Below, one piece after another: positions 1 to 53,986 of a stretch of DNA of 53,986 bases. The stretch's first letter is position 1; each line of letters opens with the position of its first letter. This DNA comes from ANME-2 cluster archaeon (GTDB taxonomy: Archaea > Halobacteriota > Methanosarcinia > Methanosarcinales > Methanocomedenaceae), in contig JAHYIS010000012.1 in assembly GCA_019429385.1 (NCBI GenBank), positions 1 to 53,986 on the forward strand, in the 5' to 3' direction. Both the position numbers and the translations under genes were made by a program. The notes beneath the pieces are model-generated. The model made no database searches. It was given only the letters and a program-made list of their open reading frames with translations, and had not been told where the DNA came from.

Positions 1-105
1 CCGGTGCTCAAGGCCATGGAGCGCATGGAGAACGAGCATCCAATTGAAGTAGTCGGCAAGAAATTAAGGGCAATGATGCCCTGGCTCAATCCTGATAAAG
101 ATTGA
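1..105 (+). CDS. C-terminal fragment of an unidentified protein
   Basis: An open frame enters from the left edge and runs 34 codons to a TGA at 103-105. The visible end is rich in Lys, Met and Glu and finishes with a PWLNPDKD tail. No family could be recognised from so short a piece. The sequence after the stop is T-rich (about 113-127), which suits an archaeal U-tract terminator. The gene is cut by the window edge, so its start and function are unknown. Confidence 0.6.
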
Positions 106-251
106 GCTCATATTTTTCTATTTTTGTCAGTAATAGGAAAATATTGTCGGTGGTGATTTCGATACGTTTTTATATTAGTAAATCAATACTTAATTAGTCC
201 TCACTATGATAATGATGGACATAGAATTGATATTTGAGGAGAGTTTAGTAA

Positions 252-338
252 ATGAAGAAAGATAGCAAAGAACAGAAAAAGGAAGAAGAAAAAGCAGCAC
301 AGGAAATCTTTGAGAAATCAAGATTGTTCTCAGCATAA
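252..338 (+). CDS. Possible 28-residue charged small protein
   Basis: An ATG at 252 follows a good ribosome-binding site (GAGGAG at about 237-242) and opens a 28-codon frame that is mostly Lys and Glu in its first half and ends in EKSRLFSA. A TATA-like tract lies near 168-178, so the frame sits where the first gene of a transcript would be. The next gene, a UbiA-family enzyme, begins 12 bases after the stop and has no Shine-Dalgarno sequence of its own. The peptide may therefore be a real small protein or a leader that couples translation into the next gene. No homologue is recognised. Confidence 0.4.
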   Translation: MKKDSKEQKKEEEKAAQEIFEKSRLFSA

Positions 339-350
339 AATCCAAAATTC

Positions 351-1262
351 ATGGAAAATAAAATAATTGAATTGATAAAATTATCTTTTACCCCATTCTC
401 AATTATTTCTCCAATTCCATTTTTTTCTTGTTTTCTTTTTCTCATTGCAACAAAATATTCGGAAATGAATGTATTCGATTTTTTTCTATTATTTATAGGA
501 ATTATTATCACGTTATTATCTAGTGGAGCTTCAAATTTCTGGAATCATACAAATGATATAAAAGAAGATATAAAAAATAATAAAAATAACGTATTGATTC
601 AAAATATTATTTCTCAAAACTCTGCTATATTAATATCAATAATATTATATAGTATTTCAATAATTCTGGTATTTCTGATATCGATATACTTAAATCGACC
701 AATTTATTTTTACTTCCTAATATGGGTAATCATTACATGGTGGTATTCGGACAATTTTTTCCTCAAGAGGATAGTAAGATTTCGCCTAAAAACACATTAT
801 TTAGGTGAAATATTTACGTATAGTATTGCATATCCAGCTTACACAATGAGTATTTGGCTAATATTTTCTGATTCTATAACTAAAGGAATAGTTTTGTCAT
901 TTTTATTTTTATGTTTCGGCATAGCAGGAGTTCTCCTTAAAGATTTAAAGGACATAAAAGGTGATCGTGAAGCGGGGCTAAAAACATTTGGAGTGATGTT
1001 TGCTCCATCAAAATTAATTCATTTAGCATGTATTTTTTTAATTTTTTATTTCTTTATAATATTAATTGCAACGAGTGAAAGAATTTTCAATCCAATGTCT
1101 GTGATAATTGTAATACCATTTATTTATCTAATTGATAGAACATATCTTCATTTTAGTAAGAAAAATTGGAAACTTGAAATCGGAGATCAGAAAAACATAA
1201 AATCAATGATAATGTCTGTATATTCATCATTGTTTCTTTTAGGTTTTACTAATTTCATCTAA
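351..1262 (+). CDS. UbiA-family membrane prenyltransferase
   Basis: This 303-residue, very hydrophobic protein has about eight or nine membrane segments and both Asp-rich signatures of the UbiA superfamily. The first is NFWNHTNDIKEDIKNN near residues 62-77. The second, DLKDIKGDREAGLKTFG, is near residues 198-214. In this family the motifs bind the Mg-diphosphate of an isoprenyl donor during transfer to an aromatic or polar acceptor. The acceptor here cannot be told: archaeal members make ether lipids (DGGGP synthase), quinone-like carriers or haem derivatives. The gene is more AT-rich than the methanogenesis block and lacks a ribosome-binding site, suggesting coupling to the small frame just upstream. 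Its stop overlaps the end of the convergent FIST gene by four bases. Confidence 0.8.
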   Translation: MENKIIELIKLSFTPFSIISPIPFFSCFLFLIATKYSEMNVFDFFLLFIGIIITLLSSGASNFWNHTNDIKEDIKNNKNNVLIQNIISQNSAILISIILYSISIILVFLISIYLNRPIYFYFLIWVIITWWYSDNFFLKRIVRFRLKTHYLGEIFTYSIAYPAYTMSIWLIFSDSITKGIVLSFLFLCFGIAGVLLKDLKDIKGDREAGLKTFGVMFAPSKLIHLACIFLIFYFFIILIATSERIFNPMSVIIVIPFIYLIDRTYLHFSKKNWKLEIGDQKNIKSMIMSVYSSLFLLGFTNFI

Positions 1263-2626
1263 ATAGTAGTAAAAATGTTACCGCCACCTGATATATAATA
1301 TATGTTTTCATCAGACTCGGCAATATATTCGCGTTTTTTATATCTGTCAGGTAAAAAAATAGATGGGGAAGCAGAAATTATTCCAAAATATTCATTAAAT
1401 AAATTATTAATTTCGTCATTATAACTAATTATTCTATCTCCGAAAGCTGATATAGATCCAACATCAATAATAAAAAAAGCAAAATGTTCTAAATTATTTA
1501 AGTGATATAAGCTCGAGATATAATCATTTAAATTGATATATATCGGTTCATGAGTTAACAACACTTTATTTGAATATTCAGTTAGATCCAAAAAAAAAGG
1601 AAAAAGGTCAAAAGGAAAATATGCATTCAAACCAACACTTTGTATTCCATTTGTTTTTTTGTTAAAGAATATTAATATATATGGATTTTGAACTTGAAAT
1701 TTACCTTTATCGAATTCATTTTTCAATTCGGAATCATTTTTTTCAAGTAAATTAATTATATTTTTGACAGCTTTTAAAGGGGGCTTACCACTAAGCGATA
1801 TTAATACATTCTTCTTAAATAGAGCATCGAATTCATTTACAACACTAAACCTTTCTTTTATTTTTTCAATCGTCTCTTCCATAGTAGCCCCCTTATTAGG
1901 AAAAATATCATCATATACTACTTCAACATTATCCTTTTCAATAACCAGAGCAGCAATCCCCCCACCAATATCCTTAAAATTGCTGAAAATGGATGGCGAA
2001 TTAAATTTTACCTGCGTATGCAATAGGTTCATTCCGACTATGGGCACCTTATAATCAAGCTTTCTGGCAAATATTTCAAGCACTGTGGGAGGTAAATAAA
2101 ATATATTTTCCTGGTTACAATAATCTGATAAATTCCTCGCCATCTCTTGTTGTGTGTTTTCATCACCTCGATAAGCTTTGTAACTGTAGTATCTTCCTTT
2201 TGCAAAGAATTCTCCCGTTTTTTTCAAACCGGGCACATGAACTAATGGAAAATGAAGAATCACAACCCCTTTTTCACATTTAATTTGAGCAGCAAGCTTT
2301 TCTGCTGAATTTATAGCGCCCTTTTTTTTTGAACTTGTCACGTTAATTAGTGCATCTTTATCTTCACATAGCACAAGGGCTGCCCCATCAGTACGAATAT
2401 CGTTCGGAAATATCATTCCATCCACAGAAGCCCCTATCTGTGGAATATCTCCAAATCGTTTCTGGAAAACATCAAGCATTTCCTGATAATGTCCATTATA
2501 CTTCAAAGTGGCATAAAACAAAACCAGATCTGGTTCAAATGTCAAAGAAGCCATAGCTTTCTCAATTAATTCCTCAGCAGCAATTTTCGCATTTTTAATA
2601 TTGCTAAAAACTGTCAATGTTCTCAT
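1259..2626 (-). CDS. FIST-domain sensory protein
   Basis: The 455-residue soluble protein has an N-terminal FIST-type half with PDLVLFYATLKYNG near residues 33-46 and IPQIGASVDGMIF near 61-73, and a FIST_C-like second half. FIST proteins are predicted small-ligand sensors that usually work beside kinases, methyl-accepting proteins or second-messenger enzymes. No output domain is fused here, so it would have to act through a partner. It is transcribed divergently from a KaiC-like ATPase gene 179 bases away, and that gene is the natural candidate partner. No signal peptide or membrane segment is seen, so it is probably cytoplasmic. Family assignment rests on the pattern of the N-terminal half; the ligand is unknown. 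Confidence 0.7.
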   Translation of the reverse strand: MRTLTVFSNIKNAKIAAEELIEKAMASLTFEPDLVLFYATLKYNGHYQEMLDVFQKRFGDIPQIGASVDGMIFPNDIRTDGAALVLCEDKDALINVTSSKKKGAINSAEKLAAQIKCEKGVVILHFPLVHVPGLKKTGEFFAKGRYYSYKAYRGDENTQQEMARNLSDYCNQENIFYLPPTVLEIFARKLDYKVPIVGMNLLHTQVKFNSPSIFSNFKDIGGGIAALVIEKDNVEVVYDDIFPNKGATMEETIEKIKERFSVVNEFDALFKKNVLISLSGKPPLKAVKNIINLLEKNDSELKNEFDKGKFQVQNPYILIFFNKKTNGIQSVGLNAYFPFDLFPFFLDLTEYSNKVLLTHEPIYINLNDYISSLYHLNNLEHFAFFIIDVGSISAFGDRIISYNDEINNLFNEYFGIISASPSIFLPDRYKKREYIAESDENIYYISGGGNIFTTI

Positions 2627-2805
2627 GAAAAACCCTATATTTATTTTATTTACATTTTACTTTGTTAATATAAATATGTGTAGTTTGCATAAACATTCCA
2701 TTCAACAGAACAGTAACAAATCATATACTTATAATAAGGTATATAAACAAGGAAAATAGATTTAAAAGAAAAAATAGAGTTAGAACTTTAAAAGGGTGTT
2801 TTACA
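2627..2805. promoter_or_regulatory. Divergent promoter region, FIST and KaiC-like genes
   Basis: These 179 AT-rich bases separate the divergent FIST and KaiC-like genes. TATA-like tracts occur at about 2637-2645 and 2673-2679, usable towards the FIST gene, and at about 2738-2750 (ataaggtatataaa), usable towards the KaiC-like gene. A shared control region is plausible, but no clear operator dyad was seen. Confidence 0.45.
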
Positions 2806-3681
2806 TTGTCTGAACGTTTAACTTCTGGGATATATGGATTAGATGAATTAATGGGGGGAGGATTCAGAAAAAATACCGTAAACATCATTAACGGCGGTAT
2901 TGGTGTTGGAAAAACTACATTTTGCCTTCAATATGTCTTATTCGGGCTTAATCGCGGTGAAAAAGCATTATTTATCTCATTAGAAATGTCTAAGGAACAG
3001 ATTATTCGTGATTGCAGGGCATTGGGTTATCTTGAGATAGAAGAACATATTGAAAATGAAAATCTTAAAATATTGCACATTTATGGAGAAGACCTCACAT
3101 TTCCTTCTATCAGTCTTATCGATATAATAAAAAAAAATGTTTCACAAGGACAACACAATCGGATAATAATTGATCCGTTCACGCATTATTCCATGTATTT
3201 AGATAACGATAAGAGGAAATCAATAAGCACAATTTTTCAAAATATGAGGGAATTTGGTACAACCCTCATTACCCTTGAAGAATCTGAAAACATCAATACA
3301 ATACATGCTGGATCAATGATGCCACTTTATCTTGCCGATACGGTACTTCGTCTGGATAATCTTGGTTTTGGAGAAATGTTTGACAGAACACTTCGGATCG
3401 TAAAACACAGAGGGTCAAAACATGGAAGCAGCCTTTATCCCTATAAGATCGAAAGTGGTCTAGGGTTAGTAATTCTTGCTTCAGAGCATGATATCAACCA
3501 GGTTACTCCTATTAATAAATTTGACAAAGAGTTCCTTGCTGCTATCAAGGAATCCAGAACAATTGACAAAGTCGGTGATAAATTGGCAAAAAGAATCGAA
3601 TTGTTGAGAAATAACTGGAACCATAATGAAAGTCCGCAATTCATACTTAATTTAGTAAAAAGAAACGAAATCATACAATAA
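2806..3681 (+). CDS. KaiC/RadA-like RecA-superfamily ATPase
   Basis: This 291-residue protein has a single RecA-type domain. It begins with the KaiC-like lead-in TSGIYGLDELMGGGF (6-20), followed by a Walker A motif GGIGVGKTT (30-38, catalytic Lys36), the SLEMS segment (58-62) typical of KaiC relatives, and a Walker B RIIID (119-123). Archaeal single-domain KaiC-like ATPases are thought to act as signalling switches, and many sit beside sensory genes. The start is TTG at 2806; an ATG start giving the full nucleotide-binding lead-in is not available. The roadblock-like gene begins on the last base of this stop codon (TAATG), so the two are translationally coupled. No second KaiC domain is present, so this is not a clock-type KaiC. 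Confidence 0.85.
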   Translation: MSERLTSGIYGLDELMGGGFRKNTVNIINGGIGVGKTTFCLQYVLFGLNRGEKALFISLEMSKEQIIRDCRALGYLEIEEHIENENLKILHIYGEDLTFPSISLIDIIKKNVSQGQHNRIIIDPFTHYSMYLDNDKRKSISTIFQNMREFGTTLITLEESENINTIHAGSMMPLYLADTVLRLDNLGFGEMFDRTLRIVKHRGSKHGSSLYPYKIESGLGLVILASEHDINQVTPINKFDKEFLAAIKESRTIDKVGDKLAKRIELLRNNWNHNESPQFILNLVKRNEIIQ

Positions 3682-4034
3682 TGCACCGAACAAAACTTGA
3701 AAAAACACTGGACAATCTTTACGAAACAGAAGGAGTGGATGCGTGTATTGTATATCGCATTGACGGGGCTCCAATAACTGTCAGAACACCCCTGGACAGT
3801 ACTATTCTTGAAGTGATGTTCTGGCTTGAAAAACAAATCAAACACGTATTGAGAAATATGAATAAAGAGGGTTTAAAAGCAACTACGTTCGATTTTAAGA
3901 GTTACCAAATTCACATCACACCTTCATCCAGGTCAACTATATTAGCTACTATTATTGACCCCGATGCTCATCAGCAACTCATCTCAATAGAAATTGCAAG
4001 AGCAAAATCAATTATTAACAAATGTGTATCATAA
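3681..4034 (+). CDS. Roadblock/LC7-like small regulatory protein
   Basis: The 117-residue protein starts inside the stop codon of the KaiC-like gene (TAATG), which implies co-translation. Its pattern fits a roadblock/LC7 fold: an N-terminal helix, a strand with GVDACIVYRIDGAPI (18-32), a long helix at about 40-60, two strands, and a C-terminal helix with ISIEIARAKSII. Such proteins form dimers that regulate small GTPases or P-loop ATPases, so it may modulate the ATPase encoded just upstream. Sequence similarity is weak and the assignment is an inference from length, fold pattern and context. Its last six bases overlap the end of convergent fwdD. Confidence 0.5.
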   Translation: MHRTKLEKTLDNLYETEGVDACIVYRIDGAPITVRTPLDSTILEVMFWLEKQIKHVLRNMNKEGLKATTFDFKSYQIHITPSSRSTILATIIDPDAHQQLISIEIARAKSIINKCVS

Positions 4035-4439
4035 TGAAAGAAGTTCTCTTTTGCTGATTATTTTTTCATTTGTAGCTTTAACCTTTACCGTAATATTTTT
4101 ATATACAGGAATACCACCAGTTGTTTCATCAGATACCAGAGCGTTTGACCAGGGGCTGTTTACCATGAACCCGATTCCTTTTTGTTCTTCCTTTGGTGAA
4201 AACACTGCTTTGACAACGATACTACCCCATTTTGATGTGAGTCTCACATTCCCCCCATCCTGAATACCCATACGCTTCATTTCTCCAGCATCCAGCACGA
4301 TGACAGCAGATAATCGTTCACACTCCTTACCGGTAATGTCTTCTTCACATGCAGTGGACTGGAACACATCTCTGTATGTAACCACTGTTATGTCATATTC
4401 AGGAGCCCGTACGAATTTTCCAACATCAACTGCCATCAT
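4029..4439 (-). CDS. fwdD: Formylmethanofuran dehydrogenase subunit D
   Basis: This 136-residue protein matches the small molybdopterin-dinucleotide-binding subunit of formylmethanofuran dehydrogenase. It has the beta-barrel features ECERLSAVIVLDAGEMKRMG (about 40-59), DGGNVRLTSKWGSIVVKA and GFMVNSPWSN. FwdD with FwdB forms the Mo/W formate dehydrogenase-like active-site unit that reduces CO2, or oxidises formyl groups in reverse methanogenesis. The start codon overlaps the stop of fwdB (ATGA). A second ATG follows directly and cannot be excluded as the start. The gene is the last of the fwd group, and its end overlaps the roadblock-like gene by six bases. Confidence 0.9.
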   Translation of the reverse strand: MMAVDVGKFVRAPEYDITVVTYRDVFQSTACEEDITGKECERLSAVIVLDAGEMKRMGIQDGGNVRLTSKWGSIVVKAVFSPKEEQKGIGFMVNSPWSNALVSDETTGGIPVYKNITVKVKATNEKIISKRELLSL

Positions 4440-5686
4440 TTAATCTCCTTTAAAATCTGTCTGATAATCATCTCATCAGATAGGTGATTTCCATGAACCA
4501 GAGCATTGATATTAATGGTCTTGCCATCCATACGTACCGAAGTCCCTCCCACTTCAATTCCGGATGTACCTGAGGGAATGGTCACATCTGCAACCAGAGA
4601 TGTCATATTTATGCAAGGGTCTATCAGTATGAGAGGAATATCTTTCAAACGTCTCGAAATGGATGCAGGAAGACTTGAAAGCGGGTCTGACCCTACCACC
4701 AAAACTGCATCAGCATGGTTTTTTATCTGCTCGACCACAGAGTACTCTATACCGGATATCGCTTCCCCTTCTGTGAACTTCACCCGATGAATATGTCCGG
4801 ACTTCTCGTGCAAAGTATGATTAAAACCCCGCATATTGAAATGACCTGCCATCGGAATCAATGAATAATGAGAGATTTTGTTCAATGCATTTATAAATTC
4901 ACAGAGCAGGGAAATATCTTCTTTTATGGAATAAACCAGCCCCAATCCTGCAAAAAGCACACCGAACTCCGCTTTCTTCAATATGGCAGCCAGTTCAAGG
5001 ATACGTTTAACATCATAGTCAAAGGATAATTTTGGTACACGGCCCGATAGTGCATCTACCAGACCTCGCATGAACTCGGCATCCATTCCCGGGGGTATTC
5101 TGTGGGATCCATTCTTACATATCTTTGCGGTCATGGACTGCCTTACATCGATGGAGATTGCAGTCCTGTCCTCTTCATATCCTCGCTGCCTTAATTCACC
5201 CCTTGGGAAATATGAATATTTGGACATGTGTCTGGGATGGGAACTCATGGGGTCGGCACCCCAAAAAAGTATCACATCAGCTTTTTCTCTTACATCTTCC
5301 AATGTACATGAAGGGATGGAGCCGTTGAGTATTTCATTGACAATAATACCCTGGCAGAAGGATGACGTGGAATCAATGACACCCCCAAGTGTCCGGGCCA
5401 GTTCGATACCTGCCATCTGGGCTTCATTTGTAGAATTGCTCCACCCGTAGAGCAAAGGATTTTTCGCTTCCCGTAATATCCGGGCAGCATACTTAATTGC
5501 ATCATCAGTATCTGCTTTTTTACCATTAATTGCAGGAATAGCCCGGTCTTTACATCCAAAGATCCGGGCTTTGCCTTTCATGCAGGCATGCTCAACATGT
5601 TCAAGTCTGTTATCAACCTTTCTTACCTGGATATCCTCGCAAAGCAGTGCGCATCCGGTACAGGTCCAGGTAAATGTTTCAGTCAT
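4436..5686 (-). CDS. fwdB: Formylmethanofuran dehydrogenase subunit B (catalytic)
   Basis: This 416-residue protein is the catalytic Mo/W-bis-pterin subunit. An N-terminal [4Fe-4S] motif uses Cys9, Cys12, Cys16 and probably Cys35. The metal-ligand position is DSTSSFCQG, where Cys111 is a cysteine and not selenocysteine. Conserved pterin-binding segments include FWGADPMSSHPRH and VVGSDPLSSLP. The enzyme interconverts CO2 and formylmethanofuran, the first or last step of the C1 pathway. A ribosome-binding site (GAGGT) precedes the ATG. It follows the ferredoxin-like gene by 18 bases and overlaps fwdD. FwdA and FwdC, which complete the core enzyme, are not encoded in this window. Whether the metal is Mo or W cannot be read from the sequence. 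Confidence 0.93.
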   Translation of the reverse strand: MTETFTWTCTGCALLCEDIQVRKVDNRLEHVEHACMKGKARIFGCKDRAIPAINGKKADTDDAIKYAARILREAKNPLLYGWSNSTNEAQMAGIELARTLGGVIDSTSSFCQGIIVNEILNGSIPSCTLEDVREKADVILFWGADPMSSHPRHMSKYSYFPRGELRQRGYEEDRTAISIDVRQSMTAKICKNGSHRIPPGMDAEFMRGLVDALSGRVPKLSFDYDVKRILELAAILKKAEFGVLFAGLGLVYSIKEDISLLCEFINALNKISHYSLIPMAGHFNMRGFNHTLHEKSGHIHRVKFTEGEAISGIEYSVVEQIKNHADAVLVVGSDPLSSLPASISRRLKDIPLILIDPCINMTSLVADVTIPSGTSGIEVGGTSVRMDGKTININALVHGNHLSDEMIIRQILKEIK

Positions 5687-5704
5687 GCATCAACCTCACT
5701 CAAC

Positions 5705-6166
5705 TTACACAAATTCAATTGCTTCGGTTGGGCATGGGTCAATACATGCCCTGCAAAGAATCTTATCCTTGCCAAACCGCCTGCATTCTTTTACATTGGC
5801 TGCTTTCACTTTACCATCAACAACCTTGAATATGACTTTATCGTTCGTAGGAGCTGATCCCCTGCCTGACCCGTGTGGGTCATTGGCTACATCAACAGGA
5901 CAAGCCACTACACAGTTCCCGCATCCGGAACAGAGTTCTTCATGGATGATAAGCCCGGTCTCCTGTGCACCTTCGATGGGCTTTAATATTTTTTCAAGTT
6001 TCTGCCTTGAATCGCTGTATTTATCATCTTTCATAAGTGGCGGGCATTCAGTAAACCGCCTGGTACCTGAGAGCAGTGCGACACTAAATGCCATGCAGGT
6101 TGACTCACCACATTCCTTGCAGTTGGTTTTTGGCAGTAGTTTATAAATTTCCATTGCATTTGCCAT
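5705..6166 (-). CDS. Fe-S electron carrier with three cluster motifs (FwdG-like)
   Basis: The protein is 153 residues long from the preferred start. It has an N-terminal CxxCxxxxC...C cluster domain (TNCKECGESTCMAF, then FTECPPL) of the type found at the start of the CdhE subunit of acetyl-CoA decarbonylase. Two ferredoxin-type clusters follow (CSGCGNCVVACPVDV, and CRACIDPCPTEAI with an upstream Cys). It leads the fwdB-fwdD group, so it probably delivers electrons to formylmethanofuran dehydrogenase. An upstream ATG at 6181 would add five residues, but a GGGGGG Shine-Dalgarno tract lies between the two ATGs and favours 6166. The family is recognised by motifs; the exact subunit letter is an inference. 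Confidence 0.8.
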   Translation of the reverse strand: MANAMEIYKLLPKTNCKECGESTCMAFSVALLSGTRRFTECPPLMKDDKYSDSRQKLEKILKPIEGAQETGLIIHEELCSGCGNCVVACPVDVANDPHGSGRGSAPTNDKVIFKVVDGKVKAANVKECRRFGKDKILCRACIDPCPTEAIEFV

Positions 6167-6289
6167 TGTGTAACCCCCCATTAAATATGGAACAGTACAG
6201 TCTATAGGTGAATTATGACGTAATTTGAAGTTATGTGTGGAATACTAATAAAAACTTCCTGCAACGAATAAATCAAAGTGGTAAATAGA

Positions 6290-6339
6290 TCACAAAAAAG
6301 TAAAAAAGAAAGAATAAACCGGTGTTTTCACACCAGTTT
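6290..6339 (-). terminator. Intrinsic terminator of the mtr operon
   Basis: On the minus strand a nine-base-pair stem (AACTGGTGT / ACACCGGTT, one G-U pair) closes a GAAA loop. It is followed by a T-rich tract containing two runs of six T. The mtrH stop codon TGA begins in the stem end and runs into the loop, so the hairpin overlaps the gene's 3' end. It would separate mtr from the downstream fwd group. Confidence 0.8.
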
Positions 6340-7266
6340 ATTGATTGGATGGTTAGGGTCCAGCGTATCGATACCCAATTCGTGAGCTGTTTCAGCCAGC
6401 ATGATATCCACCAGTGCAACTGCCGGGAATACTGACCTGACGTTCTCGATAGGACCATACAGCAGGCAATCCGCACCCACGATCTGAGCTACAAGATTAG
6501 TTCCGATATCGGTGGGCATATAGGCTTCCTTGTGTTCTTTCTTGAACTTCTTAAGCCAATCCCATGCAGATGCCATATTATGGAAACCGCCACCAGTAGG
6601 TAATCCCAGATGTCCCTTGACAGCCATGATAGACCGTATGGTCGCACCAGAACCTGCACCAGGTGGCATAGCAGCCACATCGATGATAGGGCGCTTTATA
6701 CCGCAATCCTTGGCAATTTCCAGCATTCCTTTGGCCTGGCCTGTGCCGCCAACCTCAAGGATCTCCATCTTACCTTTCACAGTGGGGTCGGTAGCATTGA
6801 ATGCCAGTACAATGGCTGCATCAAGGTCGCTTTCCCTTAACGCAGTAATCTCTTCTTCATTGACACTGGCATTGATAGAATTATGTATGGCCCTGTCAGC
6901 TACGCCAATCTCGGTACAATACGCTGCTGCGGCTGCACGTACATCACCAGCAGATGAATCTATCAGGAATGCTGTTTTATTATCCACTTCGACGAACCAG
7001 TCAATAAATTTCTTAATAGCTTCCGGTGTTTCGCCTACTATCTGGTTGATATAGGGAATACCTGTCAGGTCTCCCATCTCTTGCTGGGTTTTCCACAATT
7101 TCTCAGCCGCATCTTTATCAAATATACCTTTATCTTCGTCACTCACGATTTTGTGCTTGCCGTAGAACATGGTACTGATAAGGACAGTTGGATATTGCCC
7201 TGGCTGTCCCCCCATCTTCACGCCACCAAACTCAAAGACTTCTTGTTCTTTATCAAATCTGAACAT
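6328..7266 (-). CDS. mtrH: Tetrahydromethanopterin S-methyltransferase subunit H
   Basis: The 312-residue soluble subunit transfers the methyl group between methyl-tetrahydro(sarcina/methano)pterin and the corrinoid of MtrA. Recognisable family segments are FEFGGVKMGGQPGQYPTVL near the N terminus, FLIDSSAGDVRAAAA, and IDVAAMPPGAGSGATIRS. The length is normal for the family. A strong ribosome-binding site (GAGGTGAT) lies upstream of the ATG. It is the last gene of the eight-gene mtr operon and ends inside a terminator hairpin. Confidence 0.97.
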   Translation of the reverse strand: MFRFDKEQEVFEFGGVKMGGQPGQYPTVLISTMFYGKHKIVSDEDKGIFDKDAAEKLWKTQQEMGDLTGIPYINQIVGETPEAIKKFIDWFVEVDNKTAFLIDSSAGDVRAAAAAYCTEIGVADRAIHNSINASVNEEEITALRESDLDAAIVLAFNATDPTVKGKMEILEVGGTGQAKGMLEIAKDCGIKRPIIDVAAMPPGAGSGATIRSIMAVKGHLGLPTGGGFHNMASAWDWLKKFKKEHKEAYMPTDIGTNLVAQIVGADCLLYGPIENVRSVFPAVALVDIMLAETAHELGIDTLDPNHPINKLV

Positions 7267-7277
7267 CTATTATCACC

Positions 7278-7571
7278 TCATAACAATATTCTTATTACTG
7301 CTGACAAAAGGGATTCTCCCTCCTGTAATTGAACTGTGGTTGTGGGAGTTAATCCCAATGTGGTCACGACCAATAGATACATTACCACAAGAATAAGTCC
7401 AATACAGATGCCGTACAGTATTCCAATGTCTCTGCCCAGTCGTTTACCGACTCTCTGTTGCATCTCGCTGTTCGTGAATTCTATCTTCTCATCTATGAGG
7501 TTAAGTTTCTTGATGACCTCCTGATAATCCATAGCATCCACTATTATCTCAGGGACCTTATTTTCAGCCAT
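7278..7571 (-). CDS. mtrG: Tetrahydromethanopterin S-methyltransferase subunit G
   Basis: The short subunit (97 residues from the chosen start) has an N-terminal soluble helical region and one membrane helix (LYGICIGLILVVMYLLVV). The open frame could begin at 7595, but a GGAGGT ribosome-binding site directly precedes the ATG at 7571, whose product starts MAENKVPEI. MtrG is one of the single-helix subunits that tie the soluble domains to the Na+-translocating core. It lies one base after the mtrF stop and eleven bases before mtrH. Confidence 0.93.
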   Translation of the reverse strand: MAENKVPEIIVDAMDYQEVIKKLNLIDEKIEFTNSEMQQRVGKRLGRDIGILYGICIGLILVVMYLLVVTTLGLTPTTTVQLQEGESLLSAVIRILL

Positions 7572-7572
7572 G

Positions 7573-7809
7573 TTAGATACCTCCACTGAGAACAATGGGC
7601 AGTCCTACCATTATGACCGCAAATAGAAATCCAATGACAAGACCTTCGAAGCCAGCAGCAACTCCAGAATCCAGTTTTTGGTTTCTGGCAATAAGTTGTC
7701 CCTTGTACCTGATGTTCTCAAGAAGTTTATCAAAAACACCGGCACCTGGTGGTCTTACCACCATGGGAACGCCTTTTCCATAGACATATTCGTCAGAATT
7801 TTCAGCCAT
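7573..7809 (-). CDS. mtrF: Tetrahydromethanopterin S-methyltransferase subunit F
   Basis: This 78-residue subunit has a short cytoplasmic N-terminal part resembling the segment after the corrinoid domain of MtrA, then one C-terminal membrane helix ([17 protein letters not shown]). The start at 7809 (MAENSDEY) is chosen because GGGAGGTG lies just upstream; a longer frame from 7848 would run back into mtrA. It is placed between mtrA and mtrG, the order known from Methanosarcina. Confidence 0.93.
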
Positions 7810-7810
7810 C

Positions 7811-8536
7811 TTATACACCTCCCATGATAAGTAATCCAAGAATTCCAAGTGTCAGGGTGAGTCCCATCATTACTCCCTCGATCTTACCTGAATAGACACC
7901 CGACGCAAATTTATTCAGATTACCGATGTCAGTTGTCGCAGCTTCTACTGCCCGGATCCTGGACTGGATGAGCGCAACCTCTGCTGCCATTGGTCTTATA
8001 CCTTTAAATTCTTCTTCACCTTCACCTTCGTCTTTGATTTCAATTACCATCGGTTCAGCATTAAAAGCACCCGGATCTTTGCCGACAAGCTCCTTTATCT
8101 TGGCTGTAATTTGTCCCTGGTCTTCCGTGTTCATTAAATTAACACATTCGACCTGTTCCTGGAACCGCCCAATTGCTTCATCGGTCAGGTTCTCAATGTA
8201 AGGTATTGCTCCCTTTGCACCGACAATCCTGTTTTCCTTGGTACCATTGGCATGTATATTTATTATGGCATCTCCAGTAAGATGACCTTTTACCTCAGAA
8301 CCCGTAACCAGAAGGAACCTGATATTTGGATTTGAGATGATATTGGCCACAAGTTTTTCGATACCGATATTCTCTGTCTTGCATGGACCGGTTATGGCAG
8401 CTCCTGCATCAAGATGAGGTTTTGCTGATAGATGGGAACCTAACGTCGCCACTGCAACCGGATTATGCAGGCTGGCAATTTCGTATTCCCCTTTCATGAC
8501 AGGCCATCCAATCGCTGCATCTTTTTTATCAGCCAT
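7811..8536 (-). CDS. mtrA: Tetrahydromethanopterin S-methyltransferase subunit A (corrinoid)
   Basis: The 241-residue corrinoid subunit carries cobamide in an N-terminal soluble domain and is anchored by one C-terminal helix ([17 protein letters not shown]). His85, in the segment [11 protein letters not shown], is at the position of the lower axial ligand known for MtrA. The subunit accepts the methyl group from MtrH and passes it to coenzyme M, the step coupled to sodium movement. An AGGAGG ribosome-binding site precedes the ATG. The length matches the usual 240 residues and nothing is missing. Confidence 0.97.
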
Positions 8537-8848
8537 TTACAAGCCTCCTAATTTTAATAATACGGCAAACAGGGTCATTAATATAAGACCACCAATAAAA
8601 CCGTAGAATATGTTCGTCCATATACCTGCCGTTACTGCGGCTTTCTCTCGACCCGGGAATGTAGACAATAGTGGTTTATCCGGACCCAACGAGTTCATCA
8701 TGTCAGTTACAATTTTATCCAGTTCGTCCACCACTGTTGATATATGGTCCAGAGAATACTCAAGTATATCATCATTTTCCTCTGCCAGAATACCTGACAT
8801 GGGTTCCAGTATTAAATGGAATTCAGGTGCAACTCTTACGTGGCTCAT
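8537..8848 (-). CDS. mtrB: Tetrahydromethanopterin S-methyltransferase subunit B
   Basis: The 103-residue subunit has a soluble N-terminal part and one C-terminal membrane helix (FYGFIGGLILMTLFAVLL). Its ATG overlaps the mtrC stop (ATGA), with GGAGG six bases upstream inside mtrC. It ends directly before mtrA. MtrB belongs to the stalk-like part of the membrane complex. Confidence 0.94.
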   Translation of the reverse strand: MSHVRVAPEFHLILEPMSGILAEENDDILEYSLDHISTVVDELDKIVTDMMNSLGPDKPLLSTFPGREKAAVTAGIWTNIFYGFIGGLILMTLFAVLLKLGGL

Positions 8849-9681
8849 TCTAATTCCTCCGCGGTTGGAAGTAAACCTGTTCCTGTTATCAGGTGTGCAT
8901 CACGATGGGTCAATTTCATGAACTTCTTGAAATAGACCACCCAGATCACCAAGCCTACTATTGTGGTCAATGCACCGGATATACCATCCATACTTTCAAC
9001 TGCCAGAGAAGCAAATCCGGCAACAGCCATGATAAGTGCTCCTTTCTCAACTGCGACCATGAGAGTTCGGTCCTGTTTTTCGTCAGGACCCAGGCAGGCA
9101 TTGAATGGATGTAATATCGCCATCGCACCACCGATAAAGACCAGTGCAATGAACCCTGTCTCAACCACTGCCGGCATTATATCAATAATATTGAAACTAC
9201 CTGCAATAGCTGTTGACAGGCCGATCATGACAAGAGCTCCGGCACCTGCGATCTCGACCATGGATTTTTCCATGATGGGGATGTTCATCTTCAGTATCTT
9301 GTTTGACATGACACCAATAACAAGTCCGATTATGGCTGCAACTATGAATGCTATGATCGGGCCTGCAACGACGGGAATTCCTGCAACTTCAGGAAGGGTT
9401 AGTCCGAACATGGATGCCACAATACCCATACCAAGAGCCAACATACCTATTGATGGAACACCGGTACCCAGACCGTAACTGCATACACGGCGTACCGCAT
9501 CTGCACCCCAGACTGCTGCAAATATTGCACCGATGCCTCCGAGGAATGAGAATACGGTCGTATCCATGGCCTGGTTAAGCATTGTAAGGTAGATTCCGGC
9601 AAGTCCTCCAACGGCACCGAGAATAATGACCTGGTTCGGGTTAAGTAATCCTTTAACGGGTCCTCCTGCTGCTGTTGACAT
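8845..9681 (-). CDS. mtrC: Tetrahydromethanopterin S-methyltransferase subunit C
   Basis: This polytopic membrane subunit has 278 residues from the chosen start and about seven or eight helices. With MtrD and MtrE it forms the sodium-translocating membrane core. The frame is open from 9723, but the ATG at 9681 (MSTAAGGPV) follows GGGAGGTG and overlaps the mtrD stop by one base (TAATG), so that start is preferred. Confidence 0.95.
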   Translation of the reverse strand: MSTAAGGPVKGLLNPNQVIILGAVGGLAGIYLTMLNQAMDTTVFSFLGGIGAIFAAVWGADAVRRVCSYGLGTGVPSIGMLALGMGIVASMFGLTLPEVAGIPVVAGPIIAFIVAAIIGLVIGVMSNKILKMNIPIMEKSMVEIAGAGALVMIGLSTAIAGSFNIIDIMPAVVETGFIALVFIGGAMAILHPFNACLGPDEKQDRTLMVAVEKGALIMAVAGFASLAVESMDGISGALTTIVGLVIWVVYFKKFMKLTHRDAHLITGTGLLPTAEELE

Positions 9682-10400
9682 TATACAACACCTCCCATAA
9701 TTGGTACTGCAATAATAGCGCACAACAGTGAAGCTATCAGGCAGGATACAATTGCTTTTGGTACTCTCTTAAACTTAGGATCGTGGAAACCTTCGATAGT
9801 ACCACCGATATTGTAGGAAGCCAGAACAGAGTTCACATAGAACACTCCTGTGGCAAATATACCTGCAAGAGCGACAGCGCCTAAATTTGTAGGGTCACCA
9901 ACAATTTCCATTAACTGGACATAGATCATTGAACCGCCAACGCCTCCGAGCAAAGCACCGATGGTACCGCTCACAAAACTGACAGTAGGAACTCCATGTC
10001 CTTCAGTACCTTTTGATACATAAATATCCTGCACATCTCCGGTGATGGGGTCTTTCTTGACCTTTGCAGATACCGGCGGTACACCTACACCATAGACATA
10101 TATTACCTGACCAATGAACATGGTCACAGTTATCATGATCATTGCGCCTACTGCACCTGATGCCATTACCAGCATGAAATCAGAACCCGTGAATTCACCA
10201 CTAATTGCAAGATGGTTATACATGAATCCTGCACTGATAAGTCCGGTCAAACCTGCACCGGCAGCCAGTTGGACAGTACCTGTACCTACGCCTGTTGCCT
10301 GGGCCATAGCCGCTGGGGCACCACCCACAGGTATAAAGTGAACACCAACACCAATGAGAACTCCTCCCAATGTAATTAATATGATAGTAATTGGGTCCAT
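9681..10400 (-). CDS. mtrD: Tetrahydromethanopterin S-methyltransferase subunit D
   Basis: The 239-residue polytopic subunit begins MDPITIILITLGGVLIGVG and has about six membrane helices with a cytoplasmic loop around VPPVSAKVKKDPITGDVQ. It is part of the Na+-translocating core. Its ATG shares one base with the mtrE stop, and GGAGGTG sits just upstream in the mtrE coding sequence, so translation is coupled along the operon. Confidence 0.96.
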   Translation of the reverse strand: MDPITIILITLGGVLIGVGVHFIPVGGAPAAMAQATGVGTGTVQLAAGAGLTGLISAGFMYNHLAISGEFTGSDFMLVMASGAVGAMIMITVTMFIGQVIYVYGVGVPPVSAKVKKDPITGDVQDIYVSKGTEGHGVPTVSFVSGTIGALLGGVGGSMIYVQLMEIVGDPTNLGAVALAGIFATGVFYVNSVLASYNIGGTIEGFHDPKFKRVPKAIVSCLIASLLCAIIAVPIMGGVV

Positions 10401-11293
10401 TATGCTGCTACACCTCCATCTACATCCTTGTATGGTCCGTATGCCTTTCTTGCTTTTACCTCAACCATTCTATTGGCAAGTATCAGTATCAAGACAATTA
10501 TCAGACCGGCAATTATTGTATTCATTCCTTCGAATACTGTTGATCTCCAGTTATCAAGGAACACTGTTAAACCAAGAGCCAGTCCGGTCAGGGGACCGCC
10601 AAACTTCGCACATGCCCAGACATTATCCATACCGTTACGAAGACCGGATTCGGCCTTTCTTACTATGTTACCTGAGAATGCAGCATTCAATCCGCAGCCG
10701 AAAGGCTGGTTCTGGAACTCGCGTTCTGCTCCGTAGTGTACATCACCGGTCGATGAACCTATTGCACCAGCAGTAACTCCCCACAGGAATGCCAAAAGCG
10801 GCAGTGGGAAGGGATGTGCCATGAAGTGGTCCATTATGTATGAAAATGATACAATACAAAATACGGCGATATATCCATGTGCCATTATTACCGGGATATG
10901 TCCGAGGACCATATCCATATAAACCGGTTGTTTAAATCTTCTTTGACTTGCTGACCGTCCCATGTGAGCGGTCACAGAAAATAATCCCAGGATTATTGCA
11001 GCTGCAAAAGAGCCGATTGCGATAGCAAAAAATATTGACATGTCTTTTGCTATTAAAACGCTGGCCACCGTTGCTCCGGAAGCGCACCACAGTCCGTAAG
11101 CTGGTGGTTCACCGGATATGGCCTTATTAAAGATCCTGTGTGGAAAATTCATCTGGGGGGCCAATTGCACCTGTGAGTTCGGATTACTCTGAGAGCCGAC
11201 ATCCGACTCAAGATCTTCTGCCGCACCGGCAATAGTAGCCAGTGCCCCTGTTAGTGCAACAATGCCCAGGTCCATTATTATTGGATCAACCAT
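10400..11293 (-). CDS. mtrE: Tetrahydromethanopterin S-methyltransferase subunit E
   Basis: The first gene of the operon encodes a 297-residue polytopic subunit of the sodium-pumping core. It shows the family's cytoplasmic loop (GSQSNPNSQVQLAPQMN) and several helices. Two in-frame ATGs are close together, at 11305 and 11293. The AGGAGG at about 11306-11311 touches the first, too close for initiation, so 11293 (MVDPIIMDLG) is preferred although its spacing of 12 is slightly long. The gene order E-D-C-B-A-F-G-H is that of Methanosarcina. Confidence 0.96.
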   Translation of the reverse strand: MVDPIIMDLGIVALTGALATIAGAAEDLESDVGSQSNPNSQVQLAPQMNFPHRIFNKAISGEPPAYGLWCASGATVASVLIAKDMSIFFAIAIGSFAAAIILGLFSVTAHMGRSASQRRFKQPVYMDMVLGHIPVIMAHGYIAVFCIVSFSYIMDHFMAHPFPLPLLAFLWGVTAGAIGSSTGDVHYGAEREFQNQPFGCGLNAAFSGNIVRKAESGLRNGMDNVWACAKFGGPLTGLALGLTVFLDNWRSTVFEGMNTIIAGLIIVLILILANRMVEVKARKAYGPYKDVDGGVAA

Positions 11294-11382
11294 TGTTCTA
11301 TCCATCCTCCTATACTTTATATAAATATTAGTGATGACACCAAATTAATAGTTACCTGATACCATCAACATTTATGTCCTAA

Positions 11383-11432
11383 AAACTAGTATGGACTAGT
11401 TTATAGTGGATTACCAGATACCACATATAAAG
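11383..11432 (-). promoter_or_regulatory. mtr operon promoter with 20-bp dyad
   Basis: Upstream of mtrE on the minus strand is a TATA-like element CTTTATATG (11423-11432). About 24 bases further, where transcription would start, lies a perfect dyad: AAACTAGT (11383-11390), a four-base spacer, and ACTAGTTT (11395-11402). A second TATA-like tract (CACTATAAACT) overlaps the dyad's outer edge. The dyad could be an operator or form a hairpin at the 5' end of the mRNA. The leader to mtrE would be about 100 bases. Confidence 0.5.
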
Positions 11433-11490
11433 TTTTCTAAATTAACATGCAGTGAACGAATTGATGGGAAATAGGTACACTACATGTATA

Positions 11491-11526
11491 GAAAAAAAAA
11501 AGAGACTGGATTTAAATTAAATCCTA
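11491..11526 (-). terminator. Poly-U terminator after ahcY
   Basis: Downstream of the ahcY stop on the minus strand the sequence reaches CTCTT and then an unbroken run of T that includes plus-strand A at 11492-11501. No strong stem is needed for archaeal U-tract termination. It separates ahcY from the mtr promoter. Confidence 0.55.
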
Positions 11527-12759
11527 TTACGTTCCTGTTTCCCATGCTTCCATATAATTGAACTGGTGAGGTTTTATTGTATCGATTGAAATACCAAGTG
11601 CTTCAAGTTTTAGGTTAGCAATCTTTATATCTATTATCGCGGGTACAGGATGTACTCCAGGTTTAAGTTTATTCTTGGCAATGAACTTGACACATAAGGC
11701 CTGGTTGGCAAAACTCATGTCCATGACCTCGGCAGGATGGCCGTCCGCAGCCGCAAGATTTACCAGCCGTCCGTCTGCCAGTACATGTATCCGCCTGCCA
11801 CCCAGGTCATATTCCTTAATATTGTTACGTACCGTTTTGACAGACCGTGCCATATCTTTCAACTGCCCAAGATTTATCTCCACATTAAAATGTCCTGAAT
11901 TTGCAAGTATGGCACCGTCTTTCATGACCTCGAAATGTTCCTTCGTTAAGATATCAATATTTCCTGTAGTAGTGACAAAGATATCCCCTATTACTGCTGC
12001 CTCTATCATAGGCATGACACGGTAACCATCCATCTTTGCTTCCAGAGCGCGTATAGCGTCTATCTCAGTCACAATGACATTGGCACCAAGCCCATCCCCC
12101 CGCATCGCAGCTCCACGACCACACCATCCGTAACCGGCTATCACCACATTCTTGCCTGCTACAAGCAGGTTGGTAGTGCGGATAATACCATCCCAGCTGG
12201 ACTGACCGGTCCCGTACCGGTTATCGAAAAGATATTTGGTCATTGCATCGTTTACGGCAACGACCGGAACTTTAAGGGCACCGTCCTGTTCCATGGCTTT
12301 AAGCCTGTGCACGCCTGTGGTAGTCTCCTCACAGGAACCCAGGATCTTAGGAATAAGGTCTTTGCGGTCAGTATGCAGTTTGAAGATCAGGTCTCCACCG
12401 TCATCGATCGTAATGTCTGGATTATGGTCAAGTACCGCATCAATTGCATCATAGTATTCTTTATCAGTGCAACCGTACCTGGCATAACACGAGATATTCT
12501 CCCTGGTATCCAGTGCCATGGCCACATCATCCTGTGTGCTTAAAGGATTGCACCCGCAAATAGCCACGTTAGCCCCGCCGGCAGCCAGGGTCTCAACAAG
12601 TACGGCGGTCTTTGCTTCGACATGCAGTGCCATTCCTATAGTATATCCGGCAAGGGTCTGCTTCTGAATTAATTCTTCCCGGATTTTTGCCAGTACTGGC
12701 ATGTGATTACGTGCCCATTCTATCTTCATGTTTCCTGTTTCTATCATGTCAGTTTGCAT
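11527..12759 (-). CDS. ahcY: Adenosylhomocysteinase-family hydrolase (probably S-inosylhomocysteine hydrolase)
   Basis: This 410-residue protein belongs to the NAD-dependent S-adenosylhomocysteine hydrolase family. It shows AICGCNPLSTQDDVA near the substrate site, GSCEETTTGVHRL, and the NAD-binding Rossmann motif VVIAGYGWCGRGAAMRG. It splits the product of methyl transfer into homocysteine and a nucleoside. In Methanocaldococcus the homologue prefers S-inosylhomocysteine, made by the deaminase DadD. Here a dadD homologue lies 18 bases upstream in the same operon, so the same pathway is likely. This would recycle S-adenosylmethionine by-products. The family is certain; substrate preference is inferred from the neighbour. 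Confidence 0.92.
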   Translation of the reverse strand: MQTDMIETGNMKIEWARNHMPVLAKIREELIQKQTLAGYTIGMALHVEAKTAVLVETLAAGGANVAICGCNPLSTQDDVAMALDTRENISCYARYGCTDKEYYDAIDAVLDHNPDITIDDGGDLIFKLHTDRKDLIPKILGSCEETTTGVHRLKAMEQDGALKVPVVAVNDAMTKYLFDNRYGTGQSSWDGIIRTTNLLVAGKNVVIAGYGWCGRGAAMRGDGLGANVIVTEIDAIRALEAKMDGYRVMPMIEAAVIGDIFVTTTGNIDILTKEHFEVMKDGAILANSGHFNVEINLGQLKDMARSVKTVRNNIKEYDLGGRRIHVLADGRLVNLAAADGHPAEVMDMSFANQALCVKFIAKNKLKPGVHPVPAIIDIKIANLKLEALGISIDTIKPHQFNYMEAWETGT

Positions 12760-12777
12760 TGTAAGTCTCCTAAATGA

Positions 12778-14076
12778 TCAATTTGACTGTTCCTTGACCC
12801 TCTGAATAAGTTTTTCCACAGAGTTGGCAGTCTGTTCCATTATGTTCTTCTCGTCCAAGGCAGTAAAAATACCATCTTTCATCAGGACCTTGCCATCCAC
12901 GATGGTCGTCCTGACATCTGAGCCCCTTGCAGCATATACAAGATGGGATTCCAGATCGTTGTTGGGTAGTAGATGAGGTTTTTGCATATCAACGATAATG
13001 ATGTCTGCAAGCATACCCGGTTTTAATTGTCCCGCAGGTATCTTGAGGGCTTTTGCACCATTTACCGTGGCCATTTTCAATACCTGGTGTGCGGGCAGGA
13101 CCGTGGGGTCAGTCGAATTGACCTTATGCAACAGTGCGGCGGTTTTCATTTCACCGAACATGTCCAGGCTGTTGTTGGATGCACATCCGTCCGTACCCAG
13201 TGCAACATTGGCATCCCTCCTTAATAGTTCAGGCACAGGTGCGATACCGGATGCCAGTTTCATGTTGCTGACAGGGCAGTGTACAATGTTCACTCCCCTT
13301 TTTGCCAGGATATCCATGTCGCCGGCTGACAACCATACACAATGAGCTGCCAGTACGCCAGGACCCAGAATACCCAATTCATCCAGTAAATGGATACTGC
13401 ACATGGAATATTTCTCTTTCATTTCGAGCAGTTCTGCTTTCGTTTCAAGTACATGGATATGCATCCCGATAGCATCCGCTTCTGCCTGTGTCTTCACTTT
13501 GGCCAGGAATTCCCTGCTGCAGGTATTTGGTGCATGCGGACCATACATTGTTGTAATCCTGCCGTCTGCTGCATTATTCCATGTATTCGCAAAACGTATA
13601 CCTTCCTTGAGGTCTGCATCACCTTTTGCTTCATTGAACAATTCGATCATACCGTGGGAAAGGGATGCCCTTAAGCCTGATTCTTCTACGGCCCTGGCAG
13701 CATGGTCCATGAAAAAATACATATCTGCAAAAGCAGTTGTTCCTGAGCGTATCATCTCAAGACAGGCAAGCAGGGTGCCGTAATATACATCCTCGCCCGT
13801 GAGTTTTGCCTCGGCAGGCCATATGTGTCCTTCCAGCCATTCTTTCAGTGGCAGGTCATCGGCATATCCACGAAATAATGTCATTCCTGCATGGTTGTGG
13901 GCATTTACCAGACCAGGCATAACGACACATCCTTTTGCATCGATAACTTGTTCTGCCTGTTGTGGCTCCTTGCCCACATAAGTAATTTTGTTATCTTCTA
14001 TCAGGACGATCCCGTCCCGGATGGGTGGACCGTCCATGGTAATTACATAGCCGTTCTTAATAAGTATACGAGACAT
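12778..14076 (-). CDS. dadD: SAH/MTA/5'-deoxyadenosine deaminase (amidohydrolase)
   Basis: This 432-residue metal-dependent amidohydrolase has the family's metal ligands in GLVNAHNHAGMTLFRGYADD (about 55-74), the HIHVLET strand, AAHCVWL, and the terminal Asp in ALGTDGCASNNSLDMFGE. DadD/MtaD enzymes deaminate 5'-deoxyadenosine, methylthioadenosine and S-adenosylhomocysteine. It is the first gene of a two-gene operon with ahcY. Together they would clear S-adenosylhomocysteine through an inosyl intermediate and also 5'-deoxyadenosine from radical SAM enzymes. Confidence 0.9.
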   Translation of the reverse strand: MSRILIKNGYVITMDGPPIRDGIVLIEDNKITYVGKEPQQAEQVIDAKGCVVMPGLVNAHNHAGMTLFRGYADDLPLKEWLEGHIWPAEAKLTGEDVYYGTLLACLEMIRSGTTAFADMYFFMDHAARAVEESGLRASLSHGMIELFNEAKGDADLKEGIRFANTWNNAADGRITTMYGPHAPNTCSREFLAKVKTQAEADAIGMHIHVLETKAELLEMKEKYSMCSIHLLDELGILGPGVLAAHCVWLSAGDMDILAKRGVNIVHCPVSNMKLASGIAPVPELLRRDANVALGTDGCASNNSLDMFGEMKTAALLHKVNSTDPTVLPAHQVLKMATVNGAKALKIPAGQLKPGMLADIIIVDMQKPHLLPNNDLESHLVYAARGSDVRTTIVDGKVLMKDGIFTALDEKNIMEQTANSVEKLIQRVKEQSN

Positions 14077-14161
14077 GTGAACAATAGATAGTATTTCAAT
14101 GTTCTATAAGGTTTGCGTTATGAAATGTGAATATCGGTTAACAGGCACTTGAAAAGAAGAA

Positions 14162-14236
14162 TGGTGCGCCGATCGGGATTCGAACCCGAGTTCATGGCTT
14201 GGCAAGCCACGGTGATAACCACTACACTATCGGCGC
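14162..14236 (-). tRNA. tRNA-Gly (GCC)
   Basis: The minus strand folds into a standard cloverleaf. The acceptor stem is GCGCCGA / TCGGCGC with discriminator A, the D arm contains AGTGGTTA, the anticodon stem is GTGGC / GCCAT with loop TTGCCAA (anticodon GCC), and the T arm contains GGTTCGAATCC. The 3' CCA is encoded (14162-14164). A TATA-like tract upstream (about 14262-14282) would serve as its promoter. Confidence 0.97.
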
Positions 14237-14382
14237 ACAGTGGAATAATGTGAGACTTCCATAAGAGAATATAGTATATAGATTTTTGGATTGCATCATA
14301 ATTACATATTGAAAAAATATTGGGATACGTCACCAAATGCTTTATGCTTAATTAATTCCAAATAATATATGGAGTGTGTTAG

Positions 14383-14574
14383 ATGAGTGAATTCGAAAAA
14401 AATTCAATAGACAACGTAGCTTTTACCATTCTGGTGATGTTGCTGGTGGCAAGTGGGATATCAGCGATATTGGGATTTGTGATGTTTGTCCATTCCCAAT
14501 ATCTGGTATTATTTGCTGTGCTATTTATTGTGTTCCTGGCTATCGCAATTGTATTGTCATTCCTGGTAAAATGA
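14383..14574 (+). CDS. Small two-helix membrane protein
   Basis: This 63-residue protein has a short charged N terminus (MSEFEKNSIDN) and two hydrophobic helices (about 12-34 and 40-62) ending in a single Lys. A GGAG ribosome-binding site lies about ten bases before the ATG. The protein matches no family I recognise. It stands alone between tRNA-Gly and a cyclophilin gene. The regular hydrophobic pattern and good initiation region favour a real gene. Confidence 0.65.
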   Translation: MSEFEKNSIDNVAFTILVMLLVASGISAILGFVMFVHSQYLVLFAVLFIVFLAIAIVLSFLVK

Positions 14575-14795
14575 ACCATAGTTCATCTTAGAATGATTTA
14601 TGAGAGAGCCCATAAGCAATAACTTCAGCATCCGGTATTCAGAGGAGTTTTTACTTTTCAGGGTCTGCATCCAGTAGCCATTTTCCCAACATGGATAGCA
14701 TGCGATTAACATCTGGCTCATACCATACTGCAGTCGTTGAACATAAACTATTAAACCAACGATGACCATTAAACACGTTACTGAGGTAACCAAGC

Positions 14796-15215
14796 ATGAA
14801 AAAGGCAATCATTGAAACCGATAAGGGCAATATCGTCCTGGAACTGTTCGAGAAGGATGCACCGAACACGGTAGCGAATTTTGTGAAACTCATAAATGAC
14901 GGATTTTATGACGGATTAAAATTCCACAGGGTCATTTCAAATTTCATGGTCCAGGGCGGCTGCCCCATAGGCAACGGCACGGGCGGGCCTGGTTATAAGA
15001 TAAAATGCGAGATAAATCCAAGAAAACACCTGAAAGGGACACTTTCCATGGCCCATGCCGGAAAAGACACCGGTGGCAGCCAGTTCTTTATCACACATTC
15101 TCCCCAACCCCATCTTGATGGTGTCCATACCGTGTTCGGCCAGGTCATCGAGGGCATGGATGTGGTGAATAAGATGAAGCAGGGCGATGTGATGAAGAAG
15201 GTAACGGTAGTCTGA
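14796..15215 (+). CDS. Cyclophilin-type peptidyl-prolyl isomerase
   Basis: The 139-residue protein is a compact archaeal/bacterial cyclophilin with [15 protein letters not shown], the active-site region around Arg and Phe, [20 protein letters not shown] and [12 protein letters not shown]. It catalyses cis-trans isomerisation at proline during folding. There is no signal peptide, so it is cytoplasmic. A GAGGT ribosome-binding site precedes the ATG. A terminator hairpin lies 40 bases after the stop. The window also encodes an FKBP-type isomerase, so both classes are present. Confidence 0.95.
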
Positions 15216-15255
15216 ACAGGTTTTTCTCTTTTCATATGTAGTTTTCATTCATTCT

Positions 15256-15286
15256 GGTTGGGTAGGCTCTACCCACCACTTTTTTG
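15256..15286 (+). terminator. Terminator after the cyclophilin gene
   Basis: A seven-base-pair stem TGGGTAG / CTACCCA (15259-15265 and 15269-15275) closes a GCT loop. It is followed within five bases by a run of T (15280-15285). The arrangement is a typical intrinsic terminator for the upstream cyclophilin gene. Confidence 0.7.
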
Positions 15287-15314
15287 TAGTTCTTGCATAT
15301 AGCTTTGTTTTTTT

Positions 15315-15376
15315 ACATAAAGTATAACTTTGTATACTCAAGTTAATCCGATCATAGGGAGGATTTTCTTGTTGTC
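15315..15376 (+). repeat. 62-bp dispersed repeat, copy A
   Basis: This segment reads ACATAAAGTATAACTTTG at its left end and continues through AAGTTAATCCGA to GGGAGGATTTTCTTGTTGTC. It matches 45743-45804 in inverse orientation, with mismatches in only a few short spots. Both copies lie in intergenic DNA just after a terminator or a tRNA T-run. The left end contains an AAGT-ATA-ACTT dyad that could double as a TATA-like element. Confidence 0.75.
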
Positions 15377-15378
15377 CA

Positions 15379-15403
15379 ACTCTGTCCGACACCGGGATAG
15401 AGT
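15379..15403 (+). other. Intergenic hairpin next to repeat A
   Basis: Directly after repeat A lies a nine-base-pair stem ACTCTGTCC / GGATAGAGT (one G-U pair) with a seven-base loop. No gene is seen between the cyclophilin terminator and the end of the YyaL gene (15287-15471). The hairpin, with the TATA-like start of repeat A 50 bases upstream, could belong to a small untranslated RNA, but there is no proof of transcription. Confidence 0.35.
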
Positions 15404-15471
15404 CCATAGTTCCAAGGTAATGGGACCAATGAAGAATTTTCCTGTTTATTGTAATCCAAAGCTATGCACAT

Positions 15472-17571
15472 TTATCGTGACTCGAACAACTCCAGCATTT
15501 TCTCCTTATCATTAGTCGGGAGCTTGCAAGCGTAGTCCTGGCAAACATAAGCTGTTGCTTTGCCTTCGATACTTTTCAGGTCACCTACAAATCCGGCAAT
15601 ATTGGCAATCTCAGGTGACTCTTCATCAGTTGGATGGAAAATGACTACTTTATTTGGAATGAATGCATGTCTTAGAGTCTCCAACATCGCCTTTGTGTCC
15701 TCATCGTTCGGATTGCCGGCAATCACTACTTCACTGGACGGGCCAATTGCAAAGTCCAGCGCCTGCATGAGCATGGTGTATCCCGCAGGTGAGAGTGAAA
15801 CGTTCCCGGAAAAAGCCTGTCCGGTTTGGATGGCTTTTTTTTCAAACTCGGAATTACCTGTCATTCTGCCAAGACGTAGTAAATTCTGCATGGCAATGGA
15901 GTTGCCGGCAGGAACTGCGCCATCATAGAATTCCTTTTTTCTGAAAAGCATCTCTGTGTCCTCATCTGAAGTAAAGAAAAAACCGCCATTTTCTTCATCC
16001 CAGAAGTGTTTCAATTGAAATTCGGTGAGTTCAAGAGCGATTTTCAGGTATTTCACATCAAAAGTGGTCTCATAAAGTTCAAGCAATCCCCACACAAAAA
16101 ATGCATAATCATCCAGAAAAGCAGGCACATCTGATTCACCTTCACGGTACCGGTGATAGAGTCCCCTCTCCTCTCTGCGCATTGTTCTCAGAATAAAATC
16201 GGCGGCCTTTGTTGCAGCTTTTTCATATTCATATTCGTTAAAGACCCTTGCACCCTTTGCCAGCGCAGCTATCATTAATCCGTTCCAGTCAGCTAGTATC
16301 TTGTCATCTTTACCTGGGGGGATACGTTTTTCACGTGCAGTGAAAAGTTTATCCCGGGCAGATCCAAGGTGTTGTTTGAACTCATCTTCCTGCATTCCCA
16401 GCTCCAAAGCCAGTTCAGGAATGGATTTTTTCAGGTAAGGTATATTCTTGCCCGTACTTTTTCCAGAACCTTCATCCCTGAAATTGCCATCATAAGTAAT
16501 ATTGAAGATTTTTACTGCAAGGTCTGCATGTTCTCCAGGTGCACCCTGGATTTCCTCAAGGGTCCACACATAGAATTTCCCCTCAACCCCTTCGCTATCT
16601 GCATCCTGTGCAGAATAAAAACCTCCCTTTCGGTCGGTCATATCCCGTAGAACATACGTGAAAACCTCTTTTGCTGTGTTTTTGAATTCCTTCGTTCCGG
16701 TAGCTTGATACCCCTCTATGTAAGCCATTGTCAGCAATGCCTGGTCATAGAGCATTTTTTCAAAATGCGGTACAAGCCATCTCGAATCAGTAGAATAGCG
16801 GTGGAAGCCAAAACCGATATGGTCATAGATACCGCCCATGCTCATAGCTTCAAGGGTCTTTACCACCATGTGAAGAGCCATTTCATCACCGGTCCGTTTC
16901 CAGTAGCGAAGCAGGAAATTCAGATTATGCGGTGACGGGAACTTGGGTGCATTGCCAAAACCCCCGTGTTGTTCATCAAAGATTCCAAATAGCTGTTCAT
17001 ACGCATTATGAAGGGTCTCTTCAGTAAGCTCTTCTCCCTTCATAGTTACTTCCCTGAGTGATGAAATGATCTTATCACCCAGATTGTCCATGTCTTTTCG
17101 TTGCGTATCCCACAGTTCCCTGATCCGGGGAACCAACTCCAGCATCCCTACTCTTTGGTACATACTTCTTTTAGGAATATATGTTCCAGCAAAGATTGGT
17201 TTTTTATCAGGTGATATGATTATATTAAGCGGCCAGCCACCACTTCCGGTCATAGCAGTACACACAGCCATGTAAAAACTGTCTATATCAGGTCTCTCCT
17301 CCCGATCGACTTTTATCGAGACGAAAACCTCATTCATTAACTCTGCAACCCCTTCATCCTCAAAAGACTCCTGCTCCATCACATGGCACCAGTGACAGGT
17401 AGAGTAACCTATTGATAGGAAGATGGGTTTATCTTCCTTTTTGGCTTTTTCAAAAGCCTCCTGACCCCATGAGTACCAATCCACAGGATTATATGCATGC
17501 TGGAGCAGGTATGGACTCTTTTGTGCAATTAATCGATTGGCCTTCTTGGTGGGCGGTCCGGTTCTATCCAT
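15472..17571 (-). CDS. YyaL/DUF255 thioredoxin-domain protein
   Basis: This 699-residue protein begins with a conserved [18 protein letters not shown] segment and a thioredoxin-like domain carrying [14 protein letters not shown], whose CHWC is the usual motif of this family. The rest is an alpha/alpha-barrel related to N-acylglucosamine 2-epimerases. Human SPATA20 and bacterial YyaL are family members. The biochemical role is unsettled, with redox or sugar-related functions proposed. It is cytoplasmic by sequence and has the normal family length. It lies just downstream of trpG in the same direction, 32 bases away, but is not a known tryptophan gene. Confidence 0.92.
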
Positions 17572-17603
17572 CAGTCAATATTAGTATCGGGACGGTAAAA
17601 ACA

Positions 17604-18194
17604 TTACCTGTTCCTGCGGGCCATCCCCAAGAAGTTCTCGATTATCTTCATCCCTACCTCTGTCAGCACAGACTCGGGATGGAATTGCAGCCCTTCGACA
17701 GGATACTTCCTGTGTCGCAGCCCCATGATAATACCATCCCCGGTCCTGGCAGTAATTTCCAGCACCTCCGGCAGGCTCTCTTCTTCCACCACCAGGGAAT
17801 GATACCGCCCACCCACTATGGTCGGGGGCAGCCCTGCATATATCCCGCTCTGGCTGTGTGTTATCTTTGAGGTCTTACCGTGCACCGGACCACCCGGAGA
17901 ATGTATCACTCTGGCACCATAGGCAGCCGCAATGGCCTGGTGACCCAGGCACACACCAAGCACAGGCGTATGAGGGCCGAATGTCCTGATAATTTCAATG
18001 CAGTTACCGATATCAGCAGGATTGTGGGGGTTGCCCGGGCCCGGTGATATCACAATGGCATCCGGAGAAATCTTGCTGACCTCGTCCAGGCTTACGGTAT
18101 TAGGTACTACCAGGGTATCGGGTTCAAAGACCGATACGTAATCCACAAGGTTCCACACAAAGGAATCCTTATTGTTCACGAACAGTACCTTCAT
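17604..18194 (-). CDS. trpG: Anthranilate synthase glutamine amidotransferase subunit
   Basis: This 196-residue class I glutamine amidotransferase has the oxyanion segment ISPGPGNPHNP, the nucleophile elbow GVCLGHQAIA and the His-Glu pair in GLQFHPESVLTEVG. It supplies ammonia to TrpE, which makes anthranilate from chorismate. Its ATG overlaps the trpE stop (ATGA), which points to coupled synthesis of the two subunits. The gene could in principle serve aminodeoxychorismate synthase, but the trp neighbours make TrpG the clear call. Confidence 0.95.
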   Translation of the reverse strand: MKVLFVNNKDSFVWNLVDYVSVFEPDTLVVPNTVSLDEVSKISPDAIVISPGPGNPHNPADIGNCIEIIRTFGPHTPVLGVCLGHQAIAAAYGARVIHSPGGPVHGKTSKITHSQSGIYAGLPPTIVGGRYHSLVVEEESLPEVLEITARTGDGIIMGLRHRKYPVEGLQFHPESVLTEVGMKIIENFLGMARRNR

Positions 18195-19783
18195 GTTCCG
18201 CCCCCCAGCGCTTTCATCATAGCTGCCATTTTCCGCTCGGTCTCGTTATACTCGTACGTGGGGTCAGAATCGGCCACAATACCGGCACCAGCCTGGATAT
18301 AGGCCTTCCCGGCTTTCATTACGACCGTACGGATAACGATGGCAAAATCTGCATCCCCGTTCAGTGAATAATATCCAACACCGCCGCCGTAGGGACCCCT
18401 GGCAGAGGTCTCCAGTTCATCGATTATCTCCATGGCCCGTATCTTGGGCGCCCCTGACAGGGTACCGGCAGGGAAAATAGCACGGGTGGCATCGAACTGG
18501 TCGCACTCGTCCCGCATCTGCCCTGTTACCGTGCTTTCAATGTGTTGCACATGTGAATATTTCAGCACGCTCATAAAGTCCTCCACTTTTACCGTGCCGG
18601 GTTTGCTCACCATTCTCACGTCATTACGTTCCAGGTCTACCAGCATCACATGTTCAGCTCTCTCTTTCTCATTACCCAGCATCATCTGTGCCAGCACCTC
18701 ATCTTCCTCGGGCGTGGCTCCCCGGGGACAGGTACCTGCAATAGGGTTGGTAATAACTTTCCTATTGTGGATGGTCAGCAACGTTTCCGGACTGGCGCCG
18801 ATGATCCCTGTATCACCGAACTCGAACAGGTACATATAGGGACTGGGATTCACTTCTCTTAATGTATGATAAACTTCCATAGGGGTCTGCTTGATGTCCA
18901 ACTCGTATCGGCGCGATGGCACGACCTGGAAGATATCCCCGTCTATGATGTGCTGCCGTGCACGTTGTACAGCATGTTCATAGTGCTGCTGGTCCATATT
19001 ACAGGCTATATTTCCTATCCGTGATGTTTGCGAGGCAGGGGTAAATACAACCTGTTTTGCTTCTTCAATGAAATACAGCAATTTTACTGCTTCGTCTTTC
19101 GTCTCCCCATACACAGATGCTGCATCTTCCTGTTCGCCAATGAACGGCGTCATGACCACATGGATGGTATCGGTCAGGTGGTCGAACACGACGGTCTTGC
19201 TCACCAGTGCGAACTGGGCATCAGGGAACTCTGAGGTATGGGCTGATGCTTTATCCATCCAGCAGTCATGTACCAGGTCATAGGAGTTGAACCCGATGAT
19301 ACCTCCGAGGAAAGTCTGCCTGTTAAAAGTGGTATTGTTCAAGAGCACGGCGCCGTTTGCAGGGAATGCTGCCCTTACAGCATCCAGGGTATCAAAACCC
19401 GGTTTGATCCGTCCGGTAAAACGACTTTTTTGTACCCCGTCTTTTCCGACATCACACACACTGTTCAGGTTATTTGAAACATGCCTTATCAAAGGTGTGA
19501 GCTTTAAATATTCCAGTGTTACCACCCGGTCCTTTACGGTGACCACTGCATCGGGGTCTGCTCCCACAAAGGAGAACCGTGCGTGACGCTGTTCCTTCTC
19601 AACTGACTCCAGCAGATAGGAATACTTGCAGGCTCCACTGATGTTCTCTCTTAACGCATGGTAGAGGTCAAAGGGAGTGCACCGCGCGGCAGTCTTGGCG
19701 CTCATCTGGATGATGGCTGGTCTGTTCATTGCTGCCAGGTCGCAGAATCCGGTTTTGGTCAGGTCAAACTGCATATCATTCAT
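18191..19783 (-). CDS. trpE: Anthranilate synthase component I
   Basis: The 530-residue chorismate-binding enzyme shows FQVVPSRRYELDI, PSPYMYLFEFGDTGIIGASPE (trimmed of its ends in family alignments), ITNPIAGTCPRG and the C-terminal AGAGIVADSDPTYEYNET. An N-terminal region consistent with the feedback-inhibition site is present. It catalyses the amination of chorismate to anthranilate with TrpG. The ATG overlaps the trpF stop by four bases. A second ATG four codons in is a possible alternative start. Confidence 0.96.
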   Translation of the reverse strand: MNDMQFDLTKTGFCDLAAMNRPAIIQMSAKTAARCTPFDLYHALRENISGACKYSYLLESVEKEQRHARFSFVGADPDAVVTVKDRVVTLEYLKLTPLIRHVSNNLNSVCDVGKDGVQKSRFTGRIKPGFDTLDAVRAAFPANGAVLLNNTTFNRQTFLGGIIGFNSYDLVHDCWMDKASAHTSEFPDAQFALVSKTVVFDHLTDTIHVVMTPFIGEQEDAASVYGETKDEAVKLLYFIEEAKQVVFTPASQTSRIGNIACNMDQQHYEHAVQRARQHIIDGDIFQVVPSRRYELDIKQTPMEVYHTLREVNPSPYMYLFEFGDTGIIGASPETLLTIHNRKVITNPIAGTCPRGATPEEDEVLAQMMLGNEKERAEHVMLVDLERNDVRMVSKPGTVKVEDFMSVLKYSHVQHIESTVTGQMRDECDQFDATRAIFPAGTLSGAPKIRAMEIIDELETSARGPYGGGVGYYSLNGDADFAIVIRTVVMKAGKAYIQAGAGIVADSDPTYEYNETERKMAAMMKALGGGT

Positions 19784-20475
19784 AATAGTGCCCCTTTTGC
19801 CTGTCGGATGAATGTTGTTACTTTGTCTTCGTCTTTACTGCCACCGGTTTCAATACCTGATGCCGTATCCACTGCATAAGGCCTGACTGTCCTGACAGCT
19901 TCGGCAACATTTCCTGGTTTCAAACCACCTGCCAGTATAACGGGCAGGTGTGAGGCTGCAGTTATGGCCCGGCTTAAGGTCCAGTCATGAACGGTGCCCG
20001 TACCCCCTGTTCTGTCATCGACTTTCGTATCCAGGAGTATGGCATCAACAGTGTGTTTCAGCTGTGATATGTATGCGATCGTATTTCCAATGTCAGTATC
20101 CTGGTCGATATGTACGGTCTTGATAAGTTTCACGCGAGTGGCTTTCCTTATTTTTTTCACTATCTCAACAGCCATGGAACTGTGGATTTGAACAGCATCA
20201 GGCCGTACATAATCTATTAATTCCATTGCCTGTGACACGTCATCAGGCATGCACACCATTACTGATGTAACAAAGGGAGGTATGCTTGTAATCAGGTCCC
20301 TGGCAGTTTCCCTGTCAATGTTGCGCGGCGTATCAACCGGGACCTCGGTAATGAATCCTACGGCATCTGCACCGCAGCGTGTTGCCATCAGGACTGAAAT
20401 TCTATCCTTCATACCACATATCTTAACCCTCGGGATACAATATTTCAAGTTCTGGTTATTTGCTGATTGTTGCAT
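19780..20475 (-). CDS. trpF: Phosphoribosylanthranilate isomerase
   Basis: This 231-residue TIM-barrel enzyme has the N-terminal VKICGMKDR motif with the catalytic Cys, a central AILLDTKVDDRTGGTGTVHDW with the catalytic Asp, and the phosphate-binding VILAGGLKPGNV and AVDTASGIETGGSKD. It converts phosphoribosylanthranilate to the ribulose derivative. A ~15-residue extension precedes the usual start and may be partly non-native. The gene follows trpD by six bases and overlaps trpE by four. Confidence 0.94.
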   Translation of the reverse strand: MQQSANNQNLKYCIPRVKICGMKDRISVLMATRCGADAVGFITEVPVDTPRNIDRETARDLITSIPPFVTSVMVCMPDDVSQAMELIDYVRPDAVQIHSSMAVEIVKKIRKATRVKLIKTVHIDQDTDIGNTIAYISQLKHTVDAILLDTKVDDRTGGTGTVHDWTLSRAITAASHLPVILAGGLKPGNVAEAVRTVRPYAVDTASGIETGGSKDEDKVTTFIRQAKGALL

Positions 20476-20481
20476 ACATTC

Positions 20482-21510
20482 TCACAGATATTTGTTCAAC
20501 TGGTCGGGCACACCGGCAATGTTCACGAAGTTCCTGAGCTTTTCAAGGGCACTTCCATTATCTATGGTCTGTTGTGCCAGTTCTATACCGTCTTTCAGGT
20601 CAGATGCTTTCTCACCGACTACCAGTGCAGCGGCAGAGTTCATGACAACAATGTCACGTTTAGCCCCTTTTATGCCTTTCAATATTTTCACAATATCAGC
20701 AGCATTCTCCCGGGGTGTCCCGCCTGTGATATCATGTATGCTCGCCCTTGGTATTCCCAGTTCTTCCGGAGTGAGTGAATAGGATTCGACATTCCCACCA
20801 TTCAGTTCTGCTACTGTTGTCTGCCCGAGGTTTGATATCTCGTCCAGGCCGCTGCCGTGAACCACAAAGGCACGTTTTGTGCCCAGCAGGTTGAGTACAT
20901 TTGCCATGGTAATGCAAAGGGACTCGTCAAACACTCCTATCACCTGGGCTCTGGCATTCGCCGGGTTTGTCAGCGGTCCAAGGATGTTGAACACGGTACG
21001 CACACCCAGTTCCTTCCTGGGTCCACCTACCCGTTTCATGGATGGGTGAAAGATGGGGGCGAGCATGAACCCTATCCCTGCCTTTTCAATGGACTGTTCA
21101 ACTTTTTCGGGAGGCAGGTCGATGCTCACGCCCAGTTCTTTCAGTACGTCTGCACTACCCGATTTTGAAGTAATGGAATAGTTACCGTGCTTGGCCACAG
21201 GTACTCCGGCCGCAGAGGTTACGATGGCCGACGCCGTGCTCACGTTGATGGTATGGGACGAGTCCCCACCAGTACCGCACGTATCCACCAGCGTGCCGCT
21301 GATCTTTGGTTTTATCGTATTTGCTGCCTTTTTCATTCCCCTGGCCAGGCCGGCTATCTCCCGGGCAGATTCGCCCTTCATCTTGAGTGCTATCAGGAAT
21401 GCGCCTATCTGGGCATCAGTAGCATCTGCAAAGATACTGCCAATGGCAGATTCGGCTTCTTCTGATGAAAGGTCGTGTCCTGATGTTATTTTCTGGATAA
21501 ATTCCTGCAT
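20482..21510 (-). CDS. trpD: Anthranilate phosphoribosyltransferase
   Basis: The 342-residue enzyme carries the glycine-rich DTCGTGGDSSHTINVSTASA and KHGNYSITSKSGSADVLKELG that bind phosphoribosyl diphosphate, and the C-terminal metal-binding region. It joins anthranilate to PRPP. It is the first gene of a trpD-F-E-G group; trpC, trpB and trpA do not follow and must be elsewhere. A promoter with TRP-box-like sites precedes it. Confidence 0.96.
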   Translation of the reverse strand: MQEFIQKITSGHDLSSEEAESAIGSIFADATDAQIGAFLIALKMKGESAREIAGLARGMKKAANTIKPKISGTLVDTCGTGGDSSHTINVSTASAIVTSAAGVPVAKHGNYSITSKSGSADVLKELGVSIDLPPEKVEQSIEKAGIGFMLAPIFHPSMKRVGGPRKELGVRTVFNILGPLTNPANARAQVIGVFDESLCITMANVLNLLGTKRAFVVHGSGLDEISNLGQTTVAELNGGNVESYSLTPEELGIPRASIHDITGGTPRENAADIVKILKGIKGAKRDIVVMNSAAALVVGEKASDLKDGIELAQQTIDNGSALEKLRNFVNIAGVPDQLNKYL

Positions 21511-21538
21511 GGTATATCACCTATATAATGTATATGTA

Positions 21539-21580
21539 TGTACATTGGTGTATAGATGAGTACAATATATTTATACTTTG
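21539..21580 (-). promoter_or_regulatory. trp promoter with two TRP-box-like sites
   Basis: Upstream of trpD, reading on the minus strand, a TATA box GTATAAATATA lies at about 21567-21578. Two boxes lie between it and the gene: TGTACT (21559-21564) and TGTACA (21539-21544), spaced 20 bases, or two helical turns. TGTACA is the box bound by the tryptophan repressor TrpY in Methanothermobacter. The downstream box would overlap the transcription start. No trpY gene is in the window, so the regulator is an inference. Confidence 0.5.
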
Positions 21581-21646
21581 TGACATCAAAACAATTATAA
21601 TATATGCTTTTGAATTTATACAGGTAAACAAAAGGATAGGTCCTCA

Positions 21647-22549
21647 ATGAATTCAAAAACCGGTACACAGATCATAGCTGCTTTTATGATAATATCAATG
21701 GTGCTCTCTTCAGTGATTTATTTCATTGGAAATGATAACGGGGGTAATGGTGATATTCAACCTGTTAGTACTGTAACTGGAGATTATTTTAATGTCGGTG
21801 GTAAACAGGTATTCCATAATTTCTATTCTATAACCGATGGTCTGCAGATGTCACCACCAAATGTCACTTCAGCTCTGTTCGTAGATGTGGATTATATTTC
21901 ATCCACTGCATTCCAGCCTTGGCATGAACAACTGTCATACAACATTACCACCGTGAAACAATTACCGAGCAGTGATGTTGACACGCTGTACCAAAGCAAA
22001 ACCATGCAGATGTATTATGCCCAGTTACCAGATGATGAGATACTATTATTGAGTAATATGAGTCCGAAAACAGTTTCCTTTGAATATATAGGGCTTCCTT
22101 CCGCTGACAATCAATATCTCATCCTGTTGAGAACTGATGTCAAGGGGGCGAATGTCATGGGCGTGCCCACCATTTTCACTAAATCCCGTGATACTGCCGA
22201 AGAAGTCCTTTCCATAATTGAAAGCTGGGTCGTACCATCAACGGGCTATGATGTATTCCTCCCTGTGCTGAATCATTCTGATGAGTATTCCGAATACCAG
22301 GCCGTGAATTCACAGGTCGTATTCGCAGATTTGTACTATATTGGGATACACCGAAATGATGATGGTACTTTTACCAGGACTACCGTTTATTACAATCCCG
22401 CAAAAGATACTCTTTCACATATCCGGACCCTGGCAAATAGTGGACTTGACAGAGGATTTACCCGGTATGATATTACACAGGACGGCAATATTGTCAAAGT
22501 AGTGTTGACCGGGGAGTTCTCCCAGGTTAATGATGAGGCTATTCGTTAA
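21647..22549 (+). CDS. Exported or membrane-anchored protein of unknown function
   Basis: This 300-residue protein begins with a hydrophobic segment (about residues 8-27) fitting a signal anchor, then a Gly/Asn-rich linker and a soluble domain with several N-glycosylation-like sites. It is therefore probably displayed outside the cell. No known domain was recognised. A TATA-like tract (about 21593-21606) lies upstream, so the gene is transcribed divergently from trp. Its stop codon lies in the loop of a strong terminator, so it is a single-gene transcript. Confidence 0.75.
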   Translation: MNSKTGTQIIAAFMIISMVLSSVIYFIGNDNGGNGDIQPVSTVTGDYFNVGGKQVFHNFYSITDGLQMSPPNVTSALFVDVDYISSTAFQPWHEQLSYNITTVKQLPSSDVDTLYQSKTMQMYYAQLPDDEILLLSNMSPKTVSFEYIGLPSADNQYLILLRTDVKGANVMGVPTIFTKSRDTAEEVLSIIESWVVPSTGYDVFLPVLNHSDEYSEYQAVNSQVVFADLYYIGIHRNDDGTFTRTTVYYNPAKDTLSHIRTLANSGLDRGFTRYDITQDGNIVKVVLTGEFSQVNDEAIR

Positions 22550-22565
22550 GCGAATAGCCTTTTTT
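22536..22565 (+). terminator. Strong intrinsic terminator containing the stop codon
   Basis: A perfect ten-base-pair stem AGGCTATTCG / CGAATAGCCT (22536-22545 and 22551-22560) closes a five-base loop. A run of six T (22560-22565) follows. The TAA of the upstream gene is within the loop at 22547-22549. Confidence 0.85.
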
Positions 22566-22699
22566 GTTAAGGAGATGTCGGAGAGTTGTGGAATAAACTC
22601 TTGCATTTAAAAAATGTTTGCCCAATATCTATTCAATTTCAGCAGAAAATTATAACATAAATCCAATACCAGTAATGGAACAATAAATTAAAAAACATT

Positions 22700-25600
22700 T
22701 TGCAATCCAGTATGGAGCGCTGTTATCACTTGAAATGCATGGTTTTTATTTTAACAGTTGCAATACTTGTTCAATCGGTCATGATAGCAGGTGCTCCGTC
22801 TGATGGGAATAGGATACATCCGGAATTGTCGGGGCAGATGGCCATATCTCAATCCAACAACAATCAAGATACTATTTTTGTTATCATATTAATGAAAGAA
22901 CCGTACCAACTTTCTGGTGTAAAGAATAGTAACAATATTGGCATTATGGTCAGTAAGGACAGTAAAGACAATAAAGACAATAAGTATAATAAGCAAAGTC
23001 GCAGGGAAATTATCAAAACATTAAAAGAGGAGTCACAACGCAAGCAAAGCGAAATCAATCTTGCTTTGAAAGAGAAAGAGCCTGATAAGGTAAAGAATGT
23101 CCAGCCATTGTGGATTGTGAATGCAATAGGACTGGAAGCGACACCTGATATGATTGAGGAACTCGCACAAAGGGATGATGTAGCTGAAATTATTCCCAAT
23201 TTTAAAGTTCATACACTTGAGGAGCCTATGGGTGGTAGCATTGTTAGTGTTCTTGCAGCCTCAACAACCTGGAGTGTGACAATGATCAATGCACCACAGG
23301 TTTGGGCAATAGGATTTAACGGAACAGGGATCAATGTTTCAATAATTGACACTGGAATTAATTATACACATCCTGACCTTGTTGATAGCTATATATTGGG
23401 ATATGATTTCGTCAATATTGATAGTGATCCAATGGATGATAACGGGCATGGTACACATGTTGCAGGCACTGTTGCAGGTAACGGTGCAAGCGGAACAAAT
23501 ACAGGAGTGGCGCCTGGTGCAAACCTCCTTGTTGCCAAAGTGTTGAACGACAGTGGTTATGGTGATTTATGGAATGTATCTCTAGCGTCTGAATGGTCGA
23601 TTGATAATGGTGCAGATATAATTTCAATGTCATTTGGTGCAACAACTCACTGGGATTTCATGACTAGTATGGTTGATAATATCGTAGCATCGGGTGCGGT
23701 TCCTGTGATTGCAGCAGGAAACAATGGACCATTTAGTTCTACTATTCTTTGCCCGGGTGACGAGGAAAATGCAACAACAGTAGGTGCATCGGATAGCAGT
23801 GATAATGTTGCTGGATTCAGCAGTCAGGGGCCTGTGGGTACAATAACCAAACCTGATGTGGTTGCTCCAGGAGTAGGCATTATTTCAACATCAATAAGCG
23901 GTGGTTATACTTCAATGAACGGTACTTCAATGGCCACACCCCATGTATCCGGTGCTGTAGCATTGATTTTACAGGCTCATCCAGAATTGGGACCTCTTGA
24001 TATAAAGCAATTGCTGGAAGATACAGCAATCGACCTTAATGCAGCTGGTAAGGACAATTTATCAGGTTCGGGAAGGATTGATGTATACGAAGCGATTGCA
24101 ACATCTCCACAGGTTCACAATATTTCGATTAACCCAGATCCAACTAATATCAATGCAACAATAAACGCTACAATTTCCGATATTCGTGATAATATAACAT
24201 ATACATTTTTTTATATTGATAATGACCAATCTAATTTTACCGTTTTTAAAGCTTTAGATGGTGCATTTGATACTAAAAAAGAAAATGTTACTCAAATCAT
24301 AGATATTACTAATCTTCTCGAGGGAATCCATATCGTTCGCATAAGGGTCAATGACAGCCTGAATTACTGGAATAACAAAACGAATTTCAGTTTCACGGTC
24401 GACCTGAGTCCGCCCATCATTTCCCTCAGTTCACCTCAGAACAACTCATTTATCAAATCGAACACGACCATTAACCTGACAATCAATGATACATATTCCA
24501 GCGTCACCAATGTCACCTATAACTACAATGGAACCAACCTCACACTTTTGCCACCGTATGACATAAACACCTCCTCATGGCCCGAAGGCCCAACCGGTGT
24601 ACCGGTATGGGCTAAAGACGGACCAGGAAATGTGAACTACTCAACATTCATGTTTACCATTGACGATACCCCACCGAATATTACCTCTGTTCAGCATAAT
24701 AGCACTGGAATCATTGATATAGGAGATACTGTATGGGTGAACCTTACCGGAAACGGGGGAAATCAATCGTTCTTTACGATTTCCGGCACAAATGTCCATG
24801 TATCATTGGATACGATTACTTCAAACTATTATTCCCATAATTATTCAATCCTACTAAGAATCGAGGTAAACAGCTCTAACCTTACCGGTTACCTTATTGA
24901 CAAAGCAGGAAACATTAACAGTTTTAACGCATCAACTCCCATCAGCATTGATTCGCTATCCCCCCGCATCAACCTGACCTCTCCTGCCAACATCTCGTAT
25001 CTCAAATCAGGCACCATCATCCATTTCACAATCTCTGACATTTTCCTTGCAAATGTCACCTACAGCCTGAACAGCACACAGGCGAATTATACCAACATCA
25101 CCAATAAGATATTTCCTGCACCATATGAGTTAAACACCACAGATTGGAACGAAAGCTCGTTCGACCTGACTATATGGGCAAACGATTCCCTGAACCACAT
25201 CACCATCTCAGATTACCACATCATCGTGGACAACATTGATCCAAACCTGACCCTTACCAGTCCTGCCTCCGATTATTCGACAACCCAAACATCAGTAACC
25301 ATAAAAGGGACCGGTGATGCGGATGCAGATATTACCATTAACGGTGTTCTGGTTACCAACAATAATGGTACATTTACCCAGACATATACCCTTGTTCTCG
25401 GGTATAATACATTCACCATCAATGCCACCGATAAAGCTGGCAATGTTAACTCAACGGTGCTGACTGTAATCCGATATACCCTTAATACCCCTTCAAGCGG
25501 GGGTGGCGGAGGTGGTGGCGGAACATCGGGTGAAGATTTTAACAATATAGCAGAAACGCAGACCCAGAGAAATACCATATTAAAAGATCGTCAGGTAAGT

Positions 25601-26221
25601 TATGGTTTCGAAAAAACACTTAATCCCATAATTTATATCAACTTTACTGCAAAGCTCAGTGCGGGCATGGTCACATCAAAGATAGAGGTATTGCGGCATA
25701 CTTCAACATTGGTTGAAATACCCGCACCTGATCTGGTATACAAAAATATCAATATCTGGGTTGGTAATTATGGCTGGGCCAATGACCGGTCAATTGTTAA
25801 TGCTACCATCATATTTGCAGTTCCAAAAGAATGGATAACATTCCACTCCGTACAGGATGGTAGTATTGCACTGTACCGATATCACAATGATTCATGGGAA
25901 CCACTGCCAACATCCATCATTAACACAAATGGAGAATATATATATTATGAAAGTGTAACACCCGGTTTTTCACCATTTGCCATTTCGGGTGAGCCTGGTC
26001 CCGTCCCAACTGTCATCCGGACACCCGTGCCAGAGCCTGTGAACAATACCAGTATCATATTGATCTATCAGGTACCGGTTGAACCTGAACAGAATAATTG
26101 GAATGCCCCATTCTGGGCTTTCTTGATTATCATTGTCCTGTCGTTTATTGCAACTATATATGATAACCTGGATGGTATCCATACGGTTATCAACAACATA
26201 AAACAACGGGGATGGCGATAG
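22700..26221 (+). CDS. Cell-surface subtilisin-like serine protease (S8)
   Basis: This 1173-residue protein has an N-terminal signal segment (about 12-31), an inhibitor-like propeptide (about 55-170) and an S8 catalytic domain. The triad is Asp217 (SIIDTG), His250 (NGHGTHVAGT) and Ser410 (NGTSMATPHVSG); the oxyanion Asn lies in AAGNNGP near 341. Several Ig-like or cadherin-like repeats follow, each with Asp-Asp-Thr-Pro-Pro-type borders and many Asn glycosylation sites. A seven-Gly linker near 934 leads to a domain resembling the PGF-pre-PGF region, then a C-terminal membrane helix (FWAFLIIIVLSFIATIY). It is probably anchored to the cell surface. Substrate unknown. Two truncated S8 fragments elsewhere in the window are distinct sequences. 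Confidence 0.93.
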   Translation: MQSSMERCYHLKCMVFILTVAILVQSVMIAGAPSDGNRIHPELSGQMAISQSNNNQDTIFVIILMKEPYQLSGVKNSNNIGIMVSKDSKDNKDNKYNKQSRREIIKTLKEESQRKQSEINLALKEKEPDKVKNVQPLWIVNAIGLEATPDMIEELAQRDDVAEIIPNFKVHTLEEPMGGSIVSVLAASTTWSVTMINAPQVWAIGFNGTGINVSIIDTGINYTHPDLVDSYILGYDFVNIDSDPMDDNGHGTHVAGTVAGNGASGTNTGVAPGANLLVAKVLNDSGYGDLWNVSLASEWSIDNGADIISMSFGATTHWDFMTSMVDNIVASGAVPVIAAGNNGPFSSTILCPGDEENATTVGASDSSDNVAGFSSQGPVGTITKPDVVAPGVGIISTSISGGYTSMNGTSMATPHVSGAVALILQAHPELGPLDIKQLLEDTAIDLNAAGKDNLSGSGRIDVYEAIATSPQVHNISINPDPTNINATINATISDIRDNITYTFFYIDNDQSNFTVFKALDGAFDTKKENVTQIIDITNLLEGIHIVRIRVNDSLNYWNNKTNFSFTVDLSPPIISLSSPQNNSFIKSNTTINLTINDTYSSVTNVTYNYNGTNLTLLPPYDINTSSWPEGPTGVPVWAKDGPGNVNYSTFMFTIDDTPPNITSVQHNSTGIIDIGDTVWVNLTGNGGNQSFFTISGTNVHVSLDTITSNYYSHNYSILLRIEVNSSNLTGYLIDKAGNINSFNASTPISIDSLSPRINLTSPANISYLKSGTIIHFTISDIFLANVTYSLNSTQANYTNITNKIFPAPYELNTTDWNESSFDLTIWANDSLNHITISDYHIIVDNIDPNLTLTSPASDYSTTQTSVTIKGTGDADADITINGVLVTNNNGTFTQTYTLVLGYNTFTINATDKAGNVNSTVLTVIRYTLNTPSSGGGGGGGGTSGEDFNNIAETQTQRNTILKDRQVSYGFEKTLNPIIYINFTAKLSAGMVTSKIEVLRHTSTLVEIPAPDLVYKNINIWVGNYGWANDRSIVNATIIFAVPKEWITFHSVQDGSIALYRYHNDSWEPLPTSIINTNGEYIYYESVTPGFSPFAISGEPGPVPTVIRTPVPEPVNNTSIILIYQVPVEPEQNNWNAPFWAFLIIIVLSFIATIYDNLDGIHTVINNIKQRGWR

Positions 26222-26318
26222 TTATATTACCTATCGTGTAGTACAAGGGTCGAATCAAACCGATGAATTATGACGGACATGAGTAGATCACTCATTGTCC
26301 AGAAGGAGATTTTTAATC

Positions 26319-26687
26319 ATGGCACAAGCAATGTACGTTAAATTTGAAGTCCCATCAGACCTTGAGAACAGTGCTTTGGAAGCACTCGAACTGGCAAGGG
26401 ACACTGGCAAGGTACGGAAAGGAACCAATGAAGCCACAAAAGCTATCGAGAGAAGCACAGCTAAGCTCATATTCATTTCTGAGGATATCGCTCCTCCCGA
26501 GATCGTGGCCCATATACCACCCCTTTGTGAAGAAAAGAACATTCCTTATGTTTATGTCAAGAAACAGGAAGAACTGGGTGCAGCCTGCGGCCTTAAAGTA
26601 GGGTGCGGTGCGGCAGTTATTCTGGAATCAGGCAAAGCAAAAGACCTGGTAGAAGATGTGGCTAATAAGGTCCAGGCACTGAAGTAG
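26319..26687 (+). CDS. rpl7ae: Ribosomal protein L7Ae
   Basis: The 122-residue protein has the L7Ae signature [19 protein letters not shown] and [20 protein letters not shown]-like core. It binds kink-turns in the large ribosomal RNA and in archaeal box C/D and H/ACA guide RNAs. The longer frame from 26295 is rejected because AAGGAGAT lies directly before the ATG at 26319 (MAQAMYVKF). It opens a cluster with rps28e, rpl24e and ndk that is conserved across archaea. Confidence 0.97.
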
Positions 26688-26697
26688 GCGCTCTATC

Positions 26698-26910
26698 ATG
26701 GCAGATAACGACGGATTCCCGGCAGAGATTATTGAGATTATAGGCAACACCGGCATGCATGGTGAGGCCTTGCAGGTGCAGTGCAGGATACTCGAAGGCA
26801 GGGACAAGGGAAGGATTATTACACGCAATTGCGTGGGCCCTGTCAGGGTTGGAGACATCCTGATGCTCCTTGAGACCTCTAGAGAAGCAAAGAAACTTGC
26901 CACCAGGTGA
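26698..26910 (+). CDS. rps28e: Ribosomal protein S28e
   Basis: This 70-residue small-subunit protein has the S28e core [19 protein letters not shown] and [14 protein letters not shown] ending in EAKK. It begins 10 bases after rpl7ae and its end lies just ahead of rpl24e, as in other archaea. Confidence 0.97.
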
Positions 26911-26915
26911 GATAT

Positions 26916-27101
26916 ATGGAAAGACGAAAATGTTCATTCTGTGGCGGCGACATTGAAGTCGGCACAGGTAAGATGTTTGTGAAGAAAGACGGTTCAACCA
27001 TGTATTTCTGTTCAAGTAAATGCCAGAACAACAGGAACCTTGGCAGGATACCAAGACGAGTGGAATGGACCCAAACAGCCCATAACCTCAAATCAAAATA
27101 G
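26916..27101 (+). CDS. rpl24e: Ribosomal protein L24e
   Basis: The 61-residue zinc-binding protein has a [11 protein letters not shown]...[10 protein letters not shown] pattern of four cysteines. The ATG at 26916 is preferred over one at 26907 because AGGTGA lies ahead of it and the product then starts [10 protein letters not shown], the usual form. It follows rps28e by five bases. Confidence 0.96.
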
Positions 27102-27134
27102 ACCTGTTGTCTTTCATTTTTAGGATAAGATATC

Positions 27135-27584
27135 ATGCAAAGAACATATCTTATGGTCAAACCGGACGGAGTACAGCGAGGGCTTATCGGCAAGATCATC
27201 ACCCGCATAGAGGAGCGTGGTCTCAAGCTGGTTGCCCTGAAAATGTACATAATTCCGGAAGATGTGGCCAGGGCTCATTATGCCGAACATGAAGGTAAAC
27301 CATTTTTCACATCACTGCTGGACTTTATTACCAGCGGACCTTCGGTTTCAATGGTGGTGGAAGGTAAGGAAGCCATTAAAATAATGAGGGCAACAGTGGG
27401 TTCGACAAATCCCCAGGACGCATCACCCGGTACCCTACGTGGTGATTTCAGCCTGGACATGGGACGCAATATCATACATGCGTCTGATTCAATTGAATCT
27501 GCGAACCGGGAAATAGGCATCCATTTCAGTGAATCCGAGATCGTTACATTTACCAGAATAGACGAACAATGGATGTACGAATGA
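27135..27584 (+). CDS. ndk: Nucleoside diphosphate kinase
   Basis: This 149-residue enzyme has [15 protein letters not shown] at the start and the phospho-histidine motif [16 protein letters not shown]. It balances nucleoside triphosphate pools by phosphate exchange. It follows rpl24e by 33 bases and ends near a nine-T run (27596-27604) that can act as terminator. Confidence 0.97.
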
Positions 27585-27595
27585 ATACCGTCTGA

Positions 27596-27655
27596 TTTTT
27601 TTTTGATTCCGTCGGCGAACCATAGGTTCGCTGACACATAATTATAAATTGTGTC
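27596..27655 (+). promoter_or_regulatory. T-run, 11-bp hairpin and TATA box before infB
   Basis: After ndk a nine-T run is followed by an 11-base-pair hairpin (GTCGGCGAACC / GGTTCGCTGAC, 27611-27635, one G-U pair, loop ATA). A TATA-like element ATTATAAATT begins five bases after it. The hairpin is thus upstream of the infB start region and not in its mRNA. It may end readthrough from ndk or bind a regulator. Confidence 0.5.
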
Positions 27656-27701
27656 GTTACTATATTAAGAATGGGACATAATTTTTGACAGGGGATATTA
27701 A

Positions 27702-29474
27702 ATGGCACATGATAAAAATCTCCGTACTCCAATTGTATGCGTTATGGGTCATGTAGACCACGGCAAGACCAGTCTCCTGGATAAGATACGTGGAACTGCC
27801 ATAGTCGAAGGGGAAGCAGGTGCCATTACCCAGCATATCGGTGCTACTGAGGTTCCTCTGAATGTAATTAACAGGGTATGTGGAAACCAGGTCAAGGATA
27901 AATTCAAACTTCCCGGTCTGCTTTTCATTGATACCCCCGGACATCACGCCTTTACCACACTACGGTCAAGGGGTGGCGCACTGGCTGACCTGGCAGTAGT
28001 GATCGTTGACGTGAATGAAGGATTCCAGCCCCAGACCATTGAAGCTATCAATATCCTGAAACATTATAAAACACCCTTTGTCGTAGCAGCCAATAAGATC
28101 GACCGTCTCCATGGCTGGGACCCGATCCCAGGCTCACCGTTCCTTGCATCGTATAAAAAGCAACCAGAACATATAAGGTCAATTCTTGATACGAAGTTGT
28201 ATGAATTAGTGGGCGAGCTGTATAATTATGGCTTCAGTGCTGACCGGTACGACAGGATACGGGATTTCCAGAGCACGATCGCAGTAATACCTATCAGTGC
28301 CAAAACTGGTGAAGGATTGCCTGATATACTTACCGTGCTGCTTGGACTGGCCCAGAAATTCCTGGAAACAAATCTTGAATACAATACTACCGGGCCGGGT
28401 GTGGGCGTGGTGCTGGAGGTCAAGGAAGAACGTGGATTAGGTATGACCCTTGACGCCATCCTGCATGAAGGCGAGATAAAAGTAGGAGATATGGTGGCGG
28501 TGGGTACATTGAATGACCCCATAGTTACGAAAATCAGGGCTTTACTAAAGCCCAGGCCACTGTCTGAAATTTCCAGGGAGGAAAAGTTCACCCAAGTTAA
28601 ACAAGTTACTGCTGCGGCTGGTCTTAAGATATCCGCCCCGGGTCTGGATGATGCTATTGCAGGTGCACCTATACGGGTGGTCACCAAAGAAAACGCCAAA
28701 GCCATTTCTGAGGAAATCCGGTCCGAGATAAACCAGACCAGAATTGAGACCGATACTGTGGGTATTATTATCCGGGCCGATACTATCGGCAGTCTCGAAG
28801 CTATGGTAAACGAACTCAAAGGAGCTGGAGTACCGATTCGAAAAGCTGATATCGGGAATATCTCGAGAAGGGATATTGTTGAAGCTTCTGCCATTGAAGA
28901 CCCCTTATATTCAGTAGTAATGGGTTTTAACGTGGACATACTTCCCGATGCTCTTGATGAACTCCAGAGAACCGATGTCAAGCTCTTTATAAGCGATGTC
29001 ATTTACCGGCTGGTGGACGATTTTGAAGAGCATGTAGAGAACCTCAAGACACTTACTGAAAAACAAAGAAGTGAAGCCGTCATCAGGCCAGGGAAGTTCC
29101 GTATCCTGCCAAACCATACATTCCGCCAGAGCAAGCCCGCTGTAGTGGGTGTGGAAGTGGAAGGCGGGGTTATCAAGAAGAAACTGAATGTGATAAATGA
29201 AGAAGGAGTTCGCATTGGTGTCATAAAGATTATTCAGGACAAAAGCGAGAATGTCGATGAAGCCAGGTTTGGCTCACAGGTAGCAATCTCCATTGAAGGA
29301 CCAGTAGTGGGCCGGAATATCAAGGAAGGTGAACTGCTCTACATTGATGTACCTGAAAAACATGCCAAGATCGTGGAACAGGAACTTATCGATACGCTGT
29401 CCCCGGATGAACTAAAAACACTCAAGGCATTTTTGGAGATTAAACGAAGAGGGAATGTTTTTTGGGGAAAATGA
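27702..29474 (+). CDS. infB: Translation initiation factor aIF5B (IF2-like)
   Basis: This 590-residue GTPase has G1 GHVDHGKTSLLDKIRG (16-31), G3 DTPGHHAF and G4 NKIDRL motifs, then beta-barrel domain II, the alpha/beta domain III and a C-terminal domain IV. It promotes subunit joining and Met-tRNAi positioning at initiation. There is no long N-terminal extension and no intein, which matches typical archaeal length. A short leader with AGGGGAT precedes the ATG. Confidence 0.97.
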   Translation: MAHDKNLRTPIVCVMGHVDHGKTSLLDKIRGTAIVEGEAGAITQHIGATEVPLNVINRVCGNQVKDKFKLPGLLFIDTPGHHAFTTLRSRGGALADLAVVIVDVNEGFQPQTIEAINILKHYKTPFVVAANKIDRLHGWDPIPGSPFLASYKKQPEHIRSILDTKLYELVGELYNYGFSADRYDRIRDFQSTIAVIPISAKTGEGLPDILTVLLGLAQKFLETNLEYNTTGPGVGVVLEVKEERGLGMTLDAILHEGEIKVGDMVAVGTLNDPIVTKIRALLKPRPLSEISREEKFTQVKQVTAAAGLKISAPGLDDAIAGAPIRVVTKENAKAISEEIRSEINQTRIETDTVGIIIRADTIGSLEAMVNELKGAGVPIRKADIGNISRRDIVEASAIEDPLYSVVMGFNVDILPDALDELQRTDVKLFISDVIYRLVDDFEEHVENLKTLTEKQRSEAVIRPGKFRILPNHTFRQSKPAVVGVEVEGGVIKKKLNVINEEGVRIGVIKIIQDKSENVDEARFGSQVAISIEGPVVGRNIKEGELLYIDVPEKHAKIVEQELIDTLSPDELKTLKAFLEIKRRGNVFWGK

Positions 29475-29504
29475 ATTCCAGTAGGGTCTGTTTTTAATAA
29501 TATA

Positions 29505-30413
29505 TCATACCATTGTGTGTATTTTTTCAAGTAATTTAGGTTCATTCAAGTTACTCAGTACACTGGTGAGCGTGCGCCGTGTAGAAGTATGGTAGTATTC
29601 CCGTGTGACCTTTGCATATGAGTTCACAGCATCTTCAAGCATCTTTCTGTCCTTGGTCCTGGCTCCCATCCGTACCAGGGTTTCAGCTATGGCCTGGAAC
29701 ATGGAGGAGCGCTCGAACTCATCTGTAAGGTTCTCAGCAGCACGTTGGGCCTTGACAATACACTGCCTGGCCCGGTCTATTTCACCAATTTCAAGGAACA
29801 GCCCTGTCAGGTCAACATAAGCTGACACCCGGAAAATTTCCTGTTCGATGTTCCCGGCCTTATCAATCACATCCAGTGCCATCTCTGCCCTGTCCAAAGG
29901 TGTTCCTGTCCCTGCCACGGCAATTGCATCATCATTGTTATACAGCACACGGGAGATGCCTCTTAGCGCAGATGAGCGGTAGGTATTATATTCAATGGTC
30001 TCGACAAGTTTTTTTGATGCTTCGATTATCTGTGCATCGCTGTTTGTTACACCTACCTCTGCCATGGCCACTACCACTCCCTGCAGACAATGACTCCTGT
30101 CATGTCCGGTGTCGGTTTTGGCTGAAAGTGCTAAAGCCCGGTTGACCAGTTCGGTATTGGCTGTATTGCCTGCAATGCGGGCTGTAGCCCTGACAATGTC
30201 TACAAATGCCTTTGAACGGTCATGTGCGTCTATGATGTGCTGATTGAACCGTTCGGCAGCATCCAGATAGGCAGTATTGTTCGTCTCAACCGCCTTTTGT
30301 GCCAGTGTAGCAATACCGGCCCTGTATTTCTTGGAACGGTCGGTATCGTTCTTGATGGCTTCTGCCGTATCTTCAAGATGCCTGATAAAATCCTCTGCTG
30401 TATTATCCACCAT
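29505..30413 (-). CDS. Alpha-solenoid protein with strict 40-residue repeats
   Basis: This 302-residue protein is all-helical and built of repeats of 40 residues. The marker (D/Y/F/E)RS occurs with Arg at 26, 66, 106, 146, then 195 and 235, and a degenerate copy follows near 276. A nine-residue insertion between repeats four and five breaks the register once. Such TPR-like solenoids bind proteins or peptides. No signal peptide is present. It is 19 bases downstream of AlaX on the same strand, so the two may be co-transcribed. Function unknown. Confidence 0.75.
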   Translation of the reverse strand: MVDNTAEDFIRHLEDTAEAIKNDTDRSKKYRAGIATLAQKAVETNNTAYLDAAERFNQHIIDAHDRSKAFVDIVRATARIAGNTANTELVNRALALSAKTDTGHDRSHCLQGVVVAMAEVGVTNSDAQIIEASKKLVETIEYNTYRSSALRGISRVLYNNDDAIAVAGTGTPLDRAEMALDVIDKAGNIEQEIFRVSAYVDLTGLFLEIGEIDRARQCIVKAQRAAENLTDEFERSSMFQAIAETLVRMGARTKDRKMLEDAVNSYAKVTREYYHTSTRRTLTSVLSNLNEPKLLEKIHTMV

Positions 30414-30432
30414 AACATTGACCTCACATTAT

Positions 30433-31143
30433 TCATTCATCCCTGAACCTGAAATATACCCTTCTGTTGTTCTTACCCTTGTTCTCGGCCTTGAATATCT
30501 CGATATGAGGTATCTCGCCAGTATTAGTTACGTGGGTGCCTCCGCATGCCTGCTGGTCCACCCCGGGTATGGTGATGACCCGTATTTCCTGTATATCGGG
30601 TGGGAAGGCGTCCTTGAGTTTAACGACTGATGGTATCTGGAGGGCTTCATCCCTGGGTAAGATATTGATGCTGACCGGAAGTTTTTGGTCTATGATCTCA
30701 TTGACCTTTGTCTCGTATGACTGTATGAGTTCCCTGTCAAAATCTTCAAGATTGAAATCCACCCTGGTTTTTTCTTCACTGATCTGGTTGCCGGATATCT
30801 GTGCTCCGGTTTCGGTGTGGATGGTAGCTGCCAGGATATGGCTGGCTGTATGGTATTTCATGAAGAGGTACCGGCGGTCCCAGTCAATGACAGCTTTTAT
30901 TTTGTCACCGGGAGTCAGTCCTGGTTTTGAGACCTCGTGGCTTATGGTATCACCGAACTTGCCGGTATAGACTACACTAAACTCTTCGGTGTCCTTGAGG
31001 AACTTGCCTGTATCATGGGGCTGCCCGCCTGAGTTGGGGTAGAAAAAGGTCCTGTCCAGCACTACAAATTTATCGTCCTTCACACTTTCAACAGTGGCAT
31101 CGGACTCCCTGAGGTAGCAATCTTTCAGATATAGTGCATTCAT
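30433..31143 (-). CDS. alaX: AlaX-type alanyl-tRNA editing protein
   Basis: The 236-residue protein is a free-standing homologue of the alanyl-tRNA synthetase editing domain. The zinc ligands are in KYHTASHILAA (HxxxH) and QACGGTHVTNTGEI (CxxxH). It hydrolyses Ser or Gly mischarged on tRNA-Ala. The N-terminal beta-barrel with FFYPNSGGQPHDTG is present, so it is an AlaX-M type and not the short form. The start is the ATG at 31143. Confidence 0.93.
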   Translation of the reverse strand: MNALYLKDCYLRESDATVESVKDDKFVVLDRTFFYPNSGGQPHDTGKFLKDTEEFSVVYTGKFGDTISHEVSKPGLTPGDKIKAVIDWDRRYLFMKYHTASHILAATIHTETGAQISGNQISEEKTRVDFNLEDFDRELIQSYETKVNEIIDQKLPVSINILPRDEALQIPSVVKLKDAFPPDIQEIRVITIPGVDQQACGGTHVTNTGEIPHIEIFKAENKGKNNRRVYFRFRDE

Positions 31144-31714
31144 GAAAGATTAATCAGCAGGCTATTAGATAAAATTGTTGTTCCATTCACACCGATTTTC
31201 GTCATGTGTTTATACATCATAATTGAACCATGGTCAGAATCTCCAAAAGCGACGTTTTTTTTGCTCAAACATGGCATAGGATACGATTTATGAAAAACCT
31301 CATTTGATTTGAAATATGTATGGATTATGGAATTTATAATATTCAATATTTATTGTTTAATCTTCATAATCAACATATATAGATGGGTTTAAGGTTCATT
31401 TTGTGCTTATTTCTATGCCATAATTGATTCTGGACGTTAACTTATCGTTGGATATCAGAATTTTTATGTTCCATACACGGAACATATTCTAGAGCGAGAT
31501 TCCATGAAAAAACGTCACTGGCCTATTTGTTTTGATGCGAAAATGGTAGTTTTTTTGTGGAATATAAACGGCTGACGAAAATCGGTGTTAAATGATTGAA
31601 TCAAGGAGATTTTTTTAGCGACGTGCTGAATTAATGTGTTTTCATCTTAATTTTTCAAAAATAAGACCTGATTTTGGTTATTTGACATGTTTTTATCAGA
31701 TATTCAGAACTAAT
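31144..31714. other. Gene-poor AT-rich spacer
   Basis: No convincing gene lies in these 571 bases. A perfect eight-base inverted repeat TATGTTCC / GGAACATA with a six-base spacer occupies 31465-31486. A 23-codon frame at 31504-31575 has no ribosome-binding site and is not called. This spacer marks the start of the accessory island. Confidence 0.6.
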
Positions 31715-32125
31715 TTATTGTGAATATTTACTGTCAATACCTTTGATCCATAATTTCCAAATGTAATCAGTCATTTCCGTATACAACACAACAAATATAG
31801 CAAATAATATGAAAATTGCGAATGTTTCTTTATTTATTTTGAGTTCTGCTGTTTCTTGGAAAATGCCTGATGTATTTATAATAACATATGCAATTAGCCA
31901 AATTAGTTTGGTTGATTTGTTTTTTAAATAAATTTTTCCTGCGATACCTCCCACGACTGCCAGAAGTATTACTACAAATAAATAAAAAAGAATGAAATCC
32001 TTCGATGCTACTCTCCAGAAATTATTTATATGAACAGATATAATCATAAGAATTAGCAAAAAAGCTATAATTAGACCTCCTTTACCCCCTCTAATAATAT
32101 ATGCAGTTCCTTTATTGTGCACCAT
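31715..32125 (-). CDS. Four-helix membrane protein of unknown function
   Basis: The 136-residue protein has about four hydrophobic helices (near 17-34, 44-62, 73-90 and 103-121) separated by short basic loops. It is AT-rich like the rest of the island and matches no family I recognise. It lies downstream of the first leader-controlled gene in the same direction but is separated from it by a terminator-like hairpin, so it probably has its own promoter. Confidence 0.6.
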   Translation of the reverse strand: MVHNKGTAYIIRGGKGGLIIAFLLILMIISVHINNFWRVASKDFILFYLFVVILLAVVGGIAGKIYLKNKSTKLIWLIAYVIINTSGIFQETAELKINKETFAIFILFAIFVVLYTEMTDYIWKLWIKGIDSKYSQ

Positions 32126-32172
32126 TTTAGTATTTCCAGCCCTAAATATAACATATTATTTTTCAATAAATG

Positions 32173-32205
32173 AATGATTGACCCTATTAAAAAATAAGGT
32201 CAATT
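32173..32205 (-). terminator. Terminator-like hairpin after the first exported-protein gene
   Basis: A seven-base-pair stem ATTGACC / GGTCAAT (on the minus strand) encloses an AT-rich loop with a run of six T. It lies 15-45 bases after the stop at 32219. Termination is plausible but the T-run is inside the loop and not after the stem, so confidence is moderate. Confidence 0.45.
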
Positions 32206-32218
32206 TAGCTAAAATGTT

Positions 32219-33064
32219 TTATTTGAAATCGATTGAAATTGAATTATATTTTACATATCCTTTGAATTGGGTATCCGGCAAATCTCTATCTGTTAAGGCA
32301 TCTGCCCATCCTTCACCAGTAAGTAAGGACGATGCACTGGTTTCAACCTGGAGATACATTGTATAATAATGACCCGATTCAAGATATACATTTTGTGTGG
32401 AGGAAAAGCTTTTGTCTTTATTTTCATACCAAGGTTTTGCCGATGAAGACCAATGATATATTTGTTGCGTATTTTTTACTTGACCTGTAGTTCCATCCCA
32501 CAATATGGCAGTAACAGTCATTTCAGAAGAAGCTGCAAGTATATTCCCTGAAGATGTTTTTATCCATCCTGGCATTTTGATGTCAGCTTGTTGACCACCT
32601 GTCCCTGAAACGTAGAATTCTTTGCCAATCTGTGTCCATCCCCATTCGCTTGAATATCCTGGAGTTGCACGGCTTGTAGCTTCTGCTTTTCTTTCAGACG
32701 TATAAAAGTGAGCATCACTGTTGCCTGTTCCCAATCCCCCATTATCATTGTTTCCCCAGTCTGCGGTGGTAAAAGTCGTATCAGTACCTAATGGGACATC
32801 TGTGCAAGTATTTATAGATATTTCACCATTATTGATAGGCAGTTCTTTTTGAGACTTTTCCAGCGATTTTTTAATAGAATTCTCCATTTCTTTTTTAGAA
32901 GTGGTTTGAAGCTTTTCTAATTGCTTTTGCTCTTCATGAGTAGTGCCTTGGTCATTTATCTTCTGATCTGTGGTGGCCATACTTACAGTGGGTACAAACG
33001 CAATGTTCATAATTAACATCACCGCAAGCACCGCACATAATTGCATTCCTTTATTTCGTTTCAT
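32219..33064 (-). CDS. Exported protein of unknown function (unit 1)
   Basis: This 281-residue protein has a signal peptide MKRNKGMQLCAVLAVMLIMN with a cleavage-like VSMA near 30. A charged coiled segment (about 35-75) is followed by a beta-rich domain with GWTQIGKEFYVSGTGG and YYTMYLQVETSASSL. The mature domain matches no family I know and is probably secreted or surface-held. It is preceded by a ~165-nt conserved leader. Its signal peptide resembles that of the unit-2 protein, while the mature parts do not. The start ATG has GGAGG nine bases upstream. Confidence 0.75.
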   Translation of the reverse strand: MKRNKGMQLCAVLAVMLIMNIAFVPTVSMATTDQKINDQGTTHEEQKQLEKLQTTSKKEMENSIKKSLEKSQKELPINNGEISINTCTDVPLGTDTTFTTADWGNNDNGGLGTGNSDAHFYTSERKAEATSRATPGYSSEWGWTQIGKEFYVSGTGGQQADIKMPGWIKTSSGNILAASSEMTVTAILWDGTTGQVKNTQQIYHWSSSAKPWYENKDKSFSSTQNVYLESGHYYTMYLQVETSASSLLTGEGWADALTDRDLPDTQFKGYVKYNSISIDFK

Positions 33065-33266
33065 ATTCTTATTTCCTCCAAATTATTTCTCCCGGAGGCA
33101 AAACAAGCAAGTTTTAAATACATTTAAAGCTCCTATTATATTGCCTTCGGGCATAGTGGGGTTGCGGCCTGATCTTTAGCGATGTATGCCTAAATCCCAC
33201 CTTCTTTTCATGTACTTGATAATTGAATCAGTACAGCAAACCATACTCATGCACACTATATAAATA
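33065..33266 (-). promoter_or_regulatory. Promoter and structured mRNA leader, copy 1
   Basis: A TATA element (AATATTTATATAG) at 33254-33266 would start a leader of about 165 bases. In 5'-3' order on the minus strand: hairpin TGTACT-GAT / AT-C-AAGTACA (33210-33234); strand GTGGG (33195-33199); strand GGCATA (33184-33189); CCCAC (33155-33159) directly next to TATGCC (33149-33154). The last four form an H-type pseudoknot. Nearer the gene, CCTCC (33093-33097) is complementary to the Shine-Dalgarno GGAGG (33074-33078). The class of RNA is not recognised. Confidence 0.65.
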
Positions 33267-33610
33267 TTTTGTTTTTTTTCAGAAATATTATCATATAATT
33301 ATATATATTCTTACTAATATATCGGATATATAGTAATATATCTATAATTAAAATTGGATAATGTGAATACGCTTTTGGATAATCATTACTTTAATGTCAC
33401 AGACTATAAAATCAAATTTCGATTTAACACTGACGACGTCTTCGGAGAAAAGGAACCGATAAAACTCTGCTTCCATGAATTATAATCTTCACCAAAACAA
33501 CCCTTCATGCGTGGTCTGTTAAGTGATGAAACGTGAAAAATTACCGTCCTTTTAGTAAATTATTGATTGAAAACAAGATATTATATCTGGTGAAAATTCC
33601 CAGTACACCA

Positions 33611-33861
33611 TTAACCTACAGCCTGCACCAGCCCGAATCCATATACATTATCTCTCGCAGGCACTCCCAGATCGATCGCACCATTAGCCATTGCAGCCCT
33701 GACCTCATCAGGTGAAGCTCCACCATTATCCTGTAACATCAGCGCAGCCACTCCGCTCACAAAAGGCGCTGCCATCGAGGTCCCGTTCATTGAACCATAC
33801 CCTCGGTACAGCCATGGGAAATCGATACCCCACCCGGCGCAGCCAGCTCAACTTTGCTGCC
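33611..33861 (-). pseudogene. Truncated and frameshifted subtilase 3' end, copy 1
   Basis: On the minus strand the sequence encodes the last ~83 residues of an S8 protease, including the catalytic-Ser segment GTSMAAPFVSGVAAL and the ending GFGLVQAVG. One base is missing near the APGV segment compared with copy 2, breaking the frame. The Asp and His parts of the triad are absent. It cannot be a working protease. Confidence 0.8.
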
Positions 33862-34042
33862 ATGAATTTATTAGAAAACCTATGAATAAGGCAATAAATA
33901 ATTGAATGACTAACAGAATAAATATATACCACCTTGTAGCCGGAATGTGTGATGTGTTAATTATTGATATTCCTATGAAAAACCAAACAGTTATTATAGT
34001 TATTATGACTAACATTTGGACGGTTGTGACTTTCTTTTTCAT
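33848..34042 (-). CDS. Small two-helix membrane protein with a recombinant C terminus
   Basis: From the ATG at 34042 (preceded by GGAG) the frame gives 64 residues with two membrane helices (about 7-29 and 38-60). The last four codons, WQQS and stop, fall within the broken subtilase sequence, so the gene's native end was probably replaced when the repeat joined here. It lies directly after the unit-2 terminator. A TTG 15 bases upstream could also start it. Function unknown. Confidence 0.5.
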   Translation of the reverse strand: MKKKVTTVQMLVIITIITVWFFIGISIINTSHIPATRWYIFILLVIQLFIALFIGFLINSWQQS

Positions 34043-34053
34043 TGGCTTTATCT

Positions 34054-34090
34054 CCAAAAAAATTGCCCATCGGGTTTCCCGACGGGCATT
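34054..34090 (-). terminator. Strong terminator after unit 2
   Basis: On the minus strand an 11-base-pair stem TGCCCGTCGGG / CCCGATGGGCA (one G-U pair) closes an AAA loop and is followed by ATTTTTTT. It begins about ten bases after the unit-2 stop. Confidence 0.85.
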
Positions 34091-34098
34091 AATTTGCT

Positions 34099-34965
34099 TC
34101 AGACCGGTCCATAAGGTATTGGAATATAATGATTTCTATTTAAACCTGCATACGAATCCATTATTCCGTAGTCATATGGCCACCAATTAGTATATTTATC
34201 AACAAACTTACTAATATCACTTATTTCGACCCAGTAATCAAAATCCCCGTCTGGACCCGCATAGATCATATAAACAATTCCAATAACAATTCCAGCAATT
34301 ATTGCAGCACCTGCCGTGGCTGCTACAGTAAGGGCGATACCAGCTGCAAATAATGCTACTAATATAGCTGCTGTTAAGGTTGGTATACCTATAAGTACAC
34401 TTCCATTAACTACATTGGGTGAAAACCATATTCTTAGGTATCCATCCTCAACCCACACCTCAAATTTAGCGTTTCCATGATCTCTTAATGCAGCTACATC
34501 ATACTCGGTTAGAGCTTTTGTTTTATCATAGGCATAACCAGTAACTCTTACATTCTCCCCTATATGTTGGACTGTAAGAAGTTCTTTATCCTGGCCTGAT
34601 TCTATCAAATATAACTCAGTGTCATCTGTCTTAGACAAATGGGTCATTTTAACCTTTTGTTTGGATATTTTTCCATTTGCATCAATCGTTGGAACTGTGA
34701 TAATCTTATCATCACCAACTTCTATAATTGGATAATCTTGTTTTGCAAGGTCTTTGAACATTTTCTTCTGATCTTCAGTCATTAATGCTTCAATTTCTTC
34801 ATCAGATAGATTTTCAATATCTGATAAAGTAAGACTTTGGAAATTCGATATATCGAACTGATTATTCTCAAATTCAGCTTTTGCACTCACTGCAGGCACA
34901 AACGCCATACCTACAATCAGCATCATAGCAAAAACAGCTCCTAGCTTCATACTTTTACTTTTCAT
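34099..34965 (-). CDS. Exported/membrane protein with Gly-Ala-rich helices (unit 2)
   Basis: The 288-residue protein has a signal peptide (MKSKSMKLGAVFAMMLIVGM, cleavage near AVSA), an acidic segment (about 40-75), a beta-rich middle (about 76-185) and two very hydrophobic helices rich in Ala, Gly and Ile (about 190-235). The C terminus has many Tyr, Trp and Asp. The hydrophobic pair could insert in a membrane. No family is recognised. It is led by the second copy of the leader and ended by a strong terminator, so it forms a single-gene unit. Its signal peptide is related to unit 1; its mature part is not. Confidence 0.75.
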   Translation of the reverse strand: MKSKSMKLGAVFAMMLIVGMAFVPAVSAKAEFENNQFDISNFQSLTLSDIENLSDEEIEALMTEDQKKMFKDLAKQDYPIIEVGDDKIITVPTIDANGKISKQKVKMTHLSKTDDTELYLIESGQDKELLTVQHIGENVRVTGYAYDKTKALTEYDVAALRDHGNAKFEVWVEDGYLRIWFSPNVVNGSVLIGIPTLTAAILVALFAAGIALTVAATAGAAIIAGIVIGIVYMIYAGPDGDFDYWVEISDISKFVDKYTNWWPYDYGIMDSYAGLNRNHYIPIPYGPV

Positions 34966-35169
34966 ATTCTTATTTCCTCCAATTTATTTCTCCCGGAGGC
35001 AAAAACAGCACGTTTTAAATACGTTCAAAACCTACATTATATTCCCTTCGGGCATAGTGGGGTTGCGGCCTGATCTTTACCGATGTATGCCTAAATCCCA
35101 CCTTCTTTTCATGCACTTGATAATTGAATCAGTACAACAAACCATACTCACACACACTATATAAATATT
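34966..35169 (-). promoter_or_regulatory. Promoter and structured mRNA leader, copy 2
   Basis: The TATA element (35157-35169) and leader closely match copy 1. Pseudoknot strands are GTGGG (35097-35101) with CCCAC (35057-35061), and GGCATA (35086-35091) with TATGCC (35051-35056). CCTCC (34995-34999) can pair with GGAGG (34976-34980). In the first hairpin one stem base changes so that a U-A pair becomes U-G, keeping the stem. The secondary TGCC / GGCA hairpin seen in copy 1 is weakened here, which favours the pseudoknot. Confidence 0.65.
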
Positions 35170-35764
35170 TTGTTTTTTTTTCAGAAATATCGTTATATAA
35201 TTATATATATTCTTACTAATATATCGAATATATAGTAATATATCTATAATTAAAATTGGATAATGTGAATACGCTTTTGGATAATCATTACTAGAATTTC
35301 ACAGACTATAAAATCAAATTTCGATTTAACACTGACGACGTCTTCGGAGAAAAGGAACCGATAAAACTCTGCTTCCATGAATTATTATCTTCACCAAAAC
35401 ACCCCTTGATGTGTGATCGGTTAAGTGATGAAACGTGAAAAATTACCGTTCTTTTAGTAAATTATTGATTGAAAACAAGATATTATATCTGGTGAAAATT
35501 CCCAGTACACCATTAACCTACAGCCTGCACCAACCCGAATCCATATACAGTATCTCTCCCAGGTACACCCAGGTCGATCGCTCCATCAGCTATTGCAGCC
35601 CTGACCTCATCAGGTGAAGCTCCACCATTGTCCTGCAACACCAGCGCAGCCACCCCGCTCACAAAGGGAGCCGCCATCGAGGTCCCGCTCATTGAACGAT
35701 ACCCCCCGTCCAGCCATGTGGAATAGATACCCACACCCGGCGCAGCCAGTTCGACTTCGCTGCC
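34966..35764. repeat. ~0.8-kb direct repeat, copy 2
   Basis: This is the second copy of the leader-promoter-subtilase-end segment (see 33065-33861). Differences between copies are scattered single-base changes plus short indels. It extends in coding sense a little further into the subtilase fragment. Confidence 0.85.
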
Positions 35765-35812
35765 GTCTGCGCTCCAGGATACTACCATGGTATTCTGGTC
35801 ATTTGAATCGGA
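35513..35812 (-). pseudogene. Truncated subtilase 3' end, copy 2
   Basis: The minus strand is open for about 99 codons and encodes the C-terminal part of an S8 protease with SWSADGSEVELAAPGVG, the Ser motif GTSMAAPFVSG and the end GFGLVQAVG. A stop codon lies directly upstream of the open stretch (about 35813-35815), and the Asp and His active-site regions are missing. The ATG at 35788 has no clear ribosome-binding site. It is a remnant that keeps its reading frame, unlike copy 1. Confidence 0.8.
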
Positions 35813-35870
35813 TTAATTGCTTTTAGCAATTATATTACAATCATCATCGCTACCATTTTAATTATGAATT

Positions 35871-35894
35871 AAAAAAAAGGGCTCATTGAGCCCC
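35871..35894 (-). terminator. Terminator of the unit-3 operon, overlapping the stop
   Basis: On the minus strand GGGCTC / GAGCCC closes an AAT loop and is followed by eight T. The TGA of the 218-residue protein gene (35883-35885) lies at the loop. Confidence 0.85.
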
Positions 35895-36539
35895 AATAGA
35901 ATCCAACAACTCATAAAGAGGTATTTTTCTATATTTTTCGGGAACGTCAGGTCTCACTGCTTGATTGTCCTCTGTTATACTGAATTTCCCAAATTTCCAG
36001 GAAGTAACTCTATAATGTGTCCTGGCACTATTATCAGTGAATGGATCTTCTTTTGTTAAAAACAGCATTACTTTTTCTCCTTCCTCAAACTTTGCTTCAT
36101 CTTCTACAATGCCAATATAGTTTCCTACTTGTCCACCACTTGTTCGGACAGTAATTACCTGTGGTGTTGACTCATCTTTTATTGTCTCATCTACTCTAAT
36201 AATTACATCAGTATAGATAGTTTCTTCCTGATATCTTTTATTAGCTTCTTCTTTAGATGTTGGCATACCAGTATAATCAGGTTTTTTCCCATCTGCTGTG
36301 TTCCATCTGCTTGGGAGAATTTTTAACACATGACCAATTATTATACTCTCTGAGTTTTCATAAATGAATGAATTGTTAAGTACTTCCTCAGACCATGAAC
36401 TGGTAGTTATTGTATAGGTTGGTTCTTCTTCACCAAATTTTTCGATATTGGCATTCAAAACAGCAGCACCAGTTATGAAAATCGCGAATAATAATATTGA
36501 TATGTAATATTTATTCAATTTTATCTTCTCCTTAAACAT
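35883..36539 (-). CDS. Membrane-anchored exported protein, partner of the matrixin-like protease
   Basis: This protein of up to 218 residues has an N-terminal signal anchor (YYISILLFAIFITGAAVL, about 11-28) and an exported domain with many charged residues. It matches no family I recognise. It starts four bases after the protease gene ends, so the two form one operon. The ATG at 36539 has no ribosome-binding site, whereas AAGGAG lies within the frame nine bases before a TTG at 36518, which could be the true start. It could serve as inhibitor, anchor or substrate of the protease; this is inference from the operon. Confidence 0.65.
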   Translation of the reverse strand: MFKEKIKLNKYYISILLFAIFITGAAVLNANIEKFGEEEPTYTITTSSWSEEVLNNSFIYENSESIIIGHVLKILPSRWNTADGKKPDYTGMPTSKEEANKRYQEETIYTDVIIRVDETIKDESTPQVITVRTSGGQVGNYIGIVEDEAKFEEGEKVMLFLTKEDPFTDNSARTHYRVTSWKFGKFSITEDNQAVRPDVPEKYRKIPLYELLDSIGAQ

Positions 36540-36543
36540 TTAA

Positions 36544-37101
36544 TTATTCAGCTCCGTATAAAAATTTAATACCATCTTTATCATCGAGATTTAATGTTCT
36601 TCTGTAAGTAACTCCTAGACCCCCGAATCCATACATTGTTTTTATTACATCATGTGGTCCATACAGGTCACCTAAATATAAGAAGTGACCAAATTCATGA
36701 GTAGCTACATCCTGAACATCATGTTTATTGCTTTCCCCTGTTGTAGACCAGGATAAATCGCCATTAAATGTCATTTTAACTGAGGTAATCGTTGTCCCAA
36801 TTCCTTCAACATCTGTCTTTGCTTGTGGTCCACCGGTTCCAAGACTTTTTTTGAAAATGTTTGCAGTCCAAAAATCCTCTTTGATCCTGAACGTTGAACC
36901 AGCTGAATCCCAAGTAGATTCAGCATTTCTTATAGGGTCTTTCCATGATGAGGGTATCGACTGGTACCAATCCCATCCATAATATGCTTTATTTGCATCC
37001 CACTTATATCCTGGAGCATCATATGCACTCGCAGGTATTGATGAAAATAGTATTAGCAATGCAACAAAAAATGTACTTAATAGCATTTTTCTATTTCTCA
37101 T
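36544..37101 (-). CDS. Secreted matrixin-like zinc metalloprotease (unit 3)
   Basis: This 185-residue protein has a signal peptide (about 1-26, ending SSIPASA) and a zincin domain. The zinc motif is THEFGHFLYLGDLYG near 135-149, an HExxHxxxxxD/H variant in which the third ligand would be Asp146 or the following PHD His. A Met-turn candidate, TMYGFGG, follows. The length fits a minimal matrixin (M10-like) without propeptide or hemopexin. It would act outside the cell. The third copy of the structured leader precedes it. Catalytic Glu is present. Confidence 0.75.
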   Translation of the reverse strand: MRNRKMLLSTFFVALLILFSSIPASAYDAPGYKWDANKAYYGWDWYQSIPSSWKDPIRNAESTWDSAGSTFRIKEDFWTANIFKKSLGTGGPQAKTDVEGIGTTITSVKMTFNGDLSWSTTGESNKHDVQDVATHEFGHFLYLGDLYGPHDVIKTMYGFGGLGVTYRRTLNLDDKDGIKFLYGAE

Positions 37102-37304
37102 ATTCTTATTTCCTCTAAATTATTTCTCCCGGAGGCAAAACCAGCAAGTTTTAAATACGTTTAAAGCCCACATTATATTGCCTTCGGGCATAGTGGGGTT
37201 TCGGCCTGATCTTTACCGATGTATGCCTAAATCCCACCCTTCTTTTCATGTACTTGATAGTTTAATCAGTACAGCGATTCATAACCAAACAAACTATATA
37301 AACA
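37102..37304 (-). promoter_or_regulatory. Promoter and structured mRNA leader, copy 3
   Basis: The leader is conserved while DNA upstream of the TATA element (37293-37304) has diverged strongly from copies 1 and 2. Pseudoknot strands are intact: GTGGG (37233-37237) with CCCAC (37193-37197), GGCATA (37222-37227) with TATGCC (37187-37192). The first hairpin keeps its stem but has a different loop. The Shine-Dalgarno is AGAGG, so only four pairs with CCTCC remain. Internal CGG / CCG pairing of the pseudoknot loop is possible here and in copy 2. Confidence 0.65.
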
Positions 37305-37556
37305 GTTTGTTTTTTTTTCATAATATATTTACTAAATTATATAATAATATATATTTATCGATAATTAAATATTGGATATATGACATAAAATGTATACTAT
37401 TAATACACTTTAGGATAAGCATTAGAAAAATTTCACACACGAAAAAATCAAATCCTGATTGCACGAATCTCATCTCAAGAGATTTTGAACTGATAAAACA
37501 TCTACTCCGCATGTTTTTTAAATATGCATCAACCCCTTACTTTTCAAAACACCCAT
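37305..37556. other. Diverged repeat remnant and spacer
   Basis: No gene is called here. Short stretches still match the upstream part of the 0.8-kb repeat, for example around TTTAGGATAAGCATTAG and TTTCACA, up to about 37470. No subtilase fragment is present, so this copy lost it or never had it. Confidence 0.5.
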
Positions 37557-37955
37557 TCATCCCCTTTCCAGCACAGTCACATCCACACTCCTGTGCCTGG
37601 GTCCGTCCAGTTCAGCAAAATAAATGCGCTGCCAGGTACCCGGCACCAATTTCCCGTCAATGACAGGAACAGTCTCACTGGAGCCAGGCAATACAGCCTT
37701 CAGGTGAGCATCAGCATTGTTATCTATCCTGTCATGTTCATAGCCAGCAGAGAAAGGAATGAGCTGCTCAAGCAAGTTCAGGATATCAGAGCAAAGACCT
37801 GATTCATTCTCGTTAATGATAATGGAGGTTGTGGAATGGCGGGTACTGATCACACATATTCCATTTTGTACTTTGCTACCTTTGACACGTTCCCCAACCT
37901 GTGCCGAAATATCCACTAACTCAATCCGTGAACCAGTATGTATATCCAGAGACAT
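37557..37955 (-). CDS. YjbQ family protein (UPF0047)
   Basis: This protein of about 132 residues has the family signature CVISTRHSTTSIIINENE, the HDRIDNNADAHLKAVLPG metal-site region and the QRIYFAELDGPRHRSV end. YjbQ proteins have weak thiamine-phosphate synthase activity and an uncertain main role. The ATG at 37955 (MSLDIHTGSR) is preferred over 37973 because it matches the usual family start. It is cytoplasmic. Confidence 0.9.
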   Translation of the reverse strand: MSLDIHTGSRIELVDISAQVGERVKGSKVQNGICVISTRHSTTSIIINENESGLCSDILNLLEQLIPFSAGYEHDRIDNNADAHLKAVLPGSSETVPVIDGKLVPGTWQRIYFAELDGPRHRSVDVTVLERG

Positions 37956-37988
37956 AGCGTTCCCTGGATACAAAAGTAGTCAGATACC

Positions 37989-38378
37989 TTAAATATACTG
38001 GAGCTTGTAGGACGCGAAATTCAGGGTTACCATACTTACTATCATGCAGGCAGATAAGGAATACAGCACAGTATCCACAGGGATAGTACTAAGACTTCCA
38101 TTGGCGATAAACAGGATACCACCTACGATCGATATGGCAAGGAATGTCATACCCGTAGAAGCTAATGCACCGCCGACCAGCGACCAGGGATGCTCGGCAC
38201 CTCTTCGCTCAAAGAACACAGAGCCCAGCGTGAACCCTATTGCAAATATCAGGAGAATCACGGGTGCCGGTAGCGGCAATCCGGTGTCGAACAGGTAAAT
38301 GATACCCAGCGCAACTGCAATCATGGTCAGGGACATACCCAGTACTGTAGCCAGTGTCCGCAAAAAATAATTATCCAT
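37989..38378 (-). CDS. Four-helix membrane protein
   Basis: This 129-residue protein has four clear membrane helices (about 8-28, 36-54, 68-90 and 100-122) and short loops. No family name can be given. It is followed 15 bases later by the YjbQ gene in the same direction, and might be co-transcribed with it. Confidence 0.7.
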   Translation of the reverse strand: MDNYFLRTLATVLGMSLTMIAVALGIIYLFDTGLPLPAPVILLIFAIGFTLGSVFFERRGAEHPWSLVGGALASTGMTFLAISIVGGILFIANGSLSTIPVDTVLYSLSACMIVSMVTLNFASYKLQYI

Positions 38379-38487
38379 AGCTATTCTAATTGTCCATCCC
38401 TCCGATATTAAACATTTTAATTAAATTATATACAAAGGTGTATATATCACTTTCCCTGAAAAAATCCCTGAAATCACGAAAGAGCCC

Positions 38488-39816
38488 TTATCCGCCCATT
38501 TTTTTCATCATCTTCTGGAGATTGAACTTTCCGCCACGCAGACCCTTAAAAGCCTGCTGCATCATCTTGTGCTGCTTAAGCAGGAGCCGGACATCTTCCT
38601 GGGAAGTCCCCGAACCCATAGAAATCCTTTTAATCCTGCTGCTGCCTACGATCTTCGGTTCTTCCAGTTCTTTCTCAGTCATGCTGTCCATGACAACCTT
38701 GAACTTCTTGAGCGTGCTCTCAGTGGTCTGGTACTGTTCCTCTGATATGTTCGTACCTTTCGGAATCATCGGAAGACCAGGTATCATCTGCATTATCTGT
38801 TTAAGCGGCCCCATCTTTTTCATGGCTTCCATCTGTTTGTACATGTCCTTCAGAGTAAACTTTCCCTTCATCATGTTCTCTACATCGAACTCTTCTTCAG
38901 CCATGGCTTCCTGTGCCCGTTCGACAAGACTTTTGATATCCCCCATACCCAGAAGCCGTGAAATGAACCGGTCAGGTTCAAACTTCTCAAAATCGTCCGG
39001 TCTCTCTCCGGTACCGATAAAAGCAATGGATGTTCTGGTCTCGGATACTGCAGACAGTGCTCCACCACCCTTGGCTGTACCATCAAGTTTACTGATTACC
39101 ACTCCGGTAATACCGATGGATTGATTGAATACCTTAGCCTGTTCACTGGCCTGTTGGCCCAGTGCCGCATCAATGACCAGCAACTTATGTTCGGGCATGG
39201 ATACCTTATGTATCTCCTCCATTTCCCGGATCAGGTCATCCTCCATGGCATGCCGTCCGGCGGTATCGATGATCAGCACATCGTGTTTGGCCACAGCCTG
39301 CATCCCGCGCCTGACAATGGCAACGGCGTCCTTATTGTCCTTCTCGCCATAGAAGGGAACATTCAACCGGCCACAGAGCGTGCTTAACTGTTCATAGGCT
39401 CCGGGTCTGTATGTATCAGCGCATATAACAGCCGGTTTCAATCCTTTTCTCTGGAAGAACCTGGCAAGTTTTGAGGTAGTAGTGGTCTTACCGCTGCCCT
39501 GGAGGCCCACCATCATGATCTTTTGCCCGGTAAGTTTCACACCGGTCCCGGTACCCATGATATGTATGAGTTCCTGGTACACGATATTTATCACATGTTC
39601 ACGGGGACTCATACCAGGGGGAACATCTTCCTTCAAGGACCGTTCCTTGATAGTCCTGGATAATTCCATAACCATTTTAACATTGACATCTGCCTGCAGC
39701 AATGCGCGCTGAATTTCCTTTACAGCTTCTCCCACAACCTTTTCATCTATCCTGCCAGCACCTGCTAACTTTTTCAGAGTATTTTGCAGTGAACTTCCCA
39801 GTTTATCCAATACCAT
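38488..39816 (-). CDS. srp54: Signal recognition particle protein SRP54
   Basis: The 442-residue GTPase has an N-terminal helical domain, a G domain with [24 protein letters not shown] and [11 protein letters not shown], and a Met-rich M domain (about 300-440) that binds 7S RNA and signal sequences. It delivers ribosomes making membrane and exported proteins to the membrane. Length and motifs are complete. Confidence 0.97.
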
Positions 39817-39875
39817 GGTGACCTTCCTATCGAAATTTACTTTTACATGTGTTCAAGATAAATAAATAACTACCT

Positions 39876-40850
39876 TTAAATTACGAACACAAACGTGAAC
39901 CAGGCAATCAATACTAATATCACAGAATGTTTCAATCCTGCCATTGCTTCGCCTTCCCCCATCTGTCCTGCTACCAGACCCGAAGAGAATCCCTGTATCA
40001 ATGATGCATGGAAGAACAGGCGGTTGAACGTATCAGGATTGAAAGCACCTACGAATTTCTCGGCTCCACTACCGGTTCTCGCAGCAGTGACACCGGCTTC
40101 AGCCATCACAGGAATGAAGCTATACGACAGTATCCCGATCACGAACAGGAATACCATGAATGACATGTAACTTATGACTACATAAATAATCATGTTACTG
40201 AGCCTTTCCCGTTCAAGAAGTTTAATGGTATAAGCATCAGTGGCAGCTACTTCCAGGACATCCGGAACATTACCACCAGCCCGGCTGGCCTGGTTTATCA
40301 ATGCTACAGAGCGGTGTATCAGTGGTGTTTCAACCCTGTCTGCAAATTTTTCAAGAGCTTCTTCAAATGATATACCCCAGGAGAGCATGGAATCGATCTG
40401 CCTGATCTCAGGACTCAGGTCGCCATACTCGCCTTTAGCGATTGTGTTAACTGAGCGGGTAAGAGTCATTCCTGACCGGTTCATTTCGGCAACGTCCCTG
40501 AGGAAATTAGGGAAATACTCTTCTATCTTCTTGACAGTCCGTCTGTGGGTATGTTGAAGTATTCCGGGGGGGATTATTGCAATCAGTATGGAGAACAGCA
40601 CAACATGATCGAAGGCAGGAGTAAAACCAGTTTGTATACCGAAAAGTATCAGGAAGGTTATGGCAATAGGAAGACTGAATACCAATCCATACATTGGCTG
40701 TCGTTTCATTTGTTGCTTAGGTGACTTTAGGAAATTACGTATATTAATCCATTTCCTGGCTTCGGTTATTTCCAGAAGTACTTTATCCTGTTCCAATCCC
40801 TCTGAAAGAACATCAAGCTCACGATTGTCTGGAGTCAAATCTTTCATCAT
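39876..40850 (-). CDS. Tad/type II secretion F-domain membrane protein (TadC-like)
   Basis: The 324-residue protein has two membrane helices before and two or three after a cytoplasmic T2SSF domain containing FLRDVAEMNRSGMTLTRSV and SWGISFEEALEKFADRV. Such proteins form the membrane platform for archaeal pilus or secretion ATPases. It follows the TadB-like gene by three bases. The pair resembles the two-protein platform of Tad systems, with this as the distal one. Confidence 0.85.
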   Translation of the reverse strand: MMKDLTPDNRELDVLSEGLEQDKVLLEITEARKWINIRNFLKSPKQQMKRQPMYGLVFSLPIAITFLILFGIQTGFTPAFDHVVLFSILIAIIPPGILQHTHRRTVKKIEEYFPNFLRDVAEMNRSGMTLTRSVNTIAKGEYGDLSPEIRQIDSMLSWGISFEEALEKFADRVETPLIHRSVALINQASRAGGNVPDVLEVAATDAYTIKLLERERLSNMIIYVVISYMSFMVFLFVIGILSYSFIPVMAEAGVTAARTGSGAEKFVGAFNPDTFNRLFFHASLIQGFSSGLVAGQMGEGEAMAGLKHSVILVLIAWFTFVFVI

Positions 40851-40853
40851 ATC

Positions 40854-41780
40854 TTACACCTCCGGAGTAATGCTGGAAATAAGTATTACAAATGTCAGGG
40901 TGGCTAAAGGAATTGCGATGTATATCAGTAAATACATCAACATGAGATCCATACCGCCCATTGTGGCCATGACCGACATCATTACAATTAAAAAGAGGGG
41001 ACCGGCAACAAACGCTGTAATATAGGTCTCAGCAATAAGTCCGAGGGTTTCAAGGAACTCCTGTTGTTCCCGTCTATTCTCAATAACGTACTGATTCGCT
41101 TTGATCTTGAAATATGATTCTAAATCACCACCGGATGAGACGATAGTAATTGCTCCCTGGAGAAATTCCTGGAACCTGTACGATGGAGTCGTAGAAGCTA
41201 CCGTCTTCATTGCTTGAACAAGGTCAAAACCAAGTACTTTTATGTTCCTGACTATGTATGATGCTTCTTTAGCTGCTTCACCATATATTGTATTCTTTGC
41301 AAGACTGCTCAAAATATCGACAGGTATCACACCGGCACCTGACATTGCAGACATATAATGCACGGCATAGGGAAGCATCAGATCGATATTTCGTTTTCTA
41401 TCGCTGTTAATTGCTTTAGGGGCATTTATGAAAGCAACATATGTCCCGCCGCCAAAAACAACCACAATTAAGATGGTAGAGACCACTTTCCAGAAAATAT
41501 CTTTATACTCGCGGAAGCCCAAAAAAACATCAGTTACTATCGAACGAGAAAAAGTAATGTCCGGTACACCAAGCAATGATACCAGGAGAACCGCAACAAT
41601 CAACCCGAATAGTGCCATTAAAATCGAACAGGTAACTGCCATCGACAGGTACATATCATAACTAATGTTCATTCTGGTCTTGAGCAAATCCTGTCTCAAT
41701 TCAAAGTAATGTTCGCGCCGCTTTTTAAAGTATTCCCCGAATAAATGATATGAATAACTACCAAGATGCTTAATTGCCAT
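40854..41780 (-). CDS. Tad/type II secretion F-domain membrane protein (TadB-like)
   Basis: The 308-residue protein is the first of two adjacent platform proteins. It has membrane helices near 45-70 and 95-115, a T2SSF domain with YAVHYMSAMSGAGVIPVDIL and a C-terminal pair of helices. Its start overlaps the ATPase gene end by 11 bases, so the ATPase and both platform proteins are translated together. Confidence 0.85.
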   Translation of the reverse strand: MAIKHLGSYSYHLFGEYFKKRREHYFELRQDLLKTRMNISYDMYLSMAVTCSILMALFGLIVAVLLVSLLGVPDITFSRSIVTDVFLGFREYKDIFWKVVSTILIVVVFGGGTYVAFINAPKAINSDRKRNIDLMLPYAVHYMSAMSGAGVIPVDILSSLAKNTIYGEAAKEASYIVRNIKVLGFDLVQAMKTVASTTPSYRFQEFLQGAITIVSSGGDLESYFKIKANQYVIENRREQQEFLETLGLIAETYITAFVAGPLFLIVMMSVMATMGGMDLMLMYLLIYIAIPLATLTFVILISSITPEV

Positions 41781-43929
41781 AAAGTTCTTTCCTCACAATT
41801 TCCATCAACGTTTTTGGTTCACGATAGTACGATACAACGATCTTGGCCACATCTTCATAATGTTTAACATTCTTCATCCGCGCCCATTCAAGGATCTCCT
41901 GTCTCTGTTTGAGTTCAATCTGGAGACGTTCATCGTTCCATCCTCTGTTCTGCAATATAGATTCAAGGACATACGACCTTCCCGAATAAATAAATTCATC
42001 TTTTGACGCATTCCATGTGAAAACCTCATTTGTGAGCAATTCTCCGGTCCTGGGGTCAACTCCTACGATCTCTGTAATGGATTTAGCCCGTCGGACTCTT
42101 TCTTCTCCGACCCTTACCTGCACCTGGATAATGACAATATCAAGTGCCTGGAGCATTATCCTTGGTACATTTATGGGAGGATTCTCAAGTCGGTGTACCA
42201 CAGATTGGACAGAATCTGCATGCATGGTCGAAAAAGTAGTGTGACCTGTACTCATTGCCTGGAATAACACGTACGCCTCTTCACCCCGTACTTCACCTAC
42301 AAGAAGGTATTCAGGACGCTGTCTCAATGCTGCCCTTAACAGGTCGTACATATCAATAGAACCTGCTTCGCCACCCGTGAACGTTTCCCGGGTTACACCA
42401 GCAATCCAGTTAGGATGCGGCAGGTTCAACTCCCTGGTATCTTCAATGGACACAATTTTTGTCTGTGGCGGAATGAACAGGGCCATAGCATTCATAGAAG
42501 TGGTTTTTCCTGACGCAGTTCCACCTGCAAAAATGAGATTTTTGTTATTCTCTGCAGCTAACCACATATAGGATGTAATGGATGTCGAATATGTATGGAA
42601 GTCTATAAGGTCGGGTGGAGTCAGCGGGCTTTCCTTGAATTTTCTGATAGTAAATGAACTGCCCCTGGTGGTCACTTCCCGGCCAAGCGTCAATTGTATC
42701 CTTGAACCATCAGGCATCGTGGCATCAAGGAGGGGATCAGCAATAGAGATGTGTCTTCCACATATCTGTGCTATCCTTGTTACAAATCCATCAAGTTTTG
42801 ACTCATTATCAAATTTTATATCAGCCTCGATTGAATCGTATTTCCTATGGTACACAAACAGGGATGAATGTGGACCGTCACAGGAAATATCCTCAAGGTT
42901 GGCGTCATGCATGAGCGGATCAATAATTCCATATCCCATAAACTCGGTAAACAGGAAATACATAATCTTCGTAAAGGATATGGTATCAATTTTTATTTGG
43001 TAATCCCAGAGTATATCTGTCACTTTATCCTGCAGATATTTCTTTGCGCCTTTTTCTTCCAGCTGGGTAAGGTTTACATCAAGGGTTTCACCAAGCCTGA
43101 CCTTTAGTTCAGCGAATAGTTGTTTTTCGCCTTCGGTTAACTCTGGTTCAAGGGTCTGGTACAGATAACTATGGGAGTTAGGATTATAGACCACCCTGAC
43201 ATAAGCATAGGGCACATTTACTTCATAGACTTCGATCTCATCATAGAGAAAATTTGTTGGTAAAGATAAATCGACCAGAGGTCCGTGCTTTTCAGGGTCA
43301 TAATCTTCCAGTACCAGCTTTTCCCGTTTAAAGCGCTGGGTAATGCGTTCGATAAATGAAAGTTTTGGAACAGGTATTTCTTCAATGTCCGGAGATAAGA
43401 CCGCTTCTGTTTCCAGTCGAGTGATTTCCTGTAATGTCTTCTCCCATATTGATTCTAGGGAATCGGGCAATACTACTCGTCTGTGTTCTATTGTGCGACT
43501 GTCACCAATACGGTATCGCAACCTGCCAATATTGATCTTATCTCCATCTGGCATGATAAGTTCAGACAGCATGGATTCAGGTGTTGCAGATTCTGATTGT
43601 TTTTTCTTGATAGTTACAATATTGTTGTTTACCTGATTGTTACTACTGGAAGTCTCATCTCCCGCGATAATAGACCTGCCAGATTTTGTGATTACAGCAT
43701 CCTGCGCCTTCTCGACAGCTTCCGGTTCATTGAAATCATCATGAGATGTATCAGGAGTTGATAAGACGGATGAGTCATCTTGTTCAGGTTCAGTCACTCT
43801 CTCCCCTTCATTGAAAGTACCTGGTGAAACGTTCCGATGGTCCCTCATTATACGGGTATTTTCAACAGACTTCAACCGATTTTTAAGGTCGGTTTGATCA
43901 GCCTCCGAATCATTTTTTAACATTACCAA
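41770..43929 (-). CDS. Type II/IV secretion ATPase (TadA/GspE-like)
   Basis: This 719-residue ATPase has a long, polar and probably disordered N-terminal region (1-~150), an N2-like domain and a C-terminal motor domain. The motor has Walker A GGTASGKTTSMNA, the Asp box SIEDTRELNLPHPNW, Walker B-like YLLVGEVRGEEAY and the His box FSTMHADSVQSVVHRLE. It powers assembly or retraction of an archaeal type IV pilus-like structure with the next two genes. No prepilin or prepilin peptidase gene is in the window. Confidence 0.92.
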   Translation of the reverse strand: MVMLKNDSEADQTDLKNRLKSVENTRIMRDHRNVSPGTFNEGERVTEPEQDDSSVLSTPDTSHDDFNEPEAVEKAQDAVITKSGRSIIAGDETSSSNNQVNNNIVTIKKKQSESATPESMLSELIMPDGDKINIGRLRYRIGDSRTIEHRRVVLPDSLESIWEKTLQEITRLETEAVLSPDIEEIPVPKLSFIERITQRFKREKLVLEDYDPEKHGPLVDLSLPTNFLYDEIEVYEVNVPYAYVRVVYNPNSHSYLYQTLEPELTEGEKQLFAELKVRLGETLDVNLTQLEEKGAKKYLQDKVTDILWDYQIKIDTISFTKIMYFLFTEFMGYGIIDPLMHDANLEDISCDGPHSSLFVYHRKYDSIEADIKFDNESKLDGFVTRIAQICGRHISIADPLLDATMPDGSRIQLTLGREVTTRGSSFTIRKFKESPLTPPDLIDFHTYSTSITSYMWLAAENNKNLIFAGGTASGKTTSMNAMALFIPPQTKIVSIEDTRELNLPHPNWIAGVTRETFTGGEAGSIDMYDLLRAALRQRPEYLLVGEVRGEEAYVLFQAMSTGHTTFSTMHADSVQSVVHRLENPPINVPRIMLQALDIVIIQVQVRVGEERVRRAKSITEIVGVDPRTGELLTNEVFTWNASKDEFIYSGRSYVLESILQNRGWNDERLQIELKQRQEILEWARMKNVKHYEDVAKIVVSYYREPKTLMEIVRKELYGN

Positions 43930-44078
43930 ACCTTCATTTTTTATGCTACACTATATATTCTTTTTATTCAGATTGATGTAATAGGATATAAAAGTTATAT
44001 GAGACCTAATAATAATTTGAGATTCTATAATATATTCTATGATATTATTTAGCAGTAAGTAAGTACTTATACGTAACG

Positions 44079-45737
44079 ATGACATACATCATAAATTCTA
44101 TGCAGGAAGATTACTATTTTGTCTGTCGTGAACTCATCAGTAAGATATTAGAGGGTACTATCAAGACAAAAATAGACCTAAGCAGGGAAAAAAAGACACT
44201 CAGCGCACAACATCATCTCAGCAATTTCCCGGGAAATTCAATGATATTGTCCCAGACACTACCTGGTGAGTATGACAGTGTCATTGAATTGCTTCAAAGA
44301 AAACCAGTAAGGACTATTTCAGGAGTGGCTGTGATCGCAGTTATGACATCCCCTGCACCCTGTCCTCACGGTACCTGCATACCCTGCCCGGGCGGCCCTG
44401 ATTCAGATTATCGGTCACCCCAGAGTTATATGGGGCACGAACCAGCGACAATGAGAGCGATACAACATGATTATGACCCTTATCGCCAGGTTACCGGGCG
44501 GCTGGAACAGTTGAAACTGATAGGCCATCCTGTTGATAAAGCTGAACTGATAATAATGGGCGGGAGTTTTACAGCAAGGAATATTTGTTACCAGGAATGG
44601 TTTATTAAGCGGTGCATCGAGGCCATGAATGATTTCGGGATATATCGCAATGCTTCTGATACCCCTGATACCCGGGATAATTCCGACACTGGTATGTTCA
44701 GGTATTTTGAGGATGTACAGGCACGCAATGAAACTGCACAAATACGAAATGTCGGCATGACCATTGAGACGCGTCCTGATTGGGTGGGTACAGAAGAAGT
44801 AGATAGGATGCTGGGATATGGCGGCACCAAAGTTGAGATCGGGGTGCAGAGCATTTATGATAACGTGCTTGAAAAGATGAAACGGGGACATGATGTTTCC
44901 CATACAATAAAGGCTAACAGTGTGTTGAGGGATTCAGGGTTCAAGGTAGGGTTCCACATAATGCCCGGTCTTCCTGGTTCAACTCTTGATATGGACTTTA
45001 AGATGTTCGATACATTGTTCCAGGATGAGAAGTTCATGCCTGATTACGTGAAAATATACCCGGCCCTGGTAACGCCCGGGACCGGTCTCCATGATATGTG
45101 GACGTCAGGCGAATACCATGCCCTGGAATTGGAAGATGCCGTTGAACTCATAGCGAATGTAAAGGCCATACTCCCTCCCTGGGTCAGGCTGCAGCGGGTG
45201 CAGCGGGATATTCCGGCATGGCAGATAGAGGGCGGTGTGACAAAGAGCAACCTCAGGCAACTGGCAGGGGAACGACTGAATGAGAAAGGGGGGAGGTGTC
45301 GCTGTATCCGGTGCCGTGAAGCTGGCCATAAGGGGCTTCGTGGAATCGAACCTGGGAATGTCAGGAAAGTGGTGGAGTCTTATCGGGCCTGTGGAGGGGA
45401 AGAGCATTTCATTTCTTATGAAGATATTGAGCAGGACGTGCTAATCGGTTTTCTCAGATTGAGGTACCCACACGCACCGCACCGCCCCGAACTGGAGAAC
45501 GCGGCCCTGGTCAGGGAACTGCACGTGTACGGGTCTATGGTCAGTGTGGGACAAAAGGCGGGGGAAAAGCAGTGGCAGCATAAGGGCTATGGTGAAGAGT
45601 TGCTCAAAATGGCTGAAGAATTAGCAAAGGGAGCAGGGTTTGACAAACTTGCCATTATCAGCGGTATAGGTGTCAGGGGATACTATCGGAAACTGGGCTT
45701 TGAGCGGGATGGACCCTATATGGCAAAGCTCATATAG
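44079..45737 (+). CDS. elp3: Elp3-type tRNA uridine-34 modification enzyme
   Basis: The 552-residue protein joins a radical SAM domain and a C-terminal GNAT acetyltransferase domain. Cluster cysteines are Cys95, Cys100 and Cys103 in CPHGTCIPCPGGPDSD. The GNAT part includes KQWQHKGYGEELLKMAEEL and ISGIGVRGYYRKLGF. Archaeal Elp3 attaches a carboxymethyl group to uridine 34 of certain tRNAs. It stands alone and is divergent from the secretion operon, sharing a ~150-base AT-rich promoter region. It is complete. Confidence 0.96.
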   Translation: MTYIINSMQEDYYFVCRELISKILEGTIKTKIDLSREKKTLSAQHHLSNFPGNSMILSQTLPGEYDSVIELLQRKPVRTISGVAVIAVMTSPAPCPHGTCIPCPGGPDSDYRSPQSYMGHEPATMRAIQHDYDPYRQVTGRLEQLKLIGHPVDKAELIIMGGSFTARNICYQEWFIKRCIEAMNDFGIYRNASDTPDTRDNSDTGMFRYFEDVQARNETAQIRNVGMTIETRPDWVGTEEVDRMLGYGGTKVEIGVQSIYDNVLEKMKRGHDVSHTIKANSVLRDSGFKVGFHIMPGLPGSTLDMDFKMFDTLFQDEKFMPDYVKIYPALVTPGTGLHDMWTSGEYHALELEDAVELIANVKAILPPWVRLQRVQRDIPAWQIEGGVTKSNLRQLAGERLNEKGGRCRCIRCREAGHKGLRGIEPGNVRKVVESYRACGGEEHFISYEDIEQDVLIGFLRLRYPHAPHRPELENAALVRELHVYGSMVSVGQKAGEKQWQHKGYGEELLKMAEELAKGAGFDKLAIISGIGVRGYYRKLGFERDGPYMAKLI

Positions 45738-45742
45738 CTAAT

Positions 45743-45804
45743 GAAAACAAGAAAATCCTCCCTGCGGTCGGATTAACTTGAGTACAAAAAGTTATACTTT
45801 ATGT
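45743..45804 (-). repeat. 62-bp dispersed repeat, copy B
   Basis: On the minus strand this matches 15315-15376 over 62 bases with scattered differences (for example GACCGCAGG against GATCATAGG). It lies between the ends of elp3 and the tRNA-Ser gene, just after the tRNA's T-run. Confidence 0.75.
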
Positions 45805-45826
45805 ACTATCCAAAAAAAAAGTAAAA

Positions 45827-45911
45827 CGCTGAGGAGGAGATTCGAACTCCTGAGGTGCTGTGCACCACCGGTTTTCAAGACCGGCGCCGTGGTCCGCTTG
45901 GCTACCTCAGC
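45827..45911 (-). tRNA. tRNA-Ser (UGA)
   Basis: The minus strand folds as a class II tRNA of 85 bases. The acceptor stem is GCTGAGG / CCTCAGC with discriminator G, the D arm contains AGCCAAGCGGA, the anticodon stem CCGGT / ACCGG closes CTTGAAA (anticodon TGA), a long variable arm GTGGTGCACAGCAC follows, and the T arm contains GAGTTCGAATCTC. CCA is not encoded. A T-run (plus-strand A at 45812-45820) follows its 3' end. Confidence 0.96.
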
Positions 45912-45932
45912 ATGTTGAGCAATAATGGCAAC

Positions 45933-45950
45933 AGAGGAGGTTACTCCTCT
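45933..45950 (-). terminator. Hairpin at the end of the FKBP gene
   Basis: The minus strand has a seven-base-pair stem AGAGGAG / CTCCTCT with a TAAC loop that holds the stop codon. The following sequence is only moderately T-rich, so termination strength is unclear. The tRNA-Ser gene begins 22 bases later. Confidence 0.5.
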
Positions 45951-46693
45951 ACAGCCACTGGTTCAGTTGCCTCCCGGGCAATATTCTCATTCAGTTCTTC
46001 TCTATCTTCCATTCCATCTACTGTTTTTGTTAGCAGGTCTTTCGTATAGGTTTCTACATACAGGACTTCTGTAAGGTCTGTGTATTTCAAGAGGTCCAAT
46101 GCCATCTGGGCCTTGGAGGTGATCCAGTGTCTGGAATAATTAAATTCCAGGGGTACGTTGAACTTTGCTATGGTACCATCAATGTCGATGTCCAATTCCA
46201 TTCCCGTGTACAGAGTGCTAAGACCCACAGCCTTATCCTGTAAATTTTCAAGAGCGGCATCTATCTTATAATCATACGTTATTATCTGCCCTGCCATAGG
46301 AATGTTAAAATCTACGCTGGCATGTCGCCCGAGTACTTTTACCACGGTACCTACCTGTCCGTTGATCTCTATAGGCATTCCTACCTGTGGTTGTTGCTCG
46401 AACTTTTTCATTGGTAACGCTTTTACCAGCTGGGGGTCCCGCACGCCAAAAGCCTTTTCGGGGGGTATGGATATCGTACCTTCATGACCGACATCATGCT
46501 GTTTGATATCCTCTTCGAGGCCGGCAATTATCTGGTTCACGCCTATGATTATCACATCGCCGCCGTATCTTCTATTTGGATTGTACAGGTTATGAACTTT
46601 GGCAGCCTCTTCATTGGTGGTATCGAAGACCGTGCCATCCTCCATTTTTCCTGTATATGAAATTTTTATGAAATCTCCTTCTTTAATGGTCAT
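45941..46693 (-). CDS. FKBP-type peptidyl-prolyl isomerase (SlyD-like, long form)
   Basis: From the preferred start the protein has 250 residues: an FKBP domain with KISYTGKMEDGTVFDTT and GLEEDIKQHDVGHEG, an inserted IF chaperone domain (about 85-140), and a ~100-residue C-terminal extension typical of archaeal long FKBPs. It folds proline-containing proteins in the cytoplasm. The frame is open from 46714, but MTIKEGDFIKISYTG matches the normal family start. Confidence 0.93.
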   Translation of the reverse strand: MTIKEGDFIKISYTGKMEDGTVFDTTNEEAAKVHNLYNPNRRYGGDVIIIGVNQIIAGLEEDIKQHDVGHEGTISIPPEKAFGVRDPQLVKALPMKKFEQQPQVGMPIEINGQVGTVVKVLGRHASVDFNIPMAGQIITYDYKIDAALENLQDKAVGLSTLYTGMELDIDIDGTIAKFNVPLEFNYSRHWITSKAQMALDLLKYTDLTEVLYVETYTKDLLTKTVDGMEDREELNENIAREATEPVAVEE

Positions 46694-46819
46694 GTTGTAA
46701 ACACCGAAGCTCATAGATAACGGGAAGGATAAAATAAGTTTCTATGGAATGCCCTCATCTGACTGATTGAAAAGTATTAAATCAATGCAATTACATCAAA
46801 ATTCCAGGCAGGGATATTA

Positions 46820-47950
46820 ATGGACAAGGTAATGGAGATATATGAAAAATTGAAAGACCGGATAAGCCTGGAAGAATTCCTAAGTTTGGTGGATGAAAAG
46901 GAAGCACAGATGGCCGGACTTGCCGATAAATTTACAGCGGCCAGACTTGTTGCTATCAGCATGGGAATATCTGATGATGAGAAAAAGATAGGAGATGTTA
47001 CTCCGGATTTATCAAAGGTTGTCCTGGTAGGCAAAGTAACTGCCTGTTCAGATGTGCGTGTATTTAACCGTGAAGACGGTTCAAGCGGCAATGTTGCCAA
47101 CCTCACATTGGCTGACGAAACCGGTTCCATCAGGGTGACATTATGGGATGCTGCAGCAGACCTGGTAAAGGTAGGCGATATTGTATTCGGGGATTCCATC
47201 CAGGTATCAGGTTTTGTCAGGGAAGGTCGAAATGGACTTGAGGTCAGTGTGGGAAGAGGTGGCAAGGTTGATAAGATTGCCCTGAGCGAGGACATTCAGG
47301 TAAGGATCGACCCCTACAAGATAAATGAGGTCAAAGCAGGGATGGGGAATCTGTACCTGGTTGCCAAAGTGCTTGACATTTCAAACCCCAGGACGTTCCA
47401 GCGTAAAGACGGTTCTACCGGGAAAGTACGTAACGTGACCCTGGGTGATGCCACTGGCAAGATCAAGGTCACCTTATGGGACGAGAATGCAGTTACCCTT
47501 GATAAGATTAAACCAGGGGAAAACATCGAGATAACGGGCGGATATGCGAAAGAGAACAGTTTCAGTAATCAGGTGGAGATCAATCTGGGAAATAACAGTT
47601 CCCTTCGTACAAGCAGTAAAAAAGTAGAATTCAAGGAACAGTTCACACCCATTGCAGATATTGTGCCAAAGCAGCAGTACAATATTGAAGGACATGTCAC
47701 AGGACTTGACGAATTAAAGGAATTCCAGCGCAAAGACGGGTCTGCTGCCCAGGTATTGAATATCCACATATCAGATGATTCAGGCAGGATACGGGCTGCT
47801 CTCTGGGGTGAACAGGCTGACATCATACATGACATCGACCTGGGAACACAGGTACAGGTCATTGACTGCTATGCAAAACCCGGATGGAACGATGAAGTAG
47901 AATTAAGCGTGGGCGAGCGCAGCAGGGTGATTATCGTTGAAAAAGGATAG
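46820..47950 (+). CDS. rpa: Replication protein A, three OB-folds
   Basis: The 376-residue single-stranded DNA-binding protein has an N-terminal helical region (1-~65) and three OB-fold repeats (about 70-150, 175-255 and 285-370). Each contains a variant of FxRxDGSxGxVxNLxLxDxTG followed by IRVTLWD. No C-terminal zinc finger is seen, so this is the zinc-less form. It protects single-stranded DNA in replication and repair. The start ATG is preceded by AGGGATA. Confidence 0.93.
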   Translation: MDKVMEIYEKLKDRISLEEFLSLVDEKEAQMAGLADKFTAARLVAISMGISDDEKKIGDVTPDLSKVVLVGKVTACSDVRVFNREDGSSGNVANLTLADETGSIRVTLWDAAADLVKVGDIVFGDSIQVSGFVREGRNGLEVSVGRGGKVDKIALSEDIQVRIDPYKINEVKAGMGNLYLVAKVLDISNPRTFQRKDGSTGKVRNVTLGDATGKIKVTLWDENAVTLDKIKPGENIEITGGYAKENSFSNQVEINLGNNSSLRTSSKKVEFKEQFTPIADIVPKQQYNIEGHVTGLDELKEFQRKDGSAAQVLNIHISDDSGRIRAALWGEQADIIHDIDLGTQVQVIDCYAKPGWNDEVELSVGERSRVIIVEKG

Positions 47951-47961
47951 GGTGATAGACT

Positions 47962-48273
47962 TTATCGGCCCTGTACTTTTGTCTTTTTAGCCTTTTTCAG
48001 TTTCTTCTTTGCCATCTTTGTTCTAAATTCGCTGACCTCTTCCACGGTTTCTTCTTTTTCTTCCCTGTAGAAAAGCAGGCCTGCTACCAAACCAAAGACC
48101 ACTATGAACAGCACGAAATAAAACTGAAATTCTGTCAACGGACTGAAATCTATATGTCTGAAAATAAATGTATCAAGTACATAAATTATGGCTGTAGAGA
48201 CTATTGCCATAATCAATGAGTACTGTATGACAAGAAAGTTCTCCGAATATGTATTTTGGGTTTCAGATTTCAT
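47962..48273 (-). CDS. Small membrane protein with a basic tail
   Basis: This 103-residue protein has two membrane helices (about 14-34 and 48-68), an acidic EEKEETVEE segment and a very Lys-rich C terminus (MAKKKLKKAKKTK). The basic tail is probably cytoplasmic and could touch nucleic acid or the ribosome. No family is recognised. It ends 12 bases from convergent rpa. Confidence 0.7.
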   Translation of the reverse strand: MKSETQNTYSENFLVIQYSLIMAIVSTAIIYVLDTFIFRHIDFSPLTEFQFYFVLFIVVFGLVAGLLFYREEKEETVEEVSEFRTKMAKKKLKKAKKTKVQGR

Positions 48274-48334
48274 TGAGCCTATCTCCTCTCACTTCTTTGA
48301 AGCTTTATAGGTAAAAAAACCTTTTGTCGGGAAA

Positions 48335-48544
48335 TTATTCTTTATCCTGTTCGATTATGAACGTGCCCACATATCCACAATCTTTACATTGATATTGAAG
48401 GCCGGTTTTCAGTCCCATATAATAAGTAATGCTGGTGGAACCACAATCCGGGCAAATAAGAATACTGGCGGCCCGATTGTGGGAAGCTTCCATCATTTTC
48501 TGTTCCAGTTCAATGAAATTGTCTGGAATTTCAGGACTGTTCAT
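48335..48544 (-). CDS. Small zinc-ribbon protein overlapping the kinase gene
   Basis: This 69-residue protein has a helical N terminus and a zinc ribbon of two CxxC pairs (LICPDCGS near 29-36 and YQCKDCGY near 51-58). Its ATG lies inside the last codons of the histidine kinase gene in another frame, overlapping by 14 bases, so it is translationally coupled. It might bind DNA or modulate the kinase output; this is inference. A seven-T run follows the stop. Confidence 0.7.
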   Translation of the reverse strand: MNSPEIPDNFIELEQKMMEASHNRAASILICPDCGSTSITYYMGLKTGLQYQCKDCGYVGTFIIEQDKE

Positions 48545-50339
48545 ATTTCGACCTTCTCAATGTTATGATGAAGCACGTTCCTTCGCCTTCTCTACTTTTA
48601 ACGACGATTTTCCCACCGTGTCCCTCTATTATCCTCTTCACAATAGCGAGACCCAGTCCAGTACCGGTTTCCTCTTCAAAAACTTCACCACCCAATGTAT
48701 AGAATTTTTCAAAAATATGTTCGAGGTCATTTTGGGGTATGCCAATACCATTATCTTTCACCGTTATCTGTACATGCTCGTGGGTGTCTGCCACTTCAAT
48801 CTCTACTCTGCCACCCCAGGGCGTAAATTTCAATGCGTTATTTATCAGGTTTACAAATACGGTCACAAGAGCATTCGTATTTCCTGTAATTTCTGGAAGG
48901 TCTGAAGGTAAAGTTATTTTTATCGCAATTCCATGGTCATAGGCGATTTCATAAATCGTTTCCACCGCAATATCAATTACGTCACGCAGGTTCACCTGTT
49001 CCTTCTCAAAATCGAGCGCACCAGATTCAATTCTTGCAATGTCCAGCAGGTCATTGATCGTCCGGGTTTGACGGTCAACATTCTTGATTATTTTACTGAT
49101 AAGCTCGTGACTGTCTATCTGTTCATGATCGCCCCCGGTCATCAATAATTCTGCAGACGCTTTTATCGCTGTCATAGGTGCCTTAAGTTCATGAGAAACC
49201 ATAGAAACAAAATTTGATTTGAGTTTGTCGAGTTCTTTCAATTTTGAATTAGCACGTTCCAGTGAATCATTGAATTCATTAAGTTCCATTGTTTTTCTTT
49301 CAACTTCAAATTCCAGTGACTTATTCCATCGAAGAAGCAGGAATATTATAAGGGTACCACCCATCAGCGTTATAATGGCAGATAATGCTACAAATATGGC
49401 CTGTTGGAACAACATGGAATGCATCAATGCAACAACTTCGGATTTGGGACTGACCACTGCCACCGACCACAGGCGTCGGTTCCATTGGATTGGAGAATAT
49501 GCAACAATCATATCTTCTGGTTTGCCATTATGAGAATAATTTACAGCATTATCAGGACCCTGTGAAAACAATGCATAATTTCCAGTACCTTCTGAACCGT
49601 TCACTTGCTCATAGATGATGTGTAAATATTGGGAATGAGAATTATTCAGGATTTCAATACTATTTTCTCCCTGTGCAAAATAACCAGACCCATCAAACAG
49701 CACCTGTCCATTGCGGTCAATCATGTAAACGTACCCGTTGGAATTATACGTTTCAAGATAATTTTCAGATAACGTTGACATTTTAATGATGGCAAGTATG
49801 GTTCCCTTATAGCGTAACCCTTCAAATACGGGAACCCAGATAAAAGAGCCCAGCCCCCCTTCAATCAGTTGCATTGGATTGGTACAATATGTACCTGTTT
49901 CCTTTGCATGTTCTATGGGCCACTGCTGGTTGTTCTCATAAAGGTCGTATCCGATAGGAACATACTCTTCAGGGTAACCTGTTACCACTATCCCAGTGGA
50001 ATTGATAAACTCAATTGCATAGAAACCCTGGCTGCCTTCATAGATATCTTTGAATAACCTCTGGTACTCATCAGGCGTTGCACCCGGTTCATTCTTTCCC
50101 AGAGACTCGACCAGATTTAGTTTCTCATCCAGGAATTCCATAATTCCTGTTGATATCTGCCTGGCAAGCAGGAGTTGCTGTTCATTATACTGGGATGTGA
50201 CAATTTTATCAACTTTAATGTGGGTATTGACACCAAAAAATACAATAAATAACAACAGTATAATACTTGCAATCGCTATTAAGAACAGTACTTTTTTATC
50301 AGATTTGTAAAACAAATCATATTTTATCGGAGCGACCAT
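48531..50339 (-). CDS. Membrane sensor histidine kinase with Cache-like sensor
   Basis: The 602-residue protein has a first membrane helix (about 17-40), an extracellular dCache-like sensor (about 45-300, with YAIEFINSTGIVVTGYPEEYV), a second helix (about 310-335), a coiled linker, a HisKA domain with SMVSHELKAPMTAIKAS (phospho-His near 384) and a HATPase domain with NALKFTPWGGRVEIEV, DNGIGIP and GTGLGLAIVKRI. It senses an unknown external ligand. No response regulator is adjacent; the small zinc-ribbon gene overlaps its end. Confidence 0.94.
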   Translation of the reverse strand: MVAPIKYDLFYKSDKKVLFLIAIASIILLLFIVFFGVNTHIKVDKIVTSQYNEQQLLLARQISTGIMEFLDEKLNLVESLGKNEPGATPDEYQRLFKDIYEGSQGFYAIEFINSTGIVVTGYPEEYVPIGYDLYENNQQWPIEHAKETGTYCTNPMQLIEGGLGSFIWVPVFEGLRYKGTILAIIKMSTLSENYLETYNSNGYVYMIDRNGQVLFDGSGYFAQGENSIEILNNSHSQYLHIIYEQVNGSEGTGNYALFSQGPDNAVNYSHNGKPEDMIVAYSPIQWNRRLWSVAVVSPKSEVVALMHSMLFQQAIFVALSAIITLMGGTLIIFLLLRWNKSLEFEVERKTMELNEFNDSLERANSKLKELDKLKSNFVSMVSHELKAPMTAIKASAELLMTGGDHEQIDSHELISKIIKNVDRQTRTINDLLDIARIESGALDFEKEQVNLRDVIDIAVETIYEIAYDHGIAIKITLPSDLPEITGNTNALVTVFVNLINNALKFTPWGGRVEIEVADTHEHVQITVKDNGIGIPQNDLEHIFEKFYTLGGEVFEEETGTGLGLAIVKRIIEGHGGKIVVKSREGEGTCFIITLRRSKYEQS

Positions 50340-50341
50340 TG

Positions 50342-50371
50342 AATCACGTGCAGAATTTTACGTATGTGATT
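50342..50371. promoter_or_regulatory. Inverted repeat before the kinase gene
   Basis: AATCAC (50342-50347) and GTGATT (50366-50371) form a six-base inverted repeat just upstream of the kinase start, with smaller ACGT echoes inside. It may be chance or an operator. Confidence 0.3.
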
Positions 50372-50445
50372 ATTTTCATAATCCCTGAATTGTATTACAT
50401 TGTGTCGTCGTATATTTTTACCAAATATTTTTATCAGATCGAATT

Positions 50446-51582
50446 TTACTTCTTACGGTGGGATAATATTTCCTGGGACATACGTTTTTTTATCTGCATG
50501 AACTCCATATCTGAAACACCTACTACTTCAAGCACACCATCTCTTAAAAAGCAAGGTTTTGATATCTTGCAGCACCAGGCCATACTACCAAAACAGGTAC
50601 TATCCCCATATTCCAGAGGAGTACCCTTAACAAAATCAAGTTTCAGTCGTGCAAATTCCTCTGCGCTCATTCCTATCTGCTTCAATGCATTGTGCACTGC
50701 ACAGGGTTTCACCGGCAGGCAGCAAAAGGTAAGTGCTCTTAGATCCCCGCCGCCGCAGATATGCTTGGGAGAATTATACCAGCCATTCATCATCTGTACT
50801 GAAGTAACCTGTTCAACTAAGAAACGCAATGTATTGGGATTATTCATAACAGCCCTGGCAACTGATACCATATCAGCACCCCGTGAGAACATAGATTTTG
50901 CTGATGAATAGTCTATAATTGAATTGTTACCGATAATGAACAGTGACGTATGGTTCCGTATCTTCCTGATGACATTTACATCAGCACCTCGACCGCCCAT
51001 TGCATCAATGTGGATTATATGTGCTCCTGCCAGGTCAATGACCTGTGCTACTTCAAGGTCATCCACAACATTGGCCCGTATCTTGACAGATACCACCGCA
51101 CCTGTACTCCTCACCGTTTCAATGATCTCGCGCAGCGTATCCAGATGTTCAAGCAGCGATTCCCCCGCGCCCAGTTCCATCATTTCAGGCTGGCGGCAGT
51201 GGGCATTTATCTCGATACCGGCACCGTACTTTTTAGCAAGGCGCGCGGCATCAGCATAAGCTTCAATATCGGCAGCCCTGACATTGACCATGACAGCGGT
51301 GCCGGAATCTACACTGGTGATAGCCTGCAGTTCTGATTCCAGAAATTCCATAGGTGAGTCAGTTATGAATTCTTTTCGTCCACGCTTGACCTCTCGCTGT
51401 GCTGCATCGTTGGTCGGTTCATCAAGGTTGTATCCACCCAATATTACCATTCCTGCATGGTCCATGAACCGGGCTGCAAACTTACTATCGGTAATTCCGG
51501 CCATCGGAGCTAATGCAATCGGGTTTTTAGGGGTAAGGTATCCGATCTTCAGGTCGAATGGGACAATTATTTCTGTATTCAA
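50446..51582 (-). CDS. Methanogenesis marker protein 9 (Dus-like TIM barrel plus Cys-rich tail)
   Basis: This protein has a tRNA-dihydrouridine synthase-like barrel (NPIALAPMAGITDSKFA at the start, INAHCRQPEMMELGAG, HIDAMGGRGADVNVIRK). The C-terminal domain has many conserved cysteines (THE HICGGGDLRALTFCCLPVKPC and STCFGSMAWCCKISKPC segments), the hallmark of methanogenesis marker 9. The biochemical role is unknown, though the gene tracks with methyl-CoM reductase-containing archaea. The frame is open from an ATG at 51624 without ribosome-binding site; a TTG at 51582 follows GAGGG at proper spacing and is preferred. Confidence 0.85.
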   Translation of the reverse strand: MNTEIIVPFDLKIGYLTPKNPIALAPMAGITDSKFAARFMDHAGMVILGGYNLDEPTNDAAQREVKRGRKEFITDSPMEFLESELQAITSVDSGTAVMVNVRAADIEAYADAARLAKKYGAGIEINAHCRQPEMMELGAGESLLEHLDTLREIIETVRSTGAVVSVKIRANVVDDLEVAQVIDLAGAHIIHIDAMGGRGADVNVIRKIRNHTSLFIIGNNSIIDYSSAKSMFSRGADMVSVARAVMNNPNTLRFLVEQVTSVQMMNGWYNSPKHICGGGDLRALTFCCLPVKPCAVHNALKQIGMSAEEFARLKLDFVKGTPLEYGDSTCFGSMAWCCKISKPCFLRDGVLEVVGVSDMEFMQIKKRMSQEILSHRKK

Positions 51583-51733
51583 TGAATTCCCTCGAGTACT
51601 ATGCAAGACATAACAGGTGTTCATGTAAGGAATGTTCGTGCTTGTTTAAACTATAAAAGTTTAACGGGGAAAAACGTTCTATCAAAAATAATAACGGTAA
51701 ATAATTAAAATCCAATAACGGTAGTCAATCAGC

Positions 51734-52435
51734 TCATATAACTATTGAGGCTGAAAATAATCCAACCATTATTATCAGCAAAAACAATCCCGCATACACT
51801 GCAGGGCTCCAGGCCAGCACTTTGCGTCCATCCAATACGCTTACAGGCAACATATTAAAACCCGCGAGCAGCAGATTTATCATAACTCCAAGCCGGCCTA
51901 CTTCGCCCAGGAATCCTGGCTCGCTGATAAGGGGCATGAACACAATGGCCAAAAAAAGGTTCATTGCCGGACCTGATGCAGCTATTCTTCCGTACTGGCT
52001 CTTTGATATGTGAGGGCCGAATATCTGCACGGCACCGGGTGCAGCGAACAGGAAACCTAATTGCCATGCCATAAGGATAGCAAAGATAAGCATGCCAATA
52101 CTCATGCGGAACTCTGCCCATGCCCCATACTGCTGGGCAATGAACTTGTGCCCCATCTCGTGGATAATAAACGATATACCTACCGTGAACAGGGATATCA
52201 TGAACAGTTCGCCGATGAATGACCCGGTTATCTCGGAACCTGTGGGCTGGCGATTCAGGCGCATCCACCCCAGCATTATAGCAAACGCATAGGAAATAGC
52301 CAGCCATGATACGAAAAGATGCTTTAACTCTGTACTGCTGGTATTGAACAGGGCCATTTTCTTTGACCGTACTGTATTATTATGGTTAGACTCGATCTGG
52401 GACCAGAGGTTCTCTTGAGGCATCTGATTAAACAA
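51734..52435 (-). CDS. Site-2-type M50 membrane metalloprotease
   Basis: The 233-residue membrane protein has the zinc motif IIHEMGHKFIAQ (HExxH) within a helix and the second signature NMLPVSVLDGRKVLAW with the third metal ligand Asp. Five or six membrane helices are present. There is no PDZ or CBS domain, as in minimal archaeal members. It would cut membrane-embedded proteins. The N terminus up to about residue 35 is polar and variable, so the true start could be later (MALFNTSS). Confidence 0.88.
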   Translation of the reverse strand: MFNQMPQENLWSQIESNHNNTVRSKKMALFNTSSTELKHLFVSWLAISYAFAIMLGWMRLNRQPTGSEITGSFIGELFMISLFTVGISFIIHEMGHKFIAQQYGAWAEFRMSIGMLIFAILMAWQLGFLFAAPGAVQIFGPHISKSQYGRIAASGPAMNLFLAIVFMPLISEPGFLGEVGRLGVMINLLLAGFNMLPVSVLDGRKVLAWSPAVYAGLFLLIIMVGLFSASIVI

Positions 52436-52502
52436 TGTGTTTACTACGATTTAATATTTGTTAATAGAAAAGGACATTTTTCGGTGGCTGAACACAATAC
52501 AA

Positions 52503-53711
52503 TCAGAGGAAATCCAGCAATGTTCTCTGGTTACGTCGTTTATCCAGCAGAATGGACTCAGGGTACCATTCCTCTTTCCTGGTATTGAGCCGGGTTGACA
52601 TATCGGTCAGGGCAGCATCAACGGAGTCGAATTTCAAAGGCGGCATTGACATGGCATACCTGGCAGCCTCCCGCACAACCCAAACCCCCAGGGGTGCCCA
52701 GTAGTCAGGGGTGATCTCCCGTATGGCAAAAACACTGGCACTGCGGCGCAGGTCATGCAGATGCTCCTGCACAGGCAACCTGGCAGCATAGTACCCGCCG
52801 CCCAGATTTGAGTACCTCTTCTTTCCGCTGTGGTCTTCCTGGTCAGCCTCGATAACGGTGGTCCCGCCAGTCCATACTGCTCTTGGCATCCATATCTCGA
52901 TAAGTTCGAATGCCGGTGGTCCTGGAATGACCAGTATTTCGAAATGATTGCCATGTAGTCCCCCGCTGAATACCTGTATCTCACCAGTTTCAGGGTAATA
53001 CCTGATATCCTCAGCAAGCATCTTGCCTATCATATCATCAGTGGCAGTGATGGACCAGCGGGTAGGTACAATCGTGCGCTTCTTCCCCAACAACCCGATG
53101 GAAAGCAGCCTGTTGATGTGGTCTGTGGAAACATCTGCACGGTACATCTCCCTGATGGCATCTACTGCTGCAACATCACTATCGCCCACGGCCCTGTCCA
53201 CATGCCTGGGTACAACCGGATTCTGGGCAATGTCGAGTCTGGTTACTTCACCTGCAGGACCCATAGGCGAGAGCACCCCGTCAAAGCGCAGGTCCATACG
53301 GGGGGGTTTGCGGAACCATACCTCAGTGTCCACAGGGGTCCCGGACAGTGCCAGTTCCTGGGTCTTCTGGAGCATCGCATCGGGTTTACCTGCATCTTTC
53401 ACGTTAAAATGCATATTGGACCTGACCAGGCTGGACCGAAGTGCTATGATCTCTCCTATATCCAGATTGTTCCATGAATCTGGAGCGTCATAGTTTTCGG
53501 CTGCAGCGCCCAGTACATCAGGAGGTACAAGCGGTCCTGCAGATACCTGGGGATATCCGTAGCGTCCCACAAATACCGAAGGCGGGGACGAGCCAAAGAT
53601 ATTGTCTGAAAGTTTTTCTGTCGTTCCCAGAGGTTTAAACTTCTCCAGAACCGGGCAGGCAGGACGGCCGCAGCGTCCCTTACCTTTGCAGGATACACAC
53701 AGCGAGGTCAT
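52503..53711 (-). CDS. nreA: Archaeal DNA-repair protein NreA
   Basis: This 402-residue protein has the N-terminal zinc-finger-like CVSCKGKGRCGRPACPVLEKF with several cysteines and the conserved GSSPPSVFVGRYGYP core. Its last residues NQRTLLDFL form a PIP-box-like motif for binding PCNA. Nre proteins are repair factors in archaea linked to tolerance of mitomycin-type damage. The gene stands alone with an AT-rich region upstream. Confidence 0.92.
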   Translation of the reverse strand: MTSLCVSCKGKGRCGRPACPVLEKFKPLGTTEKLSDNIFGSSPPSVFVGRYGYPQVSAGPLVPPDVLGAAAENYDAPDSWNNLDIGEIIALRSSLVRSNMHFNVKDAGKPDAMLQKTQELALSGTPVDTEVWFRKPPRMDLRFDGVLSPMGPAGEVTRLDIAQNPVVPRHVDRAVGDSDVAAVDAIREMYRADVSTDHINRLLSIGLLGKKRTIVPTRWSITATDDMIGKMLAEDIRYYPETGEIQVFSGGLHGNHFEILVIPGPPAFELIEIWMPRAVWTGGTTVIEADQEDHSGKKRYSNLGGGYYAARLPVQEHLHDLRRSASVFAIREITPDYWAPLGVWVVREAARYAMSMPPLKFDSVDAALTDMSTRLNTRKEEWYPESILLDKRRNQRTLLDFL

Positions 53712-53986
53712 GTGAACTCATATTGGCCGACGGATACTTTAAATCTGGCATTTGCAAGAATAGAACGATACAAAAACCAGTTATTTTAACAGTACCAATA
53801 CATGAATACGGCACTATCCCATAATCTAGTGATTTCTTCAATTTTTTGCAAACGAAATTAACCAATCTGTTAATTATACTTCTTTTACCTTCCTTGATCG
53901 TTAAAATTATGCCTCATCTCACCATAAACTTAAAAAAAAAGTAGACAGTATTCCCTCTAAAAGCATAAATCTCGTTAGCACAAGCT
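53712..53986. other. AT-rich region at the right edge
   Basis: No gene is supported in these 275 bases. They probably hold the nreA promoter (AT-rich tracts at about 53725-53740 on the minus strand) and may contain the promoter of a gene beyond the edge. Confidence 0.4.

What the first reader, a model, noticed from the sequence alone, without database searches (positions are those of the whole stretch)
33065..33240. Candidate new structured cis-regulatory RNA with an H-type pseudoknot, in three copies
Three mRNA leaders (33065-33240, 34966-35145, 37102-37290) share an invariant arrangement: GUGGG, five bases, GGCAUA, about 24 bases, CCCAC, UAUGCC. The strands pair as 1-2-1'-2' with the two 3' strands adjacent, which is a coaxial H-type pseudoknot. 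A hairpin lies 5' of it and keeps its stem despite a U-A to U-G change (copy 2) and a changed loop (copy 3). In copy 3 the DNA upstream of TATA has diverged while the leader has not, so the leader appears to be under selection. The layout resembles a riboswitch, but I cannot match it to TPP, fluoride, cobalamin, c-di-GMP or other classes I know.
Basis: partly seen in the sequence, partly recalled or inferred. Interest (0 to 1): 0.82.

Follow-up and report, generated by a model that had tools for sequence, protein, structure and literature searches.

The report
Shared RNA switch on secreted-protein genes
Methane-cycling archaea put the same folded RNA leader, absent from the Rfam library searched, in front of dozens of otherwise unrelated genes for exported proteins, where it can hide or expose the ribosome landing site, and in one species a known small RNA is made from the opposite strand of that leader and binds it.

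Summary
The three leaders are real. They lie on the minus strand, 5' of three unrelated secreted-protein genes, and their identity ends sharply just upstream of the predicted transcription start and at the start codon. Covariance models extend them to a large family: 100 of 186 genomes of the order (up to 21 copies each), plus 16 sampled genomes elsewhere in the phylum. Nearly all copies precede Sec-signal-peptide genes.

The fold is not an H-type pseudoknot. The second pseudoknot helix pairs no better than shuffled (47.8 vs 45.8% of cells). What covaries is: hairpin P1 (9/9 pairs with double-sided changes); long-range helix P3 (GGCA...UGCC) around hairpin P4; and a competing anti-Shine-Dalgarno/Shine-Dalgarno helix P5. 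P3 and P5 exclude each other, giving a translational on/off platform.

No Rfam family covers the sense strand. Known Rfam sRNA162 (Methanosarcina mazei) is the antisense transcript of one member: its mapped start falls on the conserved GGC, and its 5' 65 nt bind that leader in vitro.

Verdict: a structured leader family not found in Rfam or the papers searched, most likely a translational switch for the secretome; trigger (antisense RNA, ligand or protein) unknown. Pseudoknot rejected; 'new cis-regulatory RNA' supported.

The parts
33065..33235 (-). Leader RNA copy 1, predicted transcription start (about 33235) to the base before the ATG (33064)
   Evidence: TATA box about 26 nt upstream of 33235 (sequence); identity with copy 3 is high only inside this block. 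TSS inferred, not measured here.
33258..33265 (-). Predicted TATA box (TTTATATA) of leader copy 1
   Evidence: Sequence; conserved in the three copies
33207..33230 (-). Lineage-specific 5' hairpin (GUACUGAU...AUCAAGUAC), copy 1, approximate ends
   Evidence: Stem kept by G-U or compensatory changes in L044, L045, L046
33093..33201 (-). Core conserved element, copy 1
   Evidence: CM match 89.8 bits with R1 and 77.1 bits with R2
33192..33200 (-). P1 5' arm, copy 1
   Evidence: All 9 P1 model pairs show changes on both sides in A5
33156..33163 (-). P1 3' arm, copy 1
33143..33152 (-). GCC-CGAA-GGC: P2 hairpin in the off state; its GGC belongs to P3 in the on state
   Evidence: Near-invariant over 96 sequences; P2 itself has little covariation
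33138..33146 (-). P3 5' strand, copy 1
   Evidence: P3 extension: 4 of 4 pairs with double changes in A5 and in A6
33096..33103 (-). P3 3' strand (UUUUGCCU), copy 1
33112..33129 (-). P4 hairpin, copy 1; the opposite strand reads as an archaeal TATA box (TTTAAATA 33113-33120, +)
33094..33098 (-). Anti-Shine-Dalgarno strand of P5 (CCUCC), copy 1
   Evidence: Covaries with the SD over 52 leaders
33075..33079 (-). Shine-Dalgarno (GGAGG), 3' strand of P5, copy 1
33143..33143 (+). Position homologous to the RACE-mapped start of sRNA162; putative antisense start, copy 1
   Evidence: Homology only (PMC3510493); no transcript data for this organism
32219..33064 (-). Secreted protein, 281 aa, no Pfam match, gene of copy 1
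   Evidence: N-terminus MKRNKGMQLCAVLAVMLIMNIAFVPTVSMA
34994..35102 (-). Core element copy 2; its GGC is GGG, which weakens P2 and P3 and is predicted to favour P5
   Evidence: CM 80.9 bits, folding
34099..34965 (-). Secreted protein, 288 aa, no Pfam match, gene of copy 2
37130..37238 (-). Core element copy 3; predicted to sit in the P3 (open) state
   Evidence: CM 94.3 bits, folding
36544..37101 (-). Secreted M10-type metallopeptidase, 185 aa, gene of copy 3
   Evidence: PF00413 E=5e-7

Best explanation
A structured 5' leader family of methanogen and methanotroph-related archaea that gates translation of exported proteins. Shown here: (1) the conserved unit is the leader of secreted-protein genes; (2) it folds as P1, then P3 enclosing P4, with the CCU of the P3 3' strand also able to pair with the Shine-Dalgarno (P5), so P3 and P5 exclude each other. 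Inferred: (3) P3 leaves the SD open (on); P2+P5 closes it (off); (4) anything that captures the shared P2/P3 segment GCCCGAAGGC removes P3 and pushes the leader to off. An antisense RNA of the sRNA162 type, which starts on exactly that GGC and covers P1+P2, would do this in cis and, because the segment is shared, possibly on other leaders in trans. sRNA162 binding to one leader is published; the switching step and the generality of antisense control are inference.
For: Distribution: 100/186 genomes of the order, up to 21 copies each; 0 hits with R1 in the class outside the order, but with R2 16 genomes elsewhere in the phylum; of the 34 matches aligned from those loci (the set includes two leaders of the window's own genome and one antisense-strand match) 30 have a signal-peptide gene downstream. 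Structure: 17/25 pairs with changes on both sides, 225 double-changed cells vs 79 shuffled, 0/500 shuffles; mostly outside-order alignment 20/25 pairs, 147 vs 56. P5: nucleotide beside CCUC matches the one beside GAGG in 38/52 leaders vs 24.2 expected, 0 of 20,000 permutations; unique tails 13/24 vs 8.8, p=0.04. Folding of 73 leaders: P3 and P5 anticorrelate (r=-0.85); P5 lowers SD accessibility (r=-0.60); copy 1 near balance (0.54/0.46), copy 2 off, copy 3 on. Signal peptides: 63/73 leader genes vs 9/44 window ORFs. Cassette boundaries. Antisense: sRNA162 lies opposite a member; its target's start was mapped by RACE and its first 65 nt bind that leader in vitro.
Against: No expression or probing data for this organism. 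P2 has almost no covariation of its own. P5 is weak in the large f5 group, whose leaders have CCUGAUGAGG in place of CCUCC. P5 significance shrinks when near-identical tails are merged. SD-containing leaders are partly constrained by the 16S rRNA match alone. The P3-P5 anticorrelation in folding is partly built in, since they share bases. Overproducing the sRNA162 5' fragment gave no obvious phenotype (PMC3510493). Alignments A5 and A6 were fitted to the model, which favours its helices.
Confidence: 0.6

Rival explanations
1. A metabolite riboswitch: P1 with its conserved purine-rich loop and the GCCCGAAGGCA core form a ligand pocket, and P3/P5 is the expression platform.
For: Near-invariant bases in and around the core (CCC, R-A, AGGCA, UA), compact fold with covarying stems, SD-sequestering geometry.
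Against: Regulated genes share only export, not a pathway. The P1 loop varies in length and sequence. No candidate ligand and no binding test.
Confidence: 0.2
2. A binding site for a protein (envelope or secretion sensor, SRP/Sec-linked factor) or a stability/localisation element for mRNAs of exported proteins.
For: The one shared property of the regulon is Sec export: 63/73 by a strict rule and 30/34 in the mostly outside-order set. Leader and signal peptide travel together while mature proteins are unrelated.
Against: Does not by itself predict anti-SD/SD covariation. The abundant Methanosarcina S-layer gene, also exported, has no match.
Confidence: 0.15
3. Primarily a DNA-level antisense promoter: the conserved 3' half is kept because its other strand is BRE+TATA driving an antisense RNA that starts at the conserved GGC; the sense folding is a by-product.
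For: On the antisense strand an 8-mer with at most 1 mismatch to TTTAWATA is found in 69% of leaders vs 8% shuffled, and the best 8-mer is centred 26-28 nt from the sRNA162 start position in every one. sRNA162 is constitutively transcribed from there in M. mazei (PMC3510493).
Against: P4, P3 and P1 covary as RNA helices, including at the TATA position itself (col 106-112: AU 37, GC 29, GU 8). Many members carry CTTAAGTA, a poor TATA. The fixed spacing follows from the fixed RNA architecture. No conserved terminator across the family was shown.
Confidence: 0.1
4. H-type pseudoknot riboswitch as first proposed.
For: Perfect in the three copies; one same-genus relative shows a compensatory change (GGCACG/UGUGCC).
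Against: Broken in L045 (same genus) and L103 (own genome), 5/6 in L044, absent elsewhere; 47.8% of cells paired vs 45.8% shuffled over 96 sequences, 10 of 94 at pair 13-67. It competes with P2.
Confidence: 0.03
5. Recent duplication or gene conversion without function.
For: Copies 1 and 2 lie in a segmental duplication, 94-95% identical over 700 bp upstream.
Against: Distant relatives keep the structure through compensatory changes. Copy 3 is alike only in the leader.
Confidence: 0.01

Closest known systems
sRNA162 / sRNA171 (Rfam RF02792), Methanosarcina mazei (PMC3510493)
   Same: Its first 65 nt are the reverse complement of a member of this family (P1 + GCCCGAAGGC); matches to RF02792 overlap members on the other strand in several Methanosarcina-type genomes and in G184 of another genus.
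   Different: Described as a small RNA restricted to Methanosarcina, not as the antisense of a leader family. The leader family, its fold, its distribution and its link to exported proteins are not in that paper.
Translational riboswitches with SD sequestration (general class)
   Same: Structured 5' leader, mutually exclusive helices, anti-SD strand captured by an upstream helix.
   Different: No ligand known; regulon defined by protein export rather than a metabolic pathway.
Long structured slmA1 S-layer leaders of Methanosarcina (PMC3361143)
   Same: About 155-nt leaders in front of a surface protein in the same genus.
   Different: No match to this family at the S-layer (PF07752) genes tested in a genome of M. 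acetivorans size.
Temperature-responsive leaders of Methanolobus psychrophilus (PMC5378194)
   Same: SD masked by leader structure in a related methanogen.
   Different: Described for single genes such as Hsp20, without a shared conserved element.

Membership tests
sRNA162 (RF02792) | Same strand and sequence reach the family's gathering score | tested here: not met
   No RF02792 match at gathering score in the window or on 8 loci with the leader; overlap is on the opposite strand
sRNA162 (RF02792) | Antisense relation to the leader at the sRNA start | tested here: met
   L097: element 1553-1452 (-), sRNA162 from 1501 (+); five further loci likewise
Any Rfam cis-regulatory family | Match at gathering score | tested here: not met
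   permissive scans gave nothing convincing on the leader's sense strand
H-type pseudoknot riboswitch | Two interleaved helices conserved by covariation | tested here: not met
Translational cis-regulatory leader | Located between transcription start and SD/start codon of a gene | tested here: met
   TSS of one homologue mapped by RACE (PMC3510493)
Translational cis-regulatory leader | Conserved secondary structure with compensatory changes | tested here: met
Translational cis-regulatory leader | Alternative helix that sequesters the SD | tested here: met
   covariation; folding; weak in the f5 group
Riboswitch | Specific ligand binding that changes expression | not testable with these tools
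   Needs binding and reporter assays
RNA thermometer | Temperature-dependent opening of the SD | not tested
   No temperature series was computed or measured

The most novel reading that the evidence does not exclude
One conserved stretch of DNA encodes both a translational switch (sense leader) and the promoter and start of its own antisense regulator. As all leaders share the paired segment, antisense RNA from a few loci would set translation of the whole secretome in trans: a self-encoded riboregulatory network present since before the split of two methanogen lineages.
Probability: 0.2. Interest if true: 0.85.

Novelty: new variant of a known kind. Interest (0 to 1): 0.77.

Why it matters
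It would be an RNA regulon, not described in the sources searched, that covers many exported proteins of a major methane-cycling archaeal group, in genetically tractable hosts (Methanosarcina). It gives a ready explanation for the unexplained leader target of sRNA162, one of the few studied archaeal small RNAs, including why its target seemed to lack a ribosome-binding site. Few cis-regulatory RNA families are known in archaea (general knowledge), and one tied to protein export rather than a metabolite would be unusual.

Tried and rejected
Known Rfam families on the sense strand: none. P2 as the main helix: little covariation and an outer-pair break in about 10%, so P3 is preferred. S-layer gene slmA1 as a member: no match. 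Leader in viral contigs: one pattern scan, 0 matches. Protein-based search for relatives of gene 1 found only one locus. Raw covariation scores also list non-pairing column pairs (e.g. 122-140) that separate the f5 group from the rest; these are lineage signals, not structure. Papers searched for an earlier description: none found, but subscription journals are mostly missing from that library; the original M. mazei transcriptome paper was not among the results.

Full report
WHAT WAS CHECKED. The three stretches were read on both strands. The arrangement GUGGG-5-GGCAUA-24-CCCAC-UAUGCC is there in all three. Alignment of the three loci shows where likeness ends: copy 3 is 93% identical to the others in the core, 86-92% in the 5' hairpin and 93-96% around the SD, but 72-73% at the promoter, 56-57% and then 35-36% further up, and about 21-30% by codons 31-50. 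The proteins are unrelated beyond the N-terminus; one is an M10-type peptidase. So the conserved unit is the transcribed leader, not a gene family and not a block of DNA. Copies 1 and 2 also share 94-95% identity over 700 bp upstream, a recent segmental duplication, so they count as nearly one observation.

HOMOLOGUES. A DNA search of 60 relatives gave clear matches in the same genus and family and partial ones in the order, with a shared core GCCCGAAGGCA. From 19 sequences RNAalifold proposed a hairpin and a long-range helix that I had not put in. A covariance model (R1) found matches in 100 of 186 genomes of the order, 17 of 27 genera, up to 21 copies per genome, and none in the class outside the order. 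A second model (R2) built from 96 members found five clear copies in the window's own genome and, in an even sample of the phylum, 16 genomes outside the order. Of 34 matches aligned from 32 loci (30 of them outside the order, two own-genome leaders, one match on the antisense side), 30 are followed by a signal-peptide gene. That the order is Methanosarcinales rests on the title of L034 and on the match of one contig length with M. acetivorans C2A (own knowledge); that the outside genomes are methanogens of another class is inference.

STRUCTURE. In A5 (96 sequences) 17 of 25 pairs have changes on both sides, 225 such cells against 79 shuffled (0 of 500), and sliding the partners by one base drops pairing from 91% to about 60%. 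All nine P1 pairs vary with compensation (for example GGGGUUCA/UGAACCCC, GAAGUUCAAA/UUUGAACUUC, GGUGUUCA/UGAACACC, GAACUUC/GAAGUUC). P3 has an almost invariant AGGC/GCCU core, which says little by itself, and a four-pair extension in which every pair has double changes; P4 has double changes in four of eight pairs. The mostly outside-order alignment A6 repeats this (20 of 25 pairs, 147 cells vs 56). Both alignments were made by the model and lean towards it; the counts are not corrected for phylogeny.

THE PSEUDOKNOT. Helix 2 is complete in the three copies and in L046 (same genus, with a compensatory change), 5/6 in L044, and broken in L045 (same genus) and L103 (own genome). Across 96 sequences 47.8% of cells pair against 45.8% shuffled. 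A local pseudoknot in one lineage is not excluded; as the defining fold it is.

EXPRESSION PLATFORM. The CCU of the P3 3' strand continues into CCUCN, which pairs with the Shine-Dalgarno. Combinations seen: CCUCC/GGAGG, CCUCU/AGAGG, CCUCG/CGAGG, CCUCAU/AUGAGG, CCUUUU/AAAAGG and, outside the order, GCCUCA/UGAGGC and GUCUCC/GGAGAC. The base beside CCUC matches the base beside GAGG in 38 of 52 leaders (24.2 expected; 0 of 20,000 permutations), or 13 of 24 unique tails (8.8 expected, p=0.04). P3 and P5 cannot coexist. Folding 73 leaders gives mean P3 0.76, P5 0.19, with SD accessibility falling as P5 rises; in the window copy 1 is near balance, copy 2 (GGG for GGC) is predicted closed, copy 3 open. 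P2 (GCC-CGAA-GGC) is the natural partner of P5 but has almost no covariation of its own.

GENES. By a strict signal-peptide rule 63 of 73 leader genes pass, against 9 of 44 window ORFs, two of which are themselves leader genes; several of the ten failures read as signal peptides by eye. The typical start is MK-x-KxG-M-x-LGALLAAMLLVSMAFVPAVSA. The S-layer genes tested are not members.

THE KNOWN NEIGHBOUR. A permissive Rfam scan gave a weak antisense match to sRNA162 (alignment). RF02792 matches in Methanosarcina-type genomes repeatedly lie opposite members of this family, and at the strongest one the element occupies L097 1553-1452 (-) while sRNA162 starts at 1501 (+). The published work (PMC3510493) mapped the start of the target MM2442 by RACE, found a 65-nt overlap with the sRNA, and showed by gel shift and footprint that the sRNA's first 65 nt bind the leader; sRNA171 binds it too. 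Placing that start on L097 puts it about 12 nt upstream of P1. The authors saw no ribosome-binding site; here a TTG 42 nt upstream of their start gives a full signal peptide with SD GAGGTG and anti-SD CCUCUU. The other strand of P4 reads as BRE+TATA at the right distance from the sRNA start in most members. Because P4 also covaries as RNA, and many members have a poor TATA (CTTAAGTA), I treat antisense transcription as shown at one locus type and only possible elsewhere.

MECHANISM. Best supported: a translational switch of exported-protein mRNAs with P3 (open) and P2+P5 (closed). The trigger is not identified. Antisense pairing to GCCCGAAGGC would close the switch without touching the SD; ligand or protein binding to P1/core are alternatives. 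Confidence that the family is real and structured is about 0.95; that it gates translation by P3/P5 about 0.6; that antisense control is general about 0.2.

NOVELTY. No Rfam family covers the sense strand and the papers held describe no such family. It is a new family of a known kind (structured translational leader), with an unusual regulon and an antisense partner.

Noticed in passing
window 33600-33870 and 35513-35788 (-): Two peptidase S8-like fragments lie upstream of leader copies 1 and 2 inside the duplicated block; the second matches PF00082 over its C-terminal part only, so both look like gene remnants.
   Followed up: partly
window 35043-35053 (-): Copy 2 has GCCCGAAGGGA in place of GCCCGAAGGCA; the change breaks one pair of both P2 and P3 and is predicted to lock the leader closed.
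   Followed up: partly
window 33271-33280 (+), and the same place in copies 2 and 3: A T-run on the plus strand just beyond the leader TATA box is kept even in diverged copy 3; it could end an antisense transcript or serve as an A-rich BRE for the leader promoter.
   Followed up: no
L035, L036, L081, L082, L083, just upstream of the leader TATA: A shared upstream motif of the type AGTTGTCAtAGAAATTATATA suggests a common transcription factor site or BRE context in several lineages.
   Followed up: no
L082 290-364: A 14-15 bp inverted repeat upstream of the leader promoter takes the place of the sRNA162 3' stem with unrelated sequence, hinting at an antisense RNA outside Methanosarcina.
   Followed up: partly
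L097 1425 (-): The MM2442-type gene probably starts at a TTG 42 nt upstream of the start used in PMC3510493, which supplies an SD and a complete signal peptide.
   Followed up: partly
leaders of genus g9 (L037, L038, L039, L041): This group has GCGCCUGAUGAGGG in place of UUUUGCCUCC: P3 is kept but P5 is largely lost, so regulation may differ there.
   Followed up: no
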